64,000 bases of DNA from Oceanithermus profundus DSM 14977 (GTDB taxonomy: Bacteria; Deinococcota; Deinococci; Deinococcales; Marinithermaceae), in NCBI RefSeq assembly GCF_000183745.1, contig NC_014761.1, forward strand, positions 2,108,001 to 2,172,000. Direction: 5' to 3'. The position numbers were made by a program, and so were the translations under genes. The notes under the pieces were generated by a model. The model had not been told where the DNA came from. It worked only from the letters and a program-made list of their open reading frames with translations, and made no database searches. Shown in pieces: positions 1 through 64,000 of this stretch. Position 1 is the stretch's first letter; every line of letters begins with the position of its first letter.

Positions 1-625
1 CCAGGACGGCGGTGACGACCAGCGTCACCCCCAGCAGCACCGCCCCCAGCGCCAGCGCGCTCTCCAGCTCGCCCTTGCGGGTCTCCAGCACGACCGCGGT
101 GGTGAGCACCCGGGTGTGAAAGCGGATGTCCCCGCCGACGATCGTGGCCGCCCCCACCTCGCTGATCGCCGCGCCGAAGCCGGCGGCGAGCGCCGCGACG
201 ATCGGCCGGCGGCTCTCCCAGAGCAGGGTGGCGAGCACCTGCCGCTCCGTGCCGCCGAGGCCGCGCACCAAGCGCCGCACCCCCTCGGCGCGCACCCGCA
301 CCGCCGCCAGGGTGAAGCCGGCGATCATGGGAAAGGCCAGCACCGCCTCCGCCAGCACCATGGCCAGCGGGGTGAAGAGCAGCCCCAGCCCGCCCAGCGG
401 CCCGCTGCGCGAGAGCAGGAAGTAGAAGAGCAGCCCGACGACCACCGGCGGCAGCCCCATCCCCGCGTAGAGGACGACCTGGGCGCCCATGCGCCCCCGC
501 CGCGGCCGCGAACCCAGCCACACCCCGAGGGGGAGGCCGAAGAGGGCGGCGAGCAGCGTGGCGGCCCCCGCCACCCCCAGGCTGCGGGCGGCGATCTCCC
601 CGACCTCGGCCCAGGCGAGGGTCAA
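1..625 (-). CDS. tupB: Tungstate/molybdate-type ABC transporter permease (partial, 3' end outside window)
   Basis: The minus strand from 625 to the window edge is an open frame of 208 codons that translates as a hydrophobic ABC permease. It carries an EAA-like loop (VRGLGGTERQVLATLLW) and ends, as far as visible, in a further membrane segment. It begins with a TTG directly after the TAG of the binding-protein gene (TAG at 628-626, TTG at 625-623), so the two are translationally coupled. The pairing with a TupA-type binding protein makes an anion importer (tungstate, possibly molybdate) the best call. The ATPase gene would lie further downstream, beyond position 1. Substrate is inferred from the neighbour, not visible in the permease. 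Confidence 0.8.
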   Translation of the reverse strand, partial: MTLAWAEVGEIAARSLGVAGAATLLAALFGLPLGVWLGSRPRRGRMGAQVVLYAGMGLPPVVVGLLFYFLLSRSGPLGGLGLLFTPLAMVLAEAVLAFPMIAGFTLAAVRVRAEGVRRLVRGLGGTERQVLATLLWESRRPIVAALAAGFGAAISEVGAATIVGGDIRFHTRVLTTAVVLETRKGELESALALGAVLLGVTLVVTAVL

Positions 626-1447
626 CTAAGGGTTCACCTCCACCTTGCAGCGGCCGTAGAGGGGGTTGAAGAGGCTCTTCCCGAAGCGGTCCTTCAGGTA
701 GGCGCCGATTTGCTGCTGCACGTCCGGACGCAGCAGGTAGGCGCGCAAGGCGTAGGCCGCCTCGCGGTTCGCCCCGGGGAAGCGCTCGGGGTTCACCACC
801 ATGTAGCCGTACTGGTTGAGCATGCGCGGATCGGGGCGGTCGAAGAGGCCTTCGAGGTCCACCTTGTCGCGCATGAAGAGGAAGGTGCCGAGGTCGGTGA
901 GGGTGTAGGCGCGCTTCTCGGCGGCCAGGGTGAGCGTCGCCCCCATGCCGCTGCCCGACTCCAGGTACCAGGGGCGGCCCGCGGGGTCGAGCCCGGCGGC
1001 GCGCCACAACGCCTGTTCGCGGTGGTAGGTGCCGGAGTTGTCGCCGCGGCTGACAAAGGCGGCCTCCGCCGCGAAGATGCGGCGCATGGCGTCCAGGGCG
1101 TCCGCGGCCGCGCCCACGCCCGCAGGGTCGGCGGCGGGGCCGGCGATCACGAAGTTGTTGTAGGCGATGCAGGCGTGGGCCACGCCCTTGCCCTCGCGCA
1201 GGAACCGGGCCTCCAGGTCGGGGGCGTGCACCAGCACGGCGTCGGCGTCGCCGCGCCCGGCGATGGCCAGCGCCTGGCCGGTGCCCACCGCGATCACCTG
1301 CACCGGCACCCCGGTCTCGCGGGTGAAGCCGGGGAGGATCGCCTCGAGCAGGCCCGAATCGTTGACGCTGGTGGTGGTGGCCAGGCGCAGCGGCGCGGCC
1401 GCCAGCGCCGCCCCCAGGAGCAGACCCAACGCGATGAGCTTCTTCAT
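626..1447 (-). CDS. tupA: Tungstate-type ABC transporter substrate-binding protein
   Basis: This 273-residue exported solute-binding protein begins with a Sec signal peptide (MKKLIALGLLLGAALAA). It continues with the ATTTSVNDSGLL segment typical of TupA/WtpA-like tungstate binders, and has the PBP-like (PstS-like) fold signature GRGDADAVLVHAP. A perfect GGAGGTGA ribosome-binding site precedes the ATG by 3-4 nt of spacer. The permease gene follows immediately. No lipobox cysteine is seen, so the protein is either periplasmic or surface-retained by other means. Tungstate preference over molybdate is a family-level inference from the N-terminal motif. Confidence 0.85.
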   Translation of the reverse strand: MKKLIALGLLLGAALAAAPLRLATTTSVNDSGLLEAILPGFTRETGVPVQVIAVGTGQALAIAGRGDADAVLVHAPDLEARFLREGKGVAHACIAYNNFVIAGPAADPAGVGAAADALDAMRRIFAAEAAFVSRGDNSGTYHREQALWRAAGLDPAGRPWYLESGSGMGATLTLAAEKRAYTLTDLGTFLFMRDKVDLEGLFDRPDPRMLNQYGYMVVNPERFPGANREAAYALRAYLLRPDVQQQIGAYLKDRFGKSLFNPLYGRCKVEVNP

Positions 1448-1461
1448 CGGTCACCTCCGTA

Positions 1462-1489
1462 TTGCACGACGTTGCAACACCCCCATTCT
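1462..1489 (-). promoter_or_regulatory. tupA promoter -10 box with adjacent inverted repeat
   Basis: On the minus strand a TAGAAT box (1489-1484) is followed by an inverted repeat TTGCA-N6-TGCAA (1462-1477) between the -10 box and the ribosome-binding site. The dyad sits where a repressor would cover the start of transcription. The arms are only 5 bp, so it could be chance; an anion-responsive repressor is a guess. Confidence 0.4.
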
Positions 1490-1504
1490 AGCGCCCGCGC
1501 CCCC

Positions 1505-1532
1505 GGCAAACGCCCCGCCTGGCGGCGGGGCG
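1505..1532 (-). terminator. Terminator downstream of the S1-domain gene
   Basis: A 9-bp stem CGCCCCGCC/GGCGGGGCG (1511-1519 with 1524-1532) with a 4-nt loop lies 18 nt beyond the stop codon of the S1-domain gene and is followed on the minus strand by a short TTT. The weak T-tract lowers confidence in intrinsic termination. Confidence 0.55.
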
Positions 1533-1549
1533 TGCAACGGACGGTCCGG

Positions 1550-1930
1550 TTAGCGTTTCTTGCGGCCGCGGCCGCGCTTCTTGCCGCCTCCGGCGTCCCC
1601 TCCGGAGTCGGAGCCGCGCATGAAGCTCTTGAGCTTGTGCTCGAACTCGGGGGCCTGCCGCGGCAGCCTCCGGGGCTTGGGCGGGTCGACGGGCTTCTCC
1701 ATGAGCTCCTTGATGGAGAGGTCGAGCCGCCCCTTGTCGTCGCGCCCAAGGACGAAGACCTCGACGATGTCGCCCTCGTTCAAGAAGTCGCGCACGTTCT
1801 TGACGAACTCGTGCGCGATCTCGGAGATGTGCACGAGTCCCGATTCGCCTCCGGGAAGCTCCACAAAGGCGCCGAAGTCCATGACCCGCGTAACGCGGCC
1901 TTCCACGATGCTGCCTGCTTCGTACTTCAT
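1550..1930 (-). CDS. S1-domain RNA-binding protein (YugI/GSP13-like)
   Basis: The 126-residue protein has one S1 OB-fold domain over residues 1-75 (GSIVEGRVTRVMDFGAFVEL, GLVHISEIA, VFVLGRDDKGRLDLSIKE). After it comes a proline-rich linker and a very basic tail, GGGKKRGRGRKKR. Single-S1-domain proteins of this type bind RNA and associate with ribosomes; which RNA is bound is not visible. The basic tail would add nonspecific nucleic-acid affinity. It is transcribed alone from a promoter facing the acyl-CoA dehydrogenase gene and ends at a hairpin. Confidence 0.85.
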   Translation of the reverse strand: MKYEAGSIVEGRVTRVMDFGAFVELPGGESGLVHISEIAHEFVKNVRDFLNEGDIVEVFVLGRDDKGRLDLSIKELMEKPVDPPKPRRLPRQAPEFEHKLKSFMRGSDSGGDAGGGKKRGRGRKKR

Positions 1931-2011
1931 TCAGTTCTTCCTCCATGGGGCGCGACCCGCACGCTGGCGGCAGGGACCTAAGGCAAGGCTTTTCGCGCTC
2001 ACGATGGGGCC

Positions 2012-2039
2012 ACTATAGCACATCGCCCCCGGCAGGCAA
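2012..2039 (-). promoter_or_regulatory. Promoter of the S1-domain gene
   Basis: Minus strand: TTGCCT (2039-2034), 16-bp spacer, TATAGT (2017-2012). This is a conventional sigma-A-like promoter giving a leader of about 75 nt before the ATG at 1930. Confidence 0.55.
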
Positions 2040-2058
2040 GCCCGTCTATATAACGCTT

Positions 2059-2106
2059 TTCATGCGGCAGTCCCTGAAGTGATATATTGGCGGTACGGAG
2101 GTCGCC
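2059..2106 (+). promoter_or_regulatory. Promoter and ribosome-binding site of the acyl-CoA dehydrogenase gene
   Basis: A TATATT box (2083-2088) is preceded at 18 bp by a weak TTCATG. ACGGAGG (2095-2101) then serves the GTG at 2107. The strong Shine-Dalgarno at correct spacing decides the GTG start. Confidence 0.5.
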
Positions 2107-3276
<1,170 letters not shown>

Positions 3277-3335
3277 ACGCGGCCTTCCCCCAGTTGGGGG
3301 TACGCCGACCCGGCGGACTCGGCTACCCTGAGGGC

Positions 3336-3734
3336 ATGAAAGGCGCGAAGGGCCGCGGTGCGGGCGCGCGCCGCGGCGGAGCCGCACGGCGCGGCGGCTT
3401 CACGCTCATCGAGCTGCTCATCGTCCTCGCCATCGTCGGCGTCCTGGCCGCCGTCCTGCTGCCCTCGCTCGTCCGCGCCCGGGTGCTGGCCAACCAGCAG
3501 GCCGCAAACGCCTTCGCCCACAACGTCTACAAGGCCTCGTTCGCCTACGTGGCCGCCTCGTCCGATTTGGCCGTGGTCACCGACGGCGACTGCCGCGACG
3601 GTTACACCGCCGGTGGCTACCACGTCGCCGCAGCCGGGCCCATGGTCGCGGCCTGTCGGGTGACCGACGCCGACGGCAACGGCGTGCCCGAGGTGGAGGT
3701 GCAGGACCGCTACGGCAACACCTACCGCTTCTAG
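3336..3734 (+). CDS. Type IV pilin-like protein (prepilin N-terminus)
   Basis: The 132-residue protein starts with an unusually long, Arg/Gly/Ala-rich leader of about 20 residues, then GGFTLIELLIVLAIVGVLAAV. This is the class III signal in which prepilin peptidase cuts G|F and the +5 Glu is retained. The globular part is short (about 90 residues), has two cysteines that could pair (DGDCRDG, VAACRV), and ends DADGNGVPEVEVQDRYG. It could be a minor pilin or pseudopilin of the type IV pilus/DNA uptake system or type II secretion. A TACCCT box lies 6 nt before the ATG, indicating a leaderless transcript. Confidence 0.85.
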   Translation: MKGAKGRGAGARRGGAARRGGFTLIELLIVLAIVGVLAAVLLPSLVRARVLANQQAANAFAHNVYKASFAYVAASSDLAVVTDGDCRDGYTAGGYHVAAAGPMVAACRVTDADGNGVPEVEVQDRYGNTYRF

Positions 3735-3758
3735 GCCGGGCGGCGCGCGCCGCCCGGC
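3735..3758 (+). terminator. GC-rich hairpin after the pilin-like gene
   Basis: An 11-bp perfect inverted repeat starts one base after the stop codon (3735-3745 with 3748-3758). It lacks a T-tract, so it may be a weak or factor-dependent terminator or an mRNA 3' stabiliser. Confidence 0.5.
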
Positions 3759-3794
3759 TAGGCTTCCGCCCCCCACGTCGCATAGACTGACGGC

Positions 3795-4988
3795 GTGAGC
3801 GAACGACTTTTCTGGCAGGACCCCTACGCCACCGCCTTCACGGCCACGGTCACGCGCGTCCGGGAGGAGGGCGGCCGCTTTCTGGTCGAGCTCGACCGCA
3901 CCCTCTTCTACCCCACCTCGGGCGGCCAGCCCCACGACACCGGCACCCTGGGCGGGGTGCGGGTGCTGGACGTCTTCGAACCCGAGAAACACGGCCAGCG
4001 CATCGTGCACGTGCTGGAGGCGCCGCTCGAGGAAGGCGCCGCGGTGGAGGGGAAGATCGACTGGACCCGCCGCTACCGCCACATGCAGCGCCACACCGGC
4101 CAACACGTCCTCAGCCAGGCCTTCCTGCGCGCGGCGCAGTGGAACACCATCGCGGTGAGCCTGGCGGGGCCGGAGATCCACATCGACTTCGACGTCTGGC
4201 CGGGCCCCGGGGCGGCCGAAGAGGTGCTCGCCGAGGCCGAGGCGCTGGCGAACTGGGCCGTCTACGCCAACCTGGCGGTGAGCGCGCGCGAGGTGCCCGA
4301 GGCGCAGGTGCCGCTGTTGCCGCTCCGGCGCATGCCCAAGGTGCGCGGTTCGGTGCGGGTGGTCCAGATCGAGGACTGGGACCTCGCCCCCTGCGGCGGC
4401 ACCCACCTGCGCAGCACCGCCGAGGCGGGGCCGATCAAGCTGCTGGGCTTCGAGAAGGGCAAGAAGAAGACGATTCGGGTCTACGCCCGCACCGGCTGGG
4501 AGGCGCTGGAGGACTACGCCGCCAAGCACCGCACCCTGAAGGCGCTGGCCGGGCGCTTCTCGGCGGGGGTCTTCGACGTGCCCGAACGGGTGCAGAAGCT
4601 CGAGGACGAGCTCTACGCCGCGCGCGGCGAGGCGCAGGCGCTGGCCGCGGAGCTGGCGGAGCACTATGCCCGCGAGCTGGCGCAGGCGGGCTTCCCGGCG
4701 GCGCGCCAGGTGCCGCTGGCGGCGCTGGCGGAGACGGGGCGGCGGGTCGCCGAGTGGCCGGGGGCGCTGGCGCTTCTGGCCGCGCTCGAGCCCGGCGGCG
4801 AACACGCGCGGCTGCTGCTGGTGGCCCACCCCGACCGCGAAGCCGAGCTGCGGTCGCTGTGGCGGGAGCGGCTCGAGCCCCTGGGGGCCAGGGGCGGGGG
4901 CCGCGGTCACATACAGGGGCGGCTCGCGGCGGGTAAACTGCAGCTTGCGCTCGAAGCGTTCTCGGGCGCGGCAAAGGAGAACCCATGA
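3795..4988 (+). CDS. alaX: AlaX-type alanyl-tRNA editing protein, long form
   Basis: The 397-residue protein is homologous to the editing half of alanyl-tRNA synthetase and would hydrolyse mischarged Ser- or Gly-tRNA(Ala) in trans. The four zinc ligands are intact: His100 and His104 in RHTGQHVLSQ, and Cys200 and His204 in CGGTHLRST. The N-terminal beta-barrel motif FYPTSGGQPHDTG (39-51) is also present. Residues 250 to the end form a coiled-coil plus DHHA1-like RNA-binding region, as in the AlaX-L subgroup. The GTG start is leaderless (TAGACT, 6 nt gap). Its stop overlaps the next gene by ATGA. Confidence 0.9.
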   Translation: MSERLFWQDPYATAFTATVTRVREEGGRFLVELDRTLFYPTSGGQPHDTGTLGGVRVLDVFEPEKHGQRIVHVLEAPLEEGAAVEGKIDWTRRYRHMQRHTGQHVLSQAFLRAAQWNTIAVSLAGPEIHIDFDVWPGPGAAEEVLAEAEALANWAVYANLAVSAREVPEAQVPLLPLRRMPKVRGSVRVVQIEDWDLAPCGGTHLRSTAEAGPIKLLGFEKGKKKTIRVYARTGWEALEDYAAKHRTLKALAGRFSAGVFDVPERVQKLEDELYAARGEAQALAAELAEHYARELAQAGFPAARQVPLAALAETGRRVAEWPGALALLAALEPGGEHARLLLVAHPDREAELRSLWRERLEPLGARGGGRGHIQGRLAAGKLQLALEAFSGAAKENP

Positions 4989-5209
4989 GCACGACGCACC
5001 CCAAACCCCTCGGCGACGCCGTCTTGGACCTGAAGCCCGGCGACCGCCTCTTCGATCCCCAGGCCCACAGGGGCTACCTGATCTACGGCATCCGCATCTA
5101 CGACGACTACGACCACGGCATGCTCGACACCTACTTCGACCTCATCGCCGAAGACGGCACCCACGTAGTGCTGCAGGGGCTGGCCATCAGCCGCTGGGAA
5201 AAGCTCTGA
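4985..5209 (+). CDS. Small hypothetical protein co-transcribed with alaX
   Basis: A 74-residue acidic protein with aromatic-rich sequence (YLIYGIRIYDDYDHG, LDTYFDLIAEDG) and no signal peptide or membrane segment. I do not recognise a family. It overlaps the alaX stop by ATGA and has its own AAAGGAGA ribosome-binding site, so coupled expression with the editing protein is expected. An intrinsic terminator closes the pair. Confidence 0.75.
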   Translation: MSTTHPKPLGDAVLDLKPGDRLFDPQAHRGYLIYGIRIYDDYDHGMLDTYFDLIAEDGTHVVLQGLAISRWEKL

Positions 5210-5228
5210 AGCGAGGGCGCCACGGTAA

Positions 5229-5253
5229 GGCGGGCCACGGCCCGCCCTTTTTT
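5229..5253 (+). terminator. Intrinsic terminator after the alaX operon
   Basis: Stem GGCGGGC/GCCCGCC (5229-5235 with 5240-5246), 4-nt loop, then C and six T. It is the most canonical intrinsic terminator in the window. Confidence 0.85.
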
Positions 5254-5288
5254 CACCCGGTACAATGGCGCATGACAAAGGAGGCGGC

Positions 5289-7622
5289 ATGCGCGTGCTC
5301 ACAATCCTTGGTCGGGTCCTCGCGGGCCTGATCGTCCTGGTCCTGCTGCTCGCCGTGGGCGGCTACTACTACCTGAAGAACGCCACCCTGCCCCAGACCA
5401 ACGGCCGGCTCGTCACCCCCGGCCTCTCGGCGCCGGTGGAGATCCTCCGCGACGCCAACGGCATCGTCCACGTCAAGGCCGCGAACGAGCACGACCTCTT
5501 CTTCGGTCAGGCGGTGGCCCACGCCCAGGAGCGGCTGTGGCAGATGGAGTTCCAGCGGCGCATCGGCGCCGGCCGGCTCGCCGAGGTGCTGGGCGAGGCG
5601 GCCGTGCCCACCGACAAGTTCCTGCGCACCCTCGGGGTCTACCGCGCCGCCGAGCAGGCCTACGAAAACCTGCCGGACGACCTGAAGGCCATCGTCGACG
5701 CCTACGTGGACGGGGTCAACGCCTACCTGGCCACGAACCCGCCGCTGCCGCTCGAGTTCAAGCTGCTCGGCTTCGAGCCCGAGCCCTGGACGCCGGCCGA
5801 CGTGCTGGTGTGGCAGAAGATGATGAGCTACGACCTCAGCGGCAACTACGAGGAAGAGCTGCAGCGCTACCGGCTGCTGGCCCGCGGGCTCAGCAAGGCG
5901 CGCATCGAGGCGCTCATCCCCGGCTATCCGGCCGCGGCCCCCACGATCGTGCGGCGCATTCCCGAGCGGCTGCGCCCGCGGCCTGTCCGCGAAACGGCCC
6001 CGGCCCCCGCGCCCCAGGGCGCGGCCTGGGTGGAGGAGCTGCTGGCGCTGGCACGCACCCTCCCCAGCAGCCTCGAGGCCTCGAACAACTGGGTGGTGGG
6101 CCCCGAGCGCAGCACCACCGGCAAGCCGCTGCTCGCCAACGACCCCCACCTGGGGCTCTCGGCCCCCTCGATCTGGATGCTGATGGAGCTCGAGGCCCCC
6201 ACCTACCGCGCCACCGGCGCCACCTTCCCGGGGCTGCCCACGATCGTCATCGGCAAGAACGAGCGCATCGCCTGGGGGGTGACGAACCACGCCGCCGACG
6301 TGCAGGACCTCTACGTGCTCGAGGAGGCGGAGGGCGGCTACCGCTACCGGGGCGAGGTGCGCCCCTACCACCTCCGGCGCGAGACGATCGCGGTCAAGGA
6401 CGCCGACCCGGTGGTGCTCGAGGTGCGCGAGACCGTCTACGGTCCGGTGATCTCCGACGTCGTGGGCGCCCCCGAAGGACAGGCGCTGGCGCTCCGCTGG
6501 GTCAGCCTCGAGCCTAGCGACGAGACGATGGCCGCCTTCTACGGCATCGGCAAGGCGGCGAACTGGGAGGAGTTCACCGCCGCGCTTTTGCGCCTGAAGG
6601 CCCCGAGCCAGAACTTCGTCTACGCCGACGTGGAGGGCAACATCGGCTACCTCGCCCCGGGCAAGATCCCGGTGCGCAAACCCGGCCACTCGGGCAAGTA
6701 CCCGGTGCCCGGCACCGGCGAATGGGACTGGGTGGGCTTCGTGCCCGCGGAGGCCCTGCCCCGGACCTACAACCCGCCCGAAGGGTACATCGTCACCGCG
6801 AACAACCGCTCGACCCCCGAGGGCTGGCCCTACACCTTCACCCACGACTGGGCCCCGGGCTTTCGGGCCGCGCGCATCGAGCAGCTGATCCGCGCGAGAC
6901 CCAAGCTGAGCCCCGAGGACTTCGCGCGCATCCAAGGCGACGAGGTCAGCCTGATGGCCCGGAGCTTCCGCCCGGTGCTCGAGCGCCTGCGCCCCCAGAG
7001 CGAACGCGCCGCCGAGTGGCACAGGAAGCTGCTCGCCTGGGACGCGAACGAAACCGCCTCCAGCACCGAGGCCACCGTCTTCCAGGCCTGGTACGCGGAG
7101 CTGGCGCGGCTGCCCGAAGCCGAGGTGGGCCAGGCCTACTGGAACGAACCCCTCTATCTGAAACGCGCGCTGCTCGAAGGCGATCCCGCCTGCGACGCCC
7201 GCGGCGTGAGCTGCCTGGACTTCGCCGCCCAGGCGCTGGAGCGCGCCCTGGCGCGCCTCGACGCCCTGGGCGGGATCGTCCCCTGGGGGCAGCTCCACCC
7301 CGCGGTCTTCGATCACGGGGTGATGACCCACCAGCCCCAGCTGCGCCGCTTCTTCGACCGCGAGATCGCCCACGGCGGGGACCGCTTCACCGTCAACATG
7401 GGGGCCTACGACTTCGCCACCTTCCGGATGAACCACGGACCCAGCTACCGCGAGATCGTGGCCCTGGGCCTCCCCGAACAGAGCTACTGGATCCACCCGA
7501 TGGGCCAGTCGGGCAACGTCCTCAGCCGCCACTACGCCGACCTGCTGCCGCTTTGGGCGAACGTCGAGTACCTGCCGATGGGTACGGGGGAACCGGTGGC
7601 GCGGCTGGTGCTCGAACCCTAG
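5289..7622 (+). CDS. Penicillin-acylase family (peptidase S45) N-terminal-nucleophile hydrolase, membrane-anchored
   Basis: The 777-residue precursor has an N-terminal membrane anchor (LTILGRVLAGLIVLVLLLAVGG), then the alpha chain, a Pro/Ala/Arg-rich spacer peptide around residues 225-250, and the beta chain. The beta chain begins at Ser265 in EASNNWVVGPERS. Ser265 is the autocatalytic cleavage site and nucleophile of the family (beta-lactam acylases, acyl-homoserine-lactone acylases, related amidases). The substrate is unknown. The ATG at 5289 follows AAGGAGGC. An in-frame ATG at 5265 lies inside the -10 box (TACAAT, 5261-5266) and is rejected. From the same box a leaderless out-of-frame ATG at 5272 opens a 19-codon frame ending at 5331 that overlaps the start, a possible uORF. 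Confidence 0.88.
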   Translation: MRVLTILGRVLAGLIVLVLLLAVGGYYYLKNATLPQTNGRLVTPGLSAPVEILRDANGIVHVKAANEHDLFFGQAVAHAQERLWQMEFQRRIGAGRLAEVLGEAAVPTDKFLRTLGVYRAAEQAYENLPDDLKAIVDAYVDGVNAYLATNPPLPLEFKLLGFEPEPWTPADVLVWQKMMSYDLSGNYEEELQRYRLLARGLSKARIEALIPGYPAAAPTIVRRIPERLRPRPVRETAPAPAPQGAAWVEELLALARTLPSSLEASNNWVVGPERSTTGKPLLANDPHLGLSAPSIWMLMELEAPTYRATGATFPGLPTIVIGKNERIAWGVTNHAADVQDLYVLEEAEGGYRYRGEVRPYHLRRETIAVKDADPVVLEVRETVYGPVISDVVGAPEGQALALRWVSLEPSDETMAAFYGIGKAANWEEFTAALLRLKAPSQNFVYADVEGNIGYLAPGKIPVRKPGHSGKYPVPGTGEWDWVGFVPAEALPRTYNPPEGYIVTANNRSTPEGWPYTFTHDWAPGFRAARIEQLIRARPKLSPEDFARIQGDEVSLMARSFRPVLERLRPQSERAAEWHRKLLAWDANETASSTEATVFQAWYAELARLPEAEVGQAYWNEPLYLKRALLEGDPACDARGVSCLDFAAQALERALARLDALGGIVPWGQLHPAVFDHGVMTHQPQLRRFFDREIAHGGDRFTVNMGAYDFATFRMNHGPSYREIVALGLPEQSYWIHPMGQSGNVLSRHYADLLPLWANVEYLPMGTGEPVARLVLEP

Positions 7623-7630
7623 CGCCGACG

Positions 7631-8815
7631 CTAGAGGTACTCCGCCCGGTCGGGCTCGTCTTCCCAGAGCGCGGGCAGCCGGCCGGGGCGGCGCCAGACC
7701 TCCCAGCGCGCCCCGTCCCAGGCGTAGGCGCCGGGCCGAGGATGGTCGAGGTAGTCGAGGTGCATCGCCTCCCCGTAGGCCCCCGCCTCGAGGAAGGCCA
7801 CGGCGTCGCCCTCGCGGGGCACCGGCAGCTCCACGTCGCGCGCCAGCACGTCGCCCGACTCGCAGGCGGGGCCCGCCAGGTCGTAGACCGCGGTGCGCTC
7901 GGAGGCGTAGAGCGGCCGCACCGGGTGGCGGGCGCCGTAGAGCAGCGGCCGCAGGAAGGCGGTCATCCCGGCGTCCAGCAGCAGGTAGCGCCGGCGCGTC
8001 CGCTTTTCGGCCCAGACGCGCGCGACCAGCACGCCGGCGTCGGCGACCAGGGCGCGGCCGGGCTCGATCCACAGCTCCGCCCCGTAGGCCCGCGCCAGCG
8101 CGAACATCCCCGGGGCCAGGTCCCGCGGGTCCAGGTCGAGGCCGAAGCCGCCCCCCAGGTCGAGCACCTCCAGGGGACCCACCCGCTCGCGCAGCCGCTG
8201 GAGCACCTCGAGCCGGGCGGCGAAGTCCGCGGGGTTGTGCAGGTTGGAACCCAGGTGCACGTGCAGGCCGCGCATCTCCAGACCGAGTTCGCGTCCGCGC
8301 GCGAAGACGTCGGGCCAGTCCTCGGGCAGCACCCCGAACTGGCTGTCGCCGCGGCCGGTGGCCAGGTGGGGGTGGGTGTCCACGGGCAGGTCGGGGTTGA
8401 GCCGCAGCAGCACCCGCGCCTCCGGCAGACGCTGCGCGATCCGCTCCAGGTCGGCCCGGGAGTCGGCGACCAGCGTGGGCACCCCCGAGCGCGCCAGCTC
8501 CCCCAGCACCTCCGGTGGCTTGACCGGGCCGTTCAGCACCACCTCGTCGGGCATGAAGCCGGCCACGTAGGCGCGCACGACCTCGCCCAGGCTCACCGCC
8601 TCCGCACCCAGGCCCTGCGACCGCAGGCGCTCGAGCAGGCGCAGCCGCGGGTTGGCCTTGAGCGCGTAGAAGACGCGGGCCGTCGGAAAGGCCTCCAGGT
8701 AGCGGCGGGTCCGCTCCTCGATGCGGCGCAGGTCGTAGGCGTAGAAGGGGGTGGGCACGCGCCCGAGGAGGTCGTGCAGCGCGCGCATGAAGTCCTCGGG
8801 GGGCTCGTAGGGCAT
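7631..8815 (-). CDS. lysA: Diaminopimelate decarboxylase family protein (PLP, fold type III)
   Basis: The 394-residue protein has the PLP-binding lysine in YALKAN (Lys53), the HLGSNLHN and LDLGGGFGLDL phosphate-binding segments, WIEPGRALV, and the cross-subunit ACESGDVLA motif. This places it with LysA/ornithine-arginine decarboxylase-like enzymes, LysA the best fit by length and CESGD motif. Many Thermales make lysine through alpha-aminoadipate, so a DAP decarboxylase is noteworthy here, and another carboxy substrate is possible. It converges with the S45 gene, separated by only 8 nt without a terminator. It starts leaderless (TATCGT, 5-nt gap). Confidence 0.82.
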   Translation of the reverse strand: MPYEPPEDFMRALHDLLGRVPTPFYAYDLRRIEERTRRYLEAFPTARVFYALKANPRLRLLERLRSQGLGAEAVSLGEVVRAYVAGFMPDEVVLNGPVKPPEVLGELARSGVPTLVADSRADLERIAQRLPEARVLLRLNPDLPVDTHPHLATGRGDSQFGVLPEDWPDVFARGRELGLEMRGLHVHLGSNLHNPADFAARLEVLQRLRERVGPLEVLDLGGGFGLDLDPRDLAPGMFALARAYGAELWIEPGRALVADAGVLVARVWAEKRTRRRYLLLDAGMTAFLRPLLYGARHPVRPLYASERTAVYDLAGPACESGDVLARDVELPVPREGDAVAFLEAGAYGEAMHLDYLDHPRPGAYAWDGARWEVWRRPGRLPALWEDEPDRAEYL

Positions 8816-8820
8816 GCCTT

Positions 8821-8843
8821 ACGATACCCCGCCGTTGTATCCT
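8821..8843. promoter_or_regulatory. Divergent leaderless promoters of lysA and the amidotransferase gene
   Basis: Only 34 bp separate the two start codons. Minus-strand TATCGT (8826-8821) lies 5 nt from the lysA ATG, and plus-strand TATCCT (8838-8843) lies 6 nt from the ATG at 8850. Polymerases would collide or exclude one another. Confidence 0.6.
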
Positions 8844-8849
8844 GATCCC

Positions 8850-9566
8850 ATGCCGCTCATCGGGGTGACCAGCCAGACCGGCCGCACCGGCCGGGTGAAC
8901 GTGACGCCGTTGTGGGGCGTGCGCGAGCCCTACCGGGCCGCCCTCGAGGCCCAGGGCGCCGGCGTGGTGGTGCTGCCGCCGCAGCCGGAGCCGCGGCTCG
9001 AGGGCGTCCTCGCGCGCCTCGACGGCCTGCTCCTGCCCGGCGGGGCCGACCTCGACCCGCGCCACTTCGGCGAGGACCCACACCCGCGGCTGGGTCCGGT
9101 GGACCCCGCGCGCGACGAACTCGAACTCTTCGCCGCCCGCTGGGCCGCCGAGCACGGGCTGCCCACCCTGGGCGTCTGCCGCGGGGCCCAGGTGGGGGCG
9201 GTCGCCCTCGGCGGCAGCCTCTACCAGGACCTGGAAAGCGCCGGCTTCACCCGGATCGGCCACGACCAAACGGCCCCCGCCCCGGCGCTCTGGCACACCG
9301 TCGAGCTGGAGGAGGACCGCTGGCTCGCCCCGCTCTTCGGCCGCCGCTTCCGCACCAACAGCTACCACCACCAGGCCATCCGCGACCCGGGGCCCTTCCG
9401 CGTCCTGGCGCGCGCGGCCGACGGCGTCATCGAGGCCGCCGACCTGCCCGACCACCCCTTCTTCCTGCTCGTTCAGTGGCACCCCGAGCTGCTGCCCGAC
9501 CACTGGGGGCTGTTCGGCCTGCTCGTGGAAGCCGCCGCGGGCCGCCGCGCCTCGGCGGCCGACTGA
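8850..9566 (+). CDS. Class-I glutamine amidotransferase-like hydrolase (peptidase C26, PuuD-like)
   Basis: The 238-residue protein has the complete triad Cys110 (LGVCRGAQ), His211 and Glu213 (VQWHPE), and the GGADLDPRHFGE loop typical of gamma-glutamyl-GABA hydrolases. It therefore probably hydrolyses a gamma-glutamyl amide, as in polyamine degradation by PuuD, but no other puu genes are next to it. It is leaderless (TATCCT, 6 nt). The likely translation start is the ATG at 8850, since an upstream in-frame ATG lies within or before the promoter. Confidence 0.85.
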   Translation: MPLIGVTSQTGRTGRVNVTPLWGVREPYRAALEAQGAGVVVLPPQPEPRLEGVLARLDGLLLPGGADLDPRHFGEDPHPRLGPVDPARDELELFAARWAAEHGLPTLGVCRGAQVGAVALGGSLYQDLESAGFTRIGHDQTAPAPALWHTVELEEDRWLAPLFGRRFRTNSYHHQAIRDPGPFRVLARAADGVIEAADLPDHPFFLLVQWHPELLPDHWGLFGLLVEAAAGRRASAAD

Positions 9567-9596
9567 AGCGCGCCCGGCCCGCGGGGTTCTTCCGGG

Positions 9597-10610
9597 CTAG
9601 CTCCGCGGGTCCAGCGCGTCGCGCACCGCGTCGCCCAGCAGGTTCCAGCCCAGCACGAAGAGCGCGATGGCCATGCTCGGCCAGAACCAGACGAACCAGT
9701 ACTTCAGCGGCTCGCCTCCGGGGTTGGAGATCCAGCTGCGGGCGAAGCTGATCATCTGCCCCCAGTCGGCGTAGCCCACGTCGGCCCCCAGCCCCAGGAA
9801 GGCGAGCGTCGAGGCGGTGATTACGATCGCGCCGATGTCGAGGCTGGCCAGGATGATCATCGGTCCGATGGCGTTGGGCAGGATGTGCTTGAAGAAGAGC
9901 CGGCCGGAACCCGCGCCCACCGCGTGGGCGGCGGAGATGTAGTCCTGGGCCTTGACCTGGAGGATGTTCCCGCGCAGCATGCGCGCGTAGATGGGCCAGG
10001 CCACCAGGGCGATGGCGATCATCGTCTTGATCAACCCGCGGCCGAAGATCGAGGCGAAGACCATGGCCAGCACCAGGCCGGGGATCGAGTAGACGACGTC
10101 GACGAGCCGCATCAGCAGGTTGTCGAGCCAGCCGCCGAAGAGCCCCGCGAGCCCCCCGACGACGGTGGCGATGACGAGCACGATGCCCACCACCAGCACG
10201 CCGATGTAGAACGAGGTGCGCGCCCCCCAGACGATGCCGTAGTAGATGTCGTAACCCCCGCTGGCGATGCCGAGGGGGTACTTGGCGCTGGGCGGCTTGG
10301 GCACCGGCGAGTAGCTGACCCGGGGGATCTTGTAGCAACTCTCCGGCGGGGCGAAGGTGGCCCGCCAGAAGGCGGGGTGCGCCGGGCTGCGCAGCGCCGT
10401 CCGCGCCTCGCTGCGCCCCAATCCCAACTCACGCACGCACCCCCGGGGCAGCCGGTCGGCGGTCAGCACCGGCGCCAGAACGGCCATTCCCGCGAAGAAG
10501 AGCAGGATCACCAGGCCGGCGAGCGCCAGCGGGTTGCGGCGGAAACGGCGGAATCGCTTGCCCTCGAACCAGCGTTCCCGCTTGGGCCCGGGCGCGACGG
10601 GGCTACTCAT
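9597..10610 (-). CDS. Peptide/oligosaccharide ABC transporter permease, DppC-type (cassette 1)
   Basis: A 337-residue inner-membrane permease of the DppC/OppC family. It has an N-terminal cytoplasmic basic stretch (GKRFRRFRRNPLALAG) and first TM helix, a roughly 80-residue extracytoplasmic insertion with a cysteine pair (RGCVREL, ESCYKIP), and a C-terminal five-helix core with an EAA-type loop (QDYISAAHAVGAGSGRLFF). The start overlaps the DppB-type stop by 8 nt. It closely parallels the gene at 13654-14682, consistent with tandem cassette duplication. No ATPase gene follows in the window. Confidence 0.88.
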   Translation of the reverse strand: MSSPVAPGPKRERWFEGKRFRRFRRNPLALAGLVILLFFAGMAVLAPVLTADRLPRGCVRELGLGRSEARTALRSPAHPAFWRATFAPPESCYKIPRVSYSPVPKPPSAKYPLGIASGGYDIYYGIVWGARTSFYIGVLVVGIVLVIATVVGGLAGLFGGWLDNLLMRLVDVVYSIPGLVLAMVFASIFGRGLIKTMIAIALVAWPIYARMLRGNILQVKAQDYISAAHAVGAGSGRLFFKHILPNAIGPMIILASLDIGAIVITASTLAFLGLGADVGYADWGQMISFARSWISNPGGEPLKYWFVWFWPSMAIALFVLGWNLLGDAVRDALDPRS

Positions 10611-11628
10611 AGCGGATCCTCGGATCGACGATCACGTAGGCCACGTCCACCAGCAGGTTGGCCGTGGCCATGATGAGGCCGATCAGCATTACGAAGGCGA
10701 GCAAGGTGGTCACGTCGAGTTGCAGCGCCGCCTTGGCCGCCCACTCGCCCAGACCGGGGAAGTTGAAGATCAGCTCGATCACCACGATGCCGCCGATCAT
10801 CCGCCCCAGCATGGGCCCGGCCATGGTGATCACGGGGATCAGCGCGTTGCGGCGCGCGTGCTTGTAGACCACGGTTTTTTCGGCCAGTCCCTTGGCGCGG
10901 GCGGTGCGCACGTAGTCCTTGCCCAGCTCGTCGAGCATCGAGGACCGCATCACCCGCATGATGCCGGCGCTGACGACGATGACCAGCGCCGTCGCGGGCA
11001 GGACGAGCCGCTTCAGGGCTTCGAGGGCGATGTCCGGGCGGCCGTTGAGCAGGCCGTCGATCGTGAAGAGGCCGGTGTACCTGCGGAAGTCGCCCCCGGC
11101 CAGCTCGATCAGCAGCGAGCTGGGCAGGCGGCCGATGCCGAACCAGCCCAGGCCCCCGTAGACCCAGGCGACCAACCAGATGGCCACCACGAAGGTCGGC
11201 AGCGACCAGCCCACGATGGCCACGACCCGGAGCGCCTGATCGAGCAGGCTGTCGCGGTGGGTGGCGGCCTGGGTGCCCAGCCAGACGCCCACGAGCACGA
11301 TGGGGACGAAGGCGGCCAGCGCCAGCTCCATCGAGGCGGGAAAGCGCTTGCGGATCGTGGTGAGCACGGGCTCCTTGGAGATGCGCGAGAAACCCAGATT
11401 GCCCCGCAGCACCTCCCCCGCCCACAGCTTGTACTGAACGGCGAAGCCCTCCCGCAGGTGGTACTTCTCGATGATGAGGTCCAGGTTTTCGATTTGTTTG
11501 TCCGAGGTCACGAAAGCCGCCGCCCGCTGCTCCGGCGAGAGGAGCTGCATCAGCCCCATGATGATCAGCGAGAGCACGAAGAGCACGACCGGGATCTGCA
11601 ACAGGCGGCGGGCGATGTAGTTGAACAT
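10603..11628 (-). CDS. Peptide/oligosaccharide ABC transporter permease, DppB-type (cassette 1)
   Basis: A 341-residue DppB/OppB-family permease starting MFNYIARRLLQIPVVLF with about six TM helices. It has the characteristic long loop after TM1 (LSPEQRAAAFVTSDKQ) and an EAA loop (KDYVRTARAKGLAEKTVVY). It pairs with the DppC-type permease to form the translocation pore. It lies 52 nt downstream of the binding-protein gene, separated by a strong hairpin. The length and opening motif match its paralogue at 14693-15718. Confidence 0.88.
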   Translation of the reverse strand: MFNYIARRLLQIPVVLFVLSLIIMGLMQLLSPEQRAAAFVTSDKQIENLDLIIEKYHLREGFAVQYKLWAGEVLRGNLGFSRISKEPVLTTIRKRFPASMELALAAFVPIVLVGVWLGTQAATHRDSLLDQALRVVAIVGWSLPTFVVAIWLVAWVYGGLGWFGIGRLPSSLLIELAGGDFRRYTGLFTIDGLLNGRPDIALEALKRLVLPATALVIVVSAGIMRVMRSSMLDELGKDYVRTARAKGLAEKTVVYKHARRNALIPVITMAGPMLGRMIGGIVVIELIFNFPGLGEWAAKAALQLDVTTLLAFVMLIGLIMATANLLVDVAYVIVDPRIRYE

Positions 11629-11644
11629 GGCGTCTCTTTTTTAG

Positions 11645-11672
11645 GGGCGCCGGGCCGCACGGCCCGGCGCCC
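11645..11672 (-). other. Intercistronic hairpin between binding-protein and permease genes (cassette 1)
   Basis: A 13-bp perfect stem (11645-11657 with 11660-11672) lies between the stop at 11680 and the permease start at 11628. On the transcribed strand it is followed by A residues, not T, so it is not an intrinsic terminator. It probably protects the upstream binding-protein message from 3' decay and sets a high binding-protein to permease ratio. Confidence 0.6.
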
Positions 11673-11679
11673 GGACGGG

Positions 11680-13458
11680 TTACTTCTTGCTGAGGTCCTT
11701 CCAGTAGAAGGCGCCGCTGATCATCGAGTTGTAGTAGACCCCCTGCAGGTCGTCGCGGGTCACGATGAACGGCGACTGCCGCGGGTAGGGCACGTTGGGC
11801 AGCACGTCGTAGGCCATGCGCCCGATCTTGCGGTAGATGGCGAAACGCTCTTCCTGCTGATCAGGGCGCACCAGGGTGCGCGCGTACTCGATGAGCTTGT
11901 CGAATTCGGGATCCTTGAAGTTCTGACGCTTCGCCAGCGAGCCCTCGGAGTGGTAGAAGGGGTGGATGAAGTTGTCGGGGTCGGCGTAGTCGGCGCCCCA
12001 GCCCAGCGGCCAGACGGGCAGCGACTTGGCGCGCGCGGCCTTGAGGTAGTCGGACCACTGCAGCGGGACCACGTCGATCTTGAACTTGGGGTTGAGGCTC
12101 TCGATGTTGGCCTTCAGCATCTCGGCCACCGCCTGGCGCACGGTGTTGCCGGCGTTGTGGGTGATCGTGAGGCGGAAGCCCTTCTCCCAGACTTGGCCGC
12201 CCCAGGCCTTCTTGAAGTATTCCTCGGCCTTGTCGAGATCGAGCTTGCGGATCGGGATGTCCGGGTCGTAGCCGGGCCAGGTGGGCGGCAGGGCCATGGT
12301 GTACCAGGCGGCGTTGCCCTCGTAGATGTCGTTGTAGATCGCGTCCTGGTCCAGGCTGTAGGCGAAGGCCTTGCGGACGTTGACGTCGGCGAAGAAGTCG
12401 CGCGGGATGCCGTTGCCGTCAAGCTTGCCCGAGCCGATGTAGGGGTTGTTCTCCCCCTGCACGTTGAAGTTGAAGAAGACGACGTGCGCCCCCGCCGGCG
12501 ACCAGGCCGGGTCGGACCAGACCTTGACGCCCGCCATCTGCTTCACCTTGGCGTTGACCGTGGCCCAGTCGTTCACGTCCACGCGGTCGGCGTCGCCGCG
12601 GCGCAGGGCCTCGAGCCGGGTGGCCTCTTCCTCCACCGCCTGCACCAGCACGTTCTTGATCGCCGGCGCCTCGCCCCAGTAGCCGTCGAAGGCCTTGGCG
12701 ACGATGTTCTTGTCGTCCCACTTCACCAGCATGTAGGGGCCGGTGCCCGAGGCGTGGTTGTGCAGGTAGCCGGTGCGCAGGTCCACGCCGATCCAGTCCT
12801 TCCAGTCGTCCTTGGTGCCGCTCCAGGCGCCGTGGGCGATGGCCCACTTGCTGTCGACCACGCCCGCGGCGGTGAAGAGCATCTTGGCGAAGAAGGCCAC
12901 GTCGGGGCCGGCGAGGTTGAAGCGGACGGTGTAGAGGTCGTCACAGACGACGCTGCCCTCGATCTTTTCCCAGTAGGCGTCGAGGAACTTGTCGATTTCA
13001 TCTTGCGAGGCGTTCTCGCCCAGAGCCTTCTTGGCCTCGGTAAGGGCGTCGTTGCCGTAACCGGTGAGGGCGTCGCCGTAGAACCAGGCGCCGGAGTCGC
13101 CCGGCATCGTCACCAGGATGCGTTCGATCGAGTACTCGACGTCGCGGCAGGTCATCGGGTTGCCCGAGTGGAACTTCACGCCCTTGCGCAGGTGGTAGAC
13201 GTAGGTGAGGCCGCCGTCCTTGACCTCGTAGCTCGTCGCCAGGGTGGGCTCGTACTCGCCCGGGACGTCGCGCTTGAAGCTGTAGAGCGTCTCGTAGATG
13301 TTCTCGATCACGCCGATCGAGGCCCCGTCGTAGGCCTGCACCGGATCGAGCGAATCGAAGACGGCGTTTTGCATGTAGACGTAGGTGTCCTGGGGGGTGG
13401 CCGCGAACGCCCCGCCCAGTACGGCCAGCGCGATCGCGGCAATCAGATGCTTTTTCAT
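11680..13458 (-). CDS. Peptide/oligosaccharide ABC transporter substrate-binding protein (cassette 1)
   Basis: A 592-residue family-5 (DppA/OppA) extracellular solute-binding protein. The signal peptide MKKHLIAAIALAVLGGAFA has no lipobox cysteine. Family motifs include DSLDPVQAYDGAS, YHLRKGVKFHSGNPMTCRDV and DVNVRKAFAYSLDQDAI. The ATG at 13458 is chosen over an in-frame upstream start (13497) because GAAAGGAGA lies directly before it and a TATAAA box (13480-13475) lies between the two. Ligand class (peptide, oligosaccharide or other) cannot be told. It is a paralogue of 15839-17620 with the same signal peptide pattern and ribosome-binding region. Confidence 0.9.
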   Translation of the reverse strand: MKKHLIAAIALAVLGGAFAATPQDTYVYMQNAVFDSLDPVQAYDGASIGVIENIYETLYSFKRDVPGEYEPTLATSYEVKDGGLTYVYHLRKGVKFHSGNPMTCRDVEYSIERILVTMPGDSGAWFYGDALTGYGNDALTEAKKALGENASQDEIDKFLDAYWEKIEGSVVCDDLYTVRFNLAGPDVAFFAKMLFTAAGVVDSKWAIAHGAWSGTKDDWKDWIGVDLRTGYLHNHASGTGPYMLVKWDDKNIVAKAFDGYWGEAPAIKNVLVQAVEEEATRLEALRRGDADRVDVNDWATVNAKVKQMAGVKVWSDPAWSPAGAHVVFFNFNVQGENNPYIGSGKLDGNGIPRDFFADVNVRKAFAYSLDQDAIYNDIYEGNAAWYTMALPPTWPGYDPDIPIRKLDLDKAEEYFKKAWGGQVWEKGFRLTITHNAGNTVRQAVAEMLKANIESLNPKFKIDVVPLQWSDYLKAARAKSLPVWPLGWGADYADPDNFIHPFYHSEGSLAKRQNFKDPEFDKLIEYARTLVRPDQQEERFAIYRKIGRMAYDVLPNVPYPRQSPFIVTRDDLQGVYYNSMISGAFYWKDLSKK

Positions 13459-13474
13459 GCGTCTCCTTTCGTAA

Positions 13475-13480
13475 TTTATA
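13475..13480 (-). promoter_or_regulatory. -10 box for ABC cassette 1
   Basis: Minus-strand TATAAA lies 17 nt upstream of the ATG at 13458, just downstream of the terminator of cassette 2, so cassette 1 has its own promoter. No convincing -35 box is seen. Confidence 0.45.
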
Positions 13481-13607
13481 CGGGCCCATGCTACCATTCA
13501 TCTTCCTTTCATGTAAGGACGGGAGCTCTGAATGTCCGATAACCAAGGAAAACATTGGTTCTCTTGGAAATGTCCCTGCCATAGCGGGGAGCCGGAAAGT
13601 TGTATGG

Positions 13608-13634
13608 AAAAAGACCCGGCGGGTCCGCCGGGTC
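13608..13634 (-). terminator. Intrinsic terminator of ABC cassette 2
   Basis: Stem GACCCGGCGG/CCGCCGGGTC (13613-13622 with 13625-13634) is followed on the minus strand by CTTTTTCC-type sequence (TTTTT at 13612-13608), 20 nt past the permease stop at 13654. It separates the two tandem cassettes. Confidence 0.8.
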
Positions 13635-13653
13635 CGGTGGTGCGCCGTCGGTT

Positions 13654-14682
13654 CTAGCTCTTGGGGTCCAGCGCGTCGCGGACCGCGTCGCCGAGGAGGT
13701 TCCAGGCGAGACCGAAGAGCACCAGCATGAGGCTGGGGTAGATCCAGACGTACCAGAAGTCGAAGGGGGTGCCCTCGGCGGTACCGAGGATGTAGCCGCG
13801 GGCGAAGCTGATCATCTGCCCCCAGTCGGCGTAGCCGACGGGCGCGCCCAGGCCGAGGAAGGAGAACCCGGCCGCGGTGAGCACGATCGAGCCCACGTCC
13901 ATGCTGGCCAGGATCAGCAGCGTGCCGATGGCGTTGGGGAAGACGTGCTTGAGGAAGACCCGCAGCGGACTCGCCCCGATGGCGCGGGCGGCGTCCACGA
14001 ACTCCTGCGCCTTGGTGCGCAGGATGTCGCCGCGGAAGAAGCGGGCGTACCCGGCCCAGCGGATCAGCGCCAGGGCCAGCATTACCGTGGTCAGGCCGCT
14101 TCCGAAGATGACCGAAACGATCATCACGAAGACGAGGCCGGGGAAGGAGAGCATCACGTCGGTGATCCGCATGATCAGGTTGTCCACCGTGCCCCCGATG
14201 AATCCGGACAGTCCGCCGATCACGATGCCGATGGCCAGGCTGATGCCCACCACCAGGAAACCGACGTAGAAGGCGGTCCGCGTCCCCCAGGCGAGGCCGT
14301 AGAGGATGTCGTAGCTCCCGCCGGAAACCCCCAGCGGGTGCTTTTCGGACGGCGGCTTGGGCAGGGGGGAGTAGCCGTCGCGAGGGATCTCGTAGCAGGT
14401 CGGGGGCGGGGCCAGCGTGGCCTTCCAGAAGACGGGGTTCAGGGGGTTGCGCAGTGCGCTCAGGGCCTCGTCCTTCTTGATGCCCAGGTCGCGCAAACAG
14501 GGGCGCGCGGTGCGGAGTTCGGCCAGCTGGGGCGCGGTGATGGCGGGCGCGAAGAAAGCGACCATCACGAAGCCGAGGAGGAGCACCGAACCTACGATCG
14601 CCAAGGGGTTGCGGCGGAAACGCTTGAAGGTCTTCGAGCGGTACCAGGCTTCGCGCTGAGGTTTCATCTCTTGGGGGTTCAC
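13654..14682 (-). CDS. Peptide/oligosaccharide ABC transporter permease, DppC-type (cassette 2)
   Basis: A 342-residue DppC-family permease. It opens KPQREAWYRSKTFKRFRRNPLA, carries the same paired-cysteine periplasmic insertion as its cassette 1 paralogue (RPCLRDLG, PTCYEIP), and an EAA loop (QEFVDAARAIGASPLRVFL). Two adjacent GTG codons compete for the start. The one at 14682 is 5 nt from the GGAGG and is preferred to 14685, which is only 2 nt away. It ends at an intrinsic terminator. No dedicated ATPases are encoded nearby. Confidence 0.88.
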   Translation of the reverse strand: MNPQEMKPQREAWYRSKTFKRFRRNPLAIVGSVLLLGFVMVAFFAPAITAPQLAELRTARPCLRDLGIKKDEALSALRNPLNPVFWKATLAPPPTCYEIPRDGYSPLPKPPSEKHPLGVSGGSYDILYGLAWGTRTAFYVGFLVVGISLAIGIVIGGLSGFIGGTVDNLIMRITDVMLSFPGLVFVMIVSVIFGSGLTTVMLALALIRWAGYARFFRGDILRTKAQEFVDAARAIGASPLRVFLKHVFPNAIGTLLILASMDVGSIVLTAAGFSFLGLGAPVGYADWGQMISFARGYILGTAEGTPFDFWYVWIYPSLMLVLFGLAWNLLGDAVRDALDPKS

Positions 14683-14692
14683 CACGTCCTCC

Positions 14693-15718
14693 TCATTGGA
14701 AGCTGATCCGGGGGTCGATGATGCCGTAGAGGATGTCGACGGCCAGGTTGGCGATCGAGACCACGAGGCCGGTGAGGAGGGCGATGCCGATCACCGCGGG
14801 AAAGTCGAGCTGGATCGCCGCGGGCACGGCCCACTGCCCCAGGCCGGGGATGTTGAAGATGATCTCGATGAAGAAGACGCCCTCGAGCATGAAGGCGAAC
14901 ATCAGCCCGGCGATGGTGACCACCGGGATGATGGCGTTGCGGCGCGCGTGCTTGAGGTTGACCACGCGCTCGGGCAGCCCCTTGGCGCGCGCGGTGCGCA
15001 CGTAGTCGGAGTTGAGCACGTCGAGCATGCTCGAGCGCAGCACGCGCATGATCTGGGCGCTGGCGACGATGGTGTAGGTCGCCACCGGCATCACCAGGCG
15101 CTTCAGCGCCGAGTAGGTGACGTCCCAACGGCCGTTGAGGATCCCGTCGATGGTGATCATCCCGGTGTAGGCCTTGAGGGTGCCCTTGGCGAACTCCACC
15201 ATGATGCTGTCATCGGCGCGTCCGATGCCGAACAGCTTGAAGTAGCCGTAGAAGACGGCCAGCATCCAGATCGCAAGCACGAAGGTGGGCAGCGACCAAC
15301 CGATGATGGCGAAGACGCGCACCACCTGATCGACGAACCGGTCCCGGTGGATCGCCGCCATCGTGCCCATCCAGACGCCGAAGAGCAGCGTGGGGAAGAA
15401 CATGTACAGCGCCAGCTCGGCCGAAACCGGCAGCCGCTTACGAATGGTGGTCACGACCGGCTCGTGCGACTGCTTGGAGTACCCCAGGTTCCCCCGCAGA
15501 ACCTGCTTGAGCCAGGTCGAGTACTGCACCAGGAAGCCCTGATCGAGGTTGTACTGACGGATGATGAGGTCGAGGTTCTTGGCCTGCTGCTCCGACTTCG
15601 CATAGGTCGCCGCCCGCTGTTCCGGGGTCAGGAACTGCATCATCCCAAAGATGAGCAGCGAGATCGCCAGCAGCACGATCGGGAGCTGCAGCAACCTGCG
15701 AACGATGAAGGTGGTCAA
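14693..15718 (-). CDS. Peptide/oligosaccharide ABC transporter permease, DppB-type (cassette 2)
   Basis: A DppB-family permease of 341 residues if started at the TTG at 15718, which sits 6 nt after GGAGG. This gives MTTFIVRRLLQLPIVLL, aligning exactly in length and N-terminus with its paralogue (MFNYIARRLLQIPVVLF). A longer in-frame extension to 15745 lacks a ribosome-binding site and is rejected. The long post-TM1 loop (LTPEQRAATYAKSEQQ) and EAA region (SDYVRTARAKGLPERVV) are conserved between the two copies. Confidence 0.88.
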   Translation of the reverse strand: MTTFIVRRLLQLPIVLLAISLLIFGMMQFLTPEQRAATYAKSEQQAKNLDLIIRQYNLDQGFLVQYSTWLKQVLRGNLGYSKQSHEPVVTTIRKRLPVSAELALYMFFPTLLFGVWMGTMAAIHRDRFVDQVVRVFAIIGWSLPTFVLAIWMLAVFYGYFKLFGIGRADDSIMVEFAKGTLKAYTGMITIDGILNGRWDVTYSALKRLVMPVATYTIVASAQIMRVLRSSMLDVLNSDYVRTARAKGLPERVVNLKHARRNAIIPVVTIAGLMFAFMLEGVFFIEIIFNIPGLGQWAVPAAIQLDFPAVIGIALLTGLVVSIANLAVDILYGIIDPRISFQ

Positions 15719-15784
15719 CGTAAGCCTCCAAAAGACCGGACTCAAAAGCGCGCCGAGCGCGCACGTTCCCTGTTATACAGCAGA

Positions 15785-15814
15785 CGGTAGAGGGTGCGCA
15801 GGCACCCTCTACCG
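15785..15814 (-). other. Intercistronic hairpin between binding-protein and permease genes (cassette 2)
   Basis: A 13-bp perfect stem (15785-15797 with 15802-15814) with a 4-nt loop stands between the binding-protein stop (15839) and the permease start (15718). No T-tract follows on the minus strand. It occupies the same place as the hairpin at 11645-11672, though the sequence differs, pointing to conserved function (message stability or partial attenuation). A TATAAC box (15775-15770) just downstream could restart transcription for the permeases. Confidence 0.6.
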
Positions 15815-15838
15815 CGGAAAAGGTTCTAGGCGTTCACG

Positions 15839-17620
15839 CTACTTCTTGATGATGTCCTTCCACAGGAAGGAGCCGGAGCGCATGGGGTTGTTGTAGACGT
15901 CCATGCCCTCGGGCGCGCCCTTGGTGTAGACGTTCTTGGCCAGCACCATCCAGCCGGTCGGCCGCGGCAGCGGCAGGACGGGGACGTCCTCGTAGGCCAG
16001 GTAGCCAACCTTGCTGTAGAGCTCGGCGCGCTTGGCCGGGTCGGTGATGGAGCGGGCCTCTTCGATCAGCTTGTCCATCTCGGGGTTCGAGTAGCCGACC
16101 TTCTTCGCGAAGTAGCCGTTCGAGTGGTAGAAGACGTAGATGAAGTTGTCGGGGTCGGCGTAGTCGGCGCCCCAGCCCAGCACCAGCGCCGGCAGCTGGC
16201 CGTTCTTGTAGGCGGCCAGGAACTGCGGCCAGGGCATGGCCTTGACGTTGATCTTGAACTTCGGGTTCAGGGCTTCGATGTTCGCCTTGAGGATCTCGGC
16301 CACCGTCTGGCGGGTGGTGTTGCCCGAGTTGTAGGCGATCGTCATCGTGAAGCCGGTCTCCCAGAGCTTGCCGTCGTAGGCCTTCTTGAAGTACTCCTCG
16401 GCCTTGTCCATGTCCAGGTTGTAGATGGGGATGTTGGGGTCGTAGCCGAGGAACGAGGGCGGCAGCGCCATGGTGAGGGGCACGGCCTTACCGAGGTAGA
16501 GGTCGTTGATGATGGCGTCCTGGTCGAAGCTGTAGGCGAAGGCCTTGCGGACGTTGACGTCCTTGAAGAAGTCCGCGGGGATGCCGTTGCCGTCGAGCTG
16601 GCCGGAGCCGATCATCGGGTTGTCCTGGGCGGCGATCTTCTGGTTGAAGAAGACGGCCGAGGCGGCGGCGCCCAGCCACTTGTCGGACTCGATCACCTTG
16701 GCGTTGGCCATGCCGCGGATCTGGGTGTCCAGGGTCGCGCGGTTGTTGACGGTGATGCGGTCGGCGTCGCCGGCCTTGAGGGCCTGGATGCGGGTCGCTT
16801 CCTCGTCGACGACCTTGATGATGATCGTCTTCATCTGGGGCTTGTTGGCGTAGTCCCAGTAGCCGATGAAGCGCTCGGCGATGACGTCCTTGCCGTCCCA
16901 CTTGACCAGCTTGTAGGCGCCGGTGCCGGCGTCGTGGGTGTGCAGGAAGCCGTCGCGCAGGTCCTTACCGGCCCAGTCGTACCAGTCGGCCTTGGTCCCG
17001 CTCCACTCGCCGTTCTCGATCGCGTACTTGCTGTCGAGGATCGAGGAGGCGGTGTACATCAGCTTGACGAAGAAGGAGGGGTCCTTCTTGATCAGGTGGA
17101 ACTGGACGGTGTAGTCGTCCACGCACTGGACCGAGTTGTCGATGGCTTCCCAGTACTTGTCGAGGTCGGCCTGGGAGGGGTTGTCGCCGAAGTAGTCCTT
17201 GGCGTTGACGCCGTCGTAGCCGATCAGGCTCTCGGCGTAGAACCAGCCCGCCGAGTCGCCCGGGTTGGTGACCAGGAGGCGCTCGATCGAGTACTCGACG
17301 TCGCGGCAGGTCATGCGGTTGCCGCTGTGGAAGAGCACGTCGCGACGCAGCTTGAAGGTGTAGGTCTTGCCGTCGTCGCTGATCGAGTAGTCGGTGGCCA
17401 GCACCGGCTGGTACTCGGTGATGCTCTCGCCCTTGTAGGTGTAGAGCGTTTCGTAAATGTTCTCCAGGATCGCGCCCGAAGCGGTGTCGTACGCCTGGGC
17501 GGGGTCGAGGGAGTCGACCTCACCGAACGTCATCTGGACGTACGTGTCGGGGCCGGTGGCGGCGAAGGCCATGGAACCGACCAGACCTAGAGCCAGAATC
17601 TTCAGCAAGTGTTTTTTCAT
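15839..17620 (-). CDS. Peptide/oligosaccharide ABC transporter substrate-binding protein (cassette 2)
   Basis: A 593-residue family-5 solute-binding protein with signal peptide MKKHLLKILALGLVGSMAFA. The domain pattern matches its paralogue (DSLDPAQAYDTASGAILENI, LFHSGNRMTCRDVEYSIERL, DVNVRKAFAYSFDQDAI). It is preceded by CGAAAGGAG as in the paralogue, and a TATACT box (17658-17653) upstream. The two proteins keep the same backbone but differ in the ligand-pocket region, so the duplication may have split specificities. Transcription units: this gene, then DppB-type, then DppC-type, then terminator. Confidence 0.9.
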   Translation of the reverse strand: MKKHLLKILALGLVGSMAFAATGPDTYVQMTFGEVDSLDPAQAYDTASGAILENIYETLYTYKGESITEYQPVLATDYSISDDGKTYTFKLRRDVLFHSGNRMTCRDVEYSIERLLVTNPGDSAGWFYAESLIGYDGVNAKDYFGDNPSQADLDKYWEAIDNSVQCVDDYTVQFHLIKKDPSFFVKLMYTASSILDSKYAIENGEWSGTKADWYDWAGKDLRDGFLHTHDAGTGAYKLVKWDGKDVIAERFIGYWDYANKPQMKTIIIKVVDEEATRIQALKAGDADRITVNNRATLDTQIRGMANAKVIESDKWLGAAASAVFFNQKIAAQDNPMIGSGQLDGNGIPADFFKDVNVRKAFAYSFDQDAIINDLYLGKAVPLTMALPPSFLGYDPNIPIYNLDMDKAEEYFKKAYDGKLWETGFTMTIAYNSGNTTRQTVAEILKANIEALNPKFKINVKAMPWPQFLAAYKNGQLPALVLGWGADYADPDNFIYVFYHSNGYFAKKVGYSNPEMDKLIEEARSITDPAKRAELYSKVGYLAYEDVPVLPLPRPTGWMVLAKNVYTKGAPEGMDVYNNPMRSGSFLWKDIIKK

Positions 17621-17652
17621 ATGTGCTCCTTTCGTACCTTACGGTCGCTCCG

Positions 17653-17658
17653 TAGTAT
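17653..17658 (-). promoter_or_regulatory. -10 box for ABC cassette 2
   Basis: Minus-strand TATACT in the context TGTTATACTACGG, about 33 nt upstream of the ATG at 17620. The TG two bases further up may make it an extended -10. No clear -35. Confidence 0.5.
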
Positions 17659-17751
17659 AACACCCGGCCGATGAATACCGGGGGCATACCGTGCAGAAAA
17701 ATGCATGCTGCAGCGGCCCCAGCGCCCGCGGGGGCCGGCTGCGGCCGGCGC

Positions 17752-18537
17752 TCAGGTCGAGAGGAAGCCGCCGTCCACCGCCAGCACCGCGCCGGTCACG
17801 TAGCTCGCGAGGTCGCTGACCAGGAAGAGGACGGCCCGCGCCACCTCGTCGGGGCGGCCGAAACGGCGCAGGGGCAACCGCTGGTTGAAGTTGTAGGCCA
17901 CGCCGACCTTCCCGAGCTCGACGCCCAGGATGGCCTGCTTGCGCAGGCGGCGCACCCCTTCGGTGGCGACGCCGCCGGGCACCACCACGTTGGCGCGGAT
18001 GCGCGGGCCGTACTCGCGCGCCACCGCGCGGGTGAGGGCGACGACGCCCAGCTTGGCGGCGTCGTAGTGCGCCAGTCCGGGGGCGAAGGGCAGGAAGGCC
18101 TCGATCGAGCCGACGTTGACCAGCGCGCCCGAACGCCCCTCGCGGGCGGCCAGGAAGCCCTGGGTCATCCAGTAGACGGCGTCGAGATTGACGGCCATCT
18201 GCCGGCGGTAGAAGGCCTCGTCCACCTCGAGCAGGTCGCGGAAGGCGTAGACGCCGGCGTTGTTGACGAGGAGCTCGGGCGCCCGCCCCGCGAGGTCGCG
18301 CCACAGCGCGTCGATCGCCGGCTTCTGGGCGAGGTCGAGGGCGTAGGCCTCGGCCCTCCCGTCCAGCTTGCGGCGCAGGCGCTCGAGCCCTTCGCGGTCG
18401 CGGTCGACGAGGACGAGCTCCGCCCCCGCCTCGGCGAGGCGCAGCGCCACCGCGCGGCCGATGCCGCCTGCGGCGCCCGTCACCAGCGCACGCTTGCCGT
18501 CAAGCGCGATCAACTCGGCCAGCCGGGGTTCCTTCAC
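17752..18537 (-). CDS. SDR-family oxidoreductase
   Basis: A 261-residue classical short-chain dehydrogenase/reductase with cofactor motif ALVTGAAGGIGRAVA. NNAG is present in LLVNNAGVYAF. The active-site serine lies in NVGSIEAF and YDAAK supplies Tyr and Lys. The aspartate in LVDRDRE at the end of beta-2 favours NAD(H). The GTG at 18537 is chosen because AGGAGGC precedes it; an in-frame upstream start would overlap the divergent SDR gene. Substrate is unknown (polyol, steroid-like or hydroxyacid). It is divergent from the second SDR with 41 bp between starts. Confidence 0.85.
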   Translation of the reverse strand: MKEPRLAELIALDGKRALVTGAAGGIGRAVALRLAEAGAELVLVDRDREGLERLRRKLDGRAEAYALDLAQKPAIDALWRDLAGRAPELLVNNAGVYAFRDLLEVDEAFYRRQMAVNLDAVYWMTQGFLAAREGRSGALVNVGSIEAFLPFAPGLAHYDAAKLGVVALTRAVAREYGPRIRANVVVPGGVATEGVRRLRKQAILGVELGKVGVAYNFNQRLPLRRFGRPDEVARAVLFLVSDLASYVTGAVLAVDGGFLST

Positions 18538-18578
18538 GGGGCCTCCTGCCCCCATTCTGGCACGCGCTATCCTGAAGC

Positions 18579-19340
18579 ATGGCGAAAAGCGAGCGAACCG
18601 CACTGGTGACCGGGGCGGCCGGGGGGATCGGCCGCGCCGTGGCCGAACGGCTGGCCGCGGAGGGGTACCGCGTGGTGATCTGCGACAAGGAGCCCGCCGG
18701 CGCGCAGGAGGCGGCGCGGCTCGGCGCGGCCTTCGTCCAGGCCGACCTTTCGGACCCGAAGGAAGTCTGGCGCCTGGCGGTGGAGGCCCGCCGGGCCTTC
18801 GGGCGGGTGGACGTCCTCGTCAACAACGCCGGCTTCCAGCACGTCGCGCCGCTCGAGCGCTTCCCCCTGGACGTCTGGCAGGCGATGCAGCAGGTGATGG
18901 TGACCGCCCCCTTCCAGCTGATCCGCTCATTTCTGCCCGAGATGAAGGAGCGCGGCTGGGGCCGGATCGTCAACATGGGCTCGATTCATTCGACCGTGGC
19001 CAGCCCCTACAAGGCCGCCTACGTCACGGCCAAGCACGCGCTCCTCGGCCTCACCCGCGCCGCGGCGCTCGAGGCCGGCGAGGCCGGGGTGACGGTGAAC
19101 GCCGTCTGCCCCGCCTACGTACGAACGCCCCTGGTCGAGCGCCAGATCGCGGACCAGGCGGCGAACCTGGGCCTGGACCCCGGCGAGGTGGTCGGGCGGG
19201 TGATGCTCGAGCCCGCCGCCATCAAGCGCCTGATCGAGCCCGAGGAGGTGGCCGCGCTGGTGGCCTTCCTGGTCTCGGACGAGGCCGGCGCCATCACCGG
19301 CGGCTGCCTGCCCGTCGACCTGGGCTGGACGGCGCGCTAA
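18579..19340 (+). CDS. SDR-family dehydrogenase, probable D-beta-hydroxybutyrate dehydrogenase
   Basis: A 253-residue SDR. Besides the usual ALVTGAAGGIGRAVA, NNAG and YVTAKHALLGLTR, it carries MGSIHSTVASPYKAAY and VCPAYVRTPLVERQIADQA, segments characteristic of bacterial 3-hydroxybutyrate dehydrogenases (ketone-body/PHB metabolism, NAD-dependent). It is leaderless (TATCCT, 5-nt gap). The call rests on these motifs; no other PHB genes are beside it. Confidence 0.8.
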   Translation: MAKSERTALVTGAAGGIGRAVAERLAAEGYRVVICDKEPAGAQEAARLGAAFVQADLSDPKEVWRLAVEARRAFGRVDVLVNNAGFQHVAPLERFPLDVWQAMQQVMVTAPFQLIRSFLPEMKERGWGRIVNMGSIHSTVASPYKAAYVTAKHALLGLTRAAALEAGEAGVTVNAVCPAYVRTPLVERQIADQAANLGLDPGEVVGRVMLEPAAIKRLIEPEEVAALVAFLVSDEAGAITGGCLPVDLGWTAR

Positions 19341-19346
19341 AACGAA

Positions 19347-19370
19347 CCGGCCCGGCTTTCGCCGGGCCGG
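19347..19370. terminator. Shared convergent terminator between the SDR and hsp20 genes
   Basis: A 10-bp stem (19347-19356 with 19361-19370) with TTTC loop. On the minus strand it is followed by TTCGTTTTAG, so it mainly serves hsp20; in the plus direction it has no T-tract. Confidence 0.7.
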
Positions 19371-19397
19371 CCGCCCGAGCGGATCCGACTCCCGTGC

Positions 19398-19871
19398 TTA
19401 CTGAGCGACCGAGATGGGGATCCGCTTGGCGCGCGCGGTCTCGACCTTGGGCATGGTCAGCTTGAGCATGCCGTTCTTGAATTCGGCCTTCACCTCGTCG
19501 CTGCTGATCTCCACCGGCAGGGTGAAGCTGCGGACGAAGGTGCCGTGCGGGATCTCCTGCAGGTAGTAGCGGCGCACGCCCTGATCCTCGACCGGCTTGT
19601 GCTCACCGCGGATCGTCAGCTTGTTGCCCTCGAGGCTGATGTCGATCTCCTCCGCGGTCAGCCCGGGGACCGCCATCTCCAGCACCAGCGCGTCGTCGGT
19701 CTCGTAGAGGTCCACCGGCGCCACGTAGGTGCTGGGCGCGGTCACGCGGCCGAGGTCGCCCAAGGTCTCCTCGAAGAGCCGGTTGAACTCGTCGAATAAG
19801 CTCATCGGACCCCAGGTGCGGAAGGGGGTGAGTTCAGCGGTCGGGCGAATCTCGCGCTTCACCAGAGCCAT
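19398..19871 (-). CDS. hsp20: Small heat-shock protein, Hsp20/alpha-crystallin family
   Basis: A 157-residue ATP-independent holdase. The alpha-crystallin domain spans about residues 48-140 (VAPVDLYETDDALVLEMAVPG, GNKLTIRGEH, FKNGMLKLTMPK). The C-terminal RIPIS is the I-x-I tail motif for oligomer assembly. The ATG at 19871 follows GGAGGTGATGGT; an in-frame start at 19916 overlaps the promoter. The message leader is very purine-rich with repeated Shine-Dalgarno-like blocks. I looked for a CIRCE repeat and found none, so heat control by HrcA is not supported. Confidence 0.93.
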   Translation of the reverse strand: MALVKREIRPTAELTPFRTWGPMSLFDEFNRLFEETLGDLGRVTAPSTYVAPVDLYETDDALVLEMAVPGLTAEEIDISLEGNKLTIRGEHKPVEDQGVRRYYLQEIPHGTFVRSFTLPVEISSDEVKAEFKNGMLKLTMPKVETARAKRIPISVAQ

Positions 19872-19906
19872 ACCATCACCTCCTCCTATTATCTCCTCCA
19901 CTACGG

Positions 19907-19935
19907 AGCATATCATATGAGCCTTATTGTGTCAA
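19907..19935 (-). promoter_or_regulatory. Strong sigma-A-type promoter of hsp20
   Basis: Minus strand: perfect TTGACA (19935-19930), 17-bp spacer, TATGCT (19912-19907). This is one of the two best -35/-10 pairs in the window. The divergent MBL gene has its TAGGCT box only 11 bp away. Confidence 0.8.
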
Positions 19936-19959
19936 GTATGGCGTGCTAGGCTGCGGGGG

Positions 19960-20589
19960 ATGCGGATCGAAACGCGCGCCTTCGGCCCCCTGCAGGCCAA
20001 CGCCTACCTGGTCTGGGACGATCCGGAGCGGGCGGTGCTCGTCGACCCCGGCGACGAGCCCGAGCGGCTGCTCGCCTGGGTGCGGGGCAGCGGGGCGCGG
20101 CCCGAGGCCGTGCTGCTGACCCACGCCCACTTCGATCACGTCGGCGCGGTGCGGGCGGTGGTGGAGGCCCACGACCTGCCCGTACTGCTGCACCCCGCCG
20201 CCCGCCCGGTCTACGAGCGCGCGGCGGCTGCGGCGATGCGCTGGGGCCTGTTCATCGACCCGCCGCCCACCGCGGCCCTGGTGGACCTGGCCGAGGGCCC
20301 GCTGACCTACGGGCCGGGCTTCGAGGTGCGGCACCTGCCCGGCCACTGCCCCGGCCACGTCGCCTTCTACCAGGCGGGGGCGGAGGCGGTCTTCGCGGGG
20401 GACCTGCTCTTCGCCGGGGGCGTGGGCCGCTGGGACCTTCCCGGCGCAAACCTCGACGACCTGAAACGCTCGATCCGGCGCCTCTTCGAGCTGCCCGAGG
20501 CCACCCGCGTCTACCCCGGCCACGGCCCCGCGACCACCCTGGCCGCCGAGCGGCGCAGCAACCCCTTCGTGCAAGACTGGCTCGGCTAG
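19960..20589 (+). CDS. Metallo-beta-lactamase-fold hydrolase (glyoxalase II-like)
   Basis: A 209-residue MBL-fold enzyme with the dinuclear metal motif THAHFDHVG and further ligands in HLPGHCPGHVAFY and FAGDLLFAGGVGR, ending with YPGHG. These match the hydroxyacylglutathione-hydrolase-like subgroup. Glutathione is probably absent in this lineage, so another thioester (for example bacillithiol- or CoA-linked) or persulfide chemistry is possible. The ATG at 19960 is leaderless (TAGGCT, 7 nt). Confidence 0.85.
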   Translation: MRIETRAFGPLQANAYLVWDDPERAVLVDPGDEPERLLAWVRGSGARPEAVLLTHAHFDHVGAVRAVVEAHDLPVLLHPAARPVYERAAAAAMRWGLFIDPPPTAALVDLAEGPLTYGPGFEVRHLPGHCPGHVAFYQAGAEAVFAGDLLFAGGVGRWDLPGANLDDLKRSIRRLFELPEATRVYPGHGPATTLAAERRSNPFVQDWLG

Positions 20590-20633
20590 CTCCTCATGGG
20601 CGTCTACTGCAGCTTCGTTTAGAATGAGGCGAT

Positions 20634-21668
20634 ATGTTTAGGGGCGAGGATATCGGAATCGACTTGGGCACCGCCAGCGTGCTGGTGTACGTGCGCGGCA
20701 AAGGGATCGTCCTGCGCGAACCCTCCGTCATCGCCATGGTGCGCGACAGCAAGGACGTCAAGGCCGTCGGCGCCGAGGCGTACCGAATGCTGGGCCGCAC
20801 GCCGGGCAACATCATCGCGGTGCGCCCGCTCAAGGACGGGGTGATCGCCGACTACACCCTGACCGAGCGCATGCTCACCATGTTCCTCAAGAAGGTGCTC
20901 TCGCCCATGGCGCGCTTCTTCAAGCCGCAGGTCATGGTCGGCGTGCCCAGCGGCGTGACCGAGGTCGAGCGCATGGCCGTGGTGCGCGCGGTCGTCGACG
21001 CCGGGGCCAAGCGCGCCTTCCTGATCGAAGAACCCCTGGCCGCGGCGATCGGCGCGGGCATCAACATCGCCGCGCCCGCGGGCAGCATGGTCGTCGACAT
21101 CGGCGGCGGCAGCTCCGACATCGCCGTGATCAGCCTGGGCGGCATCGTCCAGTCCGAGTCGCTGCGCATCGCCGGCAACGAGTTCGACCAGTCGATCATC
21201 CGTTACGTGCGCCGCGCCCACAACCTGCTCATCGGCGAGCGCACCGCCGAGGAGGTCAAGATCAAGATCGGCGCCGCCAAGGTGCTCTCCGACGAGGACC
21301 GCCTCGTCGCCGAGGTGCGCGGGCGCGACGTGGTCACCGGCCTGCCCAAGACCGTCGAGGTCACCACCGACGAGGTCGTCGAGTCGTTGGCCGAGCCCTT
21401 GGAGAAGCTGGTCATGGGCGTGCGGCGGGTGCTCGAGGCCACGCCCCCCGAGCTGATCTCCGACATCGTCGACCGCGGCATCCTCCTCTCGGGCGGCGGG
21501 GCGCTTTTGCGCAACCTCGACCACATGCTCCAGGAGGCCACCAACGTGCCCGTGATCGTCGCCGAGAACGCCCTCGACGCGGTGGCCTACGGCACCGGCA
21601 AGGCGCTGGAGATGATCCCGGTGCTCAAGGACACCCTGATCTCCTCCGACTCGGTCCTGCGCCGCTAG
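20634..21668 (+). CDS. mreB: Rod-shape-determining protein MreB
   Basis: A 344-residue bacterial actin. Phosphate-1 motif IGIDLGTASVLVYV, connect-1 IEEPLAAAIGAG, phosphate-2 VDIGGGSSDIAVISL and adenosine motif LLSGGGALLRNLD are all present. Length is standard. It forms membrane-associated filaments that position cell-wall synthesis. It heads an envelope cluster rather than the usual mreBCD operon; mreC and mreD do not follow. The start has TAGAAT with an 8-nt gap, so the transcript is leaderless or nearly so. Confidence 0.95.
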   Translation: MFRGEDIGIDLGTASVLVYVRGKGIVLREPSVIAMVRDSKDVKAVGAEAYRMLGRTPGNIIAVRPLKDGVIADYTLTERMLTMFLKKVLSPMARFFKPQVMVGVPSGVTEVERMAVVRAVVDAGAKRAFLIEEPLAAAIGAGINIAAPAGSMVVDIGGGSSDIAVISLGGIVQSESLRIAGNEFDQSIIRYVRRAHNLLIGERTAEEVKIKIGAAKVLSDEDRLVAEVRGRDVVTGLPKTVEVTTDEVVESLAEPLEKLVMGVRRVLEATPPELISDIVDRGILLSGGGALLRNLDHMLQEATNVPVIVAENALDAVAYGTGKALEMIPVLKDTLISSDSVLRR

Positions 21669-21677
21669 GAGGCCGCC

Positions 21678-22094
21678 GTGCACGAGATCCTCGAGCTGCT
21701 GCCCCACCGCTACCCCTTCCTGCTCATCGACCGCATCCTGGAGGCCGACCCCGAACGCTTCAAGGTGCTCAAGAACGTCACCTTCAACGAACCCTTCTTT
21801 CCCGGCCACTTCCCCGACCACCCGGTCATGCCCGGCGTCCTCATCGTCGAGGCCATGGCCCAGGCGAGCGTGGCCAGCCTGGCCACCCGCCCCGACTTCG
21901 CGGCCGGCCAGATCGCCTACCTGGCCGGCGTGGACGACGCGCGCTTCCTGAAGCCCGTCACCCCCGGCGACACCCTGATCCTCGAGGGCACGCTGCGCTA
22001 CCGGCGCGGCCTCGGCAAGTCGGAGGTGAGCGCCCGGGTCGAGGGCGAAGAGGTGGCGCGCGCCAAACTGACCTTCGTCGTGCGGAGCCGCTAG
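21678..22094 (+). CDS. fabZ: 3-hydroxyacyl-[ACP] dehydratase FabZ
   Basis: A 138-residue hot-dog dehydratase of fatty-acid elongation. The active-site helix reads [23 protein letters not shown] in sequence over residues 40-62, with catalytic His44 and Glu58. It begins with GTG 9 nt after the mreB stop, using AGGAGG, and its stop abuts the next ATG. Co-transcription with an Lpt-type permease recalls the lpx-fabZ linkage in LPS-making bacteria, though no lpx genes are here. Confidence 0.94.
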
Positions 22095-23228
22095 ATGTTC
22101 ACGATCCTCGACCGCTACATCCTGCGGGAGGTGGTGCCGGTCCTGTTGGTCTCGGCGCTGCTCTACGTGGCGGTCTTCCTCTTCGGCTTCTTCTACGTCG
22201 GCAGCCGCTGGCTCGACGGCGCCCCGGTGCTCAAGGTGCTGACCTGGCTGGGTTACCACGTGCCCGGGGTGCTCGTTCAGGTGCTGCCCATGGCCGTCGT
22301 CTCGGCCGTGGTCATCCCCTTCGGGCGCATGGCCACCGAGGGGGCCGTCCTGGCCACCCAGGCGGGCGGGGTCTCGCTGGTGCGGCTGCTGCGGCCGGTG
22401 CTGCTGCTGGGCTTCCTGCTCGCGGGCTTCTCGCTCTACCTCTCGGAGAACGTCGTGCCCGAGAGCAACGCCCGGGTGCGCGGCTACTGGTACGACGAGC
22501 TCACCACCCCGGGCCACGGCCTCTACCGCCTGCGCGGCAAGACCGTGCCCCTGGGGAACGGCATCGAGCTCTTCTTCTCCGGATACGACTGGGCCCACCG
22601 GGCCATGACCGGCGTGCGCTTGCAGCTGTGGAAGGACCGCCAGGTCACGGTCATCTTTGCCGACCGCGGCGTCTACCAGGGGCGCGACCTGAAGCTCACC
22701 GGCTACCGCATCTACACCGTGGACTACGCGGCCATCGACGGCCTCCTGAACGCCAGCGACGCCCAGCTGCCCGCGCGGCTGCAGCAGGTCTTCAAGAACG
22801 TCAGCGTGCCGCGCAGCGAGGAGGCCAGCACCACGATCAAGGTCGGCCTCAGCCGCGACGAGGCGCTGGCCAACTTCGCCGACCCGCTTGCGGCCGACAC
22901 CCTGAGCCTCAGCGAGGCCTGGCAGCGCTACACCGACCCCAAGCTCGCCCCGGCCGACCGCACCGACGCCGGGCTGGCCTTCCACTCGAAGCTGGCGCTG
23001 CCGCTCGCGAACGTGGTGCTCGTGCTCATCTCGCTCCCCTTCGCCGTCTACTACGGGCGCAGCCCCGGCCTCTCGATGGGGATGAGCGTGATGATCGCGG
23101 TGGGCTACTACCTGGTCTTCCTGCTCGCCCGCTCGATGGGCGGCCTGGGGATGCTGCCGCCGGCGCTCGCGGCCTGGGGGGCCAACCTGCTCTTCGCCTT
23201 CGTGGGCTGGAGGTTGATCCGCCGGTGA
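22095..23228 (+). CDS. LptF/LptG-family (YjgP/YjgQ) permease
   Basis: A 377-residue membrane protein of the LptF/G permease family: a cluster of three TM helices at the N-terminus (YILREVVPVLLVSALLYVAVF), a large periplasmic beta-jellyroll of about 150 residues, and three C-terminal TM helices (SMGMSVMIAVGYYLVFLLA). In proteobacteria two such proteins extract LPS from the inner membrane with LptB. Thermales lack classical lipid A, so another glycolipid is the likely cargo. Its ATG follows the fabZ TAG directly. It overlaps the next gene by GTGA. Confidence 0.85.
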   Translation: MFTILDRYILREVVPVLLVSALLYVAVFLFGFFYVGSRWLDGAPVLKVLTWLGYHVPGVLVQVLPMAVVSAVVIPFGRMATEGAVLATQAGGVSLVRLLRPVLLLGFLLAGFSLYLSENVVPESNARVRGYWYDELTTPGHGLYRLRGKTVPLGNGIELFFSGYDWAHRAMTGVRLQLWKDRQVTVIFADRGVYQGRDLKLTGYRIYTVDYAAIDGLLNASDAQLPARLQQVFKNVSVPRSEEASTTIKVGLSRDEALANFADPLAADTLSLSEAWQRYTDPKLAPADRTDAGLAFHSKLALPLANVVLVLISLPFAVYYGRSPGLSMGMSVMIAVGYYLVFLLARSMGGLGMLPPALAAWGANLLFAFVGWRLIRR

Positions 23229-24322
23229 AGGCGGTGCTGCTCTCGGCCTCGTTCGGGGGCGGCCACCGCCAGGCCGCGCGGGCGCTGCGCGCGGCGCTCG
23301 AGGCCGAGGGGGGCTGCGACTGCGTCGAGGCCGACTACCTGCGCTTCATCCCCGCCTGGGAGCGCGAACCGGTGACGCTCACCTACGCCTTCTGGCTGCG
23401 CTACTGGCCCGCGGCCTACCGCTGGTTCTACCACTGGTCCAACCGCCCCAGCGAGCCCAAGCTGATCGCGGAAACCTTCAGCAAGGCGGGCCTCGCCGGG
23501 GTGATCCGCTTCCTGGGGCGCACGCGTCCGGACGCCGTGGTGGCCTCCTACGCCACCGTGGCCGCGGTGGCACACCGCGCCCGCCGCACCTCGGGGCAGG
23601 CCTTCCTGAACAGCCTCGTCGTCACCGACTTTCGCGCCCACCGCCACTGGGCGCGGCCCGAGGCCGACCTGATCTTCGCGGCCTTTCCCGAAACCGCGGA
23701 GGACCTGGTGCGCCACGGCGTGGATCCCGAGCGCGTACAGGTCACGGGCATCCCCATCCTGCCCGCCTTCGCCGCGCTGCCCGACCGTTCCGAGCTGCGC
23801 CGCAGGCTGGGCTTCGACGAGCGGCCGGTGGTGCTGCTCACCAGCGGCGGCGCCGGCGCCTACCGCAGCTACGAGCGGGTGCTGCGCGTCCTGCTGAGCC
23901 TCGACCTGCCCATGCAGCTCGTCACCTTCAACCCCCACCACAACGGCACCCACGAGGAGGAGCGGGGGCGGATGCGCTGGATTCGCACCGGCCTGCGCGA
24001 CGACTTCCCCGAGTGGATGGGCGCCGCCGACTGGATCGTCGGCAAGGCGGGGGGGCTGACCGCGTCGGAGGCCCTGGCCCTGGGGGTGCCGATGGTCGTC
24101 TTCGACCCCATCCCCGGTCAGGAAGAGGGCAACGCCCAGTTCCTCGAGGAGCGGGGCGCGGCCGTCTGGATCCGCCAGGGCCGCGAGCTGCGGTCGCGCC
24201 TTGCGCGCCTCATCCCCGACGAAGCGCGGCGCGCGGAGATGGCCGCGGCGGCGCGGGCCCTGGGCCGGCCCGAGGCCGCGCAGGCGATCGCGCGCGCGCT
24301 GTTGCAAGCGGAGGCACGGTGA
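23225..24322 (+). CDS. Glycolipid glycosyltransferase (MGDG synthase / diacylglycerol glucosyltransferase-like)
   Basis: A 365-residue GT28-type protein. The N-terminal MGDG-synthase-like acceptor domain starts MKAVLLSASFGGGHRQAARAL. The C-terminal nucleotide-sugar domain holds LTSGGAGAYRSYERVL and GKAGGLTASEALALGVPMV with the DPIPGQEEGNAQFL signature. Such enzymes add sugars to diacylglycerol at the inner membrane. This fits the glycolipid-rich membranes of Thermales. GTG start overlapping the permease stop, and stop overlapping the next GTG, imply tight coupling. Confidence 0.88.
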   Translation: MKAVLLSASFGGGHRQAARALRAALEAEGGCDCVEADYLRFIPAWEREPVTLTYAFWLRYWPAAYRWFYHWSNRPSEPKLIAETFSKAGLAGVIRFLGRTRPDAVVASYATVAAVAHRARRTSGQAFLNSLVVTDFRAHRHWARPEADLIFAAFPETAEDLVRHGVDPERVQVTGIPILPAFAALPDRSELRRRLGFDERPVVLLTSGGAGAYRSYERVLRVLLSLDLPMQLVTFNPHHNGTHEEERGRMRWIRTGLRDDFPEWMGAADWIVGKAGGLTASEALALGVPMVVFDPIPGQEEGNAQFLEERGAAVWIRQGRELRSRLARLIPDEARRAEMAAAARALGRPEAAQAIARALLQAEAR

Positions 24323-25533
24323 ACGTCTGGGCCGGACTCCTGGGCGCCGCCGGCTTCTACTGGGGGCTGCCCTACCTGGTCTGGCAGCGCTGGGGGTTGG
24401 GGGTGGTGCAGCGGGGGCTGGGGAGCGCCCGGGCCGAGCTGGGCCTCACCTTCGACGACGGCCCCGACCCGAAGACAACGCCCCGGGTGCTGGACGCGCT
24501 GGCCGAGGCCGGCGTGCGGGCGACCTTCTTCGTCCTCGGCGAACGCGCCGAGGCCCACCCCGAGCTGATCGCGCGCCTGCAGGACGAGGGCCACGAGCTG
24601 GCCCTGCACGGCTGGCGCCACCGCCACGGCTGGCTGCGCACCCCCGGGGAGGCCTACGCCGACGCGGTGCGGGGGGCGCGGGCGCTCGAGCGCCTGAGCG
24701 GCGCCCGGCCGCGTTTCTTCCGCCCGCCCCACGGCGCCTGGACCTGGGCGCAGATGGCGGCGGCGCGGCGGCTGGGGCTCACGCCGGTGCAGTGGACGCT
24801 CGAGGCCCACGACTGGCACCCCGGCCACGACGCCGCGGCGGTCGTGCGCCGCGTCGCCGGGGACGCGCTGCCCGGCGACGTCGTCGTGATGCACGACGCC
24901 GGCCCCGGCGGGCGGACCGCCGCCGAGGCGCTGCCCGAACTGCTCGCGGAGCTACGGGCGCGCGGCTTCCACCCCAAGCCGCTGGGGGAGCTGCGCGGGT
25001 TGCGCCGGGGCGCATGGCGCGACCTGCCGCGGCGCGCCTGGGCGGCGACGGTCGACCGCTTCTTCGACCGCCTCTACCGCGTCGAGGAGCTGAACTACGG
25101 CGCCCACAGCGTCTTCCGCGTGGCCAAGGGGCCCTTCCCCGGCCCCGCGCTCGAACTCGCGGGCGGCGGCCGCGTCCTCCCCGGCGCCCCCGCCGCCGAG
25201 CTGCACCTGCACTCCGAACGGATGGCGCGGGCGGGCGAGGCCGGCTCGCTGACCGCCTTCCGCTTCTTCAAGAAGTCGGTGCCCGACCTGGCGCGGGCGC
25301 TGCGCGAGCGGCCGCACCTGGCCGACGTCGAGGTCTTCTGGGGGGTCTCGCTGTTCCACGAGGTCCTGGGCCCCGTGGGCTTCCGCTCGGTCGAGCTGCC
25401 GCCGGCGCGCCGCAGGTTCCTGGGCGCCTACATGCACTTCCTGCACCGGCTCTACGGGGGCGCGCCGCTAAAGCGGGTCTGGCCGACGCTCGTCTACATC
25501 GACCGCGCCACCCTGCTCGAGCGCTACGGCTAG
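24319..25533 (+). CDS. Polysaccharide deacetylase (NodB domain) with unassigned C-terminal domain
   Basis: A 404-residue protein. A short N-terminal hydrophobic segment is followed by a NodB/CE4 domain (about 40-215) with intact motifs: TFDDGPDP (Asp46, Asp47), HGWRH (His97, His101), RPPHG, the DW/HPG segment and VMHDAGPGG. Residues 220-404 form a separate domain (ELNYGAHSVFRVAKGPF, RFFKKSVPDL, PTLVYIDRATLLERYG) that I cannot assign with confidence. It likely de-N-acetylates a cell-envelope sugar or glycolipid made by the upstream transferase. The final 66 nt overlap the convergent gene. Confidence 0.85.
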   Translation: MNVWAGLLGAAGFYWGLPYLVWQRWGLGVVQRGLGSARAELGLTFDDGPDPKTTPRVLDALAEAGVRATFFVLGERAEAHPELIARLQDEGHELALHGWRHRHGWLRTPGEAYADAVRGARALERLSGARPRFFRPPHGAWTWAQMAAARRLGLTPVQWTLEAHDWHPGHDAAAVVRRVAGDALPGDVVVMHDAGPGGRTAAEALPELLAELRARGFHPKPLGELRGLRRGAWRDLPRRAWAATVDRFFDRLYRVEELNYGAHSVFRVAKGPFPGPALELAGGGRVLPGAPAAELHLHSERMARAGEAGSLTAFRFFKKSVPDLARALRERPHLADVEVFWGVSLFHEVLGPVGFRSVELPPARRRFLGAYMHFLHRLYGGAPLKRVWPTLVYIDRATLLERYG

Positions 25534-26631
25534 CCCCGAGCGCGCCAGCGCCATCCCCCCGGCGACCCAGAACACCTCGGCCAGGTGCAGGCTGGGCACG
25601 GCCATGGGGTTGTCCACCAGGCTCATGACCAGGTAGCCGAAGAAGATCGCGGCCAGCAACGGTTCGCGCGCGCGCAGCGCGGCGTAGCCCACCAGCGCCA
25701 GCAGGGCGAGGAAGCCCAGCGTGCCCACCACGCCGGTCTCGCCCAGGGCGTGCAGCAGCAGGTTGTGGGCGATCAGCCAGGCGCCGTAGAAGGGCTCGAG
25801 CCAGTCGGGGCAGCCCAGGCCCAGGTAGCGGGCCCCGACCCAGAGGTTGCAGCCCTGCTTGTAGAGGTCGACCAGCCAGGGCCCCAGCTGGTAGGGCCCC
25901 ACCCCGCCCCAGGGGTGCTGGGCGAAGGCGGCGAAGGCCCGCTCCCAGATCACGTCGCGGCCGTTGGGGTTGAGCGAGAAGAGCCGCGTCAGCGCGGTCA
26001 CCCGCTCGCCGGAGGCGAGGAGGAAGTAGCCGAGCCCCGCAAGCCCCCCGGCGGCCCCCAGCCCCCAGAGGTAGCGCCGGTCGCGCACCGCCGCGGCCGC
26101 GAGCACCCCCACCACCAGCACCGCCAGCGCCCCCCGGCTCCCCGAGAACGCCAGCGCCGCGAGCGCCAGCAACCCCACCCCCAGGCGCAGCCACGCCGGA
26201 CCGCGCCAGTCGAGGGCCAGCAGCACCCCTACCGCCCCGGCCAGCCCGATCGAGACCGTGGTGTAGTAGGGGTGGACGAGCCGGCGCGCCAGGAACTGCG
26301 CGCCGAAGGCGTCGTAGCTCGTCCAGAAGGCAAGCAGGTAGACGACGGCGAGCCCGGCGAGCAGGTAGTGCAGCCAGCGCGGGTCGGCGAGCCGCACCCC
26401 GGCGAGAAGCAGGGCCACCACGAACAGCCCCCGCACGAGCGCCAGCGGCACCGAGGCCAGCGGGTCGGGCGCAAGCAGCGCGGCCGCGAGCTGGGTGCCC
26501 AGGTAGAAGAGCACCACCCCCCGGGCCAGCGGCCCCAGCGCCCGCCAGGAACGCAGCGCGGCGAAGGCCGCCAGGTAGAGCGGCGGGAAGACGGGGACGA
26601 GGGCGATCAGCCAGGCGAGACGGGGGCGCAC
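25468..26631 (-). CDS. O-antigen ligase / Wzy-family membrane protein
   Basis: A 387-residue multi-pass membrane protein with about ten TM helices. It has the Wzy_C/WaaL signature: a long periplasmic loop between late helices with DVIWERAFAAFAQHPWGGVGPYQLGPWL and AHNLLLHALGETGVVGTLGF. It would polymerise or ligate an undecaprenyl-linked or lipid-linked glycan. GTG start with TAGAAT 6 nt upstream, so leaderless. Its 3' end overlaps the deacetylase gene antisense by 66 nt, giving complementary message tails. Confidence 0.85.
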   Translation of the reverse strand: MRPRLAWLIALVPVFPPLYLAAFAALRSWRALGPLARGVVLFYLGTQLAAALLAPDPLASVPLALVRGLFVVALLLAGVRLADPRWLHYLLAGLAVVYLLAFWTSYDAFGAQFLARRLVHPYYTTVSIGLAGAVGVLLALDWRGPAWLRLGVGLLALAALAFSGSRGALAVLVVGVLAAAAVRDRRYLWGLGAAGGLAGLGYFLLASGERVTALTRLFSLNPNGRDVIWERAFAAFAQHPWGGVGPYQLGPWLVDLYKQGCNLWVGARYLGLGCPDWLEPFYGAWLIAHNLLLHALGETGVVGTLGFLALLALVGYAALRAREPLLAAIFFGYLVMSLVDNPMAVPSLHLAEVFWVAGGMALARSGLAVALEQGGAVDVDERRPDPL

Positions 26632-26644
26632 GGCGCCATTCTAC

Positions 26645-27511
26645 TCAGGCATCGGATGAGGAGGCGCCGATCGGCGGCCCCACCCGCAACAGCCCCTCGG
26701 GCAGGAGCTCGAGGTAGTGGGTCTTGGTGTCGTGGCCGCTGAGGCGGCAGCCGTCGATGCGGAGGAAGCGCACGACCTCGCCCAGCGGCACGCCCCAGAG
26801 CTTGCTCTGCGCCTGGGTCATCACCAGCCGCTTGGCGAGCACGATGGTGGCGTCGAGGATGTGGCTCACCGCGTAGCCGCCGGCGGCCTCGGCGGAGAGC
26901 TCCTCGTGGCTCGAGCGCTTTTGCGAGGTGAAAACCGCGGTCACGTCCTTTTCCTTGGCGTAGAGGTAGACCTTGCGCACGATCAGCCGCGCCGTCATCT
27001 CGCGCGCCTCGTAGAGGCCGGTGAGCGAGTCCACCACCAGGTGGCGCGCCCCGGTGGCCTCGAAGGCGGCGTCGAGGGTGGCGAAGAGGGTGGGCAGGTC
27101 CTCGCGCAGCTCGCCGTGGCTGGCGGCGTCCACCAGGGTGACGCCCTCGAGCACGTCGCGCCCGAGCCCCATGGCCAGCCGCCGCTGCTCGAGCCCCGCG
27201 TCCACGAAGGGGGCCGGGGTCTCCACGGTCACGAAGACCGCCCCCTCGCCGCGCGCCGCCTGGGCCAGCGCGTACTGCTCGGCGAAGAGGCTCTTGCCGG
27301 TGTCCGAGGTGCCGGTCACGTGCACCGCCGCCCGCCGCGGCAGGCCCCCGAGGGGCTTGACCACCGGCTTCCCCCGTTCCTGAACGACGGTGTAGAAGAG
27401 CTCGTCCAGCCCCTCCACGCCGCTGGGCACCCCCTCGATCTCGGGTATCTTCTGGGCCAGGTCGGCCGCGCCGAGGATGCTCTCGAGCACCGGCTTGGGC
27501 GAACCGATCAC
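26645..27511 (-). CDS. KaiC-like RecA-superfamily ATPase (single domain)
   Basis: A 288-residue protein with one KaiC/RadA-type ATPase domain. It has Walker A GTSDTGKS (67-74), a catalytic Glu region in FVTVETPAPF, and Walker B HLVVDSLTGLY. Circadian KaiC has two such domains, so this is a stand-alone KaiC-like regulator of unknown role. No kaiA or kaiB lies nearby. The GTG at 27511 is 8 nt after AGGAGG, whereas the GTG at 27520 is part of the ribosome-binding region and is rejected. It begins 14 nt upstream of the O-antigen-ligase promoter in the same direction. Confidence 0.82.
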   Translation of the reverse strand: MIGSPKPVLESILGAADLAQKIPEIEGVPSGVEGLDELFYTVVQERGKPVVKPLGGLPRRAAVHVTGTSDTGKSLFAEQYALAQAARGEGAVFVTVETPAPFVDAGLEQRRLAMGLGRDVLEGVTLVDAASHGELREDLPTLFATLDAAFEATGARHLVVDSLTGLYEAREMTARLIVRKVYLYAKEKDVTAVFTSQKRSSHEELSAEAAGGYAVSHILDATIVLAKRLVMTQAQSKLWGVPLGEVVRFLRIDGCRLSGHDTKTHYLELLPEGLLRVGPPIGASSSDA

Positions 27512-27568
27512 GCGCCTCACCTCCTTTCTCGACTTTCCCCTTCCAGGATAGCGCGGTAGGCTGGGCGG

Positions 27569-28288
27569 GTGAGCTACGACGAGCTGGCCGACCTCTACGC
27601 CCTCCAGTACGAAGACTATTCAGATGACCTGGACTTCTACGCCCGCCTGGCCGGGCGCCACGGCGGGCCGGTGCTCGAGCTGGGCGCGGGGCAGGGGCGG
27701 GTGGCCGCCCACCTGGCGCGGCGCGGGGTCGAGGTCTGGGCGCTCGAGCCCAGCGCCGCCATGCGCCGCCGCGGCGAGGCGGCGACCCGCGGCCTGCCGG
27801 TGCGCTGGATCGCGGGCGGCATGCGCGACTTCGAGCTGGGCCCCCGCTTCCCGCTCGTCATCGCCCCCTTCAACGCCCTGATGCACCTCTACACCCTGGC
27901 CGACCAGGACGCCGCGCTCGCCCGCGCGGTCCGCCACCTGGACGCGGGCGGGGTCTTCGCCTTCGACCTCTACAACCCGCTGCAGATCGATGCGGACGCG
28001 GCGCTGCGGCTCGAAGGGCGCTACGGGCGAACCGAGGTCTACTACCGCCAGGAACACCACCCCGCCACCCAGCGGCTGACCACCCACTACGTGATCGACG
28101 AAACCGGTCCCGACGGCGCCCTCAAACGCCGTCACAACCGGCTCGACCAGCGCTACTTCACCCGCTACGAAATCGAGCGCTGGCTGGCGGCCGCGGGGCT
28201 TTCCGGCCGGCTCGCGGGCGGCTTTCAGGGCGAGCCCTTCACCGCCACCAGCCCGGTGATGGTCTGGACCGCGCGGCAGGTAAGCTAG
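27569..28288 (+). CDS. SAM-dependent methyltransferase (class I)
   Basis: A 239-residue Rossmann-fold methyltransferase with motif I VLELGAGQGRVA (35-46), acidic WALEPS at the end of beta-2, and motif IV-like FPLVIAPFNALMHL. The target is unknown. GTG start, leaderless (TAGGCT, 6 nt), 57 bp from the divergent KaiC-like gene. The next gene starts 4 nt after its stop, with the downstream -10 box overlapping this stop codon. Confidence 0.85.
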   Translation: MSYDELADLYALQYEDYSDDLDFYARLAGRHGGPVLELGAGQGRVAAHLARRGVEVWALEPSAAMRRRGEAATRGLPVRWIAGGMRDFELGPRFPLVIAPFNALMHLYTLADQDAALARAVRHLDAGGVFAFDLYNPLQIDADAALRLEGRYGRTEVYYRQEHHPATQRLTTHYVIDETGPDGALKRRHNRLDQRYFTRYEIERWLAAAGLSGRLAGGFQGEPFTATSPVMVWTARQVS

Positions 28289-28292
28289 GGGC

Positions 28293-28958
28293 GTGAACCT
28301 CGAAGACCTGGTCAAGAAGGCCCGCGGCGGCCGGGTGGTGGCGAGCGGCTTCCTGAACCCCGAAGAGCAAGAAGCGCTGCGCGCCCTGGCCGCGCGCGAG
28401 GGGCTGGGCCTCGCCTGGTTCGGCGGCCTGCCCGCCGCCGAGCGGCGGCTGGGGGTGCTGCACCCGCCCGAGGTGCCCGCGGTGAGCGACCCCACCTGGG
28501 TGGGCTGGCTGGCCGCCGAGGACCCCGAACGGGCCGCCGCGCGGCTGCGCCGGGCGCTGGACGCGGGCGAGCTGGGCGACGTGCGCCTCACGCCCGAGGG
28601 CGTCCTCTTTGCGGCCACCCGCGCCGCGCAGGCCCGCCTCGCGGGGGCCGGCCTCGCCGCGGTGGACCCGCCCGAAGCGCACCGCCCGCGGGAGCGCCGC
28701 AAGACCCGCACCCTGGTCGTCCCCTCGCTGCGGGTGGATGTGGTGGGGGCCAAGGGGCTGGGCGTGAGCCGCAGCTACTTCGCCAAGGGGGTGAAGGCGG
28801 GCAAGGTGCGGCTGCGCGGCCGCGTGGCCGGCGCCAAGGACGAGGTGCGCGAGGGCGACACCCTGATCGCCGAGGGGCTGGGGCAGGTCACGCTGGTGCG
28901 CGTCGTCGGCCGCACCGCCCGCGGCAACTACAAGGTCGAGCTGACCGCCGAAAAATAG
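28293..28958 (+). CDS. S4-domain RNA-binding protein (YlmH-like)
   Basis: A 221-residue protein. An N-terminal alpha/beta region (DLVKKARGGRVVASGFLNPEE) is followed by the middle RNA-binding-like part, then a C-terminal S4 domain from about residue 145 (SLRVDVVGAKGLGVSRSYFAKGVKAGKVRLRG in segments, VREGDTLIAEGLGQVTLVRV). YlmH/RqcP-type proteins act on stalled 50S subunits or in division clusters; here the gene sits with a methyltransferase and tRNA-Ser genes. GTG start with TAAGCT 6 nt upstream. Confidence 0.83.
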   Translation: MNLEDLVKKARGGRVVASGFLNPEEQEALRALAAREGLGLAWFGGLPAAERRLGVLHPPEVPAVSDPTWVGWLAAEDPERAAARLRRALDAGELGDVRLTPEGVLFAATRAAQARLAGAGLAAVDPPEAHRPRERRKTRTLVVPSLRVDVVGAKGLGVSRSYFAKGVKAGKVRLRGRVAGAKDEVREGDTLIAEGLGQVTLVRVVGRTARGNYKVELTAEK

Positions 28959-29005
28959 CCCGGCGCCGCGCCGGGCCAAGCGAAGCCCCCGCGCGCGGCG
29001 GGGGC
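28958..29005. terminator. Two consecutive hairpins between the S4 gene and convergent tRNA genes
   Basis: Hairpin one: 28958-28965 with 28969-28976. Hairpin two: GCCCCCGC/GCGGGGGC (28985-28992 with 28998-29005). No T-tract is present on either strand. They likely stop or buffer convergent transcription from the S4 gene and from the tRNA-Ser pair. Confidence 0.5.
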
Positions 29006-29009
29006 GGTC

Positions 29010-29101
<92 letters not shown>

Positions 29102-29112
29102 ACGTTGCGTTT

Positions 29113-29203
29113 TGGCGGAGGGTGAGGGATTCGAACCCCCGGTGGGCCCGGAGCCCACAGCGGTTTTCAAGACCGCCGCCTTCAACCGCTCGGCCAACCC
29201 TCC
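29113..29203 (-). tRNA. tRNA-Ser (TGA anticodon)
   Basis: A 91-nt class II tRNA on the minus strand. Acceptor GGAGGGT, anticodon stem GCGGT/ACCGC with loop CTTGAAA (anticodon TGA, reads UCA and other UCN codons), long variable arm GTGGGCTC..., encoded CCA. It is 11 nt upstream of the other tRNA-Ser and is probably co-transcribed with it. Confidence 0.95.
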
Positions 29204-29304
29204 CTGGCCGCATAGCTTATCTTGAGGCCCGCACCGGCGTTTGTCAAGAAAACCCGTCCCCCGGCCGCGGCCGCGCCCCCGCCCCCCGGAGGTGCGGTGC
29301 ACAG

Positions 29305-29337
29305 TTTCGCGCAGCTTCGATCATCTTCGTGTAGACT
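29305..29337 (+). promoter_or_regulatory. Putative DeoR-type operator: three CTTCG/TTTCG repeats at 10-bp steps before the deoR-family promoter
   Basis: TTCG occurs at 29306-29309, 29316-29319 and 29326-29329, exactly one helical turn apart. It is followed by TAGACT (29332-29337), the probable -10 box. DeoR-family repressors commonly bind short direct repeats spaced by about 10-11 bp, so this is a strong autoregulatory operator candidate covering the -35 region. A second direct repeat, CGATCAT, brackets the site (29318-29324, 29346-29352). Confidence 0.6.
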
Positions 29338-29352
29338 AGGGCAGAACCGATC

Positions 29353-30108
29353 ATGACCCTGGCGCACGCGCGAAGGCAGAAACTCCTGGAACTGTTGCAG
29401 GCCGAAGGCGGCCTGCGCACCGCGGAGCTGGCGCAGAGGCTGGGCGCCTCGGAGGCCACGGTCCGCCGCGACCTCGCCGAACTCGAGCGCCAGGGGCGCT
29501 TGAAACGGGTGCACGGCGGTGCGCTGCCGCTGCAACCGGGCCCCGCGGTCGAACCCCCCTACGAGCTGAAGGCGCGTGCCCGGGTGCGGGCGAAGGCGCG
29601 CATCGCCCTCGCCGCCAGCCGGCTGGTGCGCGACGGGGCCACGGTGATCCTCGACTCGGGCACGACCCTGCTGGCGCTGGCGCGGATCCTGCGCGAGCGC
29701 CGCATCACCGCGCTGGCCCTGGACCTCAAGGTCGCCGACGCCCTGGCGCGCGGCCGCGCCGAGGTCTGGCTGGTCGGCGGACGGGTGCGCAACGGCCTCT
29801 TCAGCCTGGTCGGCCCCTGGGCCGAGCGGGGACTGGCGGACGTGCACGCGGACGCGTTCTTCATGGGGGCGGACGCGGTGGACGGGGTGGCGGTGACCAA
29901 CGCCACCTTCGAGGAGGCCGCGGTCAAACAGGCCGCCGCGGCGGCGGCGGCGAAGACCTACCTGCTCGCCGACCGCAGCAAGTTCGGGCGGCGGGCGCTG
30001 GCGCGGGTGCTGCCGCTCGAGGCGCTGGACGGCGTCGTCGGCGAGCGCGGGGTCGAGGCCGAGCTACCGGAATTGCGGGAGAAGGTGGGTTTCGTCGAGC
30101 TGGTCTAG
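29353..30108 (+). CDS. DeoR-family transcriptional regulator
   Basis: A 251-residue repressor with N-terminal winged HTH (RQKLLELLQAEGGLRTAELAQ, SEATVRRDLAELERQGRLKR, VHGGA at about 50-57). The C-terminal DeoRC sugar-phosphate-sensing domain contains LDSGTTLLALARIL, VWLVGGRVRNGLFSLVG, GADAVDGVAVTNATFEEAAVKQA and LLADRSKFGRRALARV. Residues of the phosphate-binding loop look intact, so a phosphorylated sugar made by the downstream kinase is the likely inducer. It is the first gene of a four-gene operon. Confidence 0.92.
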   Translation: MTLAHARRQKLLELLQAEGGLRTAELAQRLGASEATVRRDLAELERQGRLKRVHGGALPLQPGPAVEPPYELKARARVRAKARIALAASRLVRDGATVILDSGTTLLALARILRERRITALALDLKVADALARGRAEVWLVGGRVRNGLFSLVGPWAERGLADVHADAFFMGADAVDGVAVTNATFEEAAVKQAAAAAAAKTYLLADRSKFGRRALARVLPLEALDGVVGERGVEAELPELREKVGFVELV

Positions 30109-30121
30109 AAAGGGCGGTACC

Positions 30122-30943
30122 GTGATGCAGGCGTTCGAACGTTTTCAGACCATCTTTCGGGTGCGGCGCCCGGTCGTCGCCATGGTGCACCTGCGGGCGC
30201 TGCCCGGCACGCCCCTGTTCGACGCGGCGGGCGGCATGGACGCGGTGGTGGAGGCCGCGCGCGCCGACCTGCGCGCGCTCCAGCAGGCCGGCGTGGACGC
30301 GGTGATGTTCGGCAACGAAAACGACCGGCCCTACGAGCTAGAGGTCGACCCCGCCAGCGCCGCGGCCATGGCCTACGTGGTGGGCCGGCTCAAGGACGAA
30401 CTCCGCCTCCCCTTCGGCGTGGACGTGCTCTGGGACCCGAAGATGACGCTCGCCGTGGCCGCCGCCACCGGCGCCGCCTTCGCGCGGGAGATCTTCACCG
30501 GCCTCTACGGGTCGGACATGGGGTTGTGGTCGGGGCGCGCCGCCGAGGCCCGGCGCTACCAGCGGCGGCTCGCCCGCGACGACCTCTTCCTGCTCTACAA
30601 CGTCTCCGCCGAGTTCGCCGCCCCCCTCGACGCGCGCAGCCTTCCCGAGCGGGCGCGCAGCGCCGTCTTCTCGAGCCTCGCCGACGCCGTGCTCGTCTCC
30701 GGCCCCATGACCGGGGAGCCGGCGCCGCTCGAGCACCTCGCCGCGGTGAAACGGGCGGTGCAGGACGTGCCCGTGCTGGCCAACACCGGGGTCGACCACG
30801 CCAACGTCGCCGAGGTGCTGCGGATCGCCGACGGCTGCATCGTGGGCACCGCGCTGAAGGAGGACGGGAAGACCTTCAACCCCGTGGACCCCGAGCGGGC
30901 GCGGGCCTTCATGGAGCGGGCGCGGGAGGCGCGCGGGGAATGA
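30122..30943 (+). CDS. BtpA/SgcQ-family TIM-barrel protein
   Basis: About 273 residues, PF03437-type: RRPVVAMVHLRALPGTPLF near the N-terminus, DAVMFGNENDRPYE, FGVDVLWDPKMTLAVA, LVSGPMTGEPAPLEHLAAVK and LANTGVDHANVAEVL. The family fold is a TIM barrel; SgcQ sits in a sugar operon in enterobacteria and BtpA affects photosystem I in cyanobacteria, but the reaction is not established. The GTG at 30122 is 7 nt after AAGGG; an ATG follows immediately at 30125 and is an equal alternative. The stop overlaps the kinase start by ATGA. Confidence 0.85.
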   Translation: MMQAFERFQTIFRVRRPVVAMVHLRALPGTPLFDAAGGMDAVVEAARADLRALQQAGVDAVMFGNENDRPYELEVDPASAAAMAYVVGRLKDELRLPFGVDVLWDPKMTLAVAAATGAAFAREIFTGLYGSDMGLWSGRAAEARRYQRRLARDDLFLLYNVSAEFAAPLDARSLPERARSAVFSSLADAVLVSGPMTGEPAPLEHLAAVKRAVQDVPVLANTGVDHANVAEVLRIADGCIVGTALKEDGKTFNPVDPERARAFMERAREARGE

Positions 30944-32418
30944 GGGCGCTGGGCGTCGACGTGGGCACCACCGCGGTCAAGGCGGTGCTGCTCGACGAGG
31001 AGGCCCGGATCGTGGCCGAGGCCGCCCACCCCCACGACCTGAAGAGCCCGCGCCCCGGCTGGGCCGAGGAGGACCCCGCGGACTGGTGGCGGGGCACCCG
31101 CGCGGTGCTCGAGGCGCTGGCGGCGCAGGCGGGGCTGGACGCGGTGGCCGCGGTGGCCGTCTCGGGGATGGTGCCGGCGCTGGTGCTGCTCGACGAAACC
31201 GGCGCGGTGCTGCGCCCCTCGATCCAGCAGAACGACGTCCGCCACGGCGACGAGATCGCCTGGTACCGGGCGCGCTTTCCCGAGGACGAACTCTTCCGCC
31301 GCACCGGGGCCACCTGGAACCCGCAGGTGATCGCGCCCAAGCTGCTCTGGCTGCAGCGGCACGAGCCCGAGACCTTCGCGCGGATCCGCCGCATCGCCGG
31401 CTCCTACGAGTACGTGACCTGGCTCCTGGGCGGGCGCGGTCCGGAGTACCTGGAGGCCAACTGGGCGCTCGAAAGCGGGCTTTGGAGCGTGCGGGAGCGG
31501 CGCTGGCTCGTCGAGTACCTGGAGCCGCTGGGACTCGACGCGGGGGTGCTGCGCCCCGTGCGCGCCCCCGTCGAGCGCGTGGGCGCGGTGGCCGGCGCCG
31601 ATCTGCCCCTGCGGCCGGGCACGCCGCTCGCCGCGGGGAGCGCCGACCACATCGCCGCCGCGCTGGCCGCCGGCCTGCTCGAGGAGGGCGAGGCGGTGCT
31701 CAAGTTCGGGGGCGCCGGCGACTTCCTCTACGTCACCCCGGGCTTCGCCCCGCTGCCCGAGCTCTTCATCGACCACCACGACGTGCCCGGCCGCTACGTG
31801 ATCAACGGCTGCATGGCCACCTCGGGCTCGCTGGTCAAGTGGTTCCGCGACCGCTTCGCCCCCGGCCGCGCCTACGCCGAACTCGACGCCGAGGCCGCAC
31901 GGGTGCCCGCGGGCAGCGAGGGGCTCGTCCTGCTGCCCTACTTCCTGGGGGAGAAGACCCCGATCCACGACCCGCAGGCCCGGGGCACCGTGATCGGGCT
32001 CACGCTGCACCACGGCCCGGCCCACGTCTACCGCGCGATCCTCGAAGGCGTGGCCTTCGCCTTCCGCCACCACGTCGAGGTGCTGCGCGCCCACGGTCAC
32101 GCCATCGAACGCTTCTACGTCATGGACGGCGGGGCCAAGAGCCCCCTGTGGCGCAAGATCACCGCGAGCGTCCTCGGTCGGCCGGTGCACCGGCTGGCCG
32201 CCGGCGAGGCCGGCAGCGCCTTCGGCACCGCCTTCCTCGCGGGCGTGGTGGGCGGCGCGTGGGAGTTCGCGCGCATCAAGGAGGCGGCGCGGGTGGCGGG
32301 CACGACCGAACCCGATCCCGAATGGTCCCGCGTCTACGACGACCGCTACGGGGTCTACCGGGAAGCCTACCTGCGGCTGCGGGACCTCTACCCGAAACTG
32401 GGAGGCCACCATGCTTGA
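30940..32418 (+). CDS. FGGY-family carbohydrate kinase (xylulokinase-like)
   Basis: A 492-residue sugar kinase. N-terminal ATPase-fold motif ALGVDVGTTAVKAVLLDE, GWAEEDPADWW, and the mid-domain catalytic region SIQQNDVRHGDEI. C-terminal motifs include GSADHIAAALAAGLL, EGVAFAFRHHVEVL and YVMDGGAKSPLWRKI with AAGEAGSAFGTAFLAG. Xylulokinase-like by overall pattern; the actual ketose or polyol cannot be read. It would generate the phosphosugar sensed by the DeoR-type regulator. Overlaps the next gene by 8 nt. Confidence 0.9.
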   Translation: MRALGVDVGTTAVKAVLLDEEARIVAEAAHPHDLKSPRPGWAEEDPADWWRGTRAVLEALAAQAGLDAVAAVAVSGMVPALVLLDETGAVLRPSIQQNDVRHGDEIAWYRARFPEDELFRRTGATWNPQVIAPKLLWLQRHEPETFARIRRIAGSYEYVTWLLGGRGPEYLEANWALESGLWSVRERRWLVEYLEPLGLDAGVLRPVRAPVERVGAVAGADLPLRPGTPLAAGSADHIAAALAAGLLEEGEAVLKFGGAGDFLYVTPGFAPLPELFIDHHDVPGRYVINGCMATSGSLVKWFRDRFAPGRAYAELDAEAARVPAGSEGLVLLPYFLGEKTPIHDPQARGTVIGLTLHHGPAHVYRAILEGVAFAFRHHVEVLRAHGHAIERFYVMDGGAKSPLWRKITASVLGRPVHRLAAGEAGSAFGTAFLAGVVGGAWEFARIKEAARVAGTTEPDPEWSRVYDDRYGVYREAYLRLRDLYPKLGGHHA

Positions 32419-33205
32419 GAAAAGAACGGCACTGATCACCGGCGCCGGCGGCGGCATCGGCGCCGCCGTGGCCCACCGGCTCGCGCGCGAAGGCGCCAAG
32501 GTCTGGGTCACGGACCGCGACCTCGACGCCGCGGAGGCGACGGCCGCGGCCATCCGGGAGGCGGGCGGGCGCGCCCGCGCGCGGCGCGTGGACGTCACCC
32601 GCCGGGAAGAGCTCGAGGCCGCCTGCGCAGCGGCCTACGCCGAGGACGGGCGCGTCGACCTGGTGGTGGCGAACGCCGGCGTGAGCACGATGCGCCCCTT
32701 CCTGGAGCTGACCGACGAGGACTGGGCGTTCAACTTCGACGTCAACGCCCGCGGGACCTTCTACACCCTGCAGACCTTCGCCCGGCGCATGAAGGACCAG
32801 GCGCCGATGCCGGGAAGCTCGCTGCGGGGGAAGCTGATCGCCGTGGCCAGCATGGCGGCGCGCCAGGCGGCCCCCTGGCTGGCCCACTACTCCGCCTCGA
32901 AGTTCGCGGTGCTGGGGCTGGTGCAGGCGGCGGCGAAGGAGCTCGCCCCCTTCCGGATCACCGTCAACGCGGTGAACCCGGGCTTCGTCAAGACCTCGAT
33001 GCAGGAACGCGAAATCGCCTGGGAGGCGCGGCTGCGGGGCACCACCCCCGAGGCGGTCGTCGCCGACTACCTGGCCCAGACCCCGCTGGGACGGCTGGAA
33101 AGGCCGGAGGACGTCGCCGGCGTGGTGGCTTTCCTGGCCGGCCCCGACGCCGACTTCATCACCGGCGAGGCCGTGGAGGTGAACGGCGGGGCCTGGATCT
33201 TCTGA
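32411..33205 (+). CDS. SDR-family dehydrogenase of the catabolic operon
   Basis: A 264-residue SDR with TALITGAGGGIGAAVAH, Asp in WVTDRDLD (NAD preference), VVANAGVS in place of NNAG, and the active-site block VASMAARQAAPWLAHYSASKFAVLG, split between Ser and YxxxK. It resembles sorbitol/galactitol-type polyol dehydrogenases in layout. It would oxidise a polyol or sugar upstream of the kinase. It ends the operon 3 nt from the convergent hemQ stop. Confidence 0.85.
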   Translation: MLEKRTALITGAGGGIGAAVAHRLAREGAKVWVTDRDLDAAEATAAAIREAGGRARARRVDVTRREELEAACAAAYAEDGRVDLVVANAGVSTMRPFLELTDEDWAFNFDVNARGTFYTLQTFARRMKDQAPMPGSSLRGKLIAVASMAARQAAPWLAHYSASKFAVLGLVQAAAKELAPFRITVNAVNPGFVKTSMQEREIAWEARLRGTTPEAVVADYLAQTPLGRLERPEDVAGVVAFLAGPDADFITGEAVEVNGGAWIF

Positions 33206-33208
33206 GCC

Positions 33209-34006
33209 TCAGGCCAGGTCGTCGAGCAGCTCGCGCACCGGCTTCTTCTTGCAGGTGAACATCGGGGTGTCGCGCAGGGTGTACATGCTGGCCTCGGTGA
33301 AGCGCAGGCGGTGGACCAGGTCCACGAACTCCTGGGGGTGGTTGGCGTCGAAGGCGACGACGAACTCCTGGTCGTCGATGCCGTAGGAGTAGCTGGTGTT
33401 GAGGCGCACGCCCTCGAAGGGGGCGGAGACGTAGATGTGCTCGTCCATCATCCCCTGGCGGGTGTGGGGCGTGAGCTTGTACCACTCGCGCTTCTTCACG
33501 AAGGGGTAGACGAAGAGGTAGGCCCCCTCGCCCGGCATCAGCTCCACCCCCTCGCCCTCGGGGTTGTAGCGGTCGACGTAGATCGAGCGCTTCTGCATCG
33601 AGAGGTAGCTGTAGGGCTGGGTCAGGTAACCGGCCAGGCGGGTGCGGTTGAGCTCGCGCTGCATGGCCTGGAACTCGGCGGGGTCGAAGGCGATGCGCCA
33701 GATCATGAAGTCGGTGTCGGCCCGGAGGCCCACGAGCGAGTAGGTGCGCACGATGAAGCCCTCGCGGCCGGCCCACCGCTCCACCACCGCGGCGAACTCG
33801 TCCTTGGCGGCCTCGATCTCGCTGGGCTCGAGCCGGCGGAAGGCGGGGTCGAGCTTGAAGAAGGCGTAGTTCATGAACTGCCGGCGGGCGCGGTCGGGGG
33901 GCTTGTCGAGCACCAGCCCGGCCGGGTCCAGGTCGGTCATGCGGCGGGTCGTCTTCTCGCTGTACTCGCGCAGCTTCTTTTCGGGTCGCTTGGGGCGTTC
34001 GGCCAT
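33209..34006 (-). CDS. hemQ: HemQ-type coproheme decarboxylase (chlorite-dismutase family)
   Basis: A 265-residue member of the chlorite-dismutase-like family. In Gram-positive and Thermus-type bacteria this family completes heme by oxidative decarboxylation of coproheme. The FFKLDP, IWRIAFDPAEFQ, PYSYLSMQKRSIYV, YPFVKKREWYKL and HTRQGMMDEH blocks are present. His190 in MMDEH is the probable proximal heme ligand, and the Tyr/Lys of PYSYLSMQKR the probable catalytic residues. No arginine typical of true chlorite dismutase is evident. Leaderless (TAGAAT, 6 nt). Confidence 0.88.
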   Translation of the reverse strand: MAERPKRPEKKLREYSEKTTRRMTDLDPAGLVLDKPPDRARRQFMNYAFFKLDPAFRRLEPSEIEAAKDEFAAVVERWAGREGFIVRTYSLVGLRADTDFMIWRIAFDPAEFQAMQRELNRTRLAGYLTQPYSYLSMQKRSIYVDRYNPEGEGVELMPGEGAYLFVYPFVKKREWYKLTPHTRQGMMDEHIYVSAPFEGVRLNTSYSYGIDDQEFVVAFDANHPQEFVDLVHRLRFTEASMYTLRDTPMFTCKKKPVRELLDDLA

Positions 34007-34041
34007 GCCCGCATTCTAGGGGGCGGGGCCGAAAAGAAAGT

Positions 34042-34061
34042 GAGCCGGCTCGCGCCGGCTC
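34042..34061 (-). terminator. Terminator of the 34079-35209 lipoprotein gene
   Basis: Stem GAGCCGGC/GCCGGCTC (34042-34049 with 34054-34061), then on the minus strand ACTTTCTTTTCGG, a T-rich tract. Confidence 0.75.
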
Positions 34062-34078
34062 GCGGTCGTTCCCGGGGT

Positions 34079-35209
34079 CTAGTTGCAGCCAGGGGTCGCG
34101 CCCTGGGCGATCAGGTACTGCTCGAGCGTCAGCGAGCCGTCGGCGAAGACGAGGCTGACGTTCTCGCCGGGCACGCAGTTGCCGTTGGCGTCGTCGAGGG
34201 TGCCCGAGAAGGTGAGGGCGACGGCGCCGTCCACCTTGACGAAGCCGTTCGTGAGGACGGCCGAGGTGGGGTTCCCGCCGGCGTCGAAGTTGAGGGCGAA
34301 GTCGGTGTTGAACTCGAAGCTGGAGCTGGAGCCGTTCGCCGTTTCGGCGGTCTGGAAGTTGACGTGGCCCGCGCTGGTGTCGAAGCCGGTGCTGAAGCAG
34401 CTGGCGTCGCGCTGCATGGTGCCGTCGGCCCAGACGTCCCAGGAAAGGCTGCCGCTGTCGCCGCCGGCGGTTACCGAGAAGCTGCCGCTCGTGCGGATGC
34501 GGGTGTCGCTGGCGCTGAGATTGAAGGTGAACTCGACGCGGTCGTTCACGCCCGCGCTGCCGCTGACGACCACGCTGGTGGGCTCGGCGATCGGGGTGCC
34601 GCCGCAGTCGTACCAGGCGAACTGCCCGCGCAGGCTGCCCGCGGCGCTGCCGTCCACCGCGAGGGTGACCGTCATGTCCTGCGGCATTTCGCTGGTGATG
34701 CCGTTGGCCTCACGCACGTCCACGGTGGGGGTGCCGTTGTTGTCCCAGTCGAAGGTCAGCGACGCGGTGTGGCTCACGCCGTCGGCGTCGTCGAAGGGCC
34801 AGGTGAGGATCAGGTCGTTGCCGGTGTAGCTCGCGTCCAGGACCCAGCCGGGCGAGGAGGGGTCGTAGTCCCACTTGCCGCGCTCGAGGTTCTGGTCGGC
34901 GAGGGGGGCCAGCCCGCCCAGGAGTTTGAGGGCGTCGGCGGGCGAAACCGGCCCCGCGCCGAGGTTCATCAGGTTCGCGACTAGGGCCCCGGTGGGCAGC
35001 CCGGGGGCGCCGCCGGGGGTGGCCCCCAGCGCCTGGAGCGCCAGATCCTGCCCGGCCGCGGCGACGACGGTGCCCAGGTCGGCCTGGTACTCCTGCACCG
35101 AGCGGTCGAAGTCGGCCTGCGTGGCCTGGGGCTTGATCTGGGCGCTGCACGCCGCCAGCGCGAGGATCAATACGGCACTGCCTAACCACCATTTTGAAAA
35201 TTTTCTCAT
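34079..35209 (-). CDS. Hypothetical exported lipoprotein
   Basis: 376 residues with a lipoprotein signal (VLILALAACSA, lipidated Cys21). The mature part is rich in Ser, Thr, Asp and Gly with alternating beta-strand pattern (DASYTGNDLILTWPFDD, HTASLTFDWDNNGTPTVDV, SGSFSVTAGGDSGSLSWDV) and ends with a conserved-looking cysteine pair (NCVPGENV, TPGCN). I do not recognise a family. The ATG at 35209 follows GGAGGTATCG. Signal peptide DNA is AT-richer than its surroundings. It is probably an outer-surface beta-sandwich protein. Confidence 0.75.
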   Translation of the reverse strand: MRKFSKWWLGSAVLILALAACSAQIKPQATQADFDRSVQEYQADLGTVVAAAGQDLALQALGATPGGAPGLPTGALVANLMNLGAGPVSPADALKLLGGLAPLADQNLERGKWDYDPSSPGWVLDASYTGNDLILTWPFDDADGVSHTASLTFDWDNNGTPTVDVREANGITSEMPQDMTVTLAVDGSAAGSLRGQFAWYDCGGTPIAEPTSVVVSGSAGVNDRVEFTFNLSASDTRIRTSGSFSVTAGGDSGSLSWDVWADGTMQRDASCFSTGFDTSAGHVNFQTAETANGSSSSFEFNTDFALNFDAGGNPTSAVLTNGFVKVDGAVALTFSGTLDDANGNCVPGENVSLVFADGSLTLEQYLIAQGATPGCN

Positions 35210-35284
35210 CGATACCTCCGGATTACAGTGTACGCGATCCAGGCGACGCCGCCTACCCTCAAACGGATGGGGCATAATGTCCCT

Positions 35285-35998
35285 GTGTCGCCGGTCCTGC
35301 ACTTCGAACCCGCCCCGAACGCCCGCCCCCTGCCCGAGCTGCCCCTGCTGATCGTCGTGGGGCTGACCGGGGTGGGCAAGACCAGCTTCACCCGCGCCCT
35401 CGGCTGGCCGACGCTGCCGGGCCGCCGCGAGCTGGTCGACCGCTACCTGCTGCCCCGCCTGGGGGCCGACCCGGCGCGGCTCGACCGCGCCCAGCGCTTC
35501 GCGCTCACCGCGCGCTGGCGCGCCGAACACCCGGGCGGGATCGCCGAGGCGCTGGCCGCCGGCTACGCCGAGCCCGTCTGGCCGCTCGTCTTCGACGGGC
35601 TCCGGGGCGAGGCCGAGGTGCGCTTCGCCCGCGAACGCTTCGCCGAAGCCCGCTTCGTCGTGCTCGAGGCCCCCGCCGCGGTGCGGCTCGAGCGCCTGCT
35701 GGGCCGGGGCGAGGGCTTCGACCGGGTCGCGGTGCGCCGCGAGGAGGCGGCGCGGTTCCGCGAGCTGGCCGAGGGGGTGCTGCCGCAGGGCGAGCTCGAC
35801 CGGCTGCTCGGCCGCGGCCACCCGCTGGAGGCGCTGATCGAAAAACTCAAGATCGTTGCCGAAGAACAAAAGCACTACCACCCCGACGGTCCCCGCCGCG
35901 CGCTCGCGGGCTCGGAGCGGGCGCTTTTCCTCGACACCGCCGCCCTAAACCCCGAAGCCGCCGCGGACCGGGTGCGCGCCTGGCTGGAGGAAGCGTGA
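35285..35998 (+). CDS. P-loop NTPase of unknown function
   Basis: A 237-residue protein with Walker A GLTGVGKTSF near residue 30 and a kinase-like LVFDGLRGEAEVRFARERF. Its base-binding region is arginine-rich and reminiscent of small-molecule or nucleotide kinases. The C-terminal part has EEQKHYHPDGPRRAL. Specificity is not recognised. The GTG at 35285 is preferred because CATAAT ends exactly 6 nt before it, the leaderless pattern used by its neighbours. The enolase-family gene overlaps its stop by GTGA. Confidence 0.75.
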   Translation: MSPVLHFEPAPNARPLPELPLLIVVGLTGVGKTSFTRALGWPTLPGRRELVDRYLLPRLGADPARLDRAQRFALTARWRAEHPGGIAEALAAGYAEPVWPLVFDGLRGEAEVRFARERFAEARFVVLEAPAAVRLERLLGRGEGFDRVAVRREEAARFRELAEGVLPQGELDRLLGRGHPLEALIEKLKIVAEEQKHYHPDGPRRALAGSERALFLDTAALNPEAAADRVRAWLEEA

Positions 35999-37065
35999 GG
36001 CTGCGCGAACTGCGCCTGCGCCCCTTCCGCATCCCCCTGGCCGCGGAGCTGCGCTGGGGCGCGGGCAAGCGGATGGACGCCCTCGAGCACGCCCTCGTCG
36101 AGGTCACGCTCGAAGGCGGCGCGGTGGGCCGCGGCGAGGTGACCGTGCGCCCCACGATCTACGGCGAGACCCTGGGAAGCGTGCGCGCCGCGCTGGAATG
36201 GCTCGAGCCCCGGCTGCGGGAGGTCGACGTCTCCAGCGCCGAAGCGGTGCGGCGCGTCCTCGCCCGCCTCCCCGGCAACCTCGCGGCCAAGGCGGGGCTG
36301 GAGATGGCCCTCTTCGAGGCCCGCGCCGCGGCGCTGGGCCGCGACCCGCTGGACCTCCTGCCCGCCGGGCGGGAGCGCGTGCGGGTGAGCTTCATCGTGG
36401 GGCAGGGGGACGTGGAAGCGACGCTCGCGAGCGCCGGCTTCGCCCACGCCCGGGGGGTGCGCGTCTTCAAGCTCAAGACCTCGGGCCGCGCCGCCGAGGA
36501 CGAGGCGCGCATCCGCGCCCTGGTGGAGGCCTTCCCCGACGCCGAGGTCTACGTCGACGCCAACGAGACCCTCGCCCCGCGGGCCGCCGCCGAGGTGCTC
36601 GAGCGCTGGCGGGCGCTGGGGGTGACGATGGTCGAGGAGCCCCTGCCCGTCGAACGCGTCCGCGCCCGGGCGGCGCTGCGGCGGCGGGGGGTCCTGCCCC
36701 TGATCGCCGACGACGCGGCCTTCACCCTGCGCGACCTGGAACGCGAGCTCGAGCTGGACACCTTCGACGTCCTCAACGTCAAACCCGCCCGCAGCGGCTT
36801 CGGCCCCAGCCTGGAGATGCTGGACCGCGCCCGGGCCGCCGGCAAGGAGGCGATGATCGGCTCCCAGGCGATGAGCGGCTTCGGGGCCGCCCGCGCCGCG
36901 GCCCTCGCCTTCCACGCGGCCGTCACCCGGCCCAGCGAGCTGGCCTTCCACCTGCTCGCCACGGGCGGTTTCGCGCCCTTCCCCCCGATTCGCGAGGGGT
37001 GGCTCGAGCGGCGGGACCTCGCCTTCGGCTTCAGCGAAACCGCCTTCGCCCGCTGGGCCCTCTAG
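35995..37065 (+). CDS. Enolase-superfamily enzyme, muconate-lactonizing subgroup (possible dipeptide epimerase or o-succinylbenzoate synthase-like)
   Basis: 356 residues. The barrel carries the MLE-subgroup residues: KLK (Lys159, Lys161), metal ligands Asp188 (VDANE), Glu214/215 (VEEP) and Asp239/240 (IADDAAF), and Lys263 (NVKPARSGFG). Both catalytic lysines make it an epimerase, racemase or lactonizing/dehydrating enzyme. Dipeptide epimerase is plausible but unproven; menaquinone synthesis (MenC) is the other option. It is coupled to the P-loop gene, and its stop shares CTAG with the convergent MFS gene. Confidence 0.83.
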   Translation: MRLRELRLRPFRIPLAAELRWGAGKRMDALEHALVEVTLEGGAVGRGEVTVRPTIYGETLGSVRAALEWLEPRLREVDVSSAEAVRRVLARLPGNLAAKAGLEMALFEARAAALGRDPLDLLPAGRERVRVSFIVGQGDVEATLASAGFAHARGVRVFKLKTSGRAAEDEARIRALVEAFPDAEVYVDANETLAPRAAAEVLERWRALGVTMVEEPLPVERVRARAALRRRGVLPLIADDAAFTLRDLERELELDTFDVLNVKPARSGFGPSLEMLDRARAAGKEAMIGSQAMSGFGAARAAALAFHAAVTRPSELAFHLLATGGFAPFPPIREGWLERRDLAFGFSETAFARWAL

Positions 37066-38120
37066 ACCTCGCGCGCCCGCCGCAGCGCCAGCAGCAGCAG
37101 CGCCCCCAGCACCACGAAGCCCAGTGGGATCCAGCGCGGCCCCGGCAGCGCCGCGAAGAGCGCGGGGCCGAGCGTCCCTCCCACGGCCGCGGCGTAGAAC
37201 ATCCCCGCGGTCAGCTCCTGGCCGAAGCGGCCCTGCAGCGCCGCGAAGCTGGTGCCGAAGATCGGCCCGTAGAAGACGGCCACCAGCGGAAAGAGCGGGG
37301 CGAGCGGCGGCCAGGCCAGCGCCAGGAGGACGGCCAGGCTCGCGAGGGTCAGCCGGTAGAGCCGCCCCAGCGGGTCGGCCGCAACCCAGCGGGCGAGCCC
37401 CAGGCGGCTGGCCGTGAGCAGCAGCCAGTACCCGGCGAGCAGCGCCCCCGCGAGCCGCACCGGGTAGCCCAGCTCGGTCAGGTAGGTCCCGCTCCAGGCC
37501 GAGATCGAGGCCTCGACGGCGACGTAGAGGCCCACCGCGCCCAAAAGCGGCAGCGCCCGGCGCAGCAGTCCCAGCGACAGCCGGCCCACGCGCTCCCGCA
37601 CCTCGGGGGCGCCCCAGGCCATTCCCGCGGCCGCCAGCCAGCCCAGCGCCGCCAGCACGAAGCCGAGGCGCCAGGGCAGCCAGGTGAGCCAGAGCGGGGC
37701 GACGACGGCCCCGACGCCGAAGGCGGCGTTCACCCGGTTGAGCATCAGCACCCGGGTGCGCGGGTGCAGCTCGCCCACCAGGCCGTTGGCGTGCACGTTG
37801 AGCACCCCCTGGGCCACGCCCCCCACCCCCGCCGCGGCCACGACCCAGGCGAAGGAAGGGGCGAGGCCCATGGCTAGGTAGGCCGCGGCCAGCACCGCGG
37901 CGCTGAGCGGCACGACGGGGTGGCGGCGGCGGAGGCGCGTGGCCAGGCCCACGCCCAGCAGCAGGCCCAGGAGCTGCAGGTTGAAGAACGCGGCCATCTC
38001 GCCCAGGATCCCGAACTCGGCGCGCCAGAAAGGAAGCACCGCCCCCGGGGTGGCCACGAAGAAACCAAGTCCGAAGAGGAGGATCAGGCTGGCGAGGGTG
38101 TAGCGCGTCGTGGCGTTCAT
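37062..38120 (-). CDS. MFS transporter
   Basis: A 352-residue major facilitator protein with about 11-12 TM helices and short loops, on the small side for the family. The loop GLATRLRRRHPVV is a degenerate motif A after TM2, and the FGVGAVVAPLWLTW helix is typical of sugar/drug porters. Substrate unknown. Its stop overlaps that of the enolase-family gene by 4 nt. The ATG at 38120 is preceded by no strong ribosome-binding site. Confidence 0.8.
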   Translation of the reverse strand: MNATTRYTLASLILLFGLGFFVATPGAVLPFWRAEFGILGEMAAFFNLQLLGLLLGVGLATRLRRRHPVVPLSAAVLAAAYLAMGLAPSFAWVVAAAGVGGVAQGVLNVHANGLVGELHPRTRVLMLNRVNAAFGVGAVVAPLWLTWLPWRLGFVLAALGWLAAAGMAWGAPEVRERVGRLSLGLLRRALPLLGAVGLYVAVEASISAWSGTYLTELGYPVRLAGALLAGYWLLLTASRLGLARWVAADPLGRLYRLTLASLAVLLALAWPPLAPLFPLVAVFYGPIFGTSFAALQGRFGQELTAGMFYAAAVGGTLGPALFAALPGPRWIPLGFVVLGALLLLALRRAREV

Positions 38121-38174
38121 GGCGTCCAGAAGTGCAGCCCTCCCAGTCTACCGGTCCGCGGCGCCGGCGGCAAA

Positions 38175-38199
38175 ACGAGGCCCCGGGCGCGCCGGGGCC
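38175..38199 (-). terminator. Terminator of the carboxypeptidase-regulatory-domain lipoprotein gene
   Basis: Stem GGCCCCGG/CCGGGGCC (38179-38186 with 38192-38199), followed on the minus strand by TCGTTTTG. Confidence 0.75.
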
Positions 38200-38218
38200 T
38201 TGCGGAGGGCCTAAGGGG

Positions 38219-39028
38219 CTACTTGACGCCGAGCGAGGTCACCGCGGAGGTGTGGGGCGGGTTCGTGCTCAGCGTGTTCTTCGGCGTCAGGGTGGTGCCG
38301 GTCAGGTCGAAGACGTACCACCACTCCGCCCCGGACGCCCCCGGCTCGTTCGCGTTGTTCGGCGCGGTGTAGGTGGCGATCAATCCGCCGGAGTCGTAGA
38401 CGCGCACCACCGCTTCGGAGCCGGCCCAGGAACCCGTGCCCGCGTACCAGTGCACCGCGTAGCTGTAGGTGCCGCTTTGCAGCTGGGCGATCGTGATCGT
38501 CTCGGGGCCGTAGCTGGTGGTGTCGTCCACGTCCAGGCAGGCCCAGGGGTCGGCGCTGCAGTCGCCCTGGTCGTTGAAGTACACCTCGTAGTAGCCGGTG
38601 CCCTGGGGAACCCAGAGGTGCGAGTCGAGGTCGCTGGGGTCGGCGCCCCAGCTGAGCACGATGCGCAGCTCGCCGCTGTTCAGCCCCGGGTTGAGCGCCA
38701 CCCGGATCGTGGTGGTGGCGCCGGCCGCCAGCTGCACGTTCTCGCGGGCCGTGGTGTAGCCGGTCTTGCTCACCTGGACCGCGTGGTCGCCGGCGGGCAG
38801 GAGCTGCAGTACGAAGGCGCCGTTGGCGTCGGTGACGTCGCAGATCTCGGTCAGGGCGCCGTTGTAGACGAAGCAGGCCTTGGCGCCCGCGAGCGCCAGC
38901 CCCGTCGTGGCGTCGACCACCGTGCCGCTGAGGGTGGCGGTGCCGCGGGGCACGGCGACGCCGCCGCACGCCGAGAGGGCCAGAGCCAATACCGCAAGTA
39001 CCGAAAGAAATCCAAGCTTCTTATACAT
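38219..39028 (-). CDS. Exported lipoprotein with carboxypeptidase-regulatory-like domain
   Basis: 269 residues, lipobox LALALSACG with Cys21. Residues about 33-110 form a CarboxypepD_reg-like beta-sandwich (TLSGTVVDATTGLALAGAK, DANGAFVLQLLPAGDHAVQV). Residues about 125-250 resemble the YfaP-like beta domain (LRIVLSWGADPSDLDSHLWV, YFNDQGDCSADPWACLDVDD). It is probably anchored at the cell surface for carbohydrate or matrix binding. The ATG at 39028 is chosen; an in-frame GTG at 39040 lies in the Shine-Dalgarno region. Terminator downstream. Confidence 0.8.
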   Translation of the reverse strand: MYKKLGFLSVLAVLALALSACGGVAVPRGTATLSGTVVDATTGLALAGAKACFVYNGALTEICDVTDANGAFVLQLLPAGDHAVQVSKTGYTTARENVQLAAGATTTIRVALNPGLNSGELRIVLSWGADPSDLDSHLWVPQGTGYYEVYFNDQGDCSADPWACLDVDDTTSYGPETITIAQLQSGTYSYAVHWYAGTGSWAGSEAVVRVYDSGGLIATYTAPNNANEPGASGAEWWYVFDLTGTTLTPKNTLSTNPPHTSAVTSLGVK

Positions 39029-39161
39029 ACATTCGCTCACCTCCAGTGCGCCGCATGGGTTCTACGCCTCCAATCTAGCGGGATCGCGGGGGGCATCTGT
39101 ACCGGGCGCACTACCCCCGTTTGGGGGCCCTCATTCGGGGGTACCGCGGAGATGAAGGGCT

Positions 39162-39180
39162 CCTTAACCTGAGGTTAAGG
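39162..39180 (+). promoter_or_regulatory. Perfect 9-bp palindrome upstream of the 49-codon gene
   Basis: CCTTAACCT-G-AGGTTAAGG, a perfect dyad around one central base, ends 4 nt before the AAGGAGG ribosome-binding site of the small gene. It is AT-richer than its surroundings. No T-tract follows, so an operator (or RNA stem masking translation) is more likely than a terminator. The regulator is unknown. Confidence 0.6.
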
Positions 39181-39196
39181 AAGAAGGAGGTCCACG

Positions 39197-39346
39197 ATGA
39201 TGCAAGAACCCGGAACCTACCAGGAGTACGCCCATCAGGAGGCCGAGGCGCTGTTCGAGATCGACTTCGACTCCGAGGACGCCCGCCGCATCGACGAGGA
39301 AAACAAGCAGCGCATCTATCAGGAGCTGATGAGCCTCGAGTGGTAA
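39197..39346 (+). CDS. Small acidic protein, 49 residues
   Basis: ATG at 39197 is 6 nt after a strong AAGGAGG. The product (MMQEPGTYQEYAHQEAEALF, then acidic FDSEDARRIDEENK, ending LMSLEW) is soluble, strongly acidic and probably helical; no family is recognised. It is a self-contained unit: palindrome, ribosome-binding site, ORF, terminator. Codon use fits the host (GC-rich third positions), which supports real coding. Too short for standard gene length filters. Confidence 0.7.
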   Translation: MMQEPGTYQEYAHQEAEALFEIDFDSEDARRIDEENKQRIYQELMSLEW

Positions 39347-39372
39347 CCCGCTTTCATACATACATGCCTACG

Positions 39373-39398
39373 CCGGCCGCGCACGCGGCCGGTAGCTT
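39373..39398 (+). terminator. Terminator of the small acidic protein gene
   Basis: Stem CCGGCCGC/GCGGCCGG (39373-39380 with 39385-39392), GCAC loop, followed by TAGCTTTTGC, 27 nt beyond the stop codon. Confidence 0.75.
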
Positions 39399-39441
39399 TT
39401 GCGCGGCCACCCGCGCCCCCGGGGAGCGGTAGCCTAGACGT

Positions 39442-39909
39442 ATGCGGATCGCCATACAGGACACCTACCCCGACGACGTGGCCCACTGCTACGGCTGCGG
39501 CCGCCTCAACCCCCACGGCTACCAGCTCAAGACCTACCCCGCGGGCGAGCTCACCGAGAGCCGCTTCACCCCCGAGCCCTACCACACCGCCATCCCCGGC
39601 TTCGTCTACGGCGGCCTGATCGCCAGCCTGATCGACTGCCACTCCACCGGCTCGGCGGCGATCTTCAAAATGCGGGCCGAGGGCAAGGAACCCGGCAGCG
39701 AACAGGCCCCCCGCTTCGTGACCGCCCACCTGGAGGTCGACTACCTGGCCCCCACGCCGCTGGGCGTGGAGCTCAGGCTCGTGGGGCGGGCGGTCGAGGT
39801 GAAGGAGCGCAAGGTCGTCGTCGACACCGAGATGTTCGCCGGCGAAAAGCTCGTCGCCAAGGGGCACGCGGTGCTGGTGCGGATGCCCGAGACGATGGCC
39901 GGGCGATGA
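39442..39909 (+). CDS. Hot-dog-fold thioesterase (PaaI-like)
   Basis: 155 residues. The hot-dog helix region [20 protein letters not shown] (60-80) corresponds to the acyl-CoA thioesterase active-site helix, with Asp75 as probable catalytic acid. [15 protein letters not shown] forms the following strand. The N-terminal [11 protein letters not shown] is a two-cysteine loop that could bind metal. Acyl-CoA specificity unknown. Leaderless (TAGCCT, 6 nt). It overlaps the downstream M23 gene by ATGA. Confidence 0.83.
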
Positions 39910-40898
39910 GGCGCTGGGCCTGGCTGCCGCTCGCGCTCGGGCTGGCGCTGGCCGCGGCCCCGGTGCACGTCGTCCGGCCGGGCGAGACCCTCTACCGCAT
40001 CGCCCGGACCTACGGGGTGCCGCTCGAGGCCCTGGCCGCCGCCAACGGCATCGAGGACGTCAACCGGATCCGCGCCGGCCAGCGGCTGGTCATCCCCTCG
40101 GACCCTTCCTGGCCCGCCGACTGGGGGCTCGAGGTTGCCTCCTGGCCGCCGGTCCAGGGGCGGCCCGCGGTCTTCCGGCTGCCCGAGGGCGTGACGGCGG
40201 TGCGGGTCTTCGGGCTGGAGGTGCCGGCCGCGAGCGGCCGGGCGCTGGTGCCGGTGCCGGCCGACGCCCGGCCGGGCCTCCACCCCTTCGTGCTCGAGGG
40301 CTCGGGCCTGAAGGGCGAGCTGCTGGTCCTCGCCGGCGGCTACGCCCGCGAGAACATCGTGCTCAGCGAGGAGAAGAACGCCCTGTTGGACCGCGAGAAG
40401 ATCCGCGCCGAGAAGGCGCGGCTGCTCGAGGCCTGCGGTCCCTGGACGCCGGAGCTGCGCTGGAACGGGCCCTGGCGCTGGCCGCTGGACAAGGTCGAGG
40501 AGACCTCGGCCTTCGGCACCCGCCGCAGCTACAACGGCCGCCCCGGCGGCTGGCACGGCGGCGTGGACCTGCGCGCAGGCGAGGGCACCCCCGTCTACGC
40601 CCCCGCCGCGGGGGTGGTGGGGCTCTCGGACGAGCTCTACGTGCGCGGCAACGCCGTGGTTCTGCGCCACGGCCGGGGGGTCTGCAGCGGCTACTACCAC
40701 CTCTCCCGGCGGCTCGTCGAGCCGGGCCAGGAGGTGGCGCGGGGCGACCTGCTCGGCTACGTGGGCGCGACCGGGTTGGTGACCGGCCCCCACCTGCACT
40801 GGGAGGTGCGGCTCCTGGGCCAGACGACCGACCCCGCGGTCTTCACCCGTCCCGGGTTCTGGCGGGCGCTAGCGCCCGCGGCAGCAGGCCGGCCGTGA
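39906..40898 (+). CDS. LysM + M23 peptidase, exported cell-wall hydrolase
   Basis: 330 residues with a short signal peptide ([13 protein letters not shown]). One LysM repeat spans about 20-64 ([28 protein letters not shown]). A linker follows, then a C-terminal M23 domain with intact zinc motifs: [11 protein letters not shown] (HxxxD) and HLHWEVR (HxH). It should cleave peptidoglycan cross-bridges. The last 56 nt overlap the convergent MFS gene. Coupled to a thioesterase by ATGA overlap, with no obvious functional link. Confidence 0.9.
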
Positions 40899-41925
40899 GC
40901 AGCAGGAGCGCCCCCACGAAGCCCAGCGCCCAGCCGAAGGGCCGGGGCAGGAAGAAGGGGTAGACGAGGCCCGCCAGCCCCCCGCCCAGGTAGTAGGCGC
41001 TCACGTAGGCGCCGCTGGTCCCCGCCCCCCGGCGGCCCGCCGCGGCCCCGCCGAGGGCGTGCAGGCCGAAGAGGCCGGCGAGCAGCAGCGCGAACCCCGC
41101 GAGCGGCCGGGAGGCGAGCAGCGCCGTGCCCGCGGCCGCCGCCCCCAGCGCCGCCGCCCCCGCCCGCACCGGCCCCAACCGCCCCGCCAGCGTTCCCGCC
41201 AGAAGCGCCCCCGCGGTGCCGCCCAGGTAGACAAGGTAGAACGCCCCCAGCGCCGCCAGGCCGTAGCCCGCGGCCTCGAGCCGGTAGGGCATCAGGTTGG
41301 CCACGAAGAGGTTGGCGAAAAGAAGCCCCGCCCCGAACGCGAGCAGCGGCCCCGCGCCGGCGGGCACGCGCGCCTCGCCGCGGGTGAAGCCGCCCTCGAG
41401 CGGCAGCGCCGCCCAGGCGAGCCCCACCAACGGCAGCGCCAGCAGCACCAGCGCCCCGGCGGGGCCGAACCGCTCCGCCAGCGCGCCCGCCCCCGCCCGC
41501 CCCAGCGCCCCGCCCACGGTGTTGGCGGCCACCAGCCAGCCGGCGGCCGCCGCCGCGCGGGACCCAAAGAGCCGGGGCAGGAGCGCGAACGACGCCCCGG
41601 GCACCGCGGCCGCGGCCAGGCCCTCGCCCAGCCGCAGCGCCGCCCAGGCGTAGGGGCCCGGGGCCCAGGCCCCCAGCGCCGCGAAGAGGGCGACGCCCAG
41701 CGCGCCCAGCGCCAGCATCGCCCCCGCCCGCAGGCCGGTGCGGGGCCAGAGCAACGAGCCCAGCACCAGGCCCAGCATGGGGGCGCTCATCCCCGGGCCC
41801 GCCGCCCCCGCCGCGGCGTTCCAGCCGCGCTCGAGCGCCGGCAAGAGCGGCTGCGGGGCGTAGAGGTTGCCGAAGAGAAAGAAGCCCGCCCCCACCACCG
41901 CCCAGCGGGCCAGCGCGGCGCGCAT
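40843..41925 (-). CDS. MFS transporter coupled to a racemase gene
   Basis: A 360-residue, very Ala/Leu/Gly-rich membrane protein with about 12 TM helices, MFS-like ([42 protein letters not shown]). It starts with ATG overlapping the racemase stop (ATGA), so the two are co-expressed and it may carry the amino acid handled by the racemase. The 3' end overlaps the M23 gene antisense by 56 nt. Confidence 0.8.
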
Positions 41926-42617
41926 CAGCCCCCGAGCGCCCGCGCCACCGCCGCCTCGGCGTGGATGCGGGTGGTGTCGAAGACGGGCACCGGGGCGTCT
42001 TCGGGCCCCACCAGCAGGCCGATCTCGGTGCAGCCGAGGACGATCCCCTCGGCCCCGCGCTCCGCGAGCCGCGCCATCACCCGGCGGTAGACCCGGCGCG
42101 ATTCCTCGCGGATCTCTCCCTGAACCAGTTCGTCGTAAATGATGCGGTGGACGGCCTCGCGGTCGGCGGGCCCGGGCACCAACACCTCCAGCCCCCAGCC
42201 CGCGAGTTTGTCGCGCAGGAAGGGCTCCTCCATGGTGAAGCGGGTGCCCAAAAGCCCGGCGCGGCGCACCCCCGCCGCCTGCAGCGCCCGGGCGGTGGCG
42301 TCGGCGATGTGCAGCACCTCGAGCCCGCTCACCGCCCCCACCGCCTCCGCCACCTTGTGCATGGTGTTGGTGGCGATCACCAAGAAGCCCGCGCCCCCCA
42401 GCACCAGCCGCCGGGCTCCGGTGATCAGCTCCTCGGCCAGCGCGTCCCAGTCGCCGGCGTGCTGCAGGCGCTCGATCCGCGCCCAGTCGAGCGAGTAGAG
42501 CAAGATCTCGGCCGAGCGGTCCGGCCCCAGTCGCCGGGCCGCGGCCTCGTTCATGAGCCGGTAGTACTCGAGCGTCGATGGCCAGCTCATGCCCCCCAGC
42601 ACGCCGATGATCTCCAT
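41925..42617 (-). CDS. Aspartate/glutamate racemase family protein (Thr/Cys active site)
   Basis: A 230-residue PLP-independent racemase. N-terminal GVLGGMSWPSTLEYYRL is family-typical. The second catalytic cysteine is present (Cys196 in LGCTEIG). At the first position the usual cysteine is Thr83 (IATNTMHK). A Thr/Cys pair is known in the YgeA-type L-Asp/Glu-directed racemase of E. coli, so this protein may favour one direction or enantiomer. Leaderless (TAGAAT, 6 nt), with overlapping promoter to priA. Confidence 0.85.
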   Translation of the reverse strand: MEIIGVLGGMSWPSTLEYYRLMNEAAARRLGPDRSAEILLYSLDWARIERLQHAGDWDALAEELITGARRLVLGGAGFLVIATNTMHKVAEAVGAVSGLEVLHIADATARALQAAGVRRAGLLGTRFTMEEPFLRDKLAGWGLEVLVPGPADREAVHRIIYDELVQGEIREESRRVYRRVMARLAERGAEGIVLGCTEIGLLVGPEDAPVPVFDTTRIHAEAAVARALGG

Positions 42618-42623
42618 GCGCCC

Positions 42624-42642
42624 ATTCTACGGCCGGTATCCT
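42624..42642. promoter_or_regulatory. Back-to-back leaderless promoters of the racemase and priA genes
   Basis: Minus-strand TAGAAT (42629-42624) and plus-strand TATCCT (42637-42642) are only 7 bp apart, with start codons 6 and 8 nt beyond. Simultaneous occupancy by two polymerases is impossible. Confidence 0.65.
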
Positions 42643-42650
42643 GAGGGCGG

Positions 42651-44825
42651 ATGCGCCTCTCCGTACTCCTCCCGCTGCCCCTGGGCCCGCTCAGCTACCT
42701 GGCGCCCGAGGGCTGCGCCCGCGCCCCGGCCCCCGGCCTGCGGGTGGCCGTGCCCTTTCGCAAGGGGGTGCGGGTGGGGGTGGTCGTGGGCGTGGAGGAC
42801 GCGGCCGAAGGCGACTTCGCCTTGCGCCACGCGATCGGCTACCTGGACGAGGAACCCTTCCTCGACGAGGCCGGGATCGCCTTCCTGGGGCGCGCCGCCG
42901 CGCACTACTTCACCCCTGCGGGGCAGCTGCTCGCCGACCTGGTCCCCTTCCTGGAGCCGCCGCTCCGCCACGAGGTGCGGCTGGTGGACGGGGCCGCGCG
43001 GCCGGACCTGACCGGGTTGACGCTGTGGCGCGACGCCGCCGAGCTGGACCCCGCGCTCCTCGACGAGCTGCGCGAGGGGGGCGTGCTCGAGGAGCGGGTG
43101 CGCGAGCAAAAGCCCACGCGCAAGACACTGGTTCCGCTGCGCGAACCGACGGAGAAGCTGACCCCCAAGCAGCAAGCGGCGCTCGAGACCCTGCGCGCTC
43201 TGGGCGAGGCCGAGAGCCAGACCGCGCTCGCCGCCGCCGCCGGGGTGGGGCCCGGGGTGGTGCGGGCGCTCGTCGAGAAGGGCTACGCCGGCTGGCGCGA
43301 GGTGGAGCTGGAGCTCGCCCCGCCGGCCCCCGCCGGCCCGGCGCTCGAGCCGCTGCCGGTGCCCGAGCCGCCGCCGCGTATCAACGGCGGCCGCTGGGCG
43401 GAGCGGCTGCAGCTCGCCGCCGGGCTCGCCTCGGAGGGTGAAACGCTGGTCCTCTTCCCCGAGCGCTACGTGCTGGAGCGGGCCTACGACCGCTGGCCCC
43501 CGCCGGCGCTGCCCTTCCACGGCGGCCAGAGCCCGGAGCTGCGCCGGGCCCTGTGGCGCGAAAAGCCGCCGGTGGTCCTGGGCAGCTACCAGGCGCTGCT
43601 CATGCCCCGCCGCTGGCGGCGCATCGTGGTGATGGACGAGGGCTCCGACTCCTACAAGCTCGCCTCCGGCAGCCGCGCCCACGCGGTGCACCTGGCCGAG
43701 CTGCGCGCCGAACTGCTGGGCGCCGAGCTTTACTACCTGAGCCTCACCCCCGCCGTCGAGGTGGTGGAAAAGCCGGGCCTCCTGGTGCGCCCCCCGCGCA
43801 CCCGGGTGCTGCCCATCGACCTGCGCCGCGAACGCGGCTGGCCGCTCAGCGGCCGCGCCGTCGAGCTCCTGGCCCAGGTGCCCGAAAAGGGCCGCCAGGC
43901 GCTGGTGCTGGTCGCCCGCCGCGGCTACTCGGGCCGCCTCTTCTGCAAGAGCTGCGACTGGCAGCCGATCTGCCCCAACTGCGACCTGCCGCTGCGCTTC
44001 CACAAGCCCGGCCGCCGCGGCCGCCTCGTCTGCCACCAGTGCGGCCACAGCGAGCCCGCCCCCGAGGTCTGCCCCGCCTGCGGCGGCGAGGTCTTCGGCT
44101 ACTCGGGCCCCGGGGTGCAGTGGGTGGCCGAGGAGATCCAGCGGCGCCTGCCCGAGCTGCCCGTCTACCAGTACTCGGCCGAGCGCAAGGACGACCTAAC
44201 CCCCCTCCAGCGCGGCGAACCCGGCGCGGTGGTGGGCACCACCGCCCTCCTGCGTACCCCCGCGCCCCCGGAGCTGGCGCTCATCCTGCTCCCCTACGCC
44301 GAGGGGTTCCTGCCCGCCTCCGACTTCCGCGCCCCCGAGCGCTACCACCGCCTTTTGTGGCAGCTCGCCGACCTGCACCCCACCCGCAGCCCGCTGATCG
44401 CCCTGCAGACCTTCGAGCCCGACCATCCGGCGGTCGAGGCCCTAATCGAAGGCGACGTGACCGGCGTGCCCGAGACCGAACTGGTGCTCCGGCGCATGCT
44501 CGGCTACCCGCCGGCGGTGCGGATGGTGGTGCTCGAGTTCAGCCACCGCCAGGAGGCCACCGCCCGCGCCGCGGCCATGGATGCGGCCGAATTTCTGCAG
44601 AAACGCCTGGGCGACTACCTGGAAACCGCACCCTTTGCGCCCCTCCTCGGCCCCGCCCCGGCCCCGGTCCCCCGCATCCGCGGCCGCTACGTCTTCCACC
44701 TCATCCTCCGCGCCCCCGAGCCCGATTTGCTCCGCGACTGGCTATCTGATTTACCACCCCCCAAAGGCGCCCGTCTCCGCCTCGACCCGGATCCGGTGGG
44801 GTTCGTGGGGCTGTTAGAGGATTGA
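42651..44825 (+). CDS. priA: Primosomal protein N' (PriA), apparently without helicase activity
   Basis: 724 residues. The N-terminal 3'-OH-binding domain opens LSVLLPLPLGPLSYLAPEG. The zinc-binding region near 430-475 has the expected eight cysteines (CKSCDWQPICPNC, CHQCGHS, CPACGG). In contrast the helicase core is degenerate: the Walker A position reads ASEGETLVLFPERY with no GK(T/S), and motif II reads VVMDEGSD near 326 in place of DEEH. Deinococcus PriA is known as a pseudo-helicase, and this copy shows the same losses. It probably keeps its role as a structural loader in replication restart. Leaderless (TATCCT, 8 nt). Confidence 0.9.
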   Translation: MRLSVLLPLPLGPLSYLAPEGCARAPAPGLRVAVPFRKGVRVGVVVGVEDAAEGDFALRHAIGYLDEEPFLDEAGIAFLGRAAAHYFTPAGQLLADLVPFLEPPLRHEVRLVDGAARPDLTGLTLWRDAAELDPALLDELREGGVLEERVREQKPTRKTLVPLREPTEKLTPKQQAALETLRALGEAESQTALAAAAGVGPGVVRALVEKGYAGWREVELELAPPAPAGPALEPLPVPEPPPRINGGRWAERLQLAAGLASEGETLVLFPERYVLERAYDRWPPPALPFHGGQSPELRRALWREKPPVVLGSYQALLMPRRWRRIVVMDEGSDSYKLASGSRAHAVHLAELRAELLGAELYYLSLTPAVEVVEKPGLLVRPPRTRVLPIDLRRERGWPLSGRAVELLAQVPEKGRQALVLVARRGYSGRLFCKSCDWQPICPNCDLPLRFHKPGRRGRLVCHQCGHSEPAPEVCPACGGEVFGYSGPGVQWVAEEIQRRLPELPVYQYSAERKDDLTPLQRGEPGAVVGTTALLRTPAPPELALILLPYAEGFLPASDFRAPERYHRLLWQLADLHPTRSPLIALQTFEPDHPAVEALIEGDVTGVPETELVLRRMLGYPPAVRMVVLEFSHRQEATARAAAMDAAEFLQKRLGDYLETAPFAPLLGPAPAPVPRIRGRYVFHLILRAPEPDLLRDWLSDLPPPKGARLRLDPDPVGFVGLLED

Positions 44826-44867
44826 TTTCAAATCCCTTCGCGATGCAAAGCAACCTGCACGATTCCG

Positions 44868-45005
44868 TATCCCTGAACTTGATTCAGGGCCTGCCCCGGG
44901 CTTGATCCGGGGTCCATGCCGGGCGCGGAGACGGGATTTAGTCGCGGACAGCAACCCGTTGGGGGTTACACAACGAGAGCAGGGCGTTTGGGCCTTGCAT
45001 CGCCC
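44868..45005 (+). repeat. Repeat module R, copy 1
   Basis: About 138 bp matching 45806-45944 in order and content. It starts TATCCC, carries two hairpins (44871-44889 and CCCCGGG-CTTGA-T-CCGGGG at 44894-44912), GGTCCATGCC, a GACAGCAACC segment, and ends GTTTGGGCCTTGCATC before the palindromic element E1. I estimate about three quarters identity with copy 2 by eye. No coding potential. Confidence 0.75.
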
Positions 45006-45199
45006 ACAACCCCCTCCCCGGCCCTCCCCCAGGGGGAGGGAGAGAAACATCACGCCCGCGAACGCAGCGTGAATAAGCCGCCATTCTCCCGAGAGAAGAA
45101 AGCCAAAAAAAATGGCCGTTAAATGTCAAAGCGGCTCAGTTCTGGGCAGCAACATGCCTCCCCCTTGGGGGAGGTGGCCGCAGGCCGGAGGGGGGTTAT
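45006..45199 (+). repeat. Palindromic element E1 with terminal inverted repeats
   Basis: Begins ACAACCCCCTCCCC and ends GGAGGGGGGTTAT. Internal hairpins are CCCTCCCCC/GGGGGAGGG near the left end, CCTCCCCCTTGGGGGAGG and GGCCGCAGGCC near the right end. The middle is about 60 bp longer than in E2 and E3 and includes a poly-A stretch (45105-45112). It ends 72 bp before the DUF559 gene. Confidence 0.75.
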
Positions 45200-45271
45200 T
45201 GGCTCGTCAAGTCAACCTAAGCCGCTAAAGCTGGCGCTTGGTTTCAGCCCAGGTGGGTTAGTCTTCAGTAA

Positions 45272-45649
45272 GTGCCCGTGCCTTACCGCAAAGACCTTGT
45301 GACTCTGGCCCGGAAGCTGCGCAAGAACCCGACCGAACCGGAGAAGAAGCTCTGGTTTGCTTGCTTAAGGCGGCTGAAACAACTTAAGGGCGTCAAGGTC
45401 TACCGGCAAAGGCCTATGCTCGATTACATCGTCGACTTTGAGCTGCGCGACGCCAAAATAGTCGTTGAGATTGACGGCGACAGCCACTACCTGGAAGAAG
45501 CAAGCCGAACAAAAGACGCCCAGCGCGACGCCGCCCTGGCCGAATACGGCTACAAAGTGGTGCGCTTTACCAACGAGCAGGTAATGAAAGAAGCGGAGTG
45601 GGTTTGCGAGGTGATCTACCGCCTGATAACCGAGCGGCTTTCCGTGTAA
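45272..45649 (+). CDS. DUF559 domain endonuclease-like protein (PD-(D/E)XK / Vsr-related)
   Basis: A 125-residue protein of the DUF559 family: LARKLRKNPTEPEKKLWFACL, then QRPMLDYIVDFELRDAKIVVEIDG (read in two parts), which supplies the D...ExD nuclease-type residues, and AALAEYGYKVVRFTNEQVMKE. It is AT-richer than the rest of the window and uses AAA/GAA/TTT codons freely, a sign of transfer. GTG at 45272 has TAGTCT 7 nt upstream; GTG at 45278 is an alternative giving MPYRKD. It lies between elements E1 and E2, the latter starting 11 nt after the stop. Role unknown; a nicking or repair-type nuclease is the family-level guess. Confidence 0.85.
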   Translation: MPVPYRKDLVTLARKLRKNPTEPEKKLWFACLRRLKQLKGVKVYRQRPMLDYIVDFELRDAKIVVEIDGDSHYLEEASRTKDAQRDAALAEYGYKVVRFTNEQVMKEAEWVCEVIYRLITERLSV

Positions 45650-45659
45650 TTCAGCGCCG

Positions 45660-45792
45660 ACAACCCCCACCTCAGCCCTCCCCCAGGGGAGGGAGGAAAA
45701 AAAGACGGCCGCTTAATACCAAAGTGGCTCTGCTCCGGGAAGGAACAAGCCTCCCCCTCGGGGGAGTTGGCCGCGGGCCGGAGGGGGGTTGT
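45660..45792 (+). repeat. Palindromic element E2 with terminal inverted repeats
   Basis: About 133 bp, begins ACAACCCCCACCTC and ends GGAGGGGGGTTGT. Internal parts match E3: GACGGCCGC, AAAG-GGCTC, AAGCCTCCCCC-GGGGGAG, GGCCGCGGGCCGG. It starts 11 nt after the DUF559 stop codon. Confidence 0.75.
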
Positions 45793-45805
45793 TTACCCCA
45801 TTTCG

Positions 45806-45944
45806 TATCCCCGGACTTGATCCGGGAGCCTGCCCCGGGCTTGATCCGGGGTCCATGCCGGGGGTGGAGCCAAGACTTAGTCGCTGACAGCAACCGGATG
45901 TGGTTTACGCAACAAGAGCAGGACGTTTAGTCTTTGCATCACCA
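45806..45944 (+). repeat. Repeat module R, copy 2
   Basis: About 139 bp, the counterpart of 44868-45005. It has hairpins CCCGGA-CTTGA-TCCGGG (45810-45826 region) and CCCCGGG-CTTGA-T-CCGGGG (45833-45851), then GGTCCATGCC, GACAGCAACC, GCAACAAGAGCAGGACG and TTTGCATC, immediately before E3. Confidence 0.75.
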
Positions 45945-46075
45945 ACAACCCCCTCCCCAACCCTCCCCGAGGGGAGGGAAAAGAATGACGGCCGCGTAAT
46001 GGCAAAGCAGCTCGGTTCTGAGAGGGGGCAAGCCTCCCCCTTGGGGGAGGTGGCCGCAGGCCGGAGGGGGGTTGT
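45945..46075 (+). repeat. Palindromic element E3 with terminal inverted repeats
   Basis: About 131 bp, begins ACAACCCCCTCCCC and ends GGAGGGGGGTTGT. Right-hand 40 bp (CCTCCCCCTTGGGGGAGG, TGGCCGCAGGCCGGAGG) are identical to E1. It has the length and organisation of E2. Confidence 0.78.
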
Positions 46076-46346
46076 TCAGCTGGATGAGAGCAAAGAAATA
46101 TTATGCAGGCAGGCCCCGAATCAAAAACCGGGCGTTTGGCCATGCATCATCAACAACCCCCTCCCCAACCCTCCCCAAGGGGAGGGAGAAAACTGCCGGA
46201 CAATAAAAACTGGTCGTAGGTTGATGACCCGGTCTGGACCCTGGTTTTCGCTGGGGTGACGAACTGCTCTTGCCCGGGGGCACAAAAGATAGCCGATCGA
46301 TACCCGACAGGTCATTTTTCCGATGGCGTGGGCGTAGGCTGAGGGC
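46076..46346. other. Non-coding stretch around E4 and upstream of the fetB-like gene
   Basis: Apart from E4 and the module-R remnant, this AT-richer stretch holds no credible reading frame. A short AATAAAAAC run follows E4, and near 46236-46262 the phrase GGTTTTCGCTGGGGTGACG looks like a further degenerate repeat. The fetB-like promoter (TAGGCT, 46335-46340) closes it. Confidence 0.5.
46153..46190 (+). repeat. Element E4, left half only
   Basis: ACAACCCCCTCCCC followed by AACCCTCCCC-AA-GGGGAGGG, then sequence unrelated to the right half of E1-E3. It is preceded by GGGCGTTTGG-CC-ATGCATC, a remnant of module R. This looks like a truncated copy, giving a view of where the element breaks. Confidence 0.65.
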
Positions 46347-47060
46347 ATGACCGAGATTCCGCTGGTGCGGCTTTTGTATCCGCTGGCGCTGGCGCTGCTG
46401 GTGGCCTGGTGGTACGTCAGCTGGTCGGGCGACCGGAGGACGCCGTGGGTGGCGCTTTCGCGCATGCTGGCGCAGCTCCTCTTGGTGGGCTACGTGCTGG
46501 CCTACATCTTCAAGACCGAGTACGCGGCGGTGGTGCTGGGCGTGCTGGCGCTGATGGCGCTGGCGGCGGGCTGGATCGCCCTGCGGACCGAGACGAAGAA
46601 GCGGCTCAGGCTCTACCCCTACGCCCTGATCGGCGTTATCGGCGGCGGCGGGCTGGCGCTGGCGGTGGCCACCCAGCTGGTGCTCAGGCCCGACCCCTGG
46701 TACAGCCCCTCGGTGCTGATTCCGCTGGGCGGGATGGCGTTTTCCAACGCCATGAACGCGGTTAGCCTGGCGGCGGAGCGCTTCTTTTCGGAGCGCAAGG
46801 AGGGCAGGGATCCACAGCAAGCGCGGGCGCTGGCCTACAAGGCGGCGCTCATTCCCGCCACCAACGGCCTCTTCGCCGTGGGGATCGTCTCCATTCCCGG
46901 CCTGATGACCGGGCAGATCTTGGCCGGGGTGAGCCCGCTGATTGCCGCGCGCTACCAGATCCTGGTGATGCTGATGGTCTACACCGCCGCGGGCCTGGCG
47001 GCGGCCATGTTTCTGGAGGCCGTGCGGCGGCTGGCGGCGAACGGGGAGGTGGGGTACTAA
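46347..47060 (+). CDS. fetB: FetB/YbbM-family (UPF0014) ABC transporter permease
   Basis: A 237-residue membrane protein with about seven TM helices (LYPLALALLVAWWYVSW, VLGVLALMALAAGWIAL, YALIGVIGGGGLALAVATQLVL). It has the family signature LIPLGGMAFSNAMNAVSLAAERFFSERK and ATNGLFAVGIVSIPGLMTGQILAG. In E. coli FetAB exports iron and protects from oxidative stress. The ATPase partner FetA is not adjacent, so it must be encoded elsewhere or the permease is an orphan. Leaderless (TAGGCT, 6 nt). Confidence 0.87.
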   Translation: MTEIPLVRLLYPLALALLVAWWYVSWSGDRRTPWVALSRMLAQLLLVGYVLAYIFKTEYAAVVLGVLALMALAAGWIALRTETKKRLRLYPYALIGVIGGGGLALAVATQLVLRPDPWYSPSVLIPLGGMAFSNAMNAVSLAAERFFSERKEGRDPQQARALAYKAALIPATNGLFAVGIVSIPGLMTGQILAGVSPLIAARYQILVMLMVYTAAGLAAAMFLEAVRRLAANGEVGY

Positions 47061-47062
47061 GG

Positions 47063-47143
47063 GGTGCGTGGTGCGTAGTAGTACGTGGTGCGTAGTACGT
47101 GGTGCGTAGTACGTGGTGCGTAGTACGTGGTGCGTGGTCCGCG
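47063..47143 (+). repeat. 14-bp tandem repeat
   Basis: Unit GTGCGTAGTACGTG repeated head-to-tail about four times, with flanking degenerate units (GTGCGTG, GTGCGTGGTCCGCG). One unit carries an extra GTA. The core GTAGTAC/GTACGTGGTGC makes partly self-complementary DNA. It starts 2 nt after the fetB stop, non-coding. Unit number is likely variable between strains. Confidence 0.85.
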
Positions 47144-47183
47144 TTTGCCGAGCGGGTCGCGTATTCTTGCGCGCGCGGCGAGG

Positions 47184-47245
47184 TTCCGGACCTGTCCCGG
47201 GCTTGACCCGGGATCGCGGGAGCCCTGCGGCCCCCTTGTCCGGAA
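47184..47245. repeat. 62-bp element with 8-bp terminal inverted repeats
   Basis: TTCCGGAC at 47184-47191 and GTCCGGAA at 47238-47245 are perfect inverted repeats. Inside is a nested hairpin TCCCGGG-CTTGA-CCCGGGA (47195-47213). That hairpin is the same family as those of module R (CCCGG-CTTGAT-CCGGG), linking this element to the DUF559 island. Confidence 0.65.
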
Positions 47246-47496
47246 CGACGAGTTTATTTTTCCTGTTCGTCACCCCGGACAAGCGCCCAAAGGGCGCGCG
47301 ATCCGGGGTCTCGCGGGTGCTGCTGAGCACCCCAACGCCAAGATCAAAGTTCTGAGCCCCGCGGATCGAGGTTCGGGCCCTGTCCCGGACGTGATCCGGG
47401 GCCTTACCGGGGCAGGTTCGGGTTCGCGCTCGTGGAGGAAGGCAAGGCCGACCGGAGGTTGCGGTGCGGCTTTGCCCGCGGGCGTAGACTGCGGAC
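47246..47496. other. Non-coding stretch with further degenerate palindromes before the GH13 gene
   Basis: Contains CACCCCGGACAAGCGCCC / GGGCGCGCGATCCGGGGTC (47272-47312), forming an imperfect palindrome. Another CTTGAT-type hairpin variant lies at 47383-47400 (TCCCGGACGTGATCCGGG). No credible gene. The GH13 promoter TAGACT is at 47485-47490. Confidence 0.5.
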
Positions 47497-48999
47497 ATGC
47501 AACCCGTGCGGTGGGTTCGCCTGGCGCTGGTGCTGGGCCTGGTTCTGGTTCCCGTCGCCTGCGGCGACGCGGCGCCCGGGCCGGACGGCGGCAACCGGCT
47601 CGCGGGCGCGGTGATCTACGAGACCAACCTGGAGTACTACCCGAACCGGGCGTTCGCGGACCTGGAGGCGGACCTGCCGCGGCTCGCGGAGCTGGGGGTG
47701 AGCGTCCTCTACCTCACCCCGATCTGGGAAGACCTGTTGGGCGACAACCACCACTACCTGATCAAGGACTACTACCGGATCCACCCGCGGTTCGGCGGCG
47801 GGGAAGACTTGAAAAGCCTCGTCGATGCGGCCCACGCGCAGGGAATCCGGGTGCTTCTGGACCTCGTCACCTCGCTGACCGCCGAGGGGAGCGTCGTCTG
47901 GGACGAGCACCGCGACTGGATCCTGCGGGGCGACGACGGCACGATGCAGCGCTACTACCCCTTCCCCGACTGGGGCTGGGCCATCGACGCGACGAACCCC
48001 GAGGCGATCCGCTACTTCGCGGAGGTGGCCCGTCACTACGTGGAAACCTACGGCATCGACGGTTGGCGGGTGGACTCGCCGCAGAACAACTACGACCCGG
48101 CCCGGGTGACGGGCGACCACAGCCGCCTCGAGCTCCTGCGCGCGGTCAAACGCGCCGTCCGCGAGGCCAACCCCGACGCGGTGCTGGTCTGCGAGCTGCC
48201 GGGGCCCGGCTTCTTCTGGGGTGCGAGCGACGCCGGCGACCCGCCCCTCTTCGACGAGGTCTGCGAGGCTTCCTACGGCTACCCCTTCATCGGCTTTTTG
48301 GGTGGAAACGCGCAGGAGGGGTACTTTTACGTGGTGCCCGACGGCTCGCCGGCGAACGGAAGGCTCGTGTCCAGCCCGCTCAACGACGCGCTCTACGGCG
48401 CGGTGGACTCGGCCACGTTCGTGCGCCGGGTGCAGGCGCGGCGCACCGAGCACGGGGCGCTGCGGGCCAACTTCCTGGAGAACCACGACACCCCGCGGGC
48501 GGCGCTGGCCTTCCCGCAGCGGGCCAGGGCGCTGGCGGTGCTGCTGTACACGCTGCCCGGGGTGCCGGTGCTCCACGCCGGGCAGGAACTGGGGGCGAAG
48601 ACGGACCCCTACGCCGGCGACGTACGGGTGGACTGGTCGGGCGGCGACCGGGCGCTCGAGGCCTTCTACCGCACGCTCCTCACCGCCCGCCGGCGGCACG
48701 CGGCGCTCGTGCGGGGCGGGATCCGCGACGTCTGGAAAAGCGGCGACGCGGCGCTGGCCTACCTGCGCCACGCGCCAAGCGACGCGGCGCTCGTTGCCGT
48801 CAACTTCTCGGAGCGGCCGGCCGCCTTCGAGGTGGCCCTGCCGCTGGAGCCGCTGGGGCTCGAGCCGGACGGCGTCTACACCCTGCGGGCGCTGCTTTCC
48901 GGGGAGCGCCGGACGCTGCGGGGCCGCGAGCTCGCGGCGCTCGCGCTCGCCCTGGAGCCCTACGCCGCCGAGGTGTACTTCGTAGGCCCCGGCGACTAG
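47497..48999 (+). CDS. GH13 (alpha-amylase family) lipoprotein
   Basis: 500 residues with lipoprotein signal (ALVLGLVLVPVACGD). A (beta/alpha)8 barrel follows from about 35 (AGAVIYETNLEYYPN) and a C-terminal beta-domain from about 410. GH13 region II GIDGWRVDSP (nucleophile Asp), region III VLVCELPG (acid/base Glu) and region IV NFLENHDTPR (third Asp) are intact. Region I reads DLVTSLTAEGS and lacks the usual Asn-His. It is probably a surface alpha-glucosidase, amylase or trehalose/maltose-acting enzyme. Leaderless (TAGACT, 6 nt). GC content is normal for the window. Confidence 0.88.
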   Translation: MQPVRWVRLALVLGLVLVPVACGDAAPGPDGGNRLAGAVIYETNLEYYPNRAFADLEADLPRLAELGVSVLYLTPIWEDLLGDNHHYLIKDYYRIHPRFGGGEDLKSLVDAAHAQGIRVLLDLVTSLTAEGSVVWDEHRDWILRGDDGTMQRYYPFPDWGWAIDATNPEAIRYFAEVARHYVETYGIDGWRVDSPQNNYDPARVTGDHSRLELLRAVKRAVREANPDAVLVCELPGPGFFWGASDAGDPPLFDEVCEASYGYPFIGFLGGNAQEGYFYVVPDGSPANGRLVSSPLNDALYGAVDSATFVRRVQARRTEHGALRANFLENHDTPRAALAFPQRARALAVLLYTLPGVPVLHAGQELGAKTDPYAGDVRVDWSGGDRALEAFYRTLLTARRRHAALVRGGIRDVWKSGDAALAYLRHAPSDAALVAVNFSERPAAFEVALPLEPLGLEPDGVYTLRALLSGERRTLRGRELAALALALEPYAAEVYFVGPGD

Positions 49000-49006
49000 G
49001 GCGACG

Positions 49007-49034
49007 AAAACCGGGGAGGGCGCGCCCTCCCCGG
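49007..49034 (-). terminator. Terminator of ndk
   Basis: A perfect 24-bp palindrome (49011-49034), followed on the minus strand by TTTTCGTCG. It lies 18 nt beyond the ndk stop and also faces the 3' end of the GH13 gene. Confidence 0.75.
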
Positions 49035-49051
49035 CGGCCGCGTTCGGCGGC

Positions 49052-49468
49052 TCAGCTTACAAACTCTTCGGGGCGGAAGAAGAGCGCGATCTCGCGCTCG
49101 GCGTCGGCCTCGTTCGCCGAGCCGTGGATGACGTTCTCGTCGATGGTGGTGGCGAAGTCGCCGCGGATCGTGCCGGGCAGGGCGTCGGCGGGGTTGGTGG
49201 CGCCCATCATCTTGCGCAGCTCGGCGATCACCCCCGGCCCCTCGAGCACCATGGCCACCACCGGCCCGCTGGTGATGAACTCGACCAGCGGTTTGAAGAA
49301 GGGCTTCTCCTTGTGCTCGCCGTAGTGCTCCTCGGCGAGGTCGAAGCTGATGCGCATCTTCTTGAGGGCGACGATCTTGAAGCCCTTGTCCTCGAGGCGC
49401 TGGATGATTTTTCCGGTCAGGCCGCGGCGCACGCCGTCGGGTTTGATCATGGCGAAGGTGCGTTCCAT
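49052..49468 (-). CDS. ndk: Nucleoside diphosphate kinase
   Basis: A 138-residue enzyme that balances NTP pools by transferring the gamma-phosphate through phospho-His115 ([14 protein letters not shown]). N-terminal [11 protein letters not shown] and the Kpn-loop region [18 protein letters not shown] are canonical. Length is standard. TAGAAT lies 9 nt before the ATG, so the leader is absent or minimal. Confidence 0.97.
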
Positions 49469-49507
49469 AGCGGCTCCATTCTACATGCGCTCTGCTAGGC
49501 TGGAGCC

Positions 49508-50524
<1,017 letters not shown>

Positions 50525-50531
50525 GGTGTGC

Positions 50532-50655
50532 TAGGCTGGAACTCGAGGTGACGTGATGATCCGGATGCAACGCGCTTAAACCGCACCCTGTACCCGAAAG
50601 GTACGCGCCGTAGATTTTCGAGCCTGCCGGCGGCCTTCGGGCCGCCGTTTCGTTT
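50532..50655 (+). promoter_or_regulatory. Leader region with possible attenuator before an ABC exporter operon
   Basis: Order: TAGGCT promoter box (50532-50537), ribosome-binding site CGAGGTG (50544-50550), a 7-codon ORF, a small hairpin GTACC-CGAAA-GGTAC (50590-50604), then a terminator-like hairpin CGGCGGCC-TTCG-GGCCGCCG (50628-50647) followed by TTTCGTTT, 10 nt before the ABC gene ribosome-binding site. CGCCG at 50606-50610 can pair with the 5' arm of the terminator as a weak antiterminator. Alternatively the hairpin simply ends the aldo/keto reductase message. Confidence 0.5.
50556..50579 (+). CDS. Seven-codon leader peptide candidate (MIRMQRA)
   Basis: ATG at 50556 lies 5 nt after GAGGTG, and the stop TAA is at 50577-50579. 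It precedes a terminator-like hairpin and the ABC exporter genes. Such short translated leaders control antibiotic-responsive ABC genes in other bacteria by ribosome stalling. The two arginines and two methionines suggest nothing specific. Very short, so chance is a serious alternative. Confidence 0.35.
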   Translation: MIRMQRA

Positions 50656-50665
50656 GGGAGGAACC

Positions 50666-51453
<788 letters not shown>

Positions 51454-51457
<4 letters not shown>

Positions 51458-52281
51458 TTCCCGCTTTCCTGCGCCCCTTGTGGGCCTTCGTCTTCCGCGA
51501 CTTTCACCTGACCCGGCGTTACTTCTCCTGGGTCGTCGTCTTCACCTTCTACGCGCTGGTCAACTCGGCGACGATCGCGCTGATCGGCGTCGCCGCCGGC
51601 GACGAGCGGCTCACCCTGACGCTGGTGCTGGGGGTGCTGCTGTGGAGCTTCCTCTCGGCGATGTTCCAGGAGATCAGCAACTCGATCAGCTACGAGCGCT
51701 GGGAGGGGACGCTCGAGTACACCTTCATGGCCCCGGTGCACCGCCTCACCCACCTGCTGGGGGTGAGCCTCTTCGCCGTGGCCTACAGCGTGGTGCGCAC
51801 GATCGTGATCATGGTGGGCCTGCTCCTCTTCGTCCACCTCAGCTTCGCTGGAGCCAACCTCTGGGGCGTGCTGGTGGTGCTGCTGGTGGCCAGCGTGGCC
51901 TTCATGGGGCTGGGGCTGGTGGCGGCGATCCTGCCGGTGCTCAGCCCCGAGAACGGCGCCCAGGCCACGAACATCGTGCAGGGGGTGCTGCTGCTGGTGA
52001 GCGGCATCTACTACCCGGTCGAGGTGCTGCCCGCCTGGGTGCAACCGCTCTCGGTCCTCTCGCCCGCCACCTACGCCCTCGCGGCCGCGCGCAAGCTGAT
52101 GGGCCTCGACCGGCCGCTCACCGAGGCGGGCACGCTGGCGGGCGCGCCGCTCGGCGCGGTGACCCACGAACTTTTGGTCCTGGCGCTGATGGGCGTGGTC
52201 CTCGTGCCCCTGGGGCTGTGGATCTTTGGCTTGGTCGAGCTCTGGGCCAAACGGACGGGGAAGCTGAAGCGGACGGGGTAA
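51454..52281 (+). CDS. ABC-2 type transporter permease
   Basis: 275 residues with six TM helices in ABC-2 arrangement: amphipathic N-terminus (FVFRDFHLTRRYFSWVVVF), SAMFQEISNSISYERWEGTLEYTF after TM2 in two blocks, and the conserved late segment SGIYYPVEVLPAWVQPLSVLSPATYAL near 190-215. Partner of the preceding ATPase. Substrate not recognisable. Confidence 0.9.
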
Positions 52282-52326
52282 AAGAAGAGGCGGGTAGGCC
52301 GACTTCGGCCCGATCGCCAAGGGCGC

Positions 52327-52866
52327 CTAACCCAGGCGGCGATCGGGGTTGTAAACGTCGAGGTGCCAGCGAAACGGATTTTCGGCGATGTAGCGCCGGA
52401 CGGCCGCCAGGGCGTGCTCGCTGCGGACGACGTGCTCCCAGTAGTTCCGCTGCCACACCGGGGCCCCGGGAGTGCCGCGAAGCCGGTTGATGCGCCGGGT
52501 GACCGCGGACTTGTAGGCGCGCACGATGGCGCCGAGCGAGCCCGGCGCGACCGCAGACCGCGGTAGGGGCGCAGCGCGCTGCGCCCCTACCGGAACGGCG
52601 GCGCGTTCGACGATGCGGACGACGCCGTGCACGTGGTTGGGCATGACCACGAACTCTTCGGCGAACAACACGACGTTGCTGCGCAGCTCCGCGGTGCGGA
52701 ACCATTCCTCCCGCGCGATCCGCCCCGGCTCGCAAAGCCTTACCCGCCCTGCTTCGATCCGGCCGAAGATCGACGCGCGCTCGTGGGTCACCAGCGTCAC
52801 AAAATACGCTCCCGGGGCCGCGTAGTCGTGGTGCGGCAAGCGCAAGGACCTGCGGCGTTGCTTCAT
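52327..52866 (-). CDS. REP-associated tyrosine transposase (RAYT / IS200-like Y1 transposase family)
   Basis: 179 residues: LPHHDYAAPGAYFVTLVTHER at the N-terminus in parts, HUH motif MPNHVHGVV, a central variable loop (VGAQRAAPLPRSA), then IVRAYKSAVTRRIN and RNYWEHVVRSEHALAAVRRYIAENP with the catalytic tyrosine candidates. RAYTs act on palindromic REP DNA. The loop VGAQRAAPLP is encoded by a perfect palindrome. ATG at 52866 with TAAAAT 8 nt upstream; the start region is AT-rich (52867-52890) unlike neighbours, a sign of transfer. No IS ends seen around it. Confidence 0.85.
   Translation of the reverse strand: MKQRRRSLRLPHHDYAAPGAYFVTLVTHERASIFGRIEAGRVRLCEPGRIAREEWFRTAELRSNVVLFAEEFVVMPNHVHGVVRIVERAAVPVGAQRAAPLPRSAVAPGSLGAIVRAYKSAVTRRINRLRGTPGAPVWQRNYWEHVVRSEHALAAVRRYIAENPFRWHLDVYNPDRRLG
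52561..52592. repeat. Perfect 32-bp palindrome inside the RAYT gene
   Basis: CGGTAGGGGCGCAGCG (52561-52576) is followed directly by its exact complement CGCTGCGCCCCTACCG (52577-52592). It is REP-like in size and base composition and keeps the reading frame open. No second copy was noticed elsewhere in the window. Confidence 0.85.
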
Positions 52867-53031
52867 ATACAATTATTTTAAAGAGAAGGCCGGGCTTGCA
52901 GCGAAAAGGCTGTGCATATTCATTGGCCTGCGTGCGGCCGGCCGGGAAAGCGGGACCCGCACGGCCTGGAGCCTCCCCCGCGCTTGTACCCGGTCCGGCG
53001 GGCGGCCGGGGCCTTCGTATATACTTGCAGC

Positions 53032-54180
53032 ATGAGCCGCTTGTCCAAACGCGCACAAGCATTGAAGCCCAGCTCCACCGTGGCCATGAACGCCCGGGCG
53101 CTCGAGCTCCGGCGCCAGGGCGTGGACGTGATCGCCCTCACCGCCGGCGAGCCCGACTTCGACACCCCCCAGCACGTCAAGGACGCCGCCTGCCAGGCCC
53201 TGGCCGAGGGCAAGACCAAGTACACCCCGCCCGCGGGCATCCCCGAGCTGCGCGAGGCGCTGGCGCGCAAGTTCGAGCGCGAGAACGGCCTCTCCTACGC
53301 CCCCGACCAGATCACCGTGGGCGCGGGCGGCAAGGGCGTGCTCTACAACCTCTTCCAGGCCATCCTCGACCCCGGCGACGAGGTGATCCTGCTCGCCCCC
53401 TTCTGGGTCAGCTACTCGGCCCAGGTGGAGCTCGCGGGCGGCGTGCCGGTGGTGGTGAAGAGCACGGCCGAGACCGGCTTCGTGCCCGAGCTGGAGCGCG
53501 TGGCCGCGGCGGTCACGGAGCGCACCAAGGCCATCGTGGTCAACTCGCCCTCCAACCCCACCGGCGCGGTCTACCCGCCCGAGCTGCTGCAGGGGCTCGC
53601 CCGCCTGGCGAACGATCGCGGCGTCTTCCTGGTCTCCGACGAGATCTACGAACACCTGATCTACGAGGGCGAGGCCTACTCGCCCGGCCGCGACGCCCCC
53701 GAGTGGACGATCACCGTGGGCGGCGCGGCCAAGAGCTACGCCATGACTGGCTGGCGCATCGGCTGGGCGGCGGGGCCCAAGGAGATCATCACCGCGATGA
53801 CCAAGATCCAGGGGCAGTCGGTCACCCACCCCACCACCTTCGCCCAGTGGGCGACCATCGCCGCGCTCGAAAGCCCCGAGAGCCGGGCCTTCATCGAAAA
53901 GGCCAAGGCGGCCTTCCGCCGCCGGCGCGACTTCTTCGTGAAGGGACTCGAAGAGCTGGGCCTGCCCACCCCCATGCCCCACGGGGCCTTCTACGTGATG
54001 CCCGACGTGCGGCGGATCCACGAAGACGAGCTGAAGGCGGCCGAGATCATGCTCGACCGGGCGCGGGTGGTGGTCGTGCCGGGCACCGACTTCGTGGCCC
54101 CGGGGCACGTGCGCATGAGCTACGCCACCTCGGACGAAAACCTGGAGCGGGCGCTGGAGCGGCTGGCCGGGCTGTTCTGA
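53032..54180 (+). CDS. aspC: Aspartate aminotransferase (class I)
   Basis: A 382-residue PLP enzyme very like the Thermus thermophilus aspartate/prephenate aminotransferase. Schiff-base Lys234 lies in GGAAKSYAMTGWRIG, Asn175 in NSPSNPTG, Asp203 in VSDEIYEH, and Arg in VRMSYATSDEN binds the alpha-carboxylate. It interconverts aspartate and 2-oxoglutarate with oxaloacetate and glutamate. TATACT (53020-53025) ends 6 nt before the ATG, so the transcript is leaderless. Terminator follows. Confidence 0.94.
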   Translation: MSRLSKRAQALKPSSTVAMNARALELRRQGVDVIALTAGEPDFDTPQHVKDAACQALAEGKTKYTPPAGIPELREALARKFERENGLSYAPDQITVGAGGKGVLYNLFQAILDPGDEVILLAPFWVSYSAQVELAGGVPVVVKSTAETGFVPELERVAAAVTERTKAIVVNSPSNPTGAVYPPELLQGLARLANDRGVFLVSDEIYEHLIYEGEAYSPGRDAPEWTITVGGAAKSYAMTGWRIGWAAGPKEIITAMTKIQGQSVTHPTTFAQWATIAALESPESRAFIEKAKAAFRRRRDFFVKGLEELGLPTPMPHGAFYVMPDVRRIHEDELKAAEIMLDRARVVVVPGTDFVAPGHVRMSYATSDENLERALERLAGLF

Positions 54181-54198
54181 GTTTTCCGTGCGGACCGC

Positions 54199-54226
54199 AG
54201 GCGGCCTCCGGGCCGCCTTCTTCGTT
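54199..54226 (+). terminator. Terminator of aspC
   Basis: Stem GGCGGCC/GGCCGCC (54200-54206 with 54211-54217), TCCG loop, followed by TTCTTCGTT, 19 nt beyond the stop. Confidence 0.75.
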
Positions 54227-54228
54227 CG

Positions 54229-54272
54229 TTCACACTTCCTTCGCGCAACCTTCGCGGGCACCCCCCTACCCT
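54229..54272 (+). promoter_or_regulatory. Promoter with three 11-bp-spaced TTC(A/G)C repeats (DUF2202 gene)
   Basis: TTCACAC (54229), TTCGCGC (54240) and TTCGCGG (54251) start exactly 11 bp apart. The last starts 16 nt before TACCCT (54267-54272), the likely -10 box, and so sits at -35. Direct repeats at 11 bp are the hallmark of OmpR/PhoB-type response-regulator sites. The same arrangement occurs at 55094-55137. Confidence 0.65.
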
Positions 54273-54317
54273 GGGGACCGTAGCAAGCGGGCCCCAAGGG
54301 CCCAAGGGAGGAAGACG

Positions 54318-55028
54318 ATGAAGAAACAAACGATGATCCTTACACTGGCAGCAGGCAGCTTGGTCCTCGGTCTCGGGTTCGGTTTCGCGCAGATGGGTCA
54401 GGGCAAGGGCCCCGGCGCGGGGGCGGGGTACGCCCAGGTGCAGACCCAGCCGCTCAGCGAGGAGGCGAAGAACGCGCTGCTCGAGGCGCTGACCGGTCCC
54501 GAAGGCGAGTACGCCGCCTACGCGATGTACACCGCGGTGATCGAGAAGTACGGCGAGGTCGAGCCCTACGTGAGCATCCGCAAGGCGGAGGCCAAGCACA
54601 TCGAGGCCCTGAAGCGCCAGCTCGACCGCTACGGCGTCGACTACCCCGCGGAGAACCCCTACCTGGGCCAGGTCAGCGCGCCCGAAAGCCTGGAAGACGC
54701 GGCGAAGGCCTGGGCCGAGGGCGAGGTGGCCAACGTGGCCATGTACGACCGGCTGATGGAAGCGGTGAAGGACTACCCCAACCTGGTGCAGGTCTTCGAC
54801 CACCTGCGCGCCGCCTCGCAGGAGCGCCACCTGCCGGCCTTCTCGCTGGCCGCCGAGAACGGCGGCACCCTGAGCCCCGAGCAGATGCAGGAGCTCCACG
54901 ACACCTTCGCGTCCCAGCGGGGTCAGGGTCAGGGCAACCACGGCGGGCAGGACTGCCAGCAGCAGGGCCAAGGTCAGGGCCACGGCCCCCACGGCGGTGC
55001 GGGCCCCCGAGCCGGCTCCGGTCACTAA
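54318..55028 (+). CDS. Exported DUF2202 (ferritin-like) protein
   Basis: 236 residues with signal peptide (TMILTLAAGSLVLGLGFGFAQ). The DUF2202 ferritin-like four-helix domain spans about 45-190, with carboxylate/histidine residues EYAAYAMYTAVIEKYG, KAEAKHIEALKRQ (ExxH) and ASQERHLPAFSLA. A Gln/Gly/His-rich tail could bind metal. Role unknown; an extracytoplasmic metal-binding or oxidase-like function is family-level inference. A GGGCCC-CAA-GGGCCC hairpin lies in the leader just before the GGGAGGA ribosome-binding site. Confidence 0.85.
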   Translation: MKKQTMILTLAAGSLVLGLGFGFAQMGQGKGPGAGAGYAQVQTQPLSEEAKNALLEALTGPEGEYAAYAMYTAVIEKYGEVEPYVSIRKAEAKHIEALKRQLDRYGVDYPAENPYLGQVSAPESLEDAAKAWAEGEVANVAMYDRLMEAVKDYPNLVQVFDHLRAASQERHLPAFSLAAENGGTLSPEQMQELHDTFASQRGQGQGNHGGQDCQQQGQGQGHGPHGGAGPRAGSGH

Positions 55029-55093
55029 CCCGCCCCTTCGATCTGCATCTCCTGCGCGGGCCCCTACGGGGGCCCGCGGTTCGTGAACGAACC

Positions 55094-55137
55094 TTCACGC
55101 TCCCTTCGCGGCCCCTTCACCGGCGCGTGCCTAAAGT
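55094..55137 (+). promoter_or_regulatory. Promoter with three 11-bp-spaced TTC(A/G)C repeats (coiled-coil protein gene)
   Basis: TTCACGC (55094), TTCGCGG (55105) and TTCACCG (55116) start 11 bp apart. The last starts 16 nt before TAAAGT (55132-55137), the likely -10 box. Spacing is identical to the site at 54229-54272, so both promoters are probably activated by the same regulator. Confidence 0.65.
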
Positions 55138-55182
55138 AAAGGCGCACGTGGGGGCACCGCCCCCGAAGAAAGGGAGGTCGTC

Positions 55183-55902
55183 ATGAAACGAAGCTGGAGG
55201 AAGGCAGGTACCGTGATGGCCGTCGGGCTGGCGCTGGGGCTGGCGCTGGCCGTGGGTCCGGCGGCGGCGCCCGGCGCGGGCGCGCCCGCGAAACGGCCCG
55301 TGGGCCCGGCGGCGGAGCTGCAGGGCGGGGCGCGCCTGGAGGCACTGGCCGAGGTGCTGGGCAAGAGCGCCGAGGAACTGCGCGCCGCGTACCGGCAGGG
55401 CGGGCTGCGCGCCCTGATCGAGGCGAGCGGGATGGAGCCGCTCGAGTTCCAGCGCAAGGTGCTCGAGGTGCAACTCGAACGGCTCGAGGAGGCCTACCGC
55501 GCGGGCAAGCTGCCCGAACTGCGCTACGAGAGCCTGAAGGCGCGCCTGCAGGCGCGCAAGCTGGCGCTCGAAGGCCCCACCCTGGCGGAGCTGGTGGCGC
55601 GCAGCGGCGGCGACGTGGGGGTGCTGAAGGCGCAGCTGCGGGCGCTGGAGGAGGCGCGCATCGACCAGCTGCTCGAGCTGGGCGTGATCAGCGCGCAGCA
55701 GGCGGAGCGCCTGCGCGCCAACCTGGACGTGCGCGTCGAGCGGATGCTGAACCGGCCCGCGGGCCTGAACCCCGCCGCGGGCTTCGGCGCGCCGCAGCGC
55801 CCGGGAGACCGGGGCCACGGCTTCCAGAAGCCGCGCCGCCCCCACGGCCCGCAGGAACGCCCCGCCCATCCGGGGGCGGGGCCCCAGCGTCCGGGCCGCT
55901 AG
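55183..55902 (+). CDS. Exported helical/coiled-coil protein
   Basis: 239 residues with a signal peptide ([17 protein letters not shown]). The body is helical and holds two copies of a LGKSAEELRAAYRQGGLRAL-like and related GPTLAELVARSGGDVGVLKA unit, with heptad-rich segments (LEVQLERLEEAYRAGKLPEL). The tail is Pro/Arg/Gly/His-rich and basic. No family recognised; a periplasmic chaperone-like or envelope-stress role (in the manner of Spy/CpxP) is only suggested by regulation and the neighbouring kinase. A GGGGGC-ACC-GCCCCC hairpin (55150-55164) precedes the ribosome-binding site. Confidence 0.75.
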   Translation: MKRSWRKAGTVMAVGLALGLALAVGPAAAPGAGAPAKRPVGPAAELQGGARLEALAEVLGKSAEELRAAYRQGGLRALIEASGMEPLEFQRKVLEVQLERLEEAYRAGKLPELRYESLKARLQARKLALEGPTLAELVARSGGDVGVLKAQLRALEEARIDQLLELGVISAQQAERLRANLDVRVERMLNRPAGLNPAAGFGAPQRPGDRGHGFQKPRRPHGPQERPAHPGAGPQRPGR

Positions 55903-55911
55903 ACTGAGGGC

Positions 55912-55950
55912 ATGTCCACCTTTCCCCACCGGCCGCGAGGTGCAGCGTGA
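55912..55950 (+). CDS. 12-codon upstream ORF overlapping the histidine kinase start
   Basis: ATG at 55912 is 6 nt after TAGACT (55900-55905), exactly the leaderless spacing used by full genes here. It encodes MSTFPHRPRGAA and its TGA overlaps the kinase GTG as GTGA. The -10 box overlaps the stop codon of the upstream gene. Translation of this frame would deliver ribosomes to the kinase start, suggesting coupling. It may be only the 5' leader. Confidence 0.4.
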   Translation: MSTFPHRPRGAA

Positions 55951-57047
55951 AGCTGGCCTCGCGGCTGGTGCTGGCCTTCGCGCTGGTGGCCCTCTTCGCC
56001 AGCGGCATCACCGCCGCCCTGGTCTGGCAGGCCCAGCAGCAGCGGGTGCACCGCTTCCTCGACCGCGACCTGCCGCGGGCGATCGAGGGGCAGCACCCCC
56101 CGGCGAAGCCCCCGCGCTTCTTCGAAGAACAGCAGCGGCTCTTGCGCGAGCTGCGCGAGGCCAACCTGCGCGCGGCGCTGATCGCGCTCGTGGTGGCGCT
56201 GGGCGTGGGCGGCTGGCTGGCCTGGCGGATGACCCGCCCGGTCAGCGAACTGACCCGGGCCACGCGCCGCTACGCCGAGGGCGACCGCGACGCCCGCGCC
56301 CGGGTGCGCGGGCGCGACGAGCTGGCCGAGCTGGCCCGCGCCTTCAACGAGCTGGCCGAGCGCCTGCAGACCGAAGAGGAGCTGGACCGGCGGCGCGTCG
56401 CCGACATCGCCCACGAGCTGCGCACGCCGCTGCAGGTGCTCAAGGGCGAACTCGAGGCTCTGGCCGACGGCATGCTCGACCCCGACCCCGAGACCCTGGA
56501 ACGCCTGGTGGAGGAGGTGGACCACCTGGCGCTGCTGGTCGGCGACCTGCGGCTGCTCTCGCTCGCCGAGTCGGGAGGGCTGGCGCTCGAGCCCGTGCCC
56601 TACGACCTGGCCGAGCTGTTGGCGAAGAGCGCCGAGGCCTTCGCCGCCAGCGCCGAGGCGCGGGGGGTCGCGCTCGAGCTCGACCTCGAACCCGCGCCCG
56701 CGCGGATCGACCCGGCGCGCCTGCGCCAGGTCGTCTTCAACCTGATCGACAACGCCCTGCGCCACGCCCGCACGCGGGTGCGCCTGGGCTGCCGCCTCGA
56801 AGACGGGCGCGCCTGCCTCTGGGTGGCCGACGACGGCCCGGGCATCCCCGAGGCGGACCGGCCGCGGGTCTTCGACCGCTTCTACCGGGCGGACCCCGCG
56901 CGTTCGCGCAGCTCCGGGGGTTCGGGGCTGGGGCTGGCGATCGTTCGCGCCATCACCGAGGCCCACGGGGGCGAGGCGACGGTGGAGAGCCGCGAGGGCG
57001 GCGGTGCGGTCTTCCGGGTCTGCGTTCCGGCGGCCGAGACGGGCTGA
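55947..57047 (+). CDS. Sensor histidine kinase (orphan, no adjacent response regulator)
   Basis: 366 residues. TM1 (LVLAFALVALFASGITAALV), a short periplasmic sensor of about 55 residues, TM2 (LRAALIALVVALGVGGWLAW), HAMP domain (RPVSELTRATRRYAEGDRD), HisKA with DIAHELRTPLQVLKGELEAL, and HATPase_c with NLIDNALRH, DDGPGI and GSGLGLAIV. All catalytic boxes are intact. No response regulator gene lies upstream or downstream, which is unusual. It is downstream of the two exported proteins whose promoters carry response-regulator-like repeats. GTG start with GAGGTG. Confidence 0.92.
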   Translation: MKLASRLVLAFALVALFASGITAALVWQAQQQRVHRFLDRDLPRAIEGQHPPAKPPRFFEEQQRLLRELREANLRAALIALVVALGVGGWLAWRMTRPVSELTRATRRYAEGDRDARARVRGRDELAELARAFNELAERLQTEEELDRRRVADIAHELRTPLQVLKGELEALADGMLDPDPETLERLVEEVDHLALLVGDLRLLSLAESGGLALEPVPYDLAELLAKSAEAFAASAEARGVALELDLEPAPARIDPARLRQVVFNLIDNALRHARTRVRLGCRLEDGRACLWVADDGPGIPEADRPRVFDRFYRADPARSRSSGGSGLGLAIVRAITEAHGGEATVESREGGGAVFRVCVPAAETG

Positions 57048-57050
57048 GCC

Positions 57051-57479
57051 TCAGCTCCGCGCCCGGCCCCAGGGTAACAGCAACAGCACGACCCCCACGA
57101 CCACGAAGCTGTCGGCGAGGTTGAAGACCGGCCAGAGGCCGGGTCCGATGTCGAGGAAGTCCACCACCCAACCGCGACCCAGCCGGTCGACGGCGTTGCC
57201 CAGCGCGCCGGCGGCGACCAGCGAAAGCGCGAAGACGAAGAGCGGCGCGCTGCGGGCGCGCGCCAGGTAGACGAGCAGCACGAAGCCGACGAGCAGGCTG
57301 AACCCGCCCAGCAGCGTGGGGTTGCCCTTGAAGAGCCCGAAGGCCACCCCGGTGTTCTGCACCAGCGTCAGGTAGAGGCCGGGCAGCAGGCGGTCGGGAA
57401 TGGGATCCAAAAAGCGCAGCGCCAGCAGCTTGCTGATCTGGTCGGCCGCCAGCAGGAGCGGGATCAGGACGGTGGGCAT
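57051..57479 (-). CDS. lspA: Lipoprotein signal peptidase (signal peptidase II)
   Basis: A 142-residue integral membrane aspartyl protease with four TM helices that removes lipoprotein signal peptides. The two catalytic aspartates are in GNAVDRL and FNLADS, and NTGVAFGLF is the conserved block. Leaderless: TAGACT lies 6 nt before the ATG. It would process the lipoproteins at 34079, 38219 and 47497. Confidence 0.95.
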   Translation of the reverse strand: MPTVLIPLLLAADQISKLLALRFLDPIPDRLLPGLYLTLVQNTGVAFGLFKGNPTLLGGFSLLVGFVLLVYLARARSAPLFVFALSLVAAGALGNAVDRLGRGWVVDFLDIGPGLWPVFNLADSFVVVGVVLLLLPWGRARS

Positions 57480-57485
57480 GGGGTG

Positions 57486-57519
57486 AGTCTAGCACGGCCG
57501 CTGGCGGCTGTGGTATACT
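57486..57519. promoter_or_regulatory. Divergent promoters of lspA and rpmB
   Basis: Minus-strand TAGACT (57491-57486) gives leaderless lspA. Plus-strand TATACT (57514-57519), with TGTGG just upstream as a possible extended -10, gives rpmB a leader of about 40 nt. Confidence 0.65.
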
Positions 57520-57530
57520 CGCGTTTGCTG

Positions 57531-57551
57531 GCTTTGGCCCGCGGCCGAAGC
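57531..57551 (+). other. Leader hairpin of rpmB
   Basis: GCTTTGGCC (57531-57539) pairs with GGCCGAAGC (57543-57551) over 9 bp with one G-U, 8 nt before the GGAGG ribosome-binding site. It may be an autoregulatory r-protein site or a plain structure; L28 leaders are not well characterised to my knowledge. Confidence 0.45.
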
Positions 57552-57567
57552 ACCCCCGGAGGACCCT

Positions 57568-57870
57568 ATGTCGAGAGTGTGCGAAATCAGCGGAAAACGG
57601 CCCACCGTGGCCCGTAAAATCACCCAGCGCGGTAAGGCCAAGCGGCTGGGCGGCGTCGGCCGCAAGACCACCGGCATCCACAAGCACTGGCAGGCCCCCA
57701 ACCTGCGCAAGGTCACGATCCGCGTCGGCGGCAAGCCCGTCACCTTCCGCGTGGCCATGTCCCACGTGCACAAGGTCTACGAGCTGGCCGAGCGCGCCAA
57801 GGGCATGAAGCTCGAGGGGCTTTCCGAGAAGCAGATCAAGGCGCGCCTGCTCGCGCTGCTCGACAAGTAA
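57568..57870 (+). CDS. rpmB: 50S ribosomal protein L28
   Basis: A 100-residue bL28 starting MSRVCEISGKRPTVARKI, with basic RVGRKTTG-type region (LGGVGRKTTGIHKHW) and VAMSHVHKVYELAERAKG. Only one cysteine (VCEISGK) of the possible zinc set is seen, so it is a zinc-free form. Terminator follows. Ribosome-binding site GGAGG with 5-nt spacer. Confidence 0.95.
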   Translation: MSRVCEISGKRPTVARKITQRGKAKRLGGVGRKTTGIHKHWQAPNLRKVTIRVGGKPVTFRVAMSHVHKVYELAERAKGMKLEGLSEKQIKARLLALLDK

Positions 57871-57886
57871 GCAACCCGCACCCCCG

Positions 57887-57915
57887 CCGCCCGGGCCCGC
57901 CCGGGCGGTTTCGCT
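57887..57915 (+). terminator. Terminator of rpmB
   Basis: Stem CCGCCCGGGC/GCCCGGGCGG (57887-57896 with 57899-57908), followed by TTTCGCT. Confidence 0.75.
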
Positions 57916-57931
57916 GTGCAAGAATGGAGGC

Positions 57932-58669
57932 GTGAAGACGGGGCTCAAACCGGGCTGGTACGTGCTGATCGCGCTGGTGCTCTACGCGCTGGTCGTCACC
58001 CTCGCCTGGCGGCACGACCGGGCGGAGCTGCACCGGTTGCGCGCCGCCCTGGCGGGCGCCCCCGCCCCCGAGGCCAGCGGCGGCGGCCCCGAGCGTTACG
58101 CGCTGCCCCTGCCCGGGGCCTGCCTGCCCGAGAAGCCCGAACACCTGCCGGGCTACCCCCGCGACTACCGCAAGGGGGCGAACCAGGGGTTCATCTTCGT
58201 GAGCGGCGACGCCTGCGTCCCCGTCGTCTACGGCACCGGGGTCGTCGCCGTCCAGCGGGGCCGGGTGCTCAAGGCCGAGCAGGACTTCCAGGAGCTGAGC
58301 GCGGCCGAGTTCGACGCCCTCATCGAGGCGGTGGCCGGCGGCGCCACCCCCGAGCAGATGGACCGGCTGCGCGGTCGGGAGGTCTGGATCGAACACCCCG
58401 ACGGCCGCATCACCGTCTACGCCCACCTCTCGGGGCTGCGCCCCGACCTGGCCGTGGGCCAGCTGGTCGAGCGGGGCGAATGGATCGGCTACGTGGGCAA
58501 CAGCGGCACCCAGGCGGCCTCGCGCGGGAGCCGGGAGGGGGCGCGGCTTTTGCTCGAGGTCTGGCAGGGCAACGTGGACACCGGCACCTACCTGGGCAAG
58601 GGCCTCGACCCGCGCGAGAACAAGGACAAGCTGCTCACCCTGGCGCGCGCCCTGTTTGCGGTACCCTAG
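57932..58669 (+). CDS. Degenerate LytM (M23-like) membrane-anchored protein
   Basis: 245 residues: N-terminal TM anchor (WYVLIALVLYALVVTLAW), a linker, then a LytM-fold domain (GFIFVSGDACVPVVYGTGVVAVQRG; YAHLSGLRPDLAVGQLVERG; WIGYVGNSGTQAA). Zinc-site motifs are lost: HxxxD is replaced by KGANQGF, HxH by LLLEVW; only the YAHLS histidine remains. Inactive LytM proteins such as EnvC and NlpD activate amidases at division sites, and this could do likewise. GTG start with AAGAAT 6 nt upstream and GGAGG in the same gap. Confidence 0.78.
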   Translation: MKTGLKPGWYVLIALVLYALVVTLAWRHDRAELHRLRAALAGAPAPEASGGGPERYALPLPGACLPEKPEHLPGYPRDYRKGANQGFIFVSGDACVPVVYGTGVVAVQRGRVLKAEQDFQELSAAEFDALIEAVAGGATPEQMDRLRGREVWIEHPDGRITVYAHLSGLRPDLAVGQLVERGEWIGYVGNSGTQAASRGSREGARLLLEVWQGNVDTGTYLGKGLDPRENKDKLLTLARALFAVP

Positions 58670-58673
58670 GTCC

Positions 58674-59774
58674 ATGCGGGACGCGCTGCGGCAGGTCTGG
58701 GCCAACCCCTACGTGCGGGTGGCCGTGCTGCTCTTGGGCCTTTGGGCCCTGGGCTGGCTGCTGCTGCGCACGGCCGCGGTGTGGGTAGGGTTCCTGATCG
58801 CCTACACCCTGGCCTACCTGGCCGATCCGCTGGTGAGCGGGCTCGAGCGCCGCAGGGTGCGGCGCGCCTTCGGGGTGCTGCTCGTCTACGCCCTCTTCTT
58901 CGTCTTCCTGGGGCTCGCGAGCGTGCTGCTCGCCGAGGTGGTGGTGCAGCTCTCGCAGCTCTCCGAGCGCATCCCCGAGGTGCTGCGCCCGATCAACGGC
59001 TGGATCGAGGGGCTGCCCGCGCTGGTGCGGCGCTGGGCCGAGACCCCCGAGGTGCAGGCCGTGCTGGTGCACACCGCCGACGCCCTCAAGGCGCTCTTGC
59101 AGGGCTTCTCGGCCACACTGGTGAAGGGGCTGGGGGCGCTGCTGGGTCAGGGGGGCAACCTCGTCGCCGGGCTGGCCGCACTGGCGGGCGGGCTGGTGCA
59201 GCTGCTGGCGGTCTTCGTGGTGACGGGCTACCTGATGGTCGACTTCCCGCGCGTCAACGCGGCGCTGCTGGAGGCGCTGCCGCGGCCCTGGCAGCCGCTG
59301 GCGGTCGAGCTCGCGGGCCGGCTCGACCGCGCCGTGGGCGGCTACATCCGCGGCCAGCTGCTCGTGGCCGCGCTGGTGGGCCTGGCCGTGGGCCTGGGGC
59401 TGGCCCTCATCGGCGTGCCCATGGCCGCGGCGCTCGGCTTCATCGCCGGGGTCTTCAACCTGGTGCCCTACCTGGGCGTCGTCGTCTCGATCGTGCCGGC
59501 GCTGCTGCTGGCGCTCACCGTGGCCGCCTGGAAGGTGGTGGGGGTGCTCGTCGTCTTCCTGATCGCCAACCAGCTCGAGTCCCACCTCTTCTCGCCCTAC
59601 ATCCTGGGCCGGGCCACGGCGCTGCACCCGATCACCGTCGTCCTCTCGATCCTCGCCGGCGCCGGCCTCTTCGGGCTCTGGGGGGCGATGCTCGCCGTGC
59701 CCACGGTCGCCTTCGCCAAGGTGCTCTACACCGACTACTACCTGCCGAGCCGGTGTCACGAACAGGGGTGTTAA
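58674..59774 (+). CDS. AI-2E family transporter-like membrane protein (PF01594)
   Basis: 366 residues, about eight TM helices: paired N-terminal helices (VAVLLLGLWALGWLLLR), a long amphipathic middle (SQLSERIPEVLRPINGWIEG), and the conserved C-terminal block ALGFIAGVFNLVPYLGVVVSIVPALLLAL with LIANQLESHLFSPYILGRATALHPI, in parts. Members include TqsA and Na+/H+ antiporter-like proteins; cargo cannot be predicted. TACCCT overlaps the stop codon of the preceding gene, 6 nt before the ATG, so it is leaderless. Confidence 0.87.
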   Translation: MRDALRQVWANPYVRVAVLLLGLWALGWLLLRTAAVWVGFLIAYTLAYLADPLVSGLERRRVRRAFGVLLVYALFFVFLGLASVLLAEVVVQLSQLSERIPEVLRPINGWIEGLPALVRRWAETPEVQAVLVHTADALKALLQGFSATLVKGLGALLGQGGNLVAGLAALAGGLVQLLAVFVVTGYLMVDFPRVNAALLEALPRPWQPLAVELAGRLDRAVGGYIRGQLLVAALVGLAVGLGLALIGVPMAAALGFIAGVFNLVPYLGVVVSIVPALLLALTVAAWKVVGVLVVFLIANQLESHLFSPYILGRATALHPITVVLSILAGAGLFGLWGAMLAVPTVAFAKVLYTDYYLPSRCHEQGC

Positions 59775-59775
59775 C

Positions 59776-59862
59776 GGTGGGTGGGATGTGGGATGTAGGA
59801 GGTGGGAAAGTGCTGCGCAGCCCACCCCCTACCTCCTACCCCCTACTTCCTATTCTTCCCAC
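59776..59862. repeat. Purine-rich/pyrimidine-rich imperfect inverted repeat between convergent genes
   Basis: GTGGGATGTGGGATGTAGG and GGTGGG on the left face CCCACCCCC, TACCTCCTACCCCCTAC on the right across GCTGCGCAGC (59812-59821), itself a palindrome. The left arm is nearly all G/A/T and the right arm nearly all C/T/A. The right end runs into the last codons of the acyl-CoA synthetase. It probably acts as a bidirectional transcription block. Confidence 0.6.
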
Positions 59863-61469
59863 TTCCAATCCTTGAACCGCTCGCGCAGCTTCGCCTTCAT
59901 GAACTTGCCGGTACTGGTGCGCGGGATCTCGTCGACGAAGACGATGGCGTCGGGCAGCCACCACTTGGCGAACTTGGGGGCCAGGAATTCGCGCAGCTCC
60001 TCCGCGGTCAGCTCCTCGCCCTCGCGCAGCACCACCGCCGCCAGCGGGCGCTCGGCCCACTTGGGGTGGGGGACGGCGATCACCGCCGCCTCGGCCACCG
60101 CCGGGTGGCTCATCAGGGCGTTCTCGAGGTCCTGCGAGCTGATCCACTCGCCGCCCGACTTGATCAGGTCCTTGGTGCGGTCGGTGATCTTGACGTAGCC
60201 CTCGGCGTCGATCGTCACCACGTCGCCGGTGCGGAACCAGCCGTCGGGGGTCCATTTGTCGGTCTCGGAGGGAAGGTTGTAGTAGCTCGAGGCCACCCAG
60301 GCGCCGCGCACCTGCAGCTCGCCCATCGTCTTGCCGTCCCAGGGGGCCTCGCCGTCGTCGGTCATGGCGCGCACCTCGACGAGCGGCACCGGCAGCCCCT
60401 GCTTGGCGCGGTAGGCGTACTGGGCGTCTTCGTCGAGCTCGAGCAGGTGCGGCTTGAGCAGGCTCACCGTGCCCAGCGGGCTGGTCTCGGTCATGCCCCA
60501 GGCGTGGATGACCCGCAGGTTGAACTTGTCGAAGGCGCGGATCATGCTCTCGGGCGCGGCCGAGCCGCCCACGACCATGCGCATCCCGGGCACCAGCTTC
60601 CAGCGGTCGGGCTCCTTCTCCAGCGCCTGCAGGATGCCCAGCCAGATCGTGGGCACGCCCGCGGTCGCGGTCACGCGCTCGCGCTCGTAGAGGTCGAGCA
60701 GGTTCTCGGCGTCCAGGTAGGGGCCGGGGTGGACCTGCTTGGTGCCCGTCATCACCGCCGCGTAGGGCAGCCCCCAGGCGTTGACGTGGAACATCGGCAC
60801 CACCGGGGTGAAGACGTCGTGCATCGAGAGCGAGAGGGCGTCGGGCAGGGCGATGCCGAAGGAGTGCAGGATCGTCGAGCGGTGGGTGTAGACCACGCCC
60901 TTGGGCCGGCCCGTCGTCCCCGAGGTGTAGCACATCCCCAACGGGTCGTTCTCGTCGAGCTCGGGGTAGCGGAAGTTCCCCTCGGCGGTGTCGAGGAACT
61001 GCTCGTAGTCCATGAACCCCTCGGGCACCGGCTGGCCGGTGAGCGGCACCACGATGATCTCCTCGACGCCCGGGATGTGCTCGCGGATGGCCAGCACCAG
61101 CTTGAGGAGCACGTCGTCGACGATCAGGAAGCGGTCGCCGGCGTGGTTGATGATGTAGGCGATGTCGCTGGGGTGGAGGCGCAGGTTGAGGGTGTGCAGC
61201 ACCCCGCCGGCGATGGGCACGCCGAAGTAGGCCTCCAGGTGGGCGTAGTGGTTCCACATCAGCGTGCCCACGCGGTCGCCCTTCTTGAGGCCCAGCTTCC
61301 CGAGCGCCTCGGCCAGCGCCTTGCTGCGCTTGTAGAAGTCGGCGTAGGTGTAGCGGTGCAGCGACTTGTCGGGCATGCGGCTGACCACTTCCACCTTGGG
61401 GAAGAGCTTGCCGGCGCGCTCGAGCATGTGGGGCAGCGTCAGGGGAAAGTTCATCATCGTTCCTTGCAT
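59850..61469 (-). CDS. Long-chain fatty-acid-CoA ligase (AMP-forming)
   Basis: 539 residues, reading closely like the T. thermophilus long-chain acyl-CoA synthetase. P-loop YTSGTTGRPKGVVYTH, linker/gate region VPMFHVNAWGLPYA, adenine motif GWGMTETSPLG (as HAWGMTETSP), hinge DRTKDLIKSGGEWIS and catalytic Lys in TSTGKFMKAKLR. It activates fatty acids for beta-oxidation or lipid synthesis. The ATG at 61469 follows AAGGAGGA; an in-frame start at 61490 has no site. It could feed the acyl-CoA dehydrogenase at 2107. Confidence 0.95.
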   Translation of the reverse strand: MQGTMMNFPLTLPHMLERAGKLFPKVEVVSRMPDKSLHRYTYADFYKRSKALAEALGKLGLKKGDRVGTLMWNHYAHLEAYFGVPIAGGVLHTLNLRLHPSDIAYIINHAGDRFLIVDDVLLKLVLAIREHIPGVEEIIVVPLTGQPVPEGFMDYEQFLDTAEGNFRYPELDENDPLGMCYTSGTTGRPKGVVYTHRSTILHSFGIALPDALSLSMHDVFTPVVPMFHVNAWGLPYAAVMTGTKQVHPGPYLDAENLLDLYERERVTATAGVPTIWLGILQALEKEPDRWKLVPGMRMVVGGSAAPESMIRAFDKFNLRVIHAWGMTETSPLGTVSLLKPHLLELDEDAQYAYRAKQGLPVPLVEVRAMTDDGEAPWDGKTMGELQVRGAWVASSYYNLPSETDKWTPDGWFRTGDVVTIDAEGYVKITDRTKDLIKSGGEWISSQDLENALMSHPAVAEAAVIAVPHPKWAERPLAAVVLREGEELTAEELREFLAPKFAKWWLPDAIVFVDEIPRTSTGKFMKAKLRERFKDWKWEE

Positions 61470-61517
61470 GGCGTCCTCCTTGTTCGTCACCTGGCTAACA
61501 TTTTACATGCGCCCACG

Positions 61518-61543
61518 AAAAAGGCGGCCCCGCCGGGGCCGCC
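61518..61543 (-). terminator. Terminator of the DUF2267 gene
   Basis: Stem GGCGGCCCCG/CGGGGCCGCC (61523-61532 with 61534-61543), followed on the minus strand by TTTTTCG. Confidence 0.8.
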
Positions 61544-61559
61544 CCCGCCGCGCCGGAGC

Positions 61560-62012
61560 TCACACGGCCGTGGCCTTGGGCCACAGCTCCCGCAGCTCGC
61601 GCGGCAGGATGCGCACCACGTCCTCGATCTCCCCCTCGCTCACGCGCCGGGCCAGCACGCGGAAGACGGCGCGGGCGACCTCCTCGGGGTCGACGTCCGG
61701 CTCGCCGTAACGGGTGGTCTTGAAGTAGTTGTAGATGTGGCGCAGGAACTCTTCCTTGTGGCGCTCCTTCAGGGGCTTGCCCGTGGGGTCCCAGCCCTCG
61801 TAGTAGAAGCCGCGGATCAGCATCGGGAGCTGGGCGCCCAGCTGCGCCACTTCCTCGACGGTCAGGCGGTCGCGCAAGGCGTGCAGCACGGCGCGCAAGG
61901 CCAGGTAGGCCTTGTGCCGGTCGTCGGTCCCGAGCTCCTGCATGACCTCGCCCAGCCAGGCGTGCGTCTTCTGCAGTGTGGTGTCGAAGACCGCGAGTCC
62001 GGTGGCTGCCAT
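61560..62012 (-). CDS. DUF2267 domain protein
   Basis: 150 residues, all-helical, with the family repeat layout (LQKTHAWLGEVMQELGTDDRHKAY, AVLHALRDRLTVEEVAQLGAQLP, GFYYEGWDPTGKPLK, then VARAVFRVLARRVSEGEIEDVV). DUF2267 proteins are often stress-induced and of unknown function. The ATG at 62012 is 8 nt after GGAGG; a GTG at 62021 overlaps that site and is rejected. It has the strongest promoter in the window, suggesting an abundant product. Confidence 0.85.
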   Translation of the reverse strand: MAATGLAVFDTTLQKTHAWLGEVMQELGTDDRHKAYLALRAVLHALRDRLTVEEVAQLGAQLPMLIRGFYYEGWDPTGKPLKERHKEEFLRHIYNYFKTTRYGEPDVDPEEVARAVFRVLARRVSEGEIEDVVRILPRELRELWPKATAV

Positions 62013-62041
62013 ACCGCTCACCTCCTTTCCCTGGCGCTTGT

Positions 62042-62070
62042 ATTATATTATCTGCGCTTCTAGCTATCAA
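62042..62070 (-). promoter_or_regulatory. Strong consensus promoter of the DUF2267 gene
   Basis: Minus strand: TTGATA (62070-62065), 17-bp spacer, perfect TATAAT (62047-62042). Leader of about 23 nt. Confidence 0.85.
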
Positions 62071-62114
62071 GTTTGCGCGGGCCGGCGGCGCGGGTGCGAC
62101 CGGGCCCCGATGAC

Positions 62115-62143
62115 TTGTCAAAACCGCCGACGGGTTGTACTAT
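62115..62143 (+). promoter_or_regulatory. Promoter of the tRNA-Gln/Glu/Glu cluster
   Basis: TTGTCA (62115-62120), 17-bp spacer, TACTAT (62138-62143), about 30 nt before the first tRNA. Confidence 0.6.
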
Positions 62144-62176
62144 ATTGCGTGCCTGGCGAGCAGCCGGGCGGCCTGC

Positions 62177-62250
62177 TGGGGCATCGTCTAACGGCAGGAC
62201 GGCGGACTCTGGATCCGTTGGTCGTGGTTCGAATCCACGTGCCCCAGCCA
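62177..62250 (+). tRNA. tRNA-Gln (CTG anticodon)
   Basis: 74 nt. Acceptor TGGGGCA/TGCCCCA, anticodon stem GCGGA/TCCGT with loop CTCTGGA (anticodon CTG), T-loop GTTCGAATC, encoded CCA. First of three tandem tRNAs. Confidence 0.95.
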
Positions 62251-62253
62251 GAA

Positions 62254-62328
62254 GGCCCCTTCGACTAGCGGTTAGGTCACCGCCCTTTCAAGGCGGCGGC
62301 ACGGGTTCGAGTCCCGTAGGGGTCACCA
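62254..62328 (+). tRNA. tRNA-Glu (TTC anticodon)
   Basis: 75 nt. Acceptor GGCCCCT/AGGGGTC, anticodon stem CCGCC/GGCGG with loop CTTTCAA (anticodon TTC), encoded CCA. 3 nt after tRNA-Gln, so processed from a common precursor. Confidence 0.95.
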
Positions 62329-62349
62329 AAGCGCGCTCGAGCCGAACGC

Positions 62350-62425
62350 GGCCCCATCGTCTAGAGGCCTAGGACGCCGCCCTCTCACGGCGGTAACGGG
62401 GGTTCGAATCCCCCTGGGGTCACCA
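62350..62425 (+). tRNA. tRNA-Glu (CTC anticodon)
   Basis: 76 nt. Acceptor GGCCCCA/TGGGGTC, anticodon stem CCGCC/GGCGG with loop CTCTCAC (anticodon CTC), encoded CCA. A dedicated CTC tRNA fits the strong GAG codon bias of the genome. Confidence 0.95.
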
Positions 62426-62469
62426 GACGGCTCGAGCGCGTCTTCTTTTGCGTCGCGCGCGCTACCCCC

Positions 62470-62492
62470 ATACCCCCCGTGGGGTATATACT
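62470..62492 (+). promoter_or_regulatory. Dyad ATACCCC-N4-GGGGTAT overlapping the trxB promoter
   Basis: A perfect 7-bp dyad (62470-62476 with 62481-62487) with its right arm running into the -10 box TATACT (62487-62492). This shape (A/T flanks around C4/G4 arms) matches operators of CsoR-family repressors (copper CsoR, persulfide-sensing CstR). No CsoR-family gene is in the window. Confidence 0.6.
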
Positions 62493-62527
62493 GCGCTAGG
62501 GCCCCGAGCGGGCCGCGGGAGGCGAGC

Positions 62528-63511
62528 ATGGACTTCAAGATTGGCGAACTCGGCGGTTCGGCCCAGCAGGACCAGACCTACGACGTGGTCATCATCGGCG
62601 GCGGGCCCGCCGGCCTGACCGCGGGCATCTACGCGGGCCGCGGCGGCCTGAAGACCGTGATCCTCGAAAAGGGGCTACCCGGCGGCCAGATCGCCCAGAC
62701 CGAAGAGGTGGAGAACTACCCCGGCTTCCCCGAGGGGATCTCGGGGCCGGAGCTGGCCAACCGCATGGCCGAACAGGCGCGCAAGTTCGGCGCCGAGGTG
62801 GTCATGGACGAGGTCCAGGCGCTCGAGAAGACCGACGAAGGCTTCCTGGTCAAGGCCTTCGAGCGCAACTACAGGGCGCGGAGCGTCATCATCGCCACCG
62901 GCGCCAACCCGCGCAAGCTGGGCGTACCCGGCGAGGACAAGTTCTACGGCCGCGGGGTCTCGACCTGCGCCACCTGCGACGGCTTCTTCTACCGCGACAA
63001 GGACGTGGTCGTGGTGGGCGGCGGCGACGCCGCGGTGGAGGAGGGGATCTTCCTCACCAAGTTCGCCCGCAAGGTGACGATCATCCACCGCCGCGACGAG
63101 CTGCGCGCCAACAAGGTGGCCCAGGAGCGCGCCTTCCAAAACCCCAAGATCGAGTTCCTCTGGAGCCACGTCGTCACCGAGGTGCTGGGCGAGGACCACG
63201 TGACCGGCGTCCGGGTGAAGAACCTCAAGACGAACGAGGAGTACGTCTACCCCACCGACGGCGTCTTCGTCTTCGTGGGCAGCGTGCCCAACACCGACTT
63301 CCTGAAGGGCGTCGTGGAGCTGCGCCCTGACGGCTACGTGGCCGTCACCGACGAGATCCTCACCTCGGTGCCGGGCGTCTTCGCCGCCGGCGACGTGGCC
63401 GACCCCATCTACAAGCAGCTCGCCACCAGCGTGGGCGCGGGCACGCGCGCGGCCATGACCGCCGAGAAGTGGCTGATGGAGCAGGAGCAGGCCGAACCCG
63501 CTTCGTCCTAG
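62528..63511 (+). CDS. trxB: Thioredoxin reductase
   Basis: A 327-residue flavoprotein that reduces thioredoxin. FAD motif [21 protein letters not shown], redox pair CATC (Cys147, Cys150), second nucleotide motif [17 protein letters not shown], and HRRDELRA, the NADPH 2'-phosphate motif; C-terminal FAGD-type FAAGDVAD. An N-terminal extension of about 15 residues precedes the FAD domain. Ribosome-binding site GGGAGGCGAGC before the ATG. Its promoter carries a CsoR/CstR-like dyad. Confidence 0.95.
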
Positions 63512-63554
63512 CGCTTGCGGCGCTCCCGCGGGGCCGGTAGGCTAGAGGGCGCGA

Positions 63555-63631
63555 GGGCGGTTAGCTCAGATGGCTAGAGCACCTGCCTTACAAGCAGGGG
63601 GTCGGAGGTTCGAGTCCTCTACCGCCCACCA
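63555..63631 (+). tRNA. tRNA-Val (TAC anticodon)
   Basis: 77 nt. Acceptor GGGCGGT/ACCGCCC, D-loop AGCTCAGATGGCTAGAGC, anticodon stem CCTGC/GCAGG with loop CTTACAA (anticodon TAC), encoded CCA. TAGGCT (63538-63543) is the promoter -10 box. Confidence 0.95.
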
Positions 63632-63633
63632 CC

Positions 63634-63658
63634 ACGCCCCCGTCCGGGGGCGTTCGCT
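63634..63658 (+). terminator. Terminator of tRNA-Val
   Basis: Stem ACGCCCCC/GGGGGCGT (63634-63653) with GTCC loop, followed by TCGCT. Confidence 0.7.
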
Positions 63659-63697
63659 GTGGTAGAAAAAGGAACGGAGCGTAGGCAAGGAGGCCGG

Positions 63698-64000
63698 ATG
63701 GCAACAGGCGATACGATGCAGCTCGTGCATCAGGCCCTGCGGGAAAACTCGCTCTTCGCGCGCCTGGACGCCGCGGACCTGGAGCGCGTGGTGCAGATGG
63801 CGAGCGTGCGCGAGCTCGCCGAGGGCGAGGCCCTCTTCCACGAGGGCGACCTGGTGGAACACACCCACGTGGTCGCGGACGGGCTTTTGCGGGTCTACCA
63901 GGTGGGGCCCAAGGGCAGCCGCCAGCTGGTGCTGCACATGGCCGGCCCCCCCGAGAGCATCGGGGAGATCGCGGTCTTGAGCGAACGCCAGCACTACCCC
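63698..64000 (+). CDS. Crp/Fnr-family transcriptional regulator (partial, 3' end outside window)
   Basis: The 101 visible residues form a cyclic-nucleotide-binding-type beta-roll: NSLFARLDAADLERVVQMAS, LAEGEALFHEGDLVEHTHVVADGLLRVYQVGPKGSRQLVL in sequence, then PPESIGEIAVLSERQHYP, where GEIAVL corresponds to the phosphate-binding cassette. The HTH domain would follow. AAGGAGG precedes the ATG by 4 nt. Ligand (cAMP or other) cannot be judged from this part. Confidence 0.85.
   Translation, partial: MATGDTMQLVHQALRENSLFARLDAADLERVVQMASVRELAEGEALFHEGDLVEHTHVVADGLLRVYQVGPKGSRQLVLHMAGPPESIGEIAVLSERQHYP

Follow-up and report, generated by a model that had tools for sequence, protein, structure and literature searches.

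Palindromic repeats of the REP type are common in bacteria. In the RAYT-REP/REPIN systems a single enzyme gene (TnpA-REP, a Y1 transposase of the HUH type) is flanked by palindromes that are also dispersed without the gene; the palindromes form inverted doublets with small structured ends, and the tree of the enzyme mostly follows that of the hosts. CGTC REPs, a large class, were described in a 2013 survey of GTAG and CGTC REPs as being without a dedicated transposase, and the enzyme that spreads them, if any, is an open question (PMC3733652). Among nucleases, EDxHD enzymes are a recognised homing family (PMC3943268), to which a DUF559 gene has been assigned (PMC9403480).

We analyzed a stretch of 64,000 nucleotides from Oceanithermus profundus DSM 14977 (the window), in which a DUF559 gene lies among palindromic elements, here called E elements. 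The gene and the palindromes look like an unrecognised selfish or mobile system, similar to REP/transposase pairs with an unrelated enzyme. We consider it probable (roughly 0.6) that they constitute one nuclease-palindrome system, with an autonomous gene-bearing unit and non-autonomous palindromic relatives. No prior report of a link between DUF559 and palindromes or repeats was found in the open-access literature, including the topics of REP/RAYT-endonuclease and GIY-YIG-REP associations.

The initial annotation of the window had likened the locus to RAYT-REP. The likeness stands for the gene flanked by dispersed palindromes and for the inverted doublets, but not for the enzyme or the tag. 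DUF559 is a PD-(D/E)XK/EDxHD nuclease whereas RAYT is a Y1 transposase, no Y1_Tnp domain (PF01797) was detected in the 2.44 Mb genome of the window, and none of the 47 element ends listed has a GTAG or CGTC tag at the foot of the hairpin (consensus AACAACCCCC). Membership in RAYT/REP was therefore rejected. Unlike REPs, the E elements also have terminal pyrimidine tracts that mirror a hairpin arm. They share with CGTC REPs their dispersed, REP-type palindromic nature and the want of a known dedicated enzyme, but not the CGTC tag.

The DUF559 gene and its repeats in the window

Three complete elements (E1 to E3) and one half element (E4) are present at the positions originally assigned to them, and the spacing between the DUF559 stop codon and E2 was borne out (Table 1). 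E2 and E3 are identical at 110 of about 133 positions, and the E elements have terminal inverted repeats (ACAACCCCC...GGGGGTTGT). The ends that had been described as common to all copies are present but not perfectly uniform, E1 ending in GGAGGGGGGTTAT and E2 beginning with ACAACCCCCACC. The gene is, as first noted, AT-richer than its surroundings (56% GC against 71% GC in the window). Module R is a real repeat as well, with 84% identity over 158 nt between 44889-45046 and 45828-45985 and a remnant 5' of E4; it was rejected as a part of the nuclease-palindrome system, its CTTGATCCGGGG palindromes belonging to another dispersed family, and no R-like sequence was seen beside DUF559 in other phyla. 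A second family of dispersed palindromes (Y-CCGGGCTTGACCCGGG type) occurs at 47168-47323 of the window, and further interleaved repeat families (GTAGTACGTGG-, TAGCCTGTAGCTTG- and CCTACATCCCACC-type) were observed at positions 890-1760 of locus L020, in the region of L045 and at other intergenic sites of the same genome.

Table 1. Features of the DUF559 locus, in window coordinates
Feature	Position	Strand	Evidence
DUF559 (PF04480) nuclease gene, 125 aa, GTG start	45272..45649	+	Pfam E = 7.9e-31
E1, complete palindromic element 5' of the DUF559 gene, with ~60 extra internal bases	45006..45199	.	
E2, complete palindromic element, starting 11 nt past the DUF559 stop codon	45660..45792	.	
E3, complete palindromic element	45945..46075	.	
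E4, left half element (terminal tract and first hairpin)	46153..46190	.	
Left-type end ACAACCCCCTCCCC-GG-CCCTCCCCC-A-GGGGGAGGG: terminal pyrimidine tract, 2-3 nt, hairpin with mirror arm	45006..45042	+	47 genome-wide ends aligned by eye; mirror test
Right-type end: hairpin CCTCCCCC..GGGGGAG, small hairpin GGCCGCGGGCC, terminal GGAGGGGGGTTGT	45745..45792	+	47-end alignment; small-hairpin covariation
Module R, copy 1, with CTTGATCCGGGG-type palindromes (separate dispersed repeat family)	44889..45005	.	
Module R, copy 2	45828..45944	.	

Residues R17, E24, W28, Q46, D55, F56, E66, D68, G69, H72, D82, R85 and R98 are invariant in 22 diverse DUF559 proteins, and all are intact in the window protein. 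Its AF2 model (pLDDT 88.6) was matched by Foldseek first to the DUF559 structure 3hrl, then to the catalytic domain of the homing endonuclease I-Bth0305I (3r3p; E 9e-5, TM 0.76 by target) and, more weakly, to Vsr (1cw0/1vsr). By this fold and the EDxHD assignment cited above, this class of nuclease does have an established mobility role, whereas the initial annotation knew of none. DUF559 shares with I-Bth0305I and Vsr the predicted fold and the conserved acidic and His residues; it differs from them in being a single small domain without an extended DNA-binding region, and from the homing enzymes in going with palindromic repeats rather than introns. The neighbors of the window gene are PriA and a membrane protein, and unlike Vsr it has no cytosine methylase beside it. 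In the congener G010 the slot downstream of priA (L201, G010:C7:78000-84800) holds a true Dcm-Vsr island, with the cytosine methylase (Dcm), a helicase-like gene and a true Vsr. The Caulobacter DUF559 protein VsrA is reportedly the cause of the DNA damage response that follows loss of a cytosine methylase (PMC12907096), which suggests that the family is nuclease-active in vivo.

The window DUF559 is free-standing, and a homologue in Kapaibacterium (L129, 565-879) lies inside an intein-like (Hint) open frame, where it suggestively would serve as the homing endonuclease of the intein. This location and the fold would both suit a homing-type selfish gene, for which the elements are recognition or landing sites: a free-standing DUF559 would use break repair to place its own gene in or between palindromes that were already there, and the palindromes would spread otherwise. 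The recognised homing status of EDxHD enzymes and the occurrence of elements in genomes without DUF559 also speak for such a gene, which we nevertheless hold to be unlikely in view of the empty sites described below.

The genome of the window (2.44 Mb, 2 contigs) has one PF04480 match, the window DUF559 gene, in a search of the genome itself. The E element gave 35 BLAST segments on the chromosome, grouped by eye into about 25 sites, a recurrence that is not due to chance. The hairpin core CCCYCCCC-N2-9-GGGGRGGG was matched 30 times against once for the reversed control pattern. In this genome a single gene coexists with gene-less elements at about 25 sites. E elements are also found, without a detected DUF559 gene, in the congeners G010 (100% complete) and G012-G014 (drafts), so the gene is not needed for the elements to persist. 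A PF04480 match in G010 was considered as a DUF559 gene and rejected, being the true Vsr gene.

Anatomy of the elements

The 47 element ends listed genome-wide, which were aligned by eye, fall into two kinds. The left type has the consensus CCAACAACCCCC(A/T)CCCC-GG/AA-CCCTCCCC; the right type consists of AAACAACCCCCCTCC, a small hairpin and A-CCTCCCCC-AA-GGGGGAGG. In a complete element one end of each type stands on either side of a spacer, in inverted orientation, as in REPINs. The anatomy common to the ends is a terminal C-rich tract, followed by 2-3 nt or a small covarying hairpin, and then a hairpin with an arm that mirrors the terminal tract. In the small hairpin pairing is kept while the letters vary (GGCC/GGCC, GGCTGC/GCAGCC, GGCGGC/GCCGCC, GGTTGC/GCAACC); its covariation score was reached by none of 500 shuffles and was far lower in slid controls, for 14 sequences whose relatedness to one another is a caveat.

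The terminal tract mirrors the hairpin arm in many phyla, for example CCCCCTCC-TAG-CCTCCCCC or TCTCCTCC-CAA-CCTCCTCT-loop-AGAGGAGG. Perfect 8/8 mirrors were found at 22 of 51 informative ends, against 4 perfect direct repeats, with a spacer of mostly 3 nt, and the mirror was better than the direct repeat in 33 cases to 4 (sign test 1e-6, for ends that are not fully independent). Mirror tracts of pyrimidines are what H-DNA classically requires. Single-strand folding energies of whole elements (E2 and E3) were weakly below those of shuffles (z -1.6 to -1.8).

Association of DUF559 with one palindromic architecture across phyla

One scan of 84,980 species genomes with one query gave 80 DUF559 loci, with distant DUF559 branches under-sampled. 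The loci span more than 10 phyla, with Deinococcota, Proteobacteria, Bacteroidota, Cyanobacteria, Thermodesulfobacteriota, Chloroflexota, Actinomycetota and several candidate phyla represented. We counted hairpins with a pyrimidine-rich 5' arm (YR) and, as a composition-matched control, the opposite kind (RY). The density of perfect YR hairpins was 2.91 per kb within 250 bp of DUF559, 0.48 at 251-500 bp, 0.125 at 501-1000 bp and 0.048 at 1-5 kb, a 60-fold drop within 1 kb, while RY hairpins were flat at 0.05 per kb. With slightly relaxed arms, a YR hairpin lies within 300 bp in 72 of the 80 loci (on both sides in 41), against a mean of 3.7% of windows from the same loci; the corresponding RY values are 2 of 80 and 1.8%. 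Three of the eight loci without a YR match (L062, L064 and L070) are from AT-rich alphaproteobacteria, and in L062 and L064 such elements are visible, with too few C for the hairpin filter. The left and right flanks have 14-mers in common at 47 of 78 loci, compared with 2.3% of 2,881 control windows. The letters of the element vary by lineage and the plan is constant.

Within the class Deinococci, 13 of 16 standalone DUF559 genes have a YR hairpin within 300 bp, against none of 12 equally small GIY-YIG genes and none of 13 UvrC genes (Fisher 3e-8 for DUF559 against the two together); none of 11 weak or long DUF559-like matches has one. These results show that DUF559 is specifically linked, across phyla, to one palindromic-element architecture, and the tie between gene and palindromes proposed from the window is strongly supported. 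The initial annotation had named two observations that would make this link coincidental. Elements without the gene were encountered in part, in G010 and other congeners where no DUF559 was found; a lack of elements near DUF559 homologues was clearly not what we observed.

The association could also arise if the same permissive intergenic regions act as repeat dumps for DUF559 genes and palindromes alike, both moved by unrelated transposases. Several repeat families are indeed interleaved in the intergenic regions of the window's genus, module R being part of another family, but the same architecture stands beside DUF559 in phyla with unrelated repeat content and is missing from GIY-YIG genes of the same genomes. 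With the steep local fall in hairpin density added, we regard such hitchhiking as very improbable.

The gene is tightly embedded between hairpins: the nearest one begins a median of 29 nt past the DUF559 stop codon, and on the other side the hairpin ends a median of 67 nt before the domain. A position within about 30 nt of the stop, seen in many loci, would be expected if the elements served the gene in cis, for its regulation or protection (as terminators, autoregulatory operators, or self-marking sites for a repair or defence nuclease, as proposed for Caulobacter VsrA), their dispersed copies being by-products. The reported involvement of a DUF559 protein in DNA damage in Caulobacter cells without the cytosine methylase (PMC12907096) would agree with such a role. 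We find it improbable all the same, given the approximately 25 gene-less sites in the window genome, the complete element doublets on both sides of DUF559, and the empty and filled insertion sites and internally deleted derivative described below.

Within family f4 the number of elements is positively, if modestly, associated with the gene, DUF559 carriers having more YR hairpins than non-carriers (p = 0.003). The tree of DUF559 mostly follows host phyla, although it has too few columns and several mis-framed rows; the minus-strand loci L033, L036, L042 and L043 were read in the wrong frame, which makes the placement of Deinococcota unreliable. Its largely host-like form indicates that the unit is not a promiscuous horizontal element and is more like the long-resident RAYTs. 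Several single observations were made in this collection. A member of the Deinococci class (G024) has 210 copies of the YR hairpin pattern and a single DUF559 gene. The DUF559 genes of G005 and G008 were considered as recent within-genome duplicates, which was rejected since their scores are too different. In Winogradskyella and kin (L103, L109, L113, L121, L125, L130, L132, L137 and L140) DUF559 reads as one portion of a frame of about 445 aa, not as a standalone gene. In Eggerthella sinensis (L136, around 5001-5351) DUF559 has none of the usual hairpins; several TGTTTCACGTGAAACA palindromes with the look of parS sites flank it.

Filled and empty sites and the possible spread of the elements

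Comparison of orthologous sites revealed a precise filled/empty site in genus g12, which we take to be Meiothermus-like. At the junction of an hpaE/hpaB-like (aldehyde-dehydrogenase/oxygenase) operon, 15 of 18 genomes are bare, with a short stop-RBS-start gap of 16-25 bp and no palindrome, and three (G034, G041 and G033) carry DUF559. The G034 insert, about 485 bp long, ends in a hairpin on either side of DUF559, the right one abutting host sequence (GGAGGGGGG|AAAAAGGAGG); G042, which is 97% identical to G034 over the upstream gene, is without the insert. In G041 the element is on one side of DUF559, and G033 has two elements on the same side, so that G034 alone among the three has palindromes at both ends. 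The unit of gene and palindromes is a genuine insertion, and this junction shows its precise gain or loss, without direction. Since the DUF559 genes of G034 and G041 align, the three filled sites may descend from one old insertion that was lost in the other genomes. The empty sites, having no palindrome, also indicate that DUF559 did not arrive there by homing into an element already in place. The single clean filled/empty pair shows no clear target-site duplication.

In the genus of the window the cluster has no clean empty site among congeners (the slot is occupied in G010, contigs of G012 break at repeats and G014 is rearranged). For ten other E sites a composite flank search in relatives gave two that are clearly shorter; the E-bearing intergenic blocks near 634 kb and 1,793 kb are about 560-700 bp longer in the window genome than in G010/G013. 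The inserts in these two blocks are nested with other repeat families, on account of which target duplications are unreadable at E sites of this genus. In a Peribacteria genome (L117) a DUF559 relic with an internal deletion comes after the right element and before a further element, an arrangement expected of a non-autonomous derivative. The locus L032 (G108; nt 958-3324) has an element and a DUF559 frame inserted in frame within a DUF1156-like gene, and further on another palindrome is also translated in frame (LSPQPPLPSGEGAKGVR). The DUF559 cluster of G011 (L202, G011:C198), compared with the L011 site, joins genes that are far apart in the window genome, which suggests either rearrangement at E clusters or misassembly of a draft.

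These relations resemble those of MITEs to their parental transposons: the gene-less elements are short, have terminal inverted repeats that resemble the ends of the gene-bearing unit, and include one internally deleted derivative (L117). Unlike MITEs, they have no DDE transposase, and the one clean site shows no clear target-site duplication. In the nuclease-palindrome system that we favor, the DUF559 protein would recognise the terminal tract and hairpin, whether as a cruciform, a single-strand hairpin or a triplex, and would cut at the element end or at the target; the break would then receive a copy of the element through host repair or replication. The autonomous form would be the unit with the gene, and the short E elements would be non-autonomous derivatives keeping the ends only, in the manner of REPINs beside RAYT or of MITEs beside a transposon. 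Mobilisation, as initially proposed, agrees with the presence and absence of the unit at a precise site; that the DUF559 nuclease drives the movement is what we infer. The explanation is weakened by the persistence of elements in congeners without a detected gene, by the one-sided elements of G041 and G033, by G111 (L087), where only one of four element copies is away from the DUF559 gene, and by the host-following tree and the want of a clear target-site duplication.

If true, this explanation would give DUF559 a function, provide a nuclease-based route of dispersal alongside the RAYT transposases, and account for the frequent hairpins beside DUF559 genes. A family of unknown function is tied to a class of repeats across phyla, and with the enzyme, substrates and precise empty sites defined the system is directly testable. 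A wider proposal, which we advance tentatively and with somewhat less than even confidence, is that a nuclease and not a transposase spreads a very widespread class of bacterial palindromic repeats, that DUF559 reads the ends through the mirror-repeat hairpin (possibly as an intramolecular triplex), that a parallel GIY-YIG/CGTC-like system exists, and that several homing-type nuclease families each have their own REP-like repeats.

GIY-YIG genes with palindromes possibly represent a second nuclease-repeat pair, and hence a candidate enzyme for CGTC-type REPs. CGTC-like palindromes adjoin standalone GIY-YIG genes at some loci. Palindromes of the Y-CCGGGCTTGACCCGGG type flank the standalone GIY-YIG gene of the window genome (L172, G000:C2:1414147-1414365); similar ones flank standalone GIY-YIG genes in G011, and palindromes of the GTCATTCC type do so in G033-G035.
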